Below are positions 1 to 33,670 of a DNA stretch of 33,670 bases, piece after piece. Source of the stretch: Cytophagales bacterium (GTDB lineage Bacteria; Bacteroidota; Bacteroidia; Cytophagales; Microscillaceae); the NCBI GenBank assembly GCA_013298075.1, contig JAAFJG010000051.1, positions 1 through 33,670 of the forward strand, given 5' to 3'. The translations under genes and the position numbers were made by a program. Position 1 is the first letter of the stretch. Each line of letters begins with the position of its first letter. Below the pieces are notes generated by a model. The model worked only from the letters and a program-made list of their open reading frames with translations, was not told where the DNA came from and searched no databases.

Positions 1-54
1 ATTCTGAATTTTACCCAATAAAATTTGGGAAAATATGGATAGATTTGACATATA

Positions 55-216
55 TATTCTTTTTTATGCAAAATAACTAGTTTAAAACCACTTTTCAAAA
101 TAAAATATTTTTTCCACAGCTTTCAAGATAAAGATAATAAAGTGAATAAAATATTAAAAAATCTTATTTTAATTGATAAACTTGGCACTGAGGAAATTAG
201 TAAATCTTTATTTTAA
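55..216 (+). other. Open frame ahead of the first small gene, possible gene remnant
   Basis: This stretch is open in the same frame as the gene at 220 and is separated from it only by a TAA at 214-216. The translated end (QDKDNKVNKILKNL, then LIDKLGTEEISKSLF) looks like plausible protein, but there is no ATG; a GTG lies at 142. It may be the end of a decayed gene, or the 5' part of the next gene cut by a nonsense mutation. Nothing was recognised by family. The frame has stops at 19, 40 and 52, so it does not run off the window edge. Confidence 0.25.
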
Positions 217-219
217 AAC

Positions 220-567
220 ATGATTATTGATTTTACCGACCATTTTATCAACCAGAAAGATAGTAATTTCCAAGAAAATTTTAATGATTTTTTACAAAAA
301 TCTATTACTATATTTGAAAATTATACCAATAAAAGTAATAATACTATATCTGGTATTTATGATATTATTTCTAAATTGTTAACAAAGCAGCAAGGTAATA
401 AACAATTATATGGGCAATTGGTAAATTTTGTAAAACAACGAGGTGATTTTGTACATCAAGGAATAATCAGCCAAAATAACTCATTTGGTATGACTGAAAG
501 TCATATAGTAGGTATATTTAAAATCATTCAAGATATAATAAATCAAATCGAAATAGAAGAAATTTGA
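220..567 (+). CDS. Hypothetical protein with a possible HEPN-type RxxxxH motif
   Basis: A 115-residue, mostly helical, soluble protein with no signal peptide or membrane segment. The family is not recognised. Near residues 75-80 it reads RGDFVHQG, which fits the R-x4-6-H motif of HEPN ribonucleases and of the C-terminal domain of some abortive-infection proteins, followed by a helix as in those families. This is a short motif match only. The ATG at 220 follows an in-frame TAA at 214, and the frame upstream is open back to 55, so the protein could be the C-terminal part of a longer, now interrupted gene. There is no antitoxin-like partner next to it. The 568-758 gap holds nothing recognisable. 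Confidence 0.5.
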   Translation: MIIDFTDHFINQKDSNFQENFNDFLQKSITIFENYTNKSNNTISGIYDIISKLLTKQQGNKQLYGQLVNFVKQRGDFVHQGIISQNNSFGMTESHIVGIFKIIQDIINQIEIEEI

Positions 568-758
568 ATCATGCGTCAAATATTGCTAAAATTTATACAA
601 TCTTAGTGATTTATATAATTTATTACCTTTATTTTGATAGAGAAAATTTTTCTGCATAAAAAAAATATGAAAAAAATTATAACTTATGTAATATTTTTCA
701 TATTTTTGCATTAATAATAATAGAAATTTCACACAAAAACAAAATAAAATTAAAACTC

Positions 759-989
759 ATGACTGAAACTATTAGCATCGAAAGCGAAATTCAGGAATTG
801 ATTGATAGAAAAAATATAATTTTTCATCAATGGACTACACTCAATAAAACTATCTCTCCCGAAATTGACATCGAAGAAGATATGACTGAAACACATCAAA
901 AAATAAACGATTTGATGACAGAACAAAGAAATATCAGCAAAGAAATTATGAAATTATATCAAAAAATAGATGAATTAAGCGAAATATAA
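759..989 (+). CDS. Small helical hypothetical protein
   Basis: A 76-residue acidic protein rich in Glu, Ile, Lys and Met, with heptad-like spacing through residues 5-20 and 40-74. It is probably a short coiled coil or helical hairpin. There is no signal peptide and no recognised family. The start ATG at 759 is preceded by an A-rich leader typical of this genome. It ends 63 bp before ktrA on the same strand and could share its transcript. The function is unknown; the call as a real gene rests on codon use and length, so it is moderate. Confidence 0.5.
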   Translation: MTETISIESEIQELIDRKNIIFHQWTTLNKTISPEIDIEEDMTETHQKINDLMTEQRNISKEIMKLYQKIDELSEI

Positions 990-1052
990 TAAGTTTGCTC
1001 GTTTTTTGTGTATTAAAATCATAAAAATAAAATCTCGAAAAGAAAAATATAT

Positions 1053-1727
1053 ATGAAAAAATTTGGTGTCATTGGATTAGGACAATTTGGAACTGTTATC
1101 GCAAGAGCATTATCCGCACAAGGGGCTGAGGTAATGGCAATAGACAATAATGAAGACCACGTTGAAAATATCAAAGATGACGTAGCACACGCAGTAGCCT
1201 TAGATGCCACAGATAGAAAAGCATTGGAAGGACAAAATGTGCAAGAACTTGATGCCGTTGTGGTGGCAATTGGAGAAGATTTTGAGGCATTATTGATGAC
1301 CACAGTACAATTAATGGAGATGAAAGTCAATCGAATTGTTGCCAGAGCCTCTACCAAACAACAAAGAATGATTTTAGAAAAATTAGGTATTACCGAAATA
1401 TTATCTCCCGAAGAAGAAGTAGGACAAACTTTTGCCAAAATGCTTATCAATCCAAATATCAAATCTTTTTTGGCTTTGCCTGATGGATATGAAATTGTGG
1501 AAATTGAAACGCCCCGAAAAGTTATCGGAAAATCTATTAAAGATATTGACATAAGACAAAAATATGGGCTAAATCTTATCACCATCAAAATGAAAGCTGA
1601 TGAAGAAAAAGGCGAATATCATATTGTAGGCGTGCCAAAACCCGAAACAAAATTGAACGAAGGAAATATTTTGATTATCATGGGAAAACATGACGAAATC
1701 GAAAAATTTGTGCAATTAAATAATTGA
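1053..1727 (+). CDS. ktrA: K+ uptake regulatory subunit KtrA/TrkA (RCK protein)
   Basis: Cytoplasmic gating subunit of a Ktr/Trk potassium channel. The RCK_N Rossmann domain (about residues 1-120) carries the dinucleotide motif GLGQFG at 8-13 and the ribose-binding acidic residue D31 (AIDNNE), followed by ALDATD near 49-54. The RCK_C (TrkA_C) domain spans about 140-220. At 224 residues with one RCK unit it has the KtrA size and not that of double-RCK TrkA. In this family nucleotide binding to an octameric ring controls the membrane subunit. No KtrB/TrkH pore gene lies beside it, so the partner must be elsewhere. The family call is confident; KtrA over TrkA is inferred from length. Confidence 0.9.
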   Translation: MKKFGVIGLGQFGTVIARALSAQGAEVMAIDNNEDHVENIKDDVAHAVALDATDRKALEGQNVQELDAVVVAIGEDFEALLMTTVQLMEMKVNRIVARASTKQQRMILEKLGITEILSPEEEVGQTFAKMLINPNIKSFLALPDGYEIVEIETPRKVIGKSIKDIDIRQKYGLNLITIKMKADEEKGEYHIVGVPKPETKLNEGNILIIMGKHDEIEKFVQLNN

Positions 1728-1737
1728 TAATTTACAA

Positions 1738-1770
1738 AATATAAAAAATTTATAAAATATTTTTTATATT
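1738..1770. terminator. AT-only hairpin after ktrA
   Basis: A 12-bp perfect inverted repeat (1738-1749 with 1759-1770) made only of A and T, just after the ktrA stop. Its place fits a transcription terminator, but stems of this composition arise by chance in such AT-rich DNA. Confidence 0.35.
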
Positions 1771-1864
1771 CAAAAAAGTTAAATAATTTACATGCGTAAA
1801 ACTAATCGATCACATTTTTTATTAGAATATAGAAGTTAAAAATTTAAAATCTTATTTTGAAACG

Positions 1865-1980
1865 GTTGCCAAGGAGTTAGGCGGTAACTATAGACAAAAT
1901 TTAATTCTTTGAGGTGATATTTTTTGATTGATAAGTATAACTCAAAATTTTGTGGTTATATTTATCAATCATTTATCACC
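1865..1980 (+). promoter_or_regulatory. Structured leader upstream of the PncA-like gene
   Basis: Two structures precede the ATG at 1998. First is a relatively GC-rich island at 1863-1893. It can pair 1865-1870 with 1883-1888 (6 bp, one G-U) or, alternatively, 1875-1879 (AGTTA) with 1885-1889 (TAACT); these two pairings exclude each other. Second is a long hairpin: 1925-1941 pairs with 1955-1971 (17 bp, one G-U) around a 13-nt loop, extended outside by 1913-1919 (GGTGATA) with 1974-1980 (TATCACC). The hairpin ends 17 nt before the start codon. I infer a cis-regulatory leader or a large operator. It matches no riboswitch consensus I can recall. Confidence 0.5.
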
Positions 1981-1997
1981 AAAAAAACAAAAATAAT

Positions 1998-2780
1998 ATG
2001 GAAAATGCTTTGTTAATTATTGATGCTCAATTTGATTTCTGTAATCCAAAAGGAACACTATTTGTGCCAAATGCAGAAAAAGATATGGAAAAATTAAAAA
2101 CATTGATTATAAACAATGTTCATAAAATTGACCATATTTGCGTTACGCTTGATTCTCACCCTGTCAATGATATTTCTCACCCAAATTTTTGGGAAGATAA
2201 AAATGGTAATTCGCCCAATCCATTCACCCAAATTACTACTGTACAAGTTAAAAATAAAGAATGGAACGCAAAATTTTTTCCTGAATCATCTTTAAAATAT
2301 TTAGAGGATTTAGAAAAAGATGGAAAGTTTCCACATTTGATTTGGCCTGAACATTGTTTGCAAGGTTCGAGAGGAGCAGCCATTGATGATACTTTGATGG
2401 ACGCACTAAAAATTTGGACAAAACAAGGCAAACAATATCAAACGGCTATCAAAGGAACGTATGCTTTGACAGAACATTTTGGAATTTTTATGGCTCAAAT
2501 TCCTGATAAAAATCACCCTGAAACGCAATTAAATCAAACTTTAATTGATAATTTGATGCAATACAATCATATTTATTTGGCGGGAGAAGCAAAATCGCAT
2601 TGCGTAGCCACAAGCCTAAAACAAGCTTTAGATTATGCACCAAAATTAGCCGAAAAAATGATAATTATTGAAGATTGTATGTCTGATGTACCTAATATGG
2701 CACATTACGGAACGCCTATTTATGACGAAGCAAAACAAAAAGGTTTAAAATTTGTGAACGCAAAAGATATTGTGATGTAA
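1998..2780 (+). CDS. Nicotinamidase/isochorismatase-family cysteine hydrolase (PncA-like)
   Basis: Cysteine amidohydrolase of 260 residues, longer than classical PncA (about 190-210). The catalytic triad is visible as D9 (IIDAQFDF), K152 (AIKGTYAL) and C202 (AKSHCVATS). The nicotinamidase metal set is also present: D52 and H54 (TLDSHP), H61, and H119 in WPEHC. This metal pattern points to nicotinamide deamidation in NAD salvage more than to isochorismate hydrolysis, but the substrate is inferred. The frame is open upstream to a possible start at 1950, but that would put the start inside the leader hairpin; ATG 1998 sits right before the conserved first strand and is preferred. It stands alone on the + strand and is probably controlled through the leader at 1865-1980. 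Confidence 0.8.
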   Translation: MENALLIIDAQFDFCNPKGTLFVPNAEKDMEKLKTLIINNVHKIDHICVTLDSHPVNDISHPNFWEDKNGNSPNPFTQITTVQVKNKEWNAKFFPESSLKYLEDLEKDGKFPHLIWPEHCLQGSRGAAIDDTLMDALKIWTKQGKQYQTAIKGTYALTEHFGIFMAQIPDKNHPETQLNQTLIDNLMQYNHIYLAGEAKSHCVATSLKQALDYAPKLAEKMIIIEDCMSDVPNMAHYGTPIYDEAKQKGLKFVNAKDIVM

Positions 2781-2872
2781 ATTTAAAAACAAACAAACGA
2801 AAATTTTTAATATAAATTAAGACTAAAAAATATGATTTTTGTAACCAATTTGGAACAGAAATGCATATTTTT

Positions 2873-2903
2873 TTTGTAATTATCAAAAAAATGCTTAATT
2901 TTG
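2873..2903 (+). promoter_or_regulatory. Bacteroidota-type promoter of gmd
   Basis: -33 TTTG at 2873-2876, a 19-bp spacer, and -7 TAATTTTG at 2896-2903 (TAnnTTTG consensus), about 31 bp before the gmd ATG. Confidence 0.65.
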
Positions 2904-2934
2904 TGCCTTAAAAAAATATAATACATAAAAAATA

Positions 2935-4050
2935 ATGTCAAAAGTTGCATTAATTACAGGCATCACAGGGCAAGATGGTGCTTATTTAGCAGAATTACTC
3001 TTAGGAAAAGGATATATTGTTCACGGTATCAAAAGACGTAGTTCTTTATTTAATACGGATAGAATTGACCATTTATATCAAGATCCTCACGAAAAAAAAA
3101 TTAATTTAAAGTTACATTATGGAGATTTGAGCGATTCTACTAATTTGATTAGAATTATACAAGAAACTCAACCTGATGAAATTTATAATTTGGGTGCAAT
3201 GTCCCACGTAAAAGTGAGTTTTGATACGCCTGAATATACTGCCAATGCCGATGGCATTGGAACTTTGAGAATTTTGGAAGCAATCCGTTTGTTAGGTTTA
3301 ACCAAAAAAACTAAAATTTATCAAGCCTCTACTTCTGAATTGTATGGTTTGGTTCAAGAAGTGCCACAATCTGAAAAAACTCCGTTCTATCCTCGCTCTC
3401 CGTATGCTGTCGCAAAATTATATGCGTATTGGATTACGGTCAATTATCGCGAGGCTTATAATATGTTTGCTTGCAATGGTATTTTATTTAATCACGAAAG
3501 TCCTTTGCGTGGTGAAACTTTTGTAACTCGAAAAATCACCAGAGCCGTTTCAAAAATTGCTTTAGGATTACAAGAAAAATTATATTTAGGAAATTTATCT
3601 GCCCAAAGAGATTGGGGACACGCCAAAGATTTTGTAGAAGGAATGTATTTAATTTTACAACAAGACACTCCCGAAGATTTTGTATTAGCCACAGGAATTA
3701 CCACAGAAGTAAGAGATTTTGTAAGAATGGCTTTTAACGAAATAGGTGTTGAACTTCAATTTGAAGGAAAAGATGATAATGAAATTGCCAAAGTAAAATC
3801 TTGTAATAATCCAGATTATCAAATTGAAATTGGAAAAGAAGTAGTGGCGGTTGATAAAAGATATTTCAGACCTACAGAAGTCGAACTTTTATTGGGTGAT
3901 GCCACAAAGGCAAAAGAAAAATTAGGCTGGACTCCAAAACATACTTTAAAAGATTTAGTGAAAGATATGATGGATAATGATTTGATGCTTTTCAAACGTG
4001 ATAAATATTTGCGCGAGGGCGGACACACCACGTTTGATTATAACGAATAA
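2935..4050 (+). CDS. gmd: GDP-mannose 4,6-dehydratase
   Basis: NADP-dependent short-chain dehydrogenase that turns GDP-D-mannose into GDP-4-keto-6-deoxy-D-mannose, the first committed step to GDP-fucose and related deoxysugars for surface polysaccharide. It is 371 residues, the usual length. The nucleotide motif TGITGQDG is at about residues 9-16, followed by KRRSSLFNT, a family hallmark that binds NADP. The catalytic pair is Y157 and K161 ([12 protein letters not shown]), and [10 protein letters not shown] is also typical. No fucose synthase (fcl) or glycosyltransferase lies next to it, so the pathway partners are elsewhere. Identification is confident. Confidence 0.97.
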
Positions 4051-4216
4051 AAAATATCATTTTATCAAAAAAAATTTAATAGGTTTTTTAAATAGTAGCC
4101 AAAAATTGACAAAAAACACTAAAAATTCCAGAAAAAAAAAGGAAAAAATCCGTATCAATCCGCTAAATCCGTGTGCTAAAATCTCTTTCATTTAAAAAAT
4201 TCTAATGCTTTGTTTA

Positions 4217-4429
4217 GTACTTAAAAACAGTTGGAGAATTATTTTTAGTGTATTGCTATTTCAACAAAAATAAGATTTATACGATTATTAAAAAAAATAA
4301 GAAGTCGGCTAAAGCCAACAATTGAATTGTATATTATCCTCCAGATAAATCTGGAGGCAATTCAGATAAATCTGGAGGCAATTCAAAAAATACACTTTCA
4401 AAAAAATCTACACAAATTTCTCAATAATC
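4217..4429 (+). repeat. MITE-like element, degenerate copy (family 1)
   Basis: It shares with the other copies the ordered blocks GGCTAAAGCCAA, ATTATCCTCCAGATAAATC and CAATTCAAAAAATACA, and a worn right end (CACAAATTTC at 4411-4420). Both terminal repeats have decayed, but the total of about 213 bp fits the family. A 21-bp block containing the right arm of the central palindrome is duplicated in tandem (4343-4363 and 4364-4384). The boundaries are approximate. Confidence 0.65.
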
Positions 4430-4446
4430 AAAAAAAATAACTAACT

Positions 4447-4454
4447 TATCTTTG
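4447..4454 (+). promoter_or_regulatory. -7 promoter element of ruvX
   Basis: TATCTTTG matches the Bacteroidota -7 consensus TAnnTTTG and lies 30 bp before the ruvX ATG. No clear -33 TTG is visible at the normal distance. Confidence 0.5.
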
Positions 4455-4484
4455 TATATTCTATCAAAAAAAAACATAAAAAAA

Positions 4485-4892
4485 ATGCCTCGAATACTTG
4501 CCATCGATTACGGACTAAAACGAATAGGATTAGCCGTTACTGACGAATTAAAAATTATTGCCACCGCTTTAGACACAACTACCACCGAAAAAATATGGAC
4601 TTTTTTAGAAGAATATCTCAAAAATAACGAAGTAGAGGCGTTTGTAGTCGGAATGCCCGTAGATTTGGAGGGAAATGATACAGATGCTACGCCACACGTA
4701 AAAGGTTTTGTCAAAAAATTAGGAAAAATATATCCACAAATTCCTGTCCATTTACAAGACGAAAGATTTACGTCCAAATTGGCTGCTCAATCTATGGTTT
4801 TGGGCGGAACTAAGAAAAAAGATAGACAACAAAAAACAAATATTGATAAAATAAGTGCCACCATTATTTTACAAGGTTTTATGGGTATCTAA
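4485..4892 (+). CDS. ruvX: Pre-16S rRNA nuclease / Holliday junction resolvase-like YqgF (RuvX)
   Basis: A 135-residue RNase H-fold protein of the YqgF family, implicated in 5' maturation of 16S rRNA. It starts with the typical first strand RILAIDYGLKRIG (metal-binding D8). It then has VVGMPVDLEG and the family hallmark LQDERFTSKLA with catalytic Glu and Asp, and ends with DKISATIILQ, where another conserved Asp sits. An upstream ATG at 4452 would add 11 residues, but it overlaps the -7 element; ATG 4485 gives the standard N-terminus. It is monocistronic, with a strong hairpin downstream. Confidence 0.93.
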   Translation: MPRILAIDYGLKRIGLAVTDELKIIATALDTTTTEKIWTFLEEYLKNNEVEAFVVGMPVDLEGNDTDATPHVKGFVKKLGKIYPQIPVHLQDERFTSKLAAQSMVLGGTKKKDRQQKTNIDKISATIILQGFMGI

Positions 4893-4902
4893 AAAACTGA
4901 CA

Positions 4903-4937
4903 TTTTTATTTGTTTTTTCTTAAAAAACAAATAAAAA
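4903..4937. terminator. Hairpin terminator after ruvX
   Basis: A 16-bp perfect stem (4903-4918 with 4922-4937) and a 3-nt loop, 11 bp after the ruvX stop. It is almost all A/T, with T and A tracts on both sides, so it could work in either direction. Confidence 0.6.
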
Positions 4938-4966
4938 CGACAATCAATCAAAATAATATTCTAAAA

Positions 4967-5005
4967 AAGTAATAAAATATGTCAATTTGTCATATTTTAT
5001 TACTT
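4967..5005. promoter_or_regulatory. Operator-like inverted repeat upstream of groES
   Basis: A perfect 15-bp inverted repeat (4967-4981 with 4991-5005) with a 9-bp centre, 107 bp before groES. The arms read AAGTAATAAAATATG and its complement. The 9-bp spacing resembles CIRCE/HrcA geometry, but the sequence is not CIRCE (TTAGCACTC). It may be a binding site for an unknown heat-shock regulator or an RNA hairpin. Function is inferred from position only. Confidence 0.45.
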
Positions 5006-5112
5006 GGCATAAGTTTCGTTTATAGATAAACAAAGACGTACAATAATTTTTTTATGGTATGTTTTCAAAATTTAATATTCATTCTAATAAATATTTTTTG
5101 TAAAATAAAATT

Positions 5113-5403
5113 ATGGCATTAACAATCAAACCGTTGGCTGACCGAGTGGTAGTAGAGCCAGCAGTAGCAGAAGAAAGAACAGCAGGAGGTATTATTATCC
5201 CCGATACAGCAAAAGAAAAACCTCAAAGAGGGCAAATCGTTGCTATCGGCGAAGGAAAAGTAATCGATAATGGCACACTTGTAAAACCACAAGTAAAAGT
5301 TGGAGATACTATTTTGTATGGCAAATATGCAGGGACAGAAATCACTCTCGAAGGCAAAGATTATTTAATTATGCGTGAGGCTGATATTTTTGCAGTTATT
5401 TAA
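5113..5403 (+). CDS. groES: Co-chaperonin GroES
   Basis: A 96-residue Cpn10 that forms the heptameric lid on GroEL. It has the family start [13 protein letters not shown], the mobile loop near residues 17-32 with the hydrophobic triplet [13 protein letters not shown], and [14 protein letters not shown]. Full length and intact. It is followed after 99 bp by groEL, the usual operon. The gap has no hairpin, so co-transcription is expected. Confidence 0.97.
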
Positions 5404-5496
5404 TCTTTCAAATCTCGTAATTTTTTTTTCTTATTCAAAATTTCAAAACATATATTAGTTCAAAATTTTTTTTGACTAATTCTAATAAAATTATAA

Positions 5497-7134
<1,638 letters not shown>

Positions 7135-7171
7135 TCATTTTCATTTATTTTGAAAAAAATAATATTTTTAT

Positions 7172-7212
7172 AAAAAAATCCAAGTGTATTTATTTACATT
7201 TGGATTTTTTTT
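7172..7212 (+). terminator. Rho-independent-type terminator of groESL
   Basis: Stem 7172-7188 with 7195-7211 (one G-U pair) around a 6-nt loop, with a TCCAA/TTGGA core and a run of eight T at 7205-7212. Confidence 0.8.
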
Positions 7213-7365
7213 ATTACGTTTGTAAGGAATTTATGAAATTAGCATTTATTTTGATAAAAAATCCGTACAAATTTTGTATTCATCTTCTAAGTTTATAAAT
7301 TTGCTATTTAATAAAAAGGTTATTCGAATATTCACATAAAAAAACTTATTGACAATAATAAAAAT

Positions 7366-8079
7366 ATGAAAAAATTCACCTGTGTAGTCGTCGATGATGA
7401 TGAAATTTGCTTAAGTATTTTAAGTAGATTTATCCAAAAAACAGACGATTTAGAATTAGTACATTCTTTTTCGAATGCGATTGATGCTTATCCTGTTCTT
7501 CAAAAAGAAAATATTGATGTATTATTTCTGGATGTAGAAATGCCTGAAATGAATGGTTTGGAATTAATTCGTGCTTTGCCTGCCTCTCCCATGCAAATTA
7601 TTTTGACCACGAGTAGAGAAAAATATGCCGTAGAAGCCTTTGAATTAGAAGTATCTGATTATATTGTAAAGCCTGTGATGTACCCAAGATTTTTAAAATC
7701 GGTGGAAAAAATACGCAAAAAAATAAAAGAATACGAAGAAATGGCAATCGTTCCGAACAACGATAATCAATACTTTTTTGTGCGTTCTAATTATAAAATT
7801 GTGAAAATTGACCCCAAAGAAATTTTATATGTGGAGGCATTGGCAGATTATGTAATTTTATTTACGACCAAAGAAAAACATATCGTACACTTCACAATGA
7901 AAGGTTTAGAAGAAAAATTATTACATTTCAAAACTTTTGCACGTGTGCATAGGTCGTATATTGTGAATGTAACGCATCTAAAATCGGTTCATGATATGGG
8001 CATTATGATTGGCGAAAAAGAAATTCCTTTGGGAAGAAGTTATAAACAAACTTTTTTGGATAGAATTGAAACTATATAA
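7366..8079 (+). CDS. LytTR-family response regulator
   Basis: A 237-residue two-domain regulator. The REC domain (about 1-120) has the acidic pocket D10-D12, the phosphoacceptor D56 (LFLDVEMP), a Thr (ILTTSREK) and the switch Lys in IVKPV. The LytTR DNA-binding domain (about 135-235) has YFFVRSNYKIVKI, ILYVEALADY and FARVHRSYIVN. In Bacteroidota such LytR/AlgR-type regulators usually pair with a LytS-like kinase, but none is adjacent, so the sensor is unknown. It lies 49 bp upstream of a patatin-like lipase gene on the same strand, a probable transcription unit. Confidence 0.92.
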   Translation: MKKFTCVVVDDDEICLSILSRFIQKTDDLELVHSFSNAIDAYPVLQKENIDVLFLDVEMPEMNGLELIRALPASPMQIILTTSREKYAVEAFELEVSDYIVKPVMYPRFLKSVEKIRKKIKEYEEMAIVPNNDNQYFFVRSNYKIVKIDPKEILYVEALADYVILFTTKEKHIVHFTMKGLEEKLLHFKTFARVHRSYIVNVTHLKSVHDMGIMIGEKEIPLGRSYKQTFLDRIETI

Positions 8080-8128
8080 CGAAAAATATCGTAAATCTAT
8101 TTCATAAAGATTAAAAACAAAATTGACT

Positions 8129-9094
8129 ATGAAAAAAATATTATGTATTGATGGCGGTGGGATTCGTGGAATTATTCCTGCCGTTATCTTAACTGAAATT
8201 GAAAAATTAACACACAAAAATATTTCGCAACTATTTGATATGGTAGCGGGAACGTCCACAGGCGGAATTTTGGCATTAGGTTTGGTTAAACCTGACGAAA
8301 ATGATCCTACTAAACCTGCTTTTAGGGCTGAAAAATTGGTTGATATGTATTTGCAAGAGGGAAAAAATATATTTCCTCCTTATGCTTTGTCAAAAGTTGC
8401 CAATTTAATAGAAGAAAAATACTCTGCCAAAGGTATTGAAACGGTTTTGTATAATTATTTTGAAGATGCCACTTTGAGTGATGCATTGATAGATACAATG
8501 ATTACGGCTTATGAAATTGAAAAAAGAGAAAATATTATTTTCAAAAGCAAATCAGCTAAATCAGACAAAGAAAAAGATTTTTTTATGCGTGATGTAGCGC
8601 GTGGCACTTCTGCTGCTCCTACTTTTTTTGAGCCTGCACAAATTAAATCTGTGAAAGGAAAACGGATTTTGCACGTAGTTGATGGTGGTTTATTTGCCAA
8701 TAATCCTTCTATGTGTGCGTATATCGAGTACGCAAAAAAGAATTATGAAATGGAAGAAGATGGTTGTTTGTTGGCTTCTATGGGTACAGGTGATGTTTTT
8801 AAACCATATTTATATAAAAATGCAGTAGATTGGGGTTTGATACATTGGGCAAAACCAACGATTGATATGATGTTTGATGGCGTTTCTAATTCTATCAATT
8901 ATCAATTACAAGCGCTATTTGATACAAGAAAAAATCATAAATATTATAGATTTCAGCGCGAACTACAAAATCAATACAATGATATGGACGATACAAGCGT
9001 AGAAACATTGAATTATTTGGTGGCTCTTTCTGAAAGATTAATTTCAGAACAATGGAGAGAAATCAATGAATTATGCGAGATTTTGACAAAATAA
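8129..9094 (+). CDS. Patatin-like phospholipase
   Basis: A 321-residue patatin-family acyl hydrolase with the full catalytic set. The oxyanion motif DGGGIRG is at residues 7-13, the nucleophile S43 lies in GTSTGG, and the catalytic D185 in VDGGLFANNP. The Ser-Asp dyad cleaves membrane phospholipids or other acyl esters. There is no signal peptide or membrane helix, so it acts from the cytoplasm. The start is ATG 8129; a TTG two codons earlier is possible but weaker. It resembles the stand-alone bacterial patatins, and CapV-type CBASS effectors share this fold, but no nucleotide cyclase or ubiquitin-like genes are near, so a defence role is not supported. Confidence 0.9.
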   Translation: MKKILCIDGGGIRGIIPAVILTEIEKLTHKNISQLFDMVAGTSTGGILALGLVKPDENDPTKPAFRAEKLVDMYLQEGKNIFPPYALSKVANLIEEKYSAKGIETVLYNYFEDATLSDALIDTMITAYEIEKRENIIFKSKSAKSDKEKDFFMRDVARGTSAAPTFFEPAQIKSVKGKRILHVVDGGLFANNPSMCAYIEYAKKNYEMEEDGCLLASMGTGDVFKPYLYKNAVDWGLIHWAKPTIDMMFDGVSNSINYQLQALFDTRKNHKYYRFQRELQNQYNDMDDTSVETLNYLVALSERLISEQWREINELCEILTK

Positions 9095-9097
9095 AAT

Positions 9098-9139
9098 AAA
9101 AAAAATATCATATTTTTAGAAGAATATGATATTTTTTTT
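9098..9139. terminator. Bidirectional terminator between converging genes
   Basis: Stem 9098-9114 with 9123-9139, an ATATCATATT core, an A tract on the left and eight T on the right, loop 9115-9122. It lies just after the patatin gene and just before the stop of the converging DUF721 gene, so it can serve both. Confidence 0.8.
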
Positions 9140-9144
9140 CGATA

Positions 9145-9474
9145 TTACATTAATATAATATCATCAACTAAATCTTCCTCTGCAAATTGATTCAAATTAA
9201 ATAAAATAGTGGTTTTATTCATCAATAATTCGTTTTTGAGTGCAGCCGATTCGATTTTTACATAAATTTTTCTATCTTTGATTTGTAATTTTTCGGTTCT
9301 TCTCAAAACATTTTCGCCCAATGTTTTTCCCCACGCCTCCACGATAGATAATTCTCCAAATTTTTCTTTAAATTTAAGTGTATTTACCACGCCATTTAAT
9401 ACATTTTTGATAGAATTATTTTCCTGTTGGTATAATTTGTTTTTATTTTCTATGTCAGCTTGATAGTCGTTCAT
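9145..9474 (-). CDS. DUF721 (DciA-like) protein
   Basis: A 109-residue protein of the DUF721 family, to which the bacterial helicase loader/operator DciA belongs. The diagnostic core is VVNTLKFKEKFGELSIVEAWGKTLGENVLRRTEKLQI, followed by the KIYVKIESAALKNELLMNKTTIL strand-helix unit. The family folds as a KH-like domain and, in phyla without DnaC, is thought to act with DnaB at replication initiation. The replication role here is inferred from family only; recF and dnaB are not nearby. The start is ATG 9474; an in-frame TTG at 9480 is less likely. It converges on the patatin gene. Confidence 0.8.
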   Translation of the reverse strand: MNDYQADIENKNKLYQQENNSIKNVLNGVVNTLKFKEKFGELSIVEAWGKTLGENVLRRTEKLQIKDRKIYVKIESAALKNELLMNKTTILFNLNQFAEEDLVDDIILM

Positions 9475-9655
9475 AATCAATGTGTTATATATTTATTCTC
9501 ATTTTTTATGTAAATGTATAATTTAAAAATAAAAAAAACTAATATTTTAACATTTTTTTTATTTTTAAATGAAAAAATGAATAATATTATTTCTCTAAAG
9601 ATTTACAAAGATTAAAAATTTGTCATTTTAATTTTTTATTCTATCAAAAAAAACG

Positions 9656-9663
9656 TATCTTTG
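9656..9663 (+). promoter_or_regulatory. -7 promoter element of nuoA
   Basis: TATCTTTG, a match to TAnnTTTG, 26 bp before the nuoA ATG. No good -33 element is visible. Confidence 0.5.
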
Positions 9664-9689
9664 CAAATATTTTTTATTTTTTTTTGGTT

Positions 9690-10151
9690 ATGAATCAAGA
9701 AATTTCAGCCTTTGGTTTTTTGTTTGTTTTTATTATTTTGGGAATAATTTTGGTGATGGTTGGTTTAACTATCAGTAGTTTTATACGTCCTGCACGCCCA
9801 AATGATGAAAAATTAGCGGCTTACGAATGTGGCGAGGAAGCAATAGGCAACGGTTGGGGACAAATAAATGTAAGATTTTATTTGATGGGACTTATTTTTG
9901 TGTTGTTCGAGGCTGAAATTGTATTTTTATTTCCTTGGGCAACCGTATTTGGACAAAAAGAACTCATCACAATAACCGATGGAAAATGGGGTTTGATGGC
10001 ATTGTTAGAAATGTTTGCTTTTATTTTTGTTTTGGTATTGGGTTTGGCTTATATTTGGGCAAAAGGATATTTAGAATGGGTAAAAGTTACGCCTAAAAAA
10101 TCTGATTTTCAATCGCCTATTCCTACAAAAATGTACGAAAAATACAAATAA
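9690..10151 (+). CDS. nuoA: NADH-quinone oxidoreductase subunit A
   Basis: A 153-residue integral membrane subunit of respiratory complex I, with three transmembrane helices (about residues 7-29, 66-88 and 100-122). The loop motif YECGEEAIG after helix 1 and FYLMGLIFVLFEAEIVFLFPWA in helix 2, with its conserved acidic residues, are diagnostic. The start is ATG 9690; a TTG at 9684 is also in frame. Unusually, nuoB does not follow: 14 bp downstream begins a TauE/SafE permease. The remaining nuo genes must be elsewhere. It has its own -7 element. Confidence 0.93.
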   Translation: MNQEISAFGFLFVFIILGIILVMVGLTISSFIRPARPNDEKLAAYECGEEAIGNGWGQINVRFYLMGLIFVLFEAEIVFLFPWATVFGQKELITITDGKWGLMALLEMFAFIFVLVLGLAYIWAKGYLEWVKVTPKKSDFQSPIPTKMYEKYK

Positions 10152-10165
10152 AAATAACAAAAATA

Positions 10166-10960
10166 ATGGAATATGTAGGTTATTTTTTCTCTTTTTTGGT
10201 GGGCATTTCTTTGGGTTTGATTGGGAGTGGCGGCTCGATTCTAACCATTCCAATTTTGGTATATGTAATGAAAATTCCTGCTACTTTATCGACTACTTAT
10301 TCATTATTTATTGTAGGTATTTCGGCTTTGATAGGAAGTTATCAAAATATCAAATCAAAATTATTAGTCTATAAACTTATTTTTTATTTTGGTTTACCAA
10401 GTGTTATTTTTATTTTTTTGATGCGAAAATATTTGATGCCTTTGTTACCTAATAATATCATAGAAATTTTTGGTTTTATTATCACCAAAAATAGTTTAAT
10501 TATGTTGGTTTTTGCAATAGTGATGTTGTTAGCGTCTTTTTCAATGATAAAAATAAAAGCCAAAATCGATGAAAAAAATACACATTTTAATCCAAAAAAT
10601 ATCATTTTCAAAGGTATTTTCGTAGGTATTTTATCTGGCTTTGTGGGTATTGGTGGTGGTTTTTTGATAATTCCAACATTAGTATTTTCTGCAAAATTAG
10701 AGATGAAAAAAGCAGTCGCAACTTCTTTGGCAATTATTTCGATAAATGCCTTGATTGGTTTTGTAGGTAGTATTTCAAATATCGAGATAGATTGGTATTT
10801 TTTGTTGCGTTTTACATTTTTTTCTGTGATTGGAATTTTAGTAGGCATTTATTTGAGTAAAAAAATAAGCAATGAATATTTAAAACCTGTTTTTGGTTGG
10901 TTTTTATTGTTGATAGGAATATTTGTATTGTTTCAAGAAATAATTTTTAAATATTTATAA
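10166..10960 (+). CDS. TSUP-family (TauE/SafE) membrane permease
   Basis: A 264-residue polytopic inner-membrane protein with about seven or eight transmembrane segments. It has the two Gly-rich half-repeats typical of the family: FLVGISLGLIGSGGSILTIP near residues 10-29, and FVGILSGFVGIGGGFLIIP near 150-168. Members move sulfite, sulfoacetate or other organosulfur anions, but the substrate cannot be read from sequence. It starts 14 bp after nuoA and is probably co-transcribed with it; a link with respiration is possible but unproven. No sulfur metabolism genes are nearby. Confidence 0.88.
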   Translation: MEYVGYFFSFLVGISLGLIGSGGSILTIPILVYVMKIPATLSTTYSLFIVGISALIGSYQNIKSKLLVYKLIFYFGLPSVIFIFLMRKYLMPLLPNNIIEIFGFIITKNSLIMLVFAIVMLLASFSMIKIKAKIDEKNTHFNPKNIIFKGIFVGILSGFVGIGGGFLIIPTLVFSAKLEMKKAVATSLAIISINALIGFVGSISNIEIDWYFLLRFTFFSVIGILVGIYLSKKISNEYLKPVFGWFLLLIGIFVLFQEIIFKYL

Positions 10961-10980
10961 ATTATTTTCAAAAAAAATAA

Positions 10981-11008
10981 GGGACTAAGTAATAAATATC
11001 ATACCCAT
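10981..11008 (+). repeat. Family-2 repeat end (GGGACTAAG...ATACCC)
   Basis: Shares GGGACTAAGTA and ATACCC, with an AT-rich spacer, with 11606-11630 and the reverse complement of 26525-26550. A GTCCC at 11033-11037 could pair with the opening GGGAC. It may be the end of a small mobile element. Confidence 0.5.
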
Positions 11009-11211
11009 TTCGTATGTTGGTTTTATAGAAACGTCCCATTTTGGTAGGTCTTTACTTTTTTGTAAAAATTATTCAAATTATCAAGCTAAAAATGTATTTA
11101 GTCGAAGTTTTTATCTATTCAGTCGAAGTTTTTTTGCTTTTGGTCGAATGTTAAGTTTCAATTCAAAATTATATAACATATTTGCACTATAAAAGAAACA
11201 AAAATGTAATA

Positions 11212-11250
<39 letters not shown>

Positions 11251-11427
11251 TAAAACACCAAAAAAAGTAAAAATTATGCAAAATATAAATACAACCCAAA
11301 AAACTCTTTTAAAATAAATACTTTCAATAGAGGAAAAAGCAAAATTATTGCAATTATCCTTAACATATCAAATGAGTTTAAAATAATAATTAGCGATACA
11401 ATTTAAAACAATAATAAATTTCAGAAT

Positions 11428-11559
11428 ATGGAAAATCAATTAAACGAAGAAATTTCTTCACAACTCAAACATTTAGAGTTGTTGAAACAACAAACGGCAG
11501 AATTAAAAAGAAAATTGCTAACTCTTTCTAATTGTAAGAAAGATAACAATAAAAAATAA
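11428..11559 (+). CDS. Small coiled-coil peptide (43 aa)
   Basis: ATG to TAA, 43 residues: it begins MENQLNEEISSQLKHLELL and continues with heptad-spaced Leu and many Lys/Glu, ending in a Lys/Asn tail. It predicts a single amphipathic helix able to dimerise. There is no signal or membrane segment and no known family. Codon use resembles its neighbours, and an A-rich leader precedes the ATG. Support as a real gene is modest. Confidence 0.4.
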   Translation: MENQLNEEISSQLKHLELLKQQTAELKRKLLTLSNCKKDNNKK

Positions 11560-11605
11560 GCATTCAATTTTTTGACCCTATCATTTTAAGATAATTTTTC
11601 ATTTA

Positions 11606-11630
11606 GGGACTAAATAAAAAATAATATACC
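11606..11630 (+). repeat. Family-2 repeat end
   Basis: GGGACTAAATA, an AT spacer, then AATATACC, similar to 10981-11008 and to the complement of 26525-26550. It is immediately followed by a small palindromic segment around 11640-11660. Confidence 0.45.
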
Positions 11631-11739
11631 TAAAAAAACTCCCTCACCTTTGGGGAGGGAACTAAAAGTAGGTTTTTTGAGTGGGTAGTTTATTTTTTAG
11701 ATGCTCCCTTATTAATACAAAAATAGTTTTTTTACATCA

Positions 11740-11772
11740 AATAACCTATTCATATTTTTTGGATAGGTTATT
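11740..11772 (+). terminator. Hairpin, probable terminator
   Basis: AATAACCTAT (11740-11749) pairs with ATAGGTTATT (11763-11772), and a T-rich stretch follows. Outer arms ACATCA (11734-11739) and TGATGT (11781-11786) could extend it across an internal loop. Confidence 0.45.
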
Positions 11773-11903
11773 TTTATTTTTGATGTGAAATTATTTTGAA
11801 GTTTTTTTATCAATATCAATGTTTTTTTTTACTATTTACATTTCTAAATTTTAATACTTTTTTTGAAAAATCAAACAAAATAAATTTTTATTTTTAAACT
11901 AAT

Positions 11904-11934
11904 TTTGCAATGTAAAAGCAATATCCTATCTTTG
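11904..11934 (+). promoter_or_regulatory. Bacteroidota-type promoter of the dehydrogenase gene
   Basis: -33 TTTG at 11904-11907, a 19-bp spacer, and -7 TATCTTTG at 11927-11934. The ATG is 47 bp downstream. Confidence 0.7.
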
Positions 11935-11980
11935 CAAACGTTTGAAAAATCATTATCAAAAACATAAAAAATCAAAAAAA

Positions 11981-13213
11981 ATGCACGAGTTACTCAAAAA
12001 ATTTGAAGATAAAAAACCTGAAGTTGTATTTGCTTGGAAAGATAGCGAAACGGAAGCAGAAGGTTGGGTAGTTATTAATTCTTTACGCGGAGGAGCAGCA
12101 GGCGGAGGCACACGCATGAGAAAAGGACTAGACGAACACGAAGTAAAATCATTGGCTAAAACTATGGAAGTGAAGTTTACGGTTTCTGGTCCCGCTATTG
12201 GTGGAGCAAAATCAGGCATCAATTTTGACCCAAATGATTCGAGAAAAGAGGGCGTTTTGAGACGTTGGTATAAAGCAGTTTATCCATTATTAAAAAATTA
12301 TTATGGTACAGGAGGAGATTTGAACGTCGATGAAATTCACGAAGTAATTCCTATCACAGAAGAATACGGACTTTGGCACCCGCAAGAAGGCATCGTCAAT
12401 GGACATTTTAACGCTGATAAACCCGCAAAAATTCGTAAAATTGGGCGTTTGCGTCATGGCGTTTCGAAAGTAATAGAAAATCCAAAATTCATTCCTGATA
12501 ATTCTTCACGCAAACATACGATTGCAGATATGATTACAGGATATGGCGTAGCAGAAGCAGTAAGACATTTTTATTCGTTTTGGGGAGGAGAAATCAAAGA
12601 AAAAAGAGCCATTATTCAAGGATGGGGAGCAGTGGGCGCACCAACCGCTTTATATTTAGCAGAAATGGGCGTAAAAATTGTCGGAATTATTGACAGAGTT
12701 GGCGGATTGATCAACACAAACGGATTTACTTTAGATGAAATTAAGGTTTTGTTTGAGAAAAAAGATAAGAATTTTTTAGTAGCAGATAATTTAATTCCTT
12801 TTGCAGAAATGAACGAAAAAATTTGGGAATTAGAAGCCGAAATTTTAATTCCAGCAGCAGCCTCTCGCCTTTTACAACAAAATCACATAGAAAAATTAAC
12901 ACAAAAAGGCTTAGAAGTAATTTCTTGCGGAGCAAATGTACCTTTTGCTGATAAAGAAATATTTTTCGGACCCATTTCAGTTTTTGCCGATAAAAAAATA
13001 GCCGTTATTCCTGATTTTATTGCAAATTGTGGTATGGCTCGCACTTTTGCTTATTTGATGACAGAAGAAAAGGATTTGGTAAGCGATGAAAATATTTTTA
13101 ATGATGTATCAAAAACGATTAAAAATGCTTTGCAAAAAATTCACGCAAAAAATAATACTAAAATTGGTTTGAGCGAAACAGGTTTAACGATTGCTTTGGA
13201 GCAATTAGTATAA
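11981..13213 (+). CDS. Glu/Leu/Phe/Val-family amino acid dehydrogenase
   Basis: A 410-residue NAD(P)-dependent oxidative deaminase. The dimerisation/substrate domain has RGGAAGGGTRMRKGLDEHEVKSLAKTM and the Lys-containing glycine loop GPAIGGAKSGINFDP near residues 69-83. GTGGDLNVDE near 109-118 supplies the catalytic Asp region. The Rossmann domain begins near 195 with the fingerprint IQGWGAVGAPTA. Late motifs IPAAASRLL and VIPDFIANCGMA are also typical. Substrate (Glu or a branched amino acid) is not decidable by eye. The frame extends upstream to a TTG at 11942, but that overlaps the transcription start region; ATG 11981 is preferred. Two MITE copies follow its stop. Confidence 0.88.
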   Translation: MHELLKKFEDKKPEVVFAWKDSETEAEGWVVINSLRGGAAGGGTRMRKGLDEHEVKSLAKTMEVKFTVSGPAIGGAKSGINFDPNDSRKEGVLRRWYKAVYPLLKNYYGTGGDLNVDEIHEVIPITEEYGLWHPQEGIVNGHFNADKPAKIRKIGRLRHGVSKVIENPKFIPDNSSRKHTIADMITGYGVAEAVRHFYSFWGGEIKEKRAIIQGWGAVGAPTALYLAEMGVKIVGIIDRVGGLINTNGFTLDEIKVLFEKKDKNFLVADNLIPFAEMNEKIWELEAEILIPAAASRLLQQNHIEKLTQKGLEVISCGANVPFADKEIFFGPISVFADKKIAVIPDFIANCGMARTFAYLMTEEKDLVSDENIFNDVSKTIKNALQKIHAKNNTKIGLSETGLTIALEQLV

Positions 13214-13221
13214 AAATAAAT

Positions 13222-13398
13222 AGTTTTTAAAGAATTTATTTAGAAAGTGAAATTTTTTTTTTTGATATTTATTTTGAATTGCCTCCAGATTTATCTGGAG
13301 GATAATGTAAAATTTAAGAGTTGGCTTTAGCCGAAATTTTTATATTTTTCAAATTTATATTTTAATCATAGTAACTTTGCAATAAGTTTTTAAGAACC
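13222..13398 (-). repeat. MITE-like element, shortened copy (family 1)
   Basis: Opposite orientation to its neighbour. It has the central palindrome complement (CCTCCAGATTTATCTGGAGG at 13282-13301), then GGCTTTAGCCGAAAT, and ends TAAGAACC. The flanks carry a 7/8 direct repeat, AAATAAAT (13214-13221) and AAATAAAC (13399-13406), consistent with an 8-bp target duplication. It begins 9 bp after the dehydrogenase stop. The left terminal repeat has decayed. Confidence 0.7.
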
Positions 13399-13428
13399 AA
13401 ATAAACTTACTTTTCGTATAAATAAAAT

Positions 13429-13643
13429 GGTTAATGGGAAATTATTGCGGAGCTAATTTTATTCTACTATAAATAGCTATTTATTTTAAAAATATAGAAA
13501 AATATCAATTTGAAAAGCACAAAGATTTTTGGCTAAAACCAACGAGTGAATTTTTTTATTATCCTCCAGATAAATCTGGAGGCAATTCAAAAAATACATT
13601 TCAAAAAAATATTTTAATTTTTCGCACAAATTTCCTAAGAACC
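13429..13643 (+). repeat. MITE-like element, near-complete copy with 8-bp target duplication (family 1)
   Basis: 215 bp. The left end (GGTTAATGGGAAATTATTGC) is the inverse of the right end, which closes ...GCACAAATTTCCTAAGAACC. The central palindrome CCTCCAGATAAATCTGGAGG is at 13563-13582. The flanks are an exact 8-bp direct repeat, AATAAAAT (13421-13428 and 13644-13651). This is the best evidence that the family is mobile. Its right end lies 38 bp before the carboxylase start. Confidence 0.85.
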
Positions 13644-13681
13644 AATAAAATGATAAGAAATTTTTTAAACTATCAAAAGAT

Positions 13682-15310
13682 ATGAACCTTGAATTTAACA
13701 AAAACGAAGACGCAAACAAACTACTTATTTCCGAACTTAGACAACGCTTTGAGGTCGTAAAAATGGGTGGTGGTGCATCTAAAATCAAAAAAGAACACGA
13801 AAAAGGAAAATTAACTGCCCGCGAAAGAATTGATTATTTAATAGATGAAAATACTGATTTTTTAGAAATTGGTACTTTTACAGGCTATAATATGTATGAA
13901 GAACACGGCGGTTGTCCTTCAGGTGGCGTGATTACGGGCATCGGCACAGTGCAAGGAAAATTGTGTATGATTCTTGCTAACGATGCCACCGTAAAGTCTG
14001 GAGCTTGGTTTCCTATTACTGGAAAAAAAAATTTGAGGGCGCAAGAAATTGCGATGGAAAATAGATTGCCAACGATTTATTTGGTGGATAGTGCAGGCAT
14101 TTATTTGCCTTTGCAAGCCGATATTTTTGCAGATAAAGAACATTTTGGGCGTATGTTCAGGAACAATGCACACATGTCTGCGTCAGGAATCCCACAAATT
14201 TCGGTGATTATGGGAAGTTGTGTGGCAGGTGGTGCTTATTTGCCTATTATGTCTGATGAAGCGTTGATTGTAGAAGGAACAGGCTCGATTTTTTTGGCAG
14301 GACCTTATTTGGTAAAAGCCTCGATTGGTGAAGAAGTTGATGCAGAAACATTGGGCGGAGCCACTACGCATTGCGAAATTTCAGGCGTTACAGATAATAA
14401 ATATCCAAATGATAAAAGTGCTCTGGACGCAGTTAAAAGCATTATTGGAAAAATTGGGCGTTTTAATAAAGCAGGTTTTGATAGACAAAATCCGATATTA
14501 CCCCAAGAAAAACCCGAAGAAATTTTGGGAATATTACCCGAAGACCGTACCAAACCATATAGTATGTTAGAAATCTTAAAAAGAATAGTAGATAATTCTG
14601 AATTAGATTTATACAAAGAAAAATATGGACAAACTATTATTTGTGCCAGAGCCAGAATTGATGGTTGGGCAGTCGGAATCGTTGCCAATGAAAGAAAAAT
14701 GGTAAAATCTAAAAAAGGTGAAATGCAAATGGGTGGTGTCATTTATTCTGATTCTGCGGATAAAGCAGCCAGATTTATTATGACTTGTAATCAACAAAAT
14801 ATTCCGTTGGTTTTTTTGCATGATGTAACAGGATTTATGGTCGGAAGTCGTTCTGAACAAGGTGGAATTATTAAAGATGGTGCAAAATTGGTGAGTGCGA
14901 TGGCAAATTCTGTGGTGCCAAAATTTACTTTCATTATTGGAAATTCTTATGGGGCGGGCAATTATGCGATGTGCGGAAAAGCTTATGACCCACGTTTGAT
15001 TTTTTCTTGGACAACAGGAAAAATTGCGGTCATGAGTGGTGCATCGGCTGCCAAAACTTTATTGCAAATTCAAGTTGCTTCCAAAAAAGCCAAAGGAGAA
15101 GTTATCACTCCCGAATACGAAAAAACATTGTTAGAAAATATTACTAATAGTTATCAAGAGCAATTATCACCTTATTATGCTGCTGCAAGACTTTGGACTG
15201 ATGGCATTATCAATCCATTAGATACTCGAAAAATTATTTCAAAAGGAATCGAGATGGCAAATCATTCGCCGATTGAAAAAAGATATAATGTAGGCGTGAT
15301 TCAAACATAG
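13682..15310 (+). CDS. Acyl-CoA carboxylase beta subunit (carboxyltransferase), methylcrotonyl-CoA carboxylase-like
   Basis: A 542-residue biotin-dependent carboxyltransferase with both crotonase-fold halves. The N half has GKLTARERIDYLID and GAWFPITGKKNLRAQEIAMENRLPTIYLVDSAG. The C half has FLHDVTGFMVG, AKLVSAMANSVVPKFTFIIG and GNSYGAGNYAMCGKAYDPR. The last pattern is closest to 3-methylcrotonyl-CoA carboxylase beta (leucine breakdown) and less like propionyl- or acetyl-CoA types, but the exact substrate is uncertain. No biotin carboxylase/carrier alpha subunit is adjacent. A MITE copy occupies the promoter region, and the nearby amino acid dehydrogenase may belong to the same catabolic theme. 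Confidence 0.88.
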   Translation: MNLEFNKNEDANKLLISELRQRFEVVKMGGGASKIKKEHEKGKLTARERIDYLIDENTDFLEIGTFTGYNMYEEHGGCPSGGVITGIGTVQGKLCMILANDATVKSGAWFPITGKKNLRAQEIAMENRLPTIYLVDSAGIYLPLQADIFADKEHFGRMFRNNAHMSASGIPQISVIMGSCVAGGAYLPIMSDEALIVEGTGSIFLAGPYLVKASIGEEVDAETLGGATTHCEISGVTDNKYPNDKSALDAVKSIIGKIGRFNKAGFDRQNPILPQEKPEEILGILPEDRTKPYSMLEILKRIVDNSELDLYKEKYGQTIICARARIDGWAVGIVANERKMVKSKKGEMQMGGVIYSDSADKAARFIMTCNQQNIPLVFLHDVTGFMVGSRSEQGGIIKDGAKLVSAMANSVVPKFTFIIGNSYGAGNYAMCGKAYDPRLIFSWTTGKIAVMSGASAAKTLLQIQVASKKAKGEVITPEYEKTLLENITNSYQEQLSPYYAAARLWTDGIINPLDTRKIISKGIEMANHSPIEKRYNVGVIQT

Positions 15311-15426
15311 TTTTAAAAATAAAAAATATTTTTATTTTTTCTGAAATAAATATCTTTATTTAGTTTTTTAGTCAGAGTTGTTAAAGCGAAAGAAATATTA
15401 AAAAACAAATAAATAATTTTTTTATC

Positions 15427-15461
15427 AAAAAAAGGACACTTTTTTAAAGTCTCCTTTTTTT
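15427..15461. terminator. Bidirectional terminator, carboxylase gene / tadA
   Basis: AAAAAAAGGA (15427-15436) plus ACTTT pairs with AAAGT plus TCCTTTTTTT (15452-15461), with one C-C mismatch. It sits between converging genes and overlaps the tadA stop by two bases. Confidence 0.75.
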
Positions 15462-15909
15462 ATTTTCGTCTTAATTGACTAAAAAAATCTTGGATAATTT
15501 TTTTACATTCTTCTTCTAATATTCCACCAGTTACTTTAGTTTTATGATGTAAAATATTTTCTTTTAATCTTAAAAAACCTCTTTTTTCATCTTTTGCACC
15601 AAAAACAACACTATCAATTTGCGACCAAAAAATTGCTCCTGCACACATCACACAAGGTTCTAAAGTTACGTACAAAGTGCATTGTGGTAAATATTTTGCT
15701 TGTAAATTTTGAGCGATTCCAGTAATAGCCATCATCTCAGCGTGAGCAGAAATATCAAATAATTGTTCGGTTAAGTTATGTGTTCGAATTAAAATTTTAT
15801 CTTCTGCCACAATCACCGCACCCACAGGAATTTCTCCTTTATGATAAGCTTTGTTGGCTTCAATAAGTGCTTGATTCATAAAATAGGCGTGTTTTTCTTG
15901 GTTTTCCAT
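15460..15909 (-). CDS. tadA: tRNA-specific adenosine deaminase
   Basis: A 149-residue zinc deaminase converting A34 to inosine in tRNA-Arg(ACG). The zinc and proton-shuttle motifs are intact: HAEM near residues 56-59 and PCVMCAGAI near 84-92. It begins with the usual MNQALIEANKAYHKGEIPVGAVIV segment. Length and motifs fit TadA better than guanine or cytosine deaminases. It lies downstream of the WG-repeat lipoprotein gene on the same strand, but a terminator separates them. Confidence 0.92.
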   Translation of the reverse strand: MENQEKHAYFMNQALIEANKAYHKGEIPVGAVIVAEDKILIRTHNLTEQLFDISAHAEMMAITGIAQNLQAKYLPQCTLYVTLEPCVMCAGAIFWSQIDSVVFGAKDEKRGFLRLKENILHHKTKVTGGILEEECKKIIQDFFSQLRRK

Positions 15910-15929
15910 TTTATTTTTTTCAAATAAAA

Positions 15930-15959
15930 ATCCGCAAAATTGCTAAAAATTTTGCGGAT
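15930..15959 (-). terminator. Terminator after the WG-repeat lipoprotein gene
   Basis: ATCCGCAAAATT (15930-15941) pairs perfectly with AATTTTGCGGAT (15948-15959), with a 6-nt loop. On the minus strand it is followed by a T-rich stretch. It separates the lipoprotein gene from tadA. Confidence 0.75.
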
Positions 15960-15994
15960 ATAAAAAATATATTTATAAAAATAGACAATAAAAA

Positions 15995-16453
15995 CTATAA
16001 TTCTTTTTCATCAATTCTTTTTACGATACCATTTTCTGCTACCTCAAAATATTTTCCAATAAAATTATAATTGACCGCTTCATATTTTGGAGAGATAACT
16101 TCTTTGCCTTGTTTATTGAGATAGCCACATTTTTCAGCCAATTCTATTTTTGCCAGACCTTTATTGAATAATGAAATTTTATCATATCTACAAGATACAA
16201 GTTCTTTTCCTTTTTCATCTATTAAACCTACCTTATTATTCATTTTTACTTTGGCAAGTCCATCAATATAAGTACCTACAAATTCATATTTACAAGGCAC
16301 AATTTCTTGTCCTTTTTCATCTATTACGCCATATTTGCCATTCAAATTCACAGTTGCAAATCCGTTAATAAATTCTGTTTTACTATCATATTTATCTCCC
16401 TTGCAACTTAGAAATAAAATAGAAATAGATAAAATAATTATAATTTTAGTCAT
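15995..16453 (-). CDS. WG-repeat lipoprotein
   Basis: A 152-residue probable lipoprotein with a hydrophobic signal (TKIIIILSISILFLSC) and lipobox LFLSC with Cys at about residue 17. The mature part is built of three to four WG (KWG) repeats of about 34 residues, each of the form GLAKVKxNxKxGLIDEKGKELVxxxYDxI, at about 30-62, 64-97, 98-130 and a worn fourth. Such repeats are common in Bacteroidota envelope proteins and form a beta-propeller-like or solenoid surface. The number here is small. The binding partner is unknown. Confidence 0.88.
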   Translation of the reverse strand: MTKIIIILSISILFLSCKGDKYDSKTEFINGFATVNLNGKYGVIDEKGQEIVPCKYEFVGTYIDGLAKVKMNNKVGLIDEKGKELVSCRYDKISLFNKGLAKIELAEKCGYLNKQGKEVISPKYEAVNYNFIGKYFEVAENGIVKRIDEKEL

Positions 16454-16585
16454 TTTATTTTTTGTTTTTATTATTTTATTAAATACTCGTGTTATTATTT
16501 TACAAAATTACATAAAAATAATATAATTACATCTAATTTTTAATATTTTTTTATTACAATGTAAGATTTTTTTTATTTTAGTTTT

Positions 16586-17176
16586 TTAATCTAATTTATT
16601 TTCACAAAAAATCAAATCAATAATACTTAAATTAGGTATAAAATCAGTTCCAAATACTTGTAAATAAGGTTTTTGTTGGATTGTTTGTATTTCTTTGGCA
16701 ATTATAGTATTTCTTAAATCTTGCGTTTCGAAATCAATCAATTTATATTCTATATACGTATCAGAAATTTCTATGGTTATTTGAAACTTTAATATTTGCA
16801 AACAAATCTTAAATAAATCTAAATTCCATTGATATAAAAATTCATATTCATTTTTAAATATTTTTTCAAAATAATGTTCATAATACATAAAAAAAGGCGA
16901 TTTTGCATAATTAGTAACGATTGTTCTCCAATGAGTTCGTTGCCATTTTTGTTCATGGTCAATTCTTACTTGTTTCAAAGGCATTTTTGGAGATTGATGA
17001 ATAATCGGTATATTTAATTGGAGTTCATTTTGAGCCGTTAAAATTTTACATCTATTTCTATAAGTTTGTTTTTGATAATTTTCGCCTATATCAAAAATAA
17101 TTTTTTTGTATGGTTTGATAGTCTCAAAATAAGCAATACAAGGCAAATAATGCAAATCTATAATACAATTATTCAT
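16586..17176 (-). CDS. WbqC-family protein
   Basis: A 196-residue protein of the WbqC family, often found in sugar and O-antigen loci and suggested to act in sugar or amino-sugar modification. Characteristic are the N-terminal DLHYLPCIAYF, the central QTYRNRCKILTAQNELQLNIPI, HEQKWQRTHWRTIVTNYAKSPFF and the YYEHYF segment, which are spread through the family core. There is no signal peptide. The biochemical role is not established. It is alone on the minus strand with no glycosyltransferases beside it; gmd lies far away at 2.9 kb. Confidence 0.85.
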   Translation of the reverse strand: MNNCIIDLHYLPCIAYFETIKPYKKIIFDIGENYQKQTYRNRCKILTAQNELQLNIPIIHQSPKMPLKQVRIDHEQKWQRTHWRTIVTNYAKSPFFMYYEHYFEKIFKNEYEFLYQWNLDLFKICLQILKFQITIEISDTYIEYKLIDFETQDLRNTIIAKEIQTIQQKPYLQVFGTDFIPNLSIIDLIFCENKLD

Positions 17177-17406
17177 TTTTCTTTTTTTAATTTTGATAAA
17201 AATACAATCTTTGAAAATTTATTTTATCTATAAAATGTATAGATTTAAACGTTATTTATCACGAAAAGTTTGGTTTTTTTGAAATTTTTTAGGCAAATTA
17301 TTTATTGACAAGACTTTATTTTTACTTCATTTTTATACATATAAATTTATTCACAACAAACCAAGCATAGTACCAACTTTTTTTGACTTAAATCGTATAT
17401 AAAAAT

Positions 17407-17820
17407 ATGAAAAAAACAATATTTTTAGGATTGATTGTGCTTTTATTTGCTCAATTTTCAAATCCATCAAAAGATAAAACAAAACTTTTGACAAAACAAT
17501 GGTTAATGACTTCTTTACAAATTGAAAATAATAAAATTTCTACAGAAGAAGTAGAAAGGCAAAGAAAAAGAGGCATACAAACCATTTTACATTTTCAAAA
17601 AGGCGGCTCTTGTTTGGTATATATCAAAACGCTCAAGAAAAAAACGACTAAACGAAATACATGGAAATTTGAAGATAACCAAAATTCTATTGTTTTACAA
17701 GCTGATAACGAACCTGCTTTAAAATTTAAAATAGAAAAACTAACCTCTAAAAAAATGACTTTAGTTTTAGAAGAAGATAAATCAAAACAAGTTTTTCAAT
17801 ATGAGACTTTTAAAGAATAA
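17407..17820 (+). CDS. Small secreted lipocalin-like protein
   Basis: A 137-residue protein with a short signal peptide (MKKTIFLGLIVLLFAQFS). Its mature part fits the small lipocalin-like beta-barrel proteins common in Bacteroidota: an opening KLLTKQWLMTSL segment with conserved Trp, then IQTILHFQKGGSCLVYI, a WKFEDNQNSIVLQ strand and KIEKLTSKKMTLVLEED. The family call is tentative and based on strand pattern. The stop codon directly abuts a truncated MITE core at 17821. No partner gene is evident. Confidence 0.65.
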   Translation: MKKTIFLGLIVLLFAQFSNPSKDKTKLLTKQWLMTSLQIENNKISTEEVERQRKRGIQTILHFQKGGSCLVYIKTLKKKTTKRNTWKFEDNQNSIVLQADNEPALKFKIEKLTSKKMTLVLEEDKSKQVFQYETFKE

Positions 17821-17857
17821 TTTTATATTATCCTCCAGATAAATCTGGAGGCAATTC
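17821..17857 (+). repeat. MITE core fragment (family 1)
   Basis: Only the centre remains: TTTTATATTAT, the palindrome CCTCCAGATAAATCTGGAGG (17832-17851), then CAATTC. It starts at the base after the preceding stop codon. The palindrome may now serve as that gene's terminator. Confidence 0.7.
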
Positions 17858-17911
17858 AAAAAAGTAATTTTAAAAAAGTAATTTTAAAAAAGTAATTTTA
17901 AAAAAGTAATT
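17858..17911. repeat. 14-bp tandem repeat array
   Basis: Unit AAAAAAGTAATTTT repeated 3 times exactly plus a 12-base partial fourth, joined directly to the MITE fragment. It probably arose by slippage next to the truncated element. Confidence 0.9.
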
Positions 17912-18002
17912 AAAAAAAAATGATTATTATAGCCCTAAAATTCCCATCAAACTGAAAAAAATTCACATTTTCAAAAAAAAATAAAAATTTAATAAAAAAA
18001 AA

Positions 18003-18033
18003 TTGAATATATATAAACAAAGTAGTAACTTTG
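18003..18033 (+). promoter_or_regulatory. Bacteroidota-type promoter of serS
   Basis: -33 TTG at 18003-18005, a 20-bp spacer, and -7 TAACTTTG at 18026-18033, 45 bp before the ATG. Confidence 0.65.
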
Positions 18034-18078
18034 CGTCTCAATTAGACTATAATTTTAATTTTTTATAATAGATATAAT

Positions 18079-19353
18079 ATGTTGTTGCTAAATGTACTTC
18101 GTGAACAAACCGATAAAGTAATAGAAGGTTTAAAAAAACGCCATTTTCCCAATGCTGAAATATTGGTAAAAGAGGTTTTGGCTATAGATTTACGCAGACG
18201 TGAATCTCAAGTGGAATTAGATAATATTAATGCAGAAATGAATAAATTATCGAAATCTATTGGCGAATTAATGAAAAATGGCAAAAAAGAAGAAGCAGAA
18301 AAAGCAAAAAAAACGACATTAGACCTAAAAATAAAAACAAAAGAATTAGAAATAAAACTCAAAAATACAGAAGAAACTTTGTACGAAATGCACGTAAAGT
18401 TACCAAATGTACCTTTTGAAGACGTAAAAGCAGGAAAAGGAGCAGAAGATAACGAAATTATCAAAGAGCCAACGTCTTTGCCTGAATTACCTGAAAGTGC
18501 TTTGCCCCATTGGGATTTGATAAAACAATACGATATTATTGACTTTGATTTAGGAATTAAAATTGCAGGAGCAGGTTTTCCTGTTTATAAAGGAAAAGGG
18601 GCGAAATTACAACGTGCTTTGATAAATTTCTTTTTAGATGAGGCTGAAAAAGCAGGGTATAAAGAAATACAACCGCCTATTTTAATCAATAAAGAATCGG
18701 GTTTTGGTACGGGACAACTTCCTGATAAAGATGGACAAATGTATTTTGCGAATGAAGATGAATTGTATTTGATACCGACTGCGGAAGTGCCAATTACTAA
18801 TTTGTATCGCGATGTAATTATAGAAGAAAAAGATTTGCCCATCAAAAATGTAGGTTATACGCCTTGTTTTAGGCGTGAAGCAGGTTCTTGGGGGGCGCAT
18901 GTACGAGGTTTGAATCGCTTGCATCAATTTGATAAAGTGGAAATTGTACAAATTGCTCACCCTTCAAAATCATATCAGATTTTGGAAGAAATGAGTAAAT
19001 ATGTGCAAGGATTGTTAGAAAAATTAGAATTGCCTTATCGTGTATTGCGTTTGTGTGGAGGTGATATGGGCTTTACCTCTGCGATGACTTACGATATGGA
19101 AGTATATTCAGCCGCTCAAAAACGTTGGTTGGAAGTAAGTTCTGTGAGTAATTTTGAAACTTTTCAGGCAAATCGTTTGCAGTTAAGATATAGAGATGCA
19201 GACAAAAAAAATCATACTGCCCATACTTTAAATGGTAGTGCGTTGGCTTTACCCAGAATTGTGGCATCTATTTTAGAAAATAATCAAACGAATGAAGGCA
19301 TTAATATTCCAAAAATTTTAATACCTTACACAAAATTTGATGTAATTAATTAG
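18079..19353 (+). CDS. serS: Seryl-tRNA synthetase
   Basis: A 424-residue class II aminoacyl-tRNA synthetase charging tRNA-Ser and Sec tRNA. The N-terminal long coiled-coil arm (about 30-100, Lys/Glu rich) reaches the tRNA variable arm. In the catalytic domain, TAEVPITNLYRDVI is the serine-binding strand, GYTPCFRREAGSWGAHVRGLNRLHQFDKVE is motif 2, and NGSALALPRIVASILENNQT is motif 3 with the ATP-binding Arg. It is full length with its own promoter. Confidence 0.97.
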   Translation: MLLLNVLREQTDKVIEGLKKRHFPNAEILVKEVLAIDLRRRESQVELDNINAEMNKLSKSIGELMKNGKKEEAEKAKKTTLDLKIKTKELEIKLKNTEETLYEMHVKLPNVPFEDVKAGKGAEDNEIIKEPTSLPELPESALPHWDLIKQYDIIDFDLGIKIAGAGFPVYKGKGAKLQRALINFFLDEAEKAGYKEIQPPILINKESGFGTGQLPDKDGQMYFANEDELYLIPTAEVPITNLYRDVIIEEKDLPIKNVGYTPCFRREAGSWGAHVRGLNRLHQFDKVEIVQIAHPSKSYQILEEMSKYVQGLLEKLELPYRVLRLCGGDMGFTSAMTYDMEVYSAAQKRWLEVSSVSNFETFQANRLQLRYRDADKKNHTAHTLNGSALALPRIVASILENNQTNEGINIPKILIPYTKFDVIN

Positions 19354-19542
19354 AAAATAGTTACTTTTTTTAAAATATAAGAATAAATAAAAGGTATTAA
19401 ATTGATAAAAAAAATATTATTTTTTGTTTTTATAAAAATAAATCATAAATTGCAATCGAAAAAATTACTTAAAAAAAAAAAATAATTTAAAATAACTTGT
19501 TTTTCAACTAAAATAAACGAAAAATATATAAAAAAATTTACT

Positions 19543-20571
19543 ATGAAAAAGACATTACTTTTTTTGTTGCTGATGGTTCTTGTATCCATTTCAACAAACA
19601 TTTATGCACAAAAAACGCCTCCAAGTCAACTAATTGAAAAATATTGGAGTGTAGGTGTCCAAGTAAACGCATTCAATTATTTTGGAGATTTGAATCCGTT
19701 GAAACAATATGTTTCTACAAAAATTGAGTTCACTCGCCCCAATTTTGCGATTAATATTTCTAAAAAAATGACTAGAAATTTGTCTATTCGTGCAAGTTTG
19801 GGGTATGGTAGGATTGTCGGAGATGATTCTCAATCTGCAAACGTGAAAAATTTAGAAAGTGTGGGAAGATATGGTCGTAATTTACACTTCCGTAACGATA
19901 TTTTTGAATTGGCTTTCGTAGGTATTTATGAATTTAAAAGTAGCAAAGGACGTTTTTATCGCCGTTCTTATTTAACTCCTTATGTGATGGCAGGGATTGC
20001 AGGAATTTATCATAATCCAAAAGCAAAAACCGCAGAAAGTATGGGCGGAAATTGGGTTGCTTTACAACCATTAGGTACAGAAGGACAAGGAAAACAAGGA
20101 TATGCCAAAGCATATTCTTTATGGCAATTAGCATTTCCAGTAGGCGTTGGTTTGCGTTATCGTTTGAATGATAAATTAGATATTTCTGCTGAAATTGGAT
20201 TCAGAATTACAACCACTGACCATTTAGATGATGTAGGTGGACGTTATGCAAATCTTAGAGATTTAGACTCTGATTTAGCAAGAAAAATGGCTGACCGTTC
20301 AGCAGAGCCAACTTCTGCCTTGACAGGACAAGCACGTGATATGGCAGCCTTGACTGCTGTGGTGGGTGGTGCTACCAATATGTACGGTTCAAATGATGAT
20401 TTGGGTAATTTAGTTCCTGTGGCAGGTTATCAACGTTTATTAGGTTATGGTTTGAAAGGGGATGTAAGAGGTTCAGGTGGATTTGCCAAAAATGATATGT
20501 ATGTAGTAACAGGTTTTCACTTGAATTATATATTGACTACACGTCGTCATCCACGTTATCGTAGTAGATAA
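19543..20571 (+). CDS. DUF6089 outer-membrane beta-barrel protein (PorG-like)
   Basis: A 342-residue protein with a signal peptide (MKKTLLFLLLMVLVSISTNIYA, cut before Q23) and alternating amphipathic strands typical of a small outer-membrane barrel. The segments FNYFGDLNP, FTRPNFAINISKKMTRNLSIRASLGYGRIVGDD and RNLHFRNDIFELAFVGIYEF are the DUF6089 pattern, the family that includes the type IX secretion protein PorG. A long insert near residues 230-290 is rich in Asp, Ala and Gly. It stands 109 bp before a PorE-like gene on the same strand, supporting a shared envelope machine. The PorG equivalence is inferred. Confidence 0.75.
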   Translation: MKKTLLFLLLMVLVSISTNIYAQKTPPSQLIEKYWSVGVQVNAFNYFGDLNPLKQYVSTKIEFTRPNFAINISKKMTRNLSIRASLGYGRIVGDDSQSANVKNLESVGRYGRNLHFRNDIFELAFVGIYEFKSSKGRFYRRSYLTPYVMAGIAGIYHNPKAKTAESMGGNWVALQPLGTEGQGKQGYAKAYSLWQLAFPVGVGLRYRLNDKLDISAEIGFRITTTDHLDDVGGRYANLRDLDSDLARKMADRSAEPTSALTGQARDMAALTAVVGGATNMYGSNDDLGNLVPVAGYQRLLGYGLKGDVRGSGGFAKNDMYVVTGFHLNYILTTRRHPRYRSR

Positions 20572-20595
20572 TTTTAGATTTTTATTCATGTATCG

Positions 20596-20636
20596 AAACT
20601 AATTTTTGAATTAGTTTTGGTATATGTATTTATACC
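20596..20636. other. Two adjacent hairpins between the PorG-like and PorE-like genes
   Basis: AAACTAATT (20596-20604) pairs with AATTAGTTT (20609-20617), then GGTATA (20619-20624) pairs with TATACC (20631-20636). They could act as an attenuator or mRNA processing site that sets different levels of the two proteins. Confidence 0.4.
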
Positions 20637-20680
20637 ACAAATATAATTCTTTTAAATTATAAAAAAAACAAAAATATAGT

Positions 20681-22450
20681 ATGAAAAAGATTTTAACTTT
20701 AACATTTTTTCTGATATTCTTAGGCTTATCTTATCAAATAAAAGCACAAGACAGAGAAATAGCACGCTTAAATAAAGAAGCACAAATGTCAATGGAATAT
20801 AATGAATATAACTCTGCGATGGAGATATATAAAGATCTATTGAAATCAAAGCCAAATGAATTAGAGTATAACTATCAAATGGGAGTCTGTTTGTTGTATT
20901 CATCTTCAAAAAAAGAAGGATTTTCTTATTTGAAAAAAGTATATGACCAAACACCTGATTTCAAACCTGAACTTCCTTATATGTTGGCGCAAGCGTATCA
21001 TTCTAAAGCAGAATATGAAACTGCTAAAGAAATGTATCAAAAAGCAAAACCTGTACTTGAAAAAGCAAAAAGCGAAGCAAGTGCATCAAAAATGAAAAGA
21101 CGTGCTAAAGAAAAAAGAGTAGCCGATTTAGATAACATGATAAAAATGTGCGACAAAAAAGCCTCTGAATGTGATAATGGTACTAAATACTCTAAAGAAC
21201 CTATTTATGCAGACATCGAAAATTTAGGTGGAAACATCAATAGTGCAGGACCAGATTATACGCCTTTGATTCCATCTGATACATCTTTTATGGTATTTAC
21301 TTCACGCAGACCCGAAAATGTAGGTAAAAGAGTAGATTATTCTGACAATGAATATTTTGAAGACGTGTATATGTCTGAAAATAAAAATGGTAAATTCGGA
21401 AAAGCACAAAATATTTCCAATCTAAATAAAAAATATCATGATGCTGCTGCTGCTCTTTCTTCTGATGGAAATTTATTGTTGATATACAGAGATAACACAA
21501 AAACAAAAGGTGATTTGTATCAAAGCAAAAGAAACAGCAAAAAAGATATGTTTCCAGAGCCAAAAAAAATGAACAAAAATATCAATTCTAAATTCCAAGA
21601 AACGGCTGCTTGTATCACTCCTGATGGAAATACAATGTATTTTGCAAGCGACAGACCAGGTGGAATGGGCGGATTAGATATTTATGTAGTCAAAAAAGAA
21701 GGAAATGATTGGGGCGTACCTAAAAATATGGGCGCACCTATCAATACCTCTTTTGATGATGACTCTCCTTTTTTGACTAATGATGGAAAAACTTTTTATT
21801 TTAGTTCAAAAGGACACGATACAATGGGTGGATTTGATATTTTCCGTTCTTCAAAAGAAGGTGATACATTTGGACAACCTGAAAATTTAGGAACTCCTAT
21901 CAATGGACCTGAAGATGACGCACATTTAGTATTGACTGATGATGGCAAAATGGGATTTTATGTATCAGCAGAAGAAGGTGGAATGGGTGATAAAGATATT
22001 TATCGTTTGAGCGCTCCAAAACGTACTATGGTTAAATTAGATAAAAATGGTTTGAATATCACACCTCCCGGAAGTGCTAAAACTGACGTAGATAAACCTG
22101 CTGCAAAACCTGATTTTAAATTTTTAGTATTGTTTGATTATGATAAAAGTAATTTGAACAAACCAATTTCACAAGAATCTTGTAATAGTTTATTGAAATT
22201 TATGCAAGAAAATCCTTCAATAAGAGTTGAATTGGGCGGACATACTTGTAATATTGGTTCTGCGGCTTATAATCAAGCACTTTCTACACAAAGAGCAAAG
22301 GCAGTAGCCAATTATATGATTGAAAGAGGAATAGATGCTAATCGTGTGGAAGTAAAAGGATATAACTTTGAAAAACCTGCTTATCCTAATTCAAATGAAA
22401 AAAATCGTACTTTGAACAGACGTACAGAATTTCAAATATTGGATAAATAA
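20681..22450 (+). CDS. TPR-PD40-OmpA envelope protein (PorE-like)
   Basis: 589 residues. A signal peptide ends at about A22 (YQIKAQ). TPR repeats cover about 28-130 (EYNSAMEIYKDLLKSKP). A PD40/WD40-like beta-propeller at about 175-450 has repeats such as CITPDGNTMYFASDRPGGMGGLDIY and FLTNDGKTFYFSSKGHDTMGGFDIF. The OmpA_C peptidoglycan-binding domain is at about 484-588. This order matches type IX secretion protein PorE and related gliding/secretion anchors. In the OmpA domain, the Asp that binds diaminopimelate in HTDN is Cys523 (GHTCNIG), while the matching Arg (R538) remains. It follows the PorG-like barrel and is closed by a strong terminator. Confidence 0.85.
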   Translation: MKKILTLTFFLIFLGLSYQIKAQDREIARLNKEAQMSMEYNEYNSAMEIYKDLLKSKPNELEYNYQMGVCLLYSSSKKEGFSYLKKVYDQTPDFKPELPYMLAQAYHSKAEYETAKEMYQKAKPVLEKAKSEASASKMKRRAKEKRVADLDNMIKMCDKKASECDNGTKYSKEPIYADIENLGGNINSAGPDYTPLIPSDTSFMVFTSRRPENVGKRVDYSDNEYFEDVYMSENKNGKFGKAQNISNLNKKYHDAAAALSSDGNLLLIYRDNTKTKGDLYQSKRNSKKDMFPEPKKMNKNINSKFQETAACITPDGNTMYFASDRPGGMGGLDIYVVKKEGNDWGVPKNMGAPINTSFDDDSPFLTNDGKTFYFSSKGHDTMGGFDIFRSSKEGDTFGQPENLGTPINGPEDDAHLVLTDDGKMGFYVSAEEGGMGDKDIYRLSAPKRTMVKLDKNGLNITPPGSAKTDVDKPAAKPDFKFLVLFDYDKSNLNKPISQESCNSLLKFMQENPSIRVELGGHTCNIGSAAYNQALSTQRAKAVANYMIERGIDANRVEVKGYNFEKPAYPNSNEKNRTLNRRTEFQILDK

Positions 22451-22466
22451 TCGATTTTGAAAATAT

Positions 22467-22504
22467 AAAAAAAAGCCTTTGCAGTAATGTAAAGGCTTTT
22501 TTTT
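22467..22504 (+). terminator. Terminator of the PorE-like gene
   Basis: AAAAAAAAGCCTTT (22467-22480) with AAAGGCTTTTTTTT (22491-22504) around a 10-nt loop. A classic stem with a T tract. Confidence 0.85.
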
Positions 22505-22520
22505 ATTATTATATCGAATA

Positions 22521-22558
22521 AAAAAAATCTAATTATATTACAATAATTAGATTTTTTT
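22521..22558 (-). terminator. Second terminator, for the converging YceI gene
   Basis: AAAAAAATCTAATTAT (22521-22536) pairs with ATAATTAGATTTTTTT (22543-22558). Its position 28 bp past the YceI stop suggests it serves the minus strand, though it is symmetric. Confidence 0.7.
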
Positions 22559-22585
22559 ATTTTTAATTTACTTTTGAAAAGAAAA

Positions 22586-23287
22586 TTATTTTTTTGCAGT
22601 TATATCAAAACCGATATGAACAGTAGGATTAATAAATGAATTTTTTATTGATTTATCACTTCCGTAAGAAAGTTTCCAATCTGTTCTTTCAATATTGAAT
22701 TTTGCTACTGCTTTTACATTACCATCTTTATCTACAGTAATTTTTGCAGGAAAACTAATAGATTTTTTTATGCCTTTCAATTCTAAATTACCTGTTACTC
22801 GTGAATTAGGGTCAGACAAAGTATATTTTTTTTCTTTTTCTTCACCATCATCTTTTTTAGACTTTGAATAACCTACTACATTTGTGATTTCAAAAGTTGC
22901 TTTAGGGAATTTTTCTACATCAAAAAAATCATTATCTTTTAAATGTTTTTCTAATTTTCCTTTTCCTTTGTCTTCAGTTAAATCTTTTACTTCTAAAGTA
23001 TTGATGTCAATCGTAAAACTTCCACCTACTACTTTTCTTTCTTTCACAGATAATTTACCTTCTGATAATTTGAAAGTACCATCGTGTCTATCCGTTGCTT
23101 TTGTGCCTACCCAAGTAACTACGCTTGATTTTGTATCCACCGCTACTTCCTCACTTTCAGCAGATTTTTTTTCATCTACTTTTTTTGCTTCGCTTGTTTC
23201 TGCTTTATCGCTTTTAGGGGCTTGTGAGCAATTTGTTGCTAAAAAAGCAACTGCTGAACTTAATAATATCGTTTTTAAGAAATTCAT
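22586..23287 (-). CDS. YceI-family lipoprotein (copy 1)
   Basis: 233 residues. Signal peptide MNFLKTILLSSAVAFLATNC has its lipobox Cys at position 20. A Lys/Glu/Ser-rich linker runs to about 50, then the YceI lipocalin-like barrel. YceI hallmarks are SSVVTWVGTKATDRHDGTFKL, GGSFTIDINTLEV, HLKDNDFFDVEKFPKATFEIT, VTGNLELKGIKKSISFPA and FNIERTDWKLSYGSD. The barrel binds isoprenoid-type lipids in characterised members, but the ligand here is unknown. A second copy lies upstream at 23555; the two arose by tandem duplication. This copy keeps lipidation and is probably membrane anchored. Confidence 0.93.
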   Translation of the reverse strand: MNFLKTILLSSAVAFLATNCSQAPKSDKAETSEAKKVDEKKSAESEEVAVDTKSSVVTWVGTKATDRHDGTFKLSEGKLSVKERKVVGGSFTIDINTLEVKDLTEDKGKGKLEKHLKDNDFFDVEKFPKATFEITNVVGYSKSKKDDGEEKEKKYTLSDPNSRVTGNLELKGIKKSISFPAKITVDKDGNVKAVAKFNIERTDWKLSYGSDKSIKNSFINPTVHIGFDITAKK

Positions 23288-23372
23288 AATAATAATAATA
23301 AAATAAAAATTTAAGATAAAAATTAAAAAATATCATTTAAAAAAATAAACGATTCGATGTAATAACATTTAA

Positions 23373-23537
23373 TTGATATAAATAGTTTCAAAAATTTCAA
23401 AAATCACTTATTTTATTGAGTTGAATAGCACGTTTTGCCATCATTACACAATCTTTGACAATAAAAATCAGAGGTTTAAATCTTTCATCTTTTGTAAAAC
23501 CTTGTTTGTAACGATAATAAATTTGTTGCAAAACAAC
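23373..23537. repeat. Direct repeat, left copy (duplicated phosphotransferase 3' end)
   Basis: 165 bp matching 24301-24465 with three mismatches, offset 928 bp. It marks the tandem duplication that includes the YceI gene. Confidence 0.95.
23397..23537 (-). pseudogene. 3' fragment of the phosphotransferase gene
   Basis: It encodes about the last 47 residues of the protein at 24325-25389 (from VVLQQIYYRYKQGF to KISDF), with a single visible residue change before the stop. It has no start and no upstream domain. It is a remnant left when a block of YceI plus the phosphotransferase 3' end was duplicated in tandem. It lies between the two YceI genes. Confidence 0.92.
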
Positions 23538-23554
23538 CAATAATTCGAATAAAA

Positions 23555-24253
23555 TTATTTTTTTGCAATAACCTCAAAACCAATATGAACAGTAGGGCGA
23601 ATAAATTTATCCCCTAATGATTTATCACTTCCATAAGAGATTTTCCAATCCGTTCTATCTATGTTAAATTTTGCTTCTGTTTTTACGTTACCTTTTTTAT
23701 CCACAGTTATTTTTGCAGGAAATGTAATAGATTTTTTTATGCCTTTCAATTCTAAATTACCTGTTACTAATGAATTGGGCACAGACAAAATATATTTTTC
23801 TTCATTTTGCTCAACATATTTTTCAGGTTTTGTATAATCTTTTATACTTGTAATTTCAAAAGTTGCTGTAGGAAATTTTTTTACTTCAAAGAAATCAACA
23901 CTTTTTAAATGTCCTTCTAATTTGAACTTTCCGCTACTTTGAGTTAAATCTTTTACATCTAAAGAATTGACGTCAATTGTAAAACTTCCGCCTACTACTT
24001 TTTTATTTTTTACAGATAATTTACCTTCTGATAATTTGAAAGTACCATTATGTTTACCAGTTACTTTTGTACCTATCCAAGTAACTACACTTGATGTTGT
24101 GTCCACAGATATTTCTTTACTTTCAGCAAATTTTTCTCTCTCTACTTTTTTTGCTTCGCTTGTTTCAGCTTTATAGCCTTTAGGTGCTTGTGTGAAATTT
24201 ATTGCTAAGAAAGCAACCATTGAACTTAATAATATTGTTTTTAGAAAATTCAT
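23555..24253 (-). CDS. YceI-family protein (copy 2), lipobox lost
   Basis: 232 residues from ATG 24253; the frame extends to 24328, but that would overlap the phosphotransferase stop and lacks homology with copy 1. The signal peptide MNFLKTILLSSMVAFLAINF aligns exactly with copy 1, but the lipobox Cys20 is Phe, so the protein should be secreted or membrane-tethered by its signal and not lipidated. The YceI barrel is intact: SSVVTWIGTKVTGKHNGTFKL, GGSFTIDVNSLDV, VTGNLELKGIKKSITFPA, RTDWKISYGSD. By eye about 70 % of residues match copy 1. A changed cell location is inferred. Confidence 0.9.
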   Translation of the reverse strand: MNFLKTILLSSMVAFLAINFTQAPKGYKAETSEAKKVEREKFAESKEISVDTTSSVVTWIGTKVTGKHNGTFKLSEGKLSVKNKKVVGGSFTIDVNSLDVKDLTQSSGKFKLEGHLKSVDFFEVKKFPTATFEITSIKDYTKPEKYVEQNEEKYILSVPNSLVTGNLELKGIKKSITFPAKITVDKKGNVKTEAKFNIDRTDWKISYGSDKSLGDKFIRPTVHIGFEVIAKK

Positions 24254-24300
24254 AATAACAAAATGTTTACGTTTATAATTTAAAAACTTTAATAATACCT

Positions 24301-24465
24301 TTGATACAAATAGTTTCAAAAATTTCAAAAATTACTTATTTTATTGAGTTGAATAGCACGTTTTGCCATCATTACACAATCTTTGACAATAAAAATCAGA
24401 GGTTTAAATCTTTCATCTTTTGTAAAACCTTGTTTGTAACGATAATAAATTTGTTGTAAAACAAC
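24301..24465. repeat. Direct repeat, right copy (within the phosphotransferase gene end)
   Basis: Partner of 23373-23537. It covers the 3' end of the intact gene and 24 bp beyond its stop. Confidence 0.95.
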
Positions 24466-25389
24466 TGACAATTTGAACAAAGCAAAAGCATAATAAAAAA
24501 CTAAATTTTCTACTTTTTGCTTTCTTTTTTCTTCATATATTTCTACTGCCTCTTGTCGGCTTATCATACCTTCGATAATAGGCACATTCAAAGAATTTAA
24601 CAACAAAGAGTCATTTTTTTCGGGCAAATAACCCAATGCAATGCCCAAATCGGTATTTGAATCACCCACAGTACTCATTTCCCAATCTAACACACCAATA
24701 ATTTCGCTCAAATTATTTTGATTTAAAACCACATTATCATATTTATAATCATTGTGTAAAAAAGTTGGTTTTAAATTATCTTCTTTTTGATTGCTTGCCA
24801 ACCAATGTATCACAAAATCTATGTCCGCAATTTCATCGGTTTTAGAATGATTATATCTTTGAATCCAACCCGAAATTTGTCTTTCTAAATATCCTTCAGG
24901 CTTACCAATTTCTATCAATTTTGTTTCATAAATATCAATATTATGCATATCAGCCAAATTTTCAATGAGATTTTGACTTAGTTTTTTTGCCATATCTTTT
25001 GATAGGTCAATGGTTTGTTTTGCCCTCAAAATTGTCCCTTTTATTCTTTCCATCACATAAAAAGGTGAGCCAATAATGGTCAAATCATCAGAATAAACCA
25101 CTGTTTTGGGTGATTTTTCGTAGCATTTATTTATCAAAGACAATACTTTATGTTCTCTTTGCATATCGTGTCCTTTGTTGATATGTTCTGCTCCTTTGGG
25201 AGGACGGCGTAAAATAAATTCTTTTTCGCCTAATTTTAATAAATAAGTTAGATTAGAATAACCGCCCGGAAATTGTAAAATTTCTAAAGGTAAATGATTG
25301 GTTTCTAAAATTTGATTGAGAAAAATGGCTAATTTTTCCGTAGGAATTTCCTCGCCTTCTCTGATATTTTTTGCTTCGTCTGTATTCAT
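24325..25389 (-). CDS. Phosphotransferase of the APH family (ACAD10/11-like)
   Basis: A 354-residue kinase-fold enzyme. The nucleotide loop region is LQFPGGYSNLTYLLKLGEKEFILRRPPKG (about 39-66). The Brenner motif is HNDYKYDN (H212, D214, N219), and the metal-binding DWE (D235) is in GVLDWEMSTVGD. LRRPP and the GYLERQISGW segment place it with the ACAD10/11-like group, where members phosphorylate 4-hydroxyacyl-CoAs in some organisms and are not antibiotic-resistance enzymes. That substrate is inferred. It is 3 bp downstream of a LytTR regulator, so it is almost surely in one operon. Confidence 0.9.
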   Translation of the reverse strand: MNTDEAKNIREGEEIPTEKLAIFLNQILETNHLPLEILQFPGGYSNLTYLLKLGEKEFILRRPPKGAEHINKGHDMQREHKVLSLINKCYEKSPKTVVYSDDLTIIGSPFYVMERIKGTILRAKQTIDLSKDMAKKLSQNLIENLADMHNIDIYETKLIEIGKPEGYLERQISGWIQRYNHSKTDEIADIDFVIHWLASNQKEDNLKPTFLHNDYKYDNVVLNQNNLSEIIGVLDWEMSTVGDSNTDLGIALGYLPEKNDSLLLNSLNVPIIEGMISRQEAVEIYEEKRKQKVENLVFYYAFALFKLSVVLQQIYYRYKQGFTKDERFKPLIFIVKDCVMMAKRAIQLNKISNF

Positions 25390-25392
25390 TTT

Positions 25393-26145
25393 TTAGTGTT
25401 GTGCTAATCTATCCATTAATAAATTTTTTTTATCTTGTGCCAAAGGTATTTCTTTTTTGTTGTTCATTGTGATTGTATAGTTTTTTTTATCGATTTTAAG
25501 AATTTTTTTAATATTTATTAAATAACTTCTATGACTTTTAAAAAAATTATCTTGAACTTCTAAATATTCAAAATTAGTCAATCTTTTCGAAATCAAAATC
25601 ATGCCTTGCGTTTCTGTATAAAAATTACAATAACCACTATCTGCCTCAATAAAAACAATATCAGATAATTTGACGATATGTAATTCTTCTGCAGTTTGTA
25701 AAATTACTTTTTTATCTTGACTATTTTGCATATTTTCTAATAAAACCTTATAATTTTGTGCTTCATTTTCTATTTTTGGGCGAGCGAGTAATTTTTTTAC
25801 GGCTCTTTCTAATGCTTCAAAACGCACAGGTTTTAAAATATAATCTACGGCAGAAATCTCGAAAGCCTGCAAAGAATATTCGCTATACGCGGTTACAAAA
25901 ATGATTTTAAAATTTATCTTGGCATTATCAAAAAAATCTAACAAATCAAAACCACTATAAGTAGGCATTTCAATATCCAAAAAAACAACGTCAGGCTGCA
26001 AAGTATTGATGGCTTTTACGGCTTCGGGAACGTCTTTACATTCTTGAATAATGGTAATGTTATCAGCAAAACTTTCTTCTAACATACCTCTCAGCACATT
26101 TCTTGCCATTGGTTCATCATCAACAATGATAGTTTTTAGCATCAT
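25393..26145 (-). CDS. LytTR-family response regulator
   Basis: 250 residues. The REC domain (1-120) has acidic pocket D9-D10, phosphoacceptor D57 (VVFLDIEMP), VTAYSEYSLQAF and the Lys of ILKPV. The LytTR domain (about 150-248) has LHIVKLSDIVFIEADSGYCNFY and NFFKSHRSYLINIKKI. Two ATGs (26145 and 26142) are in tandem; either may start. It is transcribed ahead of the phosphotransferase gene, 3 bp apart. No sensor kinase is in the window. It is the second orphan LytTR regulator here, and the two are clearly different proteins. Confidence 0.92.
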   Translation of the reverse strand: MMLKTIIVDDEPMARNVLRGMLEESFADNITIIQECKDVPEAVKAINTLQPDVVFLDIEMPTYSGFDLLDFFDNAKINFKIIFVTAYSEYSLQAFEISAVDYILKPVRFEALERAVKKLLARPKIENEAQNYKVLLENMQNSQDKKVILQTAEELHIVKLSDIVFIEADSGYCNFYTETQGMILISKRLTNFEYLEVQDNFFKSHRSYLINIKKILKIDKKNYTITMNNKKEIPLAQDKKNLLMDRLAQH

Positions 26146-26170
26146 ATTTTTATTTTGTATTATGTTTTAG

Positions 26171-26178
26171 CAAAAGTA
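26171..26178 (-). promoter_or_regulatory. -7 promoter element of the LytTR-phosphotransferase operon
   Basis: On the minus strand it reads TACTTTTG, matching TAnnTTTG, 25 bp before the ATG at 26145. No -33 TTG is clear. Confidence 0.5.
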
Positions 26179-26411
26179 ATCATTGTTTTTTAATATTTTT
26201 TGGTTTGTAAAAAAAATATTTTGTAGATGGTATGCATGATGAAAAAAATGTAAAAAAAATACCTTTAAAAAATCATAAATATAGTTCTAAAAATATTTTT
26301 AGAACAGGACTTAATATCGTTCGTGAAATTTTTATAAAGAAAAGGGAAATTTTTTTTATCGATACTTGGAATAATTTTATTGATGAATTTATTCATCGGA
26401 CAAGAATTAGG

Positions 26412-26550
26412 TATCTTCTAAAAAATATAATACCCATTTAAAAGCGTTTTTTATCGGAAAAATTCCTTTTTTATCGGAAAAATTCCTTCAAGGTTTTAAA
26501 AACCTTGAAGGAATCGTACTCGGTGGGTATATTATTTGCTACTTAGTCCC
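26412..26550. repeat. Palindromic repeat element (family 2)
   Basis: The right end, on the minus strand, reads GGGACTAAGTAGC then AATAATATACCC (26525-26550), as at 10981 and 11606. The left side has a weak inverted counterpart (CTAAAAAATATAATACCC, 26418-26435). Inside are an exact tandem 20-bp duplication TTTTTTATCGGAAAAATTCC (26447-26466, 26467-26486) and a hairpin at 26482-26514. The nature of the element is inferred. Confidence 0.5.
26482..26514. other. 16-bp perfect hairpin
   Basis: ATTCCTTCAAGGTTTT (26482-26497) and its complement (26499-26514) flank one base. There is no T tract after it, so it is more likely a repeat palindrome than a terminator. Confidence 0.7.
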
Positions 26551-26718
26551 TTAAAACCAATATTTTTAACCGTTTAAAAAAACATCGGGTAGTATAATGA
26601 AAAAAAAAAAAAAAAAATTGTAACAAAATACATGTAGTTTGGTAATCTATTCAAACGCTGATAAAAAATAACATCAGCATCAAAAAATTCACATTTAAAA
26701 TTATAAATTTTTAGTTAT

Positions 26719-27437
26719 ATGAAACGATCATAGTTGTCTGTTTAATTGCTTGTATTAATTTTTTGCATATTGATAATGTACAAGCACAAAAAAAGAAAGA
26801 ATTACGTAATAGTGATTTGAAAGCCGTAAAAATTGCTCGTAAAGAAGCAAGCAAACGTGAAAAACAAGGTTGGGACGTTCCTCCTGGGTCTATTCCAATG
26901 GCAAAATCATTCGAAAATGCTTGGGAATTAGAATTAGAAGAAAATGCAGATGGCTCTAAAAAATATATTGTAGCCACAGGTTCATCAGTCGCAGGTACAA
27001 ACTCAGCAGCAGACCAAGCAGCCATGACTGCCGCAAGAAATGAATTAGCAGCAGCGTTGGGGGCAAAAGTTTCTGAATTAATCGAAACAAAAAGAGCAAA
27101 CGACCAAATCGACCAGAAAACTGCCAACACATTAGACAAAACAGTTTCAAATAGTAAAACTTTAATTCAGGCGGAATTAACACAAATCAGAACAGGATAT
27201 AAAATTTATAGACAAGTTTCGGACCAGGTAGATAAAAAAGGAAGACCTTTGCAAGGGGCAAAAACTAATGTGAACGCAGAGGTAAAAATATTTTATAATC
27301 AAGAAGAGGCAATGAAAGCAGCTACAAAAATTATCAGAAAAGAACTTGAAAAAGAATCTGATGAATTAGGTAAACAATTAGATGATATTTTAAACATCAA
27401 CCCAAGAAAAAGAGGTGATGAATTGAAAAAAGACTAA
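26719..27437 (+). CDS. LPP20-like secreted protein with frameshifted signal peptide
   Basis: The body (from about 26790) is a secreted protein of about 220 residues with the Ala-rich helix-strand pattern SAADQAAMTAARNELAAALGAKVSEL and NVNAEVKIFYNQEEAMKAATKII, similar to LPP20-type domains; this family call is tentative. In its frame the 5' part codes a signal-like segment (TIIVVCLIACIN, then FLHIDNVQAQ) but has no ATG. The ATG at 26719 is one base out of frame: adding one A to ATGAAAC would give MKTIIVVCLIACINF and so on. As written, only a TTG at 26763, inside the signal, is in frame. Either a real mutation or a homopolymer sequencing error. A terminator follows. Confidence 0.7.
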
Positions 27438-27455
27438 TTCTACATTTCTAAATAT

Positions 27456-27486
27456 AAAGCCACTAACTAAAAAGGTGGCTTTTTTT
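27456..27486 (+). terminator. Terminator between the LPP20-like and DUF4384 genes
   Basis: AAAGCCAC (27456-27463) pairs with GTGGCTTT (27475-27482), followed by T to 27486. It ends 20 bp before the next start, so the second gene may be read partly by run-through. Confidence 0.75.
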
Positions 27487-27505
27487 AAATTTTATGACTA
27501 ACTAT

Positions 27506-28426
27506 ATGAAATCATTTTGCATATTTATTTTAATTTTTCTGAGTATTATTTCTTTTTCATTCGCACAAAAAAAAGAAAAAGAAAAAATTGTAAAAGTTTC
27601 TGCCAAAATCCAAGTATTGATGGAAGGAAGCTATAGCAAAGAAGCACTCAAACAAAAAGCCATCGAAACAGCCAGAATCAAAGCCATAGGCGATGAATTT
27701 GGCTATTCTATCGTGCAAGGCATCAATACACAAACCAAAACACTTTCAGGACAAGCCGTTTTAACTACTTCTTCGCTCAATGAAGTTTCAAATACTATCG
27801 TAAAAGGCGAATGGATAAGCGATGACAAAGGTTTTCCTATCACAAAATTTACGGTGAGAGAAAAAAATGGCGACCAAGAAATTTGGCTCGAATGTGAAGT
27901 AAAAGGAAAAGCACGCAAAATAATAGAAGCAAAGGTAAATTTTGAAACCTTTACTTATAAATGTAAAGATGACCCCAAAAAATGTATTACCACACAATTC
28001 AAAGAAAATGAAAGTATGTTTTTATATTTTAAAGCCGCTACAAAAGGTTTTTTGAGTGTTTTTATGTTAGAAAATGGCAAAGTTTTTCGTTTATTGCCTT
28101 ATCGTGACATGGAAAATGAGTACGAAAGTTTGGTGCCTGTGATAGCAGACAAAGAGTACTTACTTTTTTCGCCTGAACATCGCAATTATTTTCAAGGATA
28201 TGGAATGGTTGATGAATATGGCTTGACTTTGCCAGAAGATAAAACGCCTTTATCTAATATGCTTTTTGTTGCCTTTTCTGAAAAATCATTTAAAAAGCCA
28301 TTAATGGAAGAAGCCGATGGTTTTAAAACCTTAACTTTAACAAAATTTCAAGAATGGTTAAATCAAAATAAAGGGTTAGACAAAAGTTTTCAAGTGCAAA
28401 GAATTCCAATTAGTGTGAATGAATAG
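27506..28426 (+). CDS. Secreted DUF4384 protein
   Basis: 306 residues. Signal peptide MKSFCIFILIFLSIISFSFA is cut before Q21. The start at 27506 gives a standard signal; ATG 27494 would add four residues. The N-terminal half (about 30-150) has an Ala/Lys helix followed by strands (KEALKQKAIETARIKAIGDEFGYSI) like LPP20/FlgT-type domains. The C-terminal half (about 165-280) is DUF4384: SMFLYFKAATKGFLSVFMLENGKVFRLLPY, later NMLFVAFSEKSF. In other bacteria DUF4384 accompanies surface or protease modules, with unknown function. It follows a related-looking secreted protein gene, suggesting one envelope system. Confidence 0.78.
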   Translation: MKSFCIFILIFLSIISFSFAQKKEKEKIVKVSAKIQVLMEGSYSKEALKQKAIETARIKAIGDEFGYSIVQGINTQTKTLSGQAVLTTSSLNEVSNTIVKGEWISDDKGFPITKFTVREKNGDQEIWLECEVKGKARKIIEAKVNFETFTYKCKDDPKKCITTQFKENESMFLYFKAATKGFLSVFMLENGKVFRLLPYRDMENEYESLVPVIADKEYLLFSPEHRNYFQGYGMVDEYGLTLPEDKTPLSNMLFVAFSEKSFKKPLMEEADGFKTLTLTKFQEWLNQNKGLDKSFQVQRIPISVNE

Positions 28427-28628
28427 AAAATAATTGTTAGTGTAATTAAAACTGTGGAAAATTATTTTGTACCAAAATATTTACAATTTTTTTATAAATA
28501 AAGTGGATTAATTGACATAAAATTACAAATAAAATCGCTATTTTTATTTATACCACACGAAAAATTACAGTACCCTTTTTTTTTATTTTGATTGGTTCAA
28601 GAATAGAATAGAATATCAATAAGAATCA

Positions 28629-29639
28629 TTAATCTTTATACAAATTTTTTGCTTTCTCTAATCTTTTTTTAATTTGATTGACTAAAATTCGAGGCGATAA
28701 AACTTTGATTGCCTCTCCAAAACTTAAAATTTCTTTTTGAAGTTCAAAATTTAAAATTACTTCAATCGTAATAATGATAGTCAATTCTCTTTCTTTGACT
28801 ACTTTTTGAGAGGGATGCAAAGGTTTTGTAAGAATATAAGGTGCATTTTCTATGTCTATTTCTAAAACAATTAGCGAAGGTTTGTTTGAAATGGCTTTTG
28901 TAACGCCTATCAAATCACTAAAATACGTATCAAAATTAATATCAGTATCGATAAAATCTTCGTTTTCATTGTCTTTTACCGCCATAATTCTATCCAAAGC
29001 CAACGTAAATAAATTCCCATTTTCTTTTCGATGAGCAATCAAAAACCAACGATTTCTATATTCTTTTAATAAACGTGGAAAATAAGTATGCGTTTGAGAT
29101 TCTTTTGCTTTAAACGATTTATATTCGATAGATAGAACTTTTTTTTGTAAAATGGCTTGATACAAAGGCGTAATATACGCAATTCCTTTTAGGTCTTGAT
29201 TGTTTTCAAATTGGATATAATTTTTTGTTTTTTTGATAGATTTATTCAAATTATTTTCCAATTTCAACACCACTTCTTCCATTTCTCCAAAATAATTAAA
29301 GCCACTAAATTGTTTCAAAACGCCTAAAATATCTTTTAATTTTTCGACATCTTTTGGATTGATAGCCACTTTCGAAATACTATAATTTTTATCTTCATAT
29401 ATATAATATTTTTTATCTTGAATGACAATGGGCGCATTATAACCCAATTTATCGCTTCTCATTAATTGAATATCAGCCTGAATAGTGCGTTTGCTTACGC
29501 CTGTTTTGATGCCTTCATAATCGTCTAAGGCTTCCGAAACTTTGTCAATCAAATCGTCCAAAGTCCATTGTCGAAACCTATTTTGTAAACATTTATCTAT
29601 CGTTTTGTAACGAATTAAGGCTAATTTATTGATAGACAT
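28629..29639 (-). CDS. WYL-domain transcriptional regulator
   Basis: 336 residues. An N-terminal winged helix-turn-helix (about 1-70, LIDKVSEALDDYEGIKTGVSKRTIQADIQLMRS) is followed by a WYL ligand-binding domain (about 150-250) with LYQAILQKKVLSIEYKSFKAKESQTHTYFPRLLKEYRNRWFLIAHRKEN, where RWFL corresponds to the WYL triplet. A WCX-type C-terminal domain ends the protein. Such proteins sense nucleic acid or nucleotide ligands and often control defence or DNA repair genes, but none is beside it. A MITE copy lies 25 bp upstream of its start and probably carries or interrupts its promoter. Confidence 0.9.
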   Translation of the reverse strand: MSINKLALIRYKTIDKCLQNRFRQWTLDDLIDKVSEALDDYEGIKTGVSKRTIQADIQLMRSDKLGYNAPIVIQDKKYYIYEDKNYSISKVAINPKDVEKLKDILGVLKQFSGFNYFGEMEEVVLKLENNLNKSIKKTKNYIQFENNQDLKGIAYITPLYQAILQKKVLSIEYKSFKAKESQTHTYFPRLLKEYRNRWFLIAHRKENGNLFTLALDRIMAVKDNENEDFIDTDINFDTYFSDLIGVTKAISNKPSLIVLEIDIENAPYILTKPLHPSQKVVKERELTIIITIEVILNFELQKEILSFGEAIKVLSPRILVNQIKKRLEKAKNLYKD

Positions 29640-29663
29640 AGAGTTTCATTTTAATAATTTATT

Positions 29664-29884
29664 AGTTCACAGGAAATTATTGCGGATATAATTTGTTTTG
29701 TATGAATAGAAATAGTAGTTATGCCATTTATTTAGAAAATATAAAAATATCAATTTAAAAAATGCAGAAATTTCGGCTAAGGCCAAGAATTGAATTTTAT
29801 ATTATCCTCCAGATAAATCTGGAGGCAATTCAAAAAATACATTTCAAAATTTTTTTCATGTTCCGCACAAATTTCCTAAGAACC
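29664..29884 (+). repeat. MITE-like element, near-complete copy (family 1)
   Basis: 221 bp. The left end AGTTCACAGGAAATTATTGC is the inverse of the right end (TTCCGCACAAATTTCCTAAG then AACC). The central palindrome is at 29807-29826, preceded by GGCTAAGGCCAAGAATTG. The flanking 8 bp match only partly, so the target duplication has decayed or been lost. It lies between the pseudo-dihydroorotase stop and the WYL gene start. Confidence 0.85.
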
Positions 29885-29915
29885 AAATATTTTTATTTTT
29901 TTCATCCTTATTGCA

Positions 29916-31187
29916 TTATTCTATCCAACCATTTTTATAAATTCCTATTACTTTTCCTTTTAATTCTTGATTTAAAAAAGGAGAATTATTTGATTTTGAA
30001 ACAATATTTTCTTTTTTTACTACCCATTTTTCATTTGGATTAAAAAAAGTTAGATTTGCTTTTTCTCCCATCTCAATTTTTTCGGAAGATAATTGTAAAA
30101 GTTTTCGAGGAATAGTAGTCATTTTATCGATTAAATGTTCTAAAGAAAGCGTAGAAAAAGTATTACTTACTGCAAAAGCCGTTTCTAAACCAATTGCCCC
30201 AAAATCTGCCATATCAAATTCTAATAATTTACTTTCTGAATCTTGTGGCGTATGAGCCGAAACCAACACATCAATCGTATCATCAAGCAAACCTTTTATC
30301 AAGGCTAATTGATCATTTTTTGTTCTAAATGGTGGATTTACTTTTAAATATGTATCAAAATCATTCAAATCTTCCTCAGTAAAAGCAATTTGATGAGCCG
30401 CCATACTACAGCTAACATTCAAACCTTGTTTTTTTGCTTCTCTAATCAAATCAACACTTTCAGCCGTTGAAATCAAATGAAAATGAATTTTTCCTTTGGT
30501 ATAAGCCAAAATTTTTAAATCTCTTTGGATAATAATTTCTTCTGCCAAATTAGGAATACCTTTTAAACCTAAAAAAGTAGACGTTTCGCCCTCGTTCATT
30601 TGCCCAAATTTTGCTAAATAAACGTCTTCTGATTTTTGCATCAACAAACCATCAAATTTTTGTAAATACAATAAAATTTTTCTTATCATATCAGAATTTT
30701 CTATGGTTTTATCGCCATCAGAAAACGCAACCGCTCCCGCATAATGCAAATCAATCATTTCTGTCAAGTCTTTTCCCAAATTATCTATGGTAACAGAAGC
30801 AATCGGTAATAAATCAATATGTGGATTTTGATATGTAAAATTTTTGATAAATTGAATTTGATTTTTAGTTTGAATGATAGGATTTGTATTAGGCATCACA
30901 CAAATACTCGTAAATCCGCCTTTTAAAGCACTTTTTGCCCCTGTTTCTAAAGTTTCTTTGTATTCAAAACCTGGTTCGCCTAATTGTGCGTACATATCTA
31001 CCCAACCCACAGACGCACACGAGCCAGCAAAATCTTTGATAATTATATCTTCTAAAAAAATAGGATTTTCATTTACATCATAAATTCCTGAAATTTTATG
31101 TTGATTATCGATGTATAAATGCACTTTTTTTTGATGAAAAGTAGAATTTTTATCAATAATTTCTATATTTTTAAATAAAAATGACAT
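29916..31187 (-). CDS. Catalytically dead dihydroorotase homologue (PyrC'-like)
   Basis: A 423-residue amidohydrolase-fold protein, clearly a type I dihydroorotase by framework: EPGFEYKETLETGAKSALKGGFTSICVMPNTNP, GLETAFAVSNTF and the C-terminal KANLTFFNP. Yet the metal site is gone: HxHLR is Y66-A-Q68-L-G; HAED is K185-S-E-D; the metal His before STAES is Leu; PHH is AHQ; and the catalytic Asp of TDHAPH is A311 (SAHTPQ). In Pseudomonas such a PyrC' supports aspartate transcarbamoylase structure. pyrB lies 1 kb away on the same strand, so a similar scaffold role is inferred. Another, active dihydroorotase must exist elsewhere. Confidence 0.88.
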   Translation of the reverse strand: MSFLFKNIEIIDKNSTFHQKKVHLYIDNQHKISGIYDVNENPIFLEDIIIKDFAGSCASVGWVDMYAQLGEPGFEYKETLETGAKSALKGGFTSICVMPNTNPIIQTKNQIQFIKNFTYQNPHIDLLPIASVTIDNLGKDLTEMIDLHYAGAVAFSDGDKTIENSDMIRKILLYLQKFDGLLMQKSEDVYLAKFGQMNEGETSTFLGLKGIPNLAEEIIIQRDLKILAYTKGKIHFHLISTAESVDLIREAKKQGLNVSCSMAAHQIAFTEEDLNDFDTYLKVNPPFRTKNDQLALIKGLLDDTIDVLVSAHTPQDSESKLLEFDMADFGAIGLETAFAVSNTFSTLSLEHLIDKMTTIPRKLLQLSSEKIEMGEKANLTFFNPNEKWVVKKENIVSKSNNSPFLNQELKGKVIGIYKNGWIE

Positions 31188-31252
31188 CTTAAATTATGAT
31201 TGAGAAATAAAAATGAAAAAATAAGAATAGTTTTTTGCTTATAAATTTGTTG

Positions 31253-31260
31253 CAAAAATA
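31253..31260 (-). promoter_or_regulatory. -7 promoter element of the pseudo-dihydroorotase gene
   Basis: The minus strand reads TATTTTTG, matching TAnnTTTG, 65 bp before the ATG. There is no -33 match at normal spacing. Confidence 0.45.
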
Positions 31261-31353
31261 ATAATAATTTTTATTTTAATCATTATTTTTCAAAACTTTA
31301 TACAAACGTTTGCCGAAATATTTATACATCAAAAATATCTATAAAAATAAAAT

Positions 31354-31455
31354 AAAAAAATAAATCTTTTGAGATAAATTCCCTTCTATTCTCCTCGGTC
31401 TGTGTGCCACAGACCGAGGATTAAAACAAAAAAATAAATCTTTTGAGATAAATTC
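31354..31455. repeat. 28-bp direct repeat flanking a 13-bp palindrome
   Basis: Identical 28-bp copies at 31354-31381 and 31428-31455 (core TAAATCTTTTGAGATAAATT). Between them a perfect hairpin, TCCTCGGTCTGTG (31392-31404) with CACAGACCGAGGA (31408-31420) and a 3-nt loop, is far more GC-rich than its surroundings. It looks like a small inserted palindromic unit. Confidence 0.8.
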
Positions 31456-31554
31456 TTAAAAAAAAAAATTTAATAATACTTTGTATTACAAGGAACTATT
31501 TATTACATTTTACGTTTATATCAATAAGCAAAGCAAAAATTATCAAATTAGAAT

Positions 31555-31953
31555 ATGAATGTAGAGAATACACAGGTGCAAATGCGAAAAGGAATTTTAG
31601 AATTTTGTATATTGCACATTATTTCAAGAGGAGAAATTTATTCTTCTGATATGTTAAAAGAACTCAAAGAAGCAAAAATTATTGTGGTAGAAGGTACTTT
31701 ATATCCGTTGCTTACTCGCCTCAAAAATTCAGAATTATTGGGTTATAGTTGGAAAGAATCTAATTCGGGTCCTCCACAAAAACACTTTTTTTTGACAGAA
31801 ATTGGCAATGATTTTTTAGAAAAATTGAACGAAACTTGGTTAGATTTAATAGAATCTACCAATCAAATCATCAAAAAAACAAATGCTAATTTATACCAAA
31901 AAATTATGCAAATACAAATGGAAGCAATTATATTAAATCAAAAAGATTCTTAG
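31555..31953 (+). CDS. PadR-family transcriptional regulator, C-terminus set by a MITE
   Basis: A 132-residue winged-helix regulator. PadR signatures: MRKGILEFCILHIISRGEIYSSDMLKELKE, VVEGTLYPLLTRLKNSELLGYSWKESNSGPPQKHFFLTEIG, then a dimerising helix. In this phylum a PspC-domain or other membrane protein gene often follows and is co-regulated; here none does. The last codons and the TAG stop lie in the terminal repeat of the MITE copy that begins at 31945, so the natural C-terminus may have been longer. The protein core is intact and probably works. Confidence 0.88.
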   Translation: MNVENTQVQMRKGILEFCILHIISRGEIYSSDMLKELKEAKIIVVEGTLYPLLTRLKNSELLGYSWKESNSGPPQKHFFLTEIGNDFLEKLNETWLDLIESTNQIIKKTNANLYQKIMQIQMEAIILNQKDS

Positions 31954-32155
31954 GAAATTTGTGCGGAAAATGAATTTTTTTTTGAAATGTGTTTTTTGAA
32001 TTCCCTCCAGATTTATCTGGAGGATAATATAAAATTCAATTCTTGGCTCTAGCCGAAATCTCTACGTTTTTCAAATTGATATTTTTCTATATTTTCAAGA
32101 TAAATCGCTATTTATAGTAGAATAAAATTAGTTCCGCAATAATTTCATAAGAACC
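31945..32155 (-). repeat. MITE-like element, complete copy overlapping the PadR gene end (family 1)
   Basis: 211 bp. The ends are GATTCTTAGGAAATT...TGCGGAA and its inverted counterpart ending AATTTCATAAGAACC, about 20 of 24 positions paired. The central palindrome complement is at 32006-32025. No matching 8-bp flanks are seen, which could mean a deletion or recombination next to this copy. Confidence 0.85.
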
Positions 32156-32173
32156 GATTTTTTTTATAGAATA

Positions 32174-33088
32174 TTATTCATTTTTTGATTGTGCCAATAA
32201 ATATAAAATTGCCATTCGAACCGCCACACCATTTTCTACTTGGTCTAAAATAATAGAATGATGAGAATCTGCGGCATCACTACTCAATTCTACGCCACGA
32301 TTGATAGGACCTGGATGCATCAATATAATTTCTTTATTCAATGAATCTAACATTTTTTTATCAATACCAAAATACAAATTATATTCTCTCAAAGAGGGAA
32401 AATATTTGATTTGTTGCCTTTCTAATTGTATTCTCAACACATTTGCCACATCACACCAAGCCAACGCTTTCATGACATCAGTTTCAATTTTTACGCCCAA
32501 TGCACTCGCATAACGAGGCAAAAGCGTTATAGGACCGCAAATCATTACTTCTGCTCCTAATTTTTGTAAGGCGAAAATATCAGAAAGTGCGACTCTTGAA
32601 TGTAAAATATCACCAATAATGGCTACTTTTTTTCCTTCAATTTCACCTAATTTTTCTTGAATTGAAAAACAATCTAATAAAGCTTGCGTAGGGTGTTCAT
32701 GTGTGCCATCGCCTGCATTGATAATGTTTGCGTTGATATGTTTGGCTAAAAAATGGGGTGCGCCCACACTTGCATGACGCATTACTATCATATCAACTTT
32801 CATTGCCAATATATTTTGGACTGTATCTAATAAAGTTTCGCCTTTTTTGACCGAACTACTTGAGGATGAAAAATTAATGACATCAGCGGAAAGTCTTTTT
32901 TCTGCTAATTCGAAAGATAATCGAGTGCGTGTAGAGTTTTCAAAAAAAACATTGGCAATCGTAACTTCTCTTAATGAAGGTACTTTTTTGATAGGTCTTT
33001 GTAAAACTTCTTTGAAATTTTTGGCTGTGTCTAATATTTGTATAATTTCTTGCTTAGAAATATTTTTGATACCTAATAAATGTTTCAT
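32174..33088 (-). CDS. pyrB: Aspartate carbamoyltransferase catalytic subunit
   Basis: A 304-residue enzyme joining carbamoyl phosphate and aspartate in pyrimidine synthesis. Carbamoyl-phosphate loop FFENSTRTRLSFE (residues 49-61), SSSSSVKKGET with the catalytic Ser/Lys loop, GDGTHEHPTQALLD and HPGPINRGVE are all intact. The frame continues to 33139, but ATG 33088 gives the normal N-terminus and sits 20 bp after the -7 element. No pyrI regulatory gene is adjacent; instead a dead dihydroorotase lies downstream on the same strand, the arrangement partner seen in pyrB-pyrC' systems. Confidence 0.95.
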   Translation of the reverse strand: MKHLLGIKNISKQEIIQILDTAKNFKEVLQRPIKKVPSLREVTIANVFFENSTRTRLSFELAEKRLSADVINFSSSSSSVKKGETLLDTVQNILAMKVDMIVMRHASVGAPHFLAKHINANIINAGDGTHEHPTQALLDCFSIQEKLGEIEGKKVAIIGDILHSRVALSDIFALQKLGAEVMICGPITLLPRYASALGVKIETDVMKALAWCDVANVLRIQLERQQIKYFPSLREYNLYFGIDKKMLDSLNKEIILMHPGPINRGVELSSDAADSHHSIILDQVENGVAVRMAILYLLAQSKNE

Positions 33089-33108
33089 AATTTGCCTCGA
33101 TTTTGGTG

Positions 33109-33140
33109 CAAAAGTAACATTTTTTTTTATTTTACACAAA
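33109..33140 (-). promoter_or_regulatory. Bacteroidota-type promoter of pyrB
   Basis: On the minus strand: -33 TTTG (33140-33137), a 20-bp spacer, -7 TACTTTTG (33116-33109). The -33 element is the end of the T tract of the tRNA terminator. Confidence 0.7.
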
Positions 33141-33175
33141 AAAAACTCATATTTATAAAAAATATGAGTTTTTTT
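33139..33175 (-). terminator. Terminator of tRNA-Asn
   Basis: AAAAAAACTCATATTT (33139-33154) pairs perfectly with AAATATGAGTTTTTTT (33160-33175), loop of 5. It follows the tRNA by 5 bp on the minus strand and ends in a T run that overlaps the pyrB -33 box. Confidence 0.85.
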
Positions 33176-33180
33176 GTTTG

Positions 33181-33254
33181 CTCTCTCTCTTGGGCTTGAA
33201 CCAAGGACCCTCTGATTAACAGTCAGATGCTCTAACCAACTGAGCTAAGAAAGA
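33181..33254 (-). tRNA. tRNA-Asn(GTT)
   Basis: 74 nt, complete cloverleaf. The acceptor stem TCTTTCT pairs with AGAGAGA (one G-U). The D stem is GCTC/GAGC, the anticodon stem TCTGA/TCAGA with loop CTGTTAA and anticodon GTT at 33220-33218, and the T stem CTTGG/CCAAG with loop TTCAAGC. The discriminator is G, as expected for Asn. The CCA end is not encoded (CAA follows). The T loop ends in AAGC where TTCGA is usual, a minor variant. Confidence 0.95.
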
Positions 33255-33283
33255 ATATGTGTGATTATTTTCAAATCGTGTTG

Positions 33284-33315
33284 CAAAGTAAATACTTTTT
33301 TTTTAAACTTCCAAA
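33284..33315 (-). promoter_or_regulatory. Probable promoter of tRNA-Asn
   Basis: On the minus strand: TTTG (33315-33312), a 20-bp spacer, then TTACTTTG (33291-33284), a near match to TAnnTTTG, 29 bp before the tRNA. Confidence 0.5.
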
Positions 33316-33402
33316 TATTTTGAGAAATATTTTTAAAATATTTTTTAATTTATTGATTTTCAATAAATTATTTTTTATTCTAAAATCTTTCTGAAATGCC
33401 TA

Positions 33403-33537
33403 TAGTGTTTAGTCGGAGTAAAAATTCGTTTTTTATTTTGTAAACAACATCTAAAAAATAGGTTTTAACGCCTGTTTTTTAGATGAGAAACAGGTTTTTA
33501 TTTCATTCTCCAAAATTTTGAAAAAGACTGAACACTA
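33403..33537. repeat. Element with inverted ends and internal hairpin (family 3)
   Basis: The ends TAGTGTTTAGTC (33403-33414) and GACTGAACACTA (33526-33537) are inverted repeats with 11 of 12 positions matching. Inside, CATCTAAAAAATAGG (33448-33462) pairs with CCTGTTTTTTAGATG (33471-33485), 14 of 15. About 135 bp, no coding capacity; MITE-like by shape. Only one copy is in the window. Confidence 0.6.
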
Positions 33538-33670
33538 ATAACTTTGAAAACTGTGGAAAAATTGATTATTATTAAAAAAGTCGGTTTTAATGACTTTAAA
33601 TGCTATTTTTATTAAATTTTTAAATTTTTAATATAGAATAATACGAATATAATTTGTTAAAATAAATTAT

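Follow-up and report, generated by a model that had tools for sequence, protein, structure and literature searches.

Why should the useless 3' end of a gene be kept almost unchanged while the genes next to it have drifted well apart? This question is raised by a locus in the window (the whole stretch of 33,670 nucleotides that was analysed, from contig JAAFJG010000051.1 of a Cytophagales bacterium). Read along the minus strand, the locus holds a LytTR response regulator (26145-25393), an intact APH-family phosphotransferase, here called the kinase (25389-24325; a 354-aa ORF matching PF01636 with E 2.9e-36), a YceI gene (YceI2, 24253-23555), an orphan copy of the kinase 3' end (23553-23373) and another YceI gene (YceI1, 23287-22586). 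In a profile search YceI1 and YceI2 score 94.8 and 101.5 bits (E 8.3e-27 and 7.1e-29), both above the curated cut-off of 23.7 for PF04264. The initial annotation had observed that each tail copy is followed by a minus-strand YceI gene, as is indeed the case, that 23373-23537 and 24301-24465 differ at three of 165 bases, and that the YceI proteins are by eye about 70% identical. A base-by-base count gives exactly three mismatches (at 24307, 24333 and 24457), and 169 of the 233 columns in the protein alignment are identical. At the DNA level the YceI copies differ at 119 of 699 aligned bases (83.0% identity). The paradox is real: at the age of the YceI copies about 19% of the tail is expected to differ, and a segment of 149 bases differs once.

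The repeat is longer and less even than first described. It spans 181 bases (24301-24481 and 23373-23553), made up of the last 157 bases of the kinase and 24 bases beyond its stop, and contains 8 mismatches. Six of these fall within 25 bases (24457-24481), which divides the repeat into a divergent head (23529-23553 in the orphan tail, 6 of 25 bases differing from 24457-24481) and a near-identical body (23373-23528, 2 of 156 bases differing from 24301-24456). This split had escaped the first count, correct as that was. Within the body the perfect repeat measures 123 bases (24334-24456). All 8 mismatches are transitions. The YceI repeat ends 7 bases past each stop, at 22579 and 23548. With the tail repeat starting at 24481 and 23553, the tail boundary is the junction of a tandem duplication.

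How different the two tails ought to be can be estimated from the YceI genes. Splitting the synonymous divergence between YceI1 and YceI2 (dS 0.343) equally between the copies, a simple model with an unconstrained tail and a constrained kinase predicts differences at 0.187 of sites. The head agrees with this prediction: nine codons in the kinase frame (27 bases, 24480-24454 against 23552-23526) show 6 differences where 5.05 are expected. Its homology is judged from 19 matches out of 24 in register, 18 out of 24 being reached by 4 of 67292 window placements (presumably including the head itself and the kinase copy). The tail fragment thus looks as old as the YceI duplication. In the adjoining segment 24456-24308 (149 bases, 3 of them overlapping the 27 of the head), however, a single difference is found against 27.9 expected (binomial P 1.4e-12), and over the 156 bases 24456-24301 there are two (P 6e-12, or 3e-5 at half the rate). 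Unevenness of identity was also assessed by comparing the best-scoring segment with 5000 column permutations at mismatch costs of 4, 8 and 20. At a cost of 8 or 20 the best segment is again 24456-24308 (149 columns, 1 difference), with a score reached in none of the 5000 permutations; at the lenient cost of 4 it becomes 24465-23618, most of the unit, and is non-significant (p 0.15). Synonymous sites are homogenised too, with no differences at 25.3 such sites in the last 42 kinase codons. Past the tract the copies differ again, with indels and low identity (24300-24254 against 23372-23288). Such a pattern, near identity in the body and divergence on either side, is characteristic of a conversion tract. 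Judged from the sequence, a stretch near 24456-24301 was most likely overwritten recently by gene conversion from the intact kinase, which is one of the explanations put forward initially.

The kinase is the likely (putative) donor because it is intact and because its last 45 codons have changed no more toward the sister species than the rest of the gene (dS 0.55 and dN 0.043, against 0.80 and 0.076). This sister (G001) belongs to the same genus, its kinase protein being 88% identical. A transfer from kinase to orphan tail, rather than the reverse, is suggested by the kinase being under selection and the orphan being free of it. Conversion between sequences about 19% apart is inefficient, and at this divergence recurrent events may be needed. 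The arrangement occurs in one genome only, so conversion is read from a single haplotype, and the head is short; no second strain of the species is present among the matches of the genome and relative searches. Inside YceI the longest identical run is 44 bases, and the permutation test for conversion there is non-significant (p 0.11 at cost 8, 0.69 at cost 4).

A similar pattern might arise if the tandem duplication were recent and recombination with a diverged strain had then replaced YceI2 (24300 to about 23530). In line with this, the divergent stretch is contiguous and comprises the YceI2 upstream region, YceI2 and the head of the orphan tail. This head is kinase sequence, however, so that the donor strain must have had the same tandem arrangement and the duplication would be old anyway. 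Had the donor possessed only one YceI, the import should have come with the donor's own downstream sequence and not with a kinase tail. We regard such an import as unlikely.

The tail could also be kept alike by selection, as a functional RNA, a terminator (both proposed in the initial annotation) or a regulatory element for YceI1. It does lie directly upstream of YceI1, a run of 12 bases near its end (TTGAAACTATTT) is also found upstream of the sister's YceI, and promoter-like matches occur in and around both copies, though their number in the region (19) is in line with that of shuffles (16.7, sd 4.6). Nonetheless, a search of 20001-27000 (E up to 1) gave no Rfam match in the tail, no terminator-like site was found in it, and shuffled sequences fold about as well as it does (z -0.49 and +0.38 for the minus strand of the two copies, in 150-base pieces, and -0.29 for the plus strand of the copy at 24301-24481). 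The sister's YceI shows no trace of kinase-coding sequence upstream. Furthermore, selection on the tail would require the kinase's own synonymous sites to freeze, yet in this segment they vary freely between the species (the dS of 0.55 given above). A functional RNA or terminator in the tail is not supported, and selection of any such kind seems very improbable. Two sub-threshold matches to the Rfam Thr_leader family (30.9 and 29.0 bits, gathering 55) lie outside the tail, at a hairpin (22454-22521). Matches to the tail elsewhere in the genome (C78, 81% over 53 bases; C67, 80% over 45) are AT-rich and do not appear in the kinase protein search; they were treated as chance.

The age of the duplication was measured with one sister species as yardstick. 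Synonymous divergence is 0.343 between YceI1 and YceI2, 0.589 between YceI1 and the sister's YceI and 0.558 between YceI2 and the latter; five other genes (kinase, response regulator, PD40/OmpA, SerRS and methyltransferase) give 0.56-0.76 between the species. The distance between YceI1 and YceI2 is the smallest of the three in 98.95% of 2000 codon bootstraps, so the duplication is probably younger than the species split. Proteins lean the other way. In a tree of 23 rows (YceI1, YceI2, the sister's YceI and 20 relatives, loci L029-L048) YceI2 falls outside YceI1 and the sister's YceI with support 87/80, and the non-synonymous distance favours a younger duplication in 17% of bootstraps only. Both observations can be explained by the acceleration of YceI2 described below. 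An older duplication, before the split, is possible. The initial annotation had named a long separation of the YceI copies, with the tail duplicated later by an independent event, as the history that would contradict it. The protein tree taken alone points in that direction, but the synonymous distances date the duplication after the split, the tail head has the same age as the YceI duplication, and the tail is located at the tandem junction; this history is most unlikely. An assembly artefact is scarcely credible, for although the genome is a draft of 153 contigs and the 123-base perfect repeat is about as long as a short read, the assembled path would be the sole linear one that uses each unique flank once.

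The two YceI copies have evolved at unequal rates. Branch omega is 0.70 for YceI2 (95% 0.37-1.74), against 0.27 for YceI1 and 0.22 for the sister's YceI, and in bootstraps YceI2 exceeds YceI1 in non-synonymous branch length in 99.65% and in omega in 94.85%. The strong diversifying selection suggested at first therefore holds in a weaker form: YceI2 evolves faster, but its omega is not above 1 with confidence and positive selection is a possibility only. The data are compatible with relaxed constraint as well as with a new role. In 11 of 11 sequences, namely YceI1, the sister's YceI and nine same-family rows (L029-L037), a cysteine stands near residue 19-22, a count that leaves out the weaker family matches (G003 and G006, and second or third matches in G005, G006, G013 and G014); YceI2 has phenylalanine instead. 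Its position behind a hydrophobic stretch, together with what is known of lipoproteins in general, suggests that this cysteine may be a lipid anchor. Transitions seemed to be in excess on the branch of YceI2 (44:22, with 23:19 on that of YceI1), a point that was dropped (Fisher p 0.23).

Gene order differs in the sister. Its single YceI match (78% identical) lies on another contig than the kinase, beside a methyltransferase-like gene, and its kinase is followed by a sigma-factor-like gene (both names from ORF reading); with an assembly 91% complete, a second YceI could be missing. In a search of 36 other genomes, the kinase has matches in 17, of which 16 have YceI matches as well. The two are adjacent in none of the 16, where some contigs are short and a few adjacencies possibly cut off. 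All listed kinase and YceI matches are on separate contigs in 15 of the 16 genomes, and in the single-contig G018 the distance between them exceeds 700 kb. Adjacency of kinase and YceI is thus seen in this genome alone, among those searched. A contig scan with the kinase, which kept 80 of 524 relatives, gave as best match L072 8374-9435 (metagenome-assembled Bacteroidetes, same coordinates as the G001 contig); identity at the other 79 loci is at most 56%.

Bases beyond the kinase stop are unlike the sequence downstream of the sister's kinase. Following the shared 12-base run, the upstream region of the sister's YceI goes on matching the 85 bases before YceI1 (23288-23372). YceI1 is followed by a hairpin (22521-22558, fold z -5.3), probably a terminator, and the sister's YceI has a corresponding one (z -6.8). 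Given this common upstream region and terminal hairpin, it seems that YceI, along with its upstream region, moved to a site behind the kinase and was duplicated there. The upstream region of YceI2 is shorter and lacks a palindrome-like element (23347-23367) common to YceI1 and the sister, and the interval from YceI2 to YceI1 showed no terminator-like site. This element has one exact match each in this genome (G000) and the sister, both before YceI, the pattern being derived from those two sites. Allowing 2 mismatches adds 4 and 3 matches, respectively (1 and 1 for a reversed-pattern control), with 0 in G002 (control 1). We claim no regulon for it.

Some features of the surroundings may be added. 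The PD40/OmpA gene and YceI1 are convergent, and the two adjoining hairpins between them (22465-22506 and 22521-22558) are the likely terminators of each. The Thr_leader matches mentioned above fall on the first of these hairpins. SerRS, an outer-membrane-protein-like gene and PD40/OmpA (18079-22586) are collinear in this genome, G001 and G002. The next gene is YceI1 here, efflux-adaptor-like in G001 and DNA-ligase-like in G002 (the last two by reading), so that gene order breaks directly beside the block. In G001 there is also a dispersed repeat, about 75-135 bases long with copies 83-92% alike, which matches in inverted orientation too (L026 1-99, 6123-6198 and 7408-7542; L070 424-558).

Overall, we think it likely that a tandem duplication was followed by drift of YceI and by a later conversion patch of the orphan tail from the kinase. 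A YceI gene with its own upstream region would have been placed behind the kinase, after which a block from 24481, inside the kinase, to 7 bases beyond the YceI stop would have been duplicated in tandem. The product would be kinase, YceI2, orphan tail, YceI1 and terminator, which is the anatomy observed; that the steps came in this order, and after the split from the sister, is what we infer. The copies would then have diverged, with YceI1 staying near the old form and YceI2 changing fast, and one or more later conversions would have replaced 23528-23373 in the orphan tail by the corresponding tract of the intact kinase (about 150 bases, near 24456-24301). Conversion into a dead fragment would be costless, while homogenisation of YceI would be opposed by selection or hindered by divergence. 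More speculatively, and with considerable doubt on our part, it might be the very deadness of the fragment that lets recurrent conversion keep it young, while YceI2 is allowed by selection to escape to a new, non-lipidated role; next to a diversifying pair, the fragment would then record ongoing conversion like a clock.

The expectation that useless copies decay fastest fails under conversion: it is the neutral piece that becomes homogenised, while the genes under selection stay different. With junction fragments of this kind as an internal control, a duplication and a conversion can both be dated inside one stretch of a few hundred bases. Tandem duplicates that diverge asymmetrically are a known pattern. 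The YceI pair resembles it in that one copy is conserved, whereas the other has evolved faster and has a changed N-terminus and upstream region; there is no difference in kind, the family here being YceI (PF04264). Prokaryotic paralogues are described as evolving in concert through gene conversion, and tuf is a case in which this has lasted long (PMC6053082). As in the tufA/tufB conversion, paralogous segments in one genome are more alike than their age allows, synonymous sites included. In contrast to tufA/tufB as described there, what was homogenised here is a dead gene fragment, part of a tandem block, and the adjacent genes escaped. The locus is a known mechanism, conversion between paralogues, at work on a small scale, and no new mechanism is involved.
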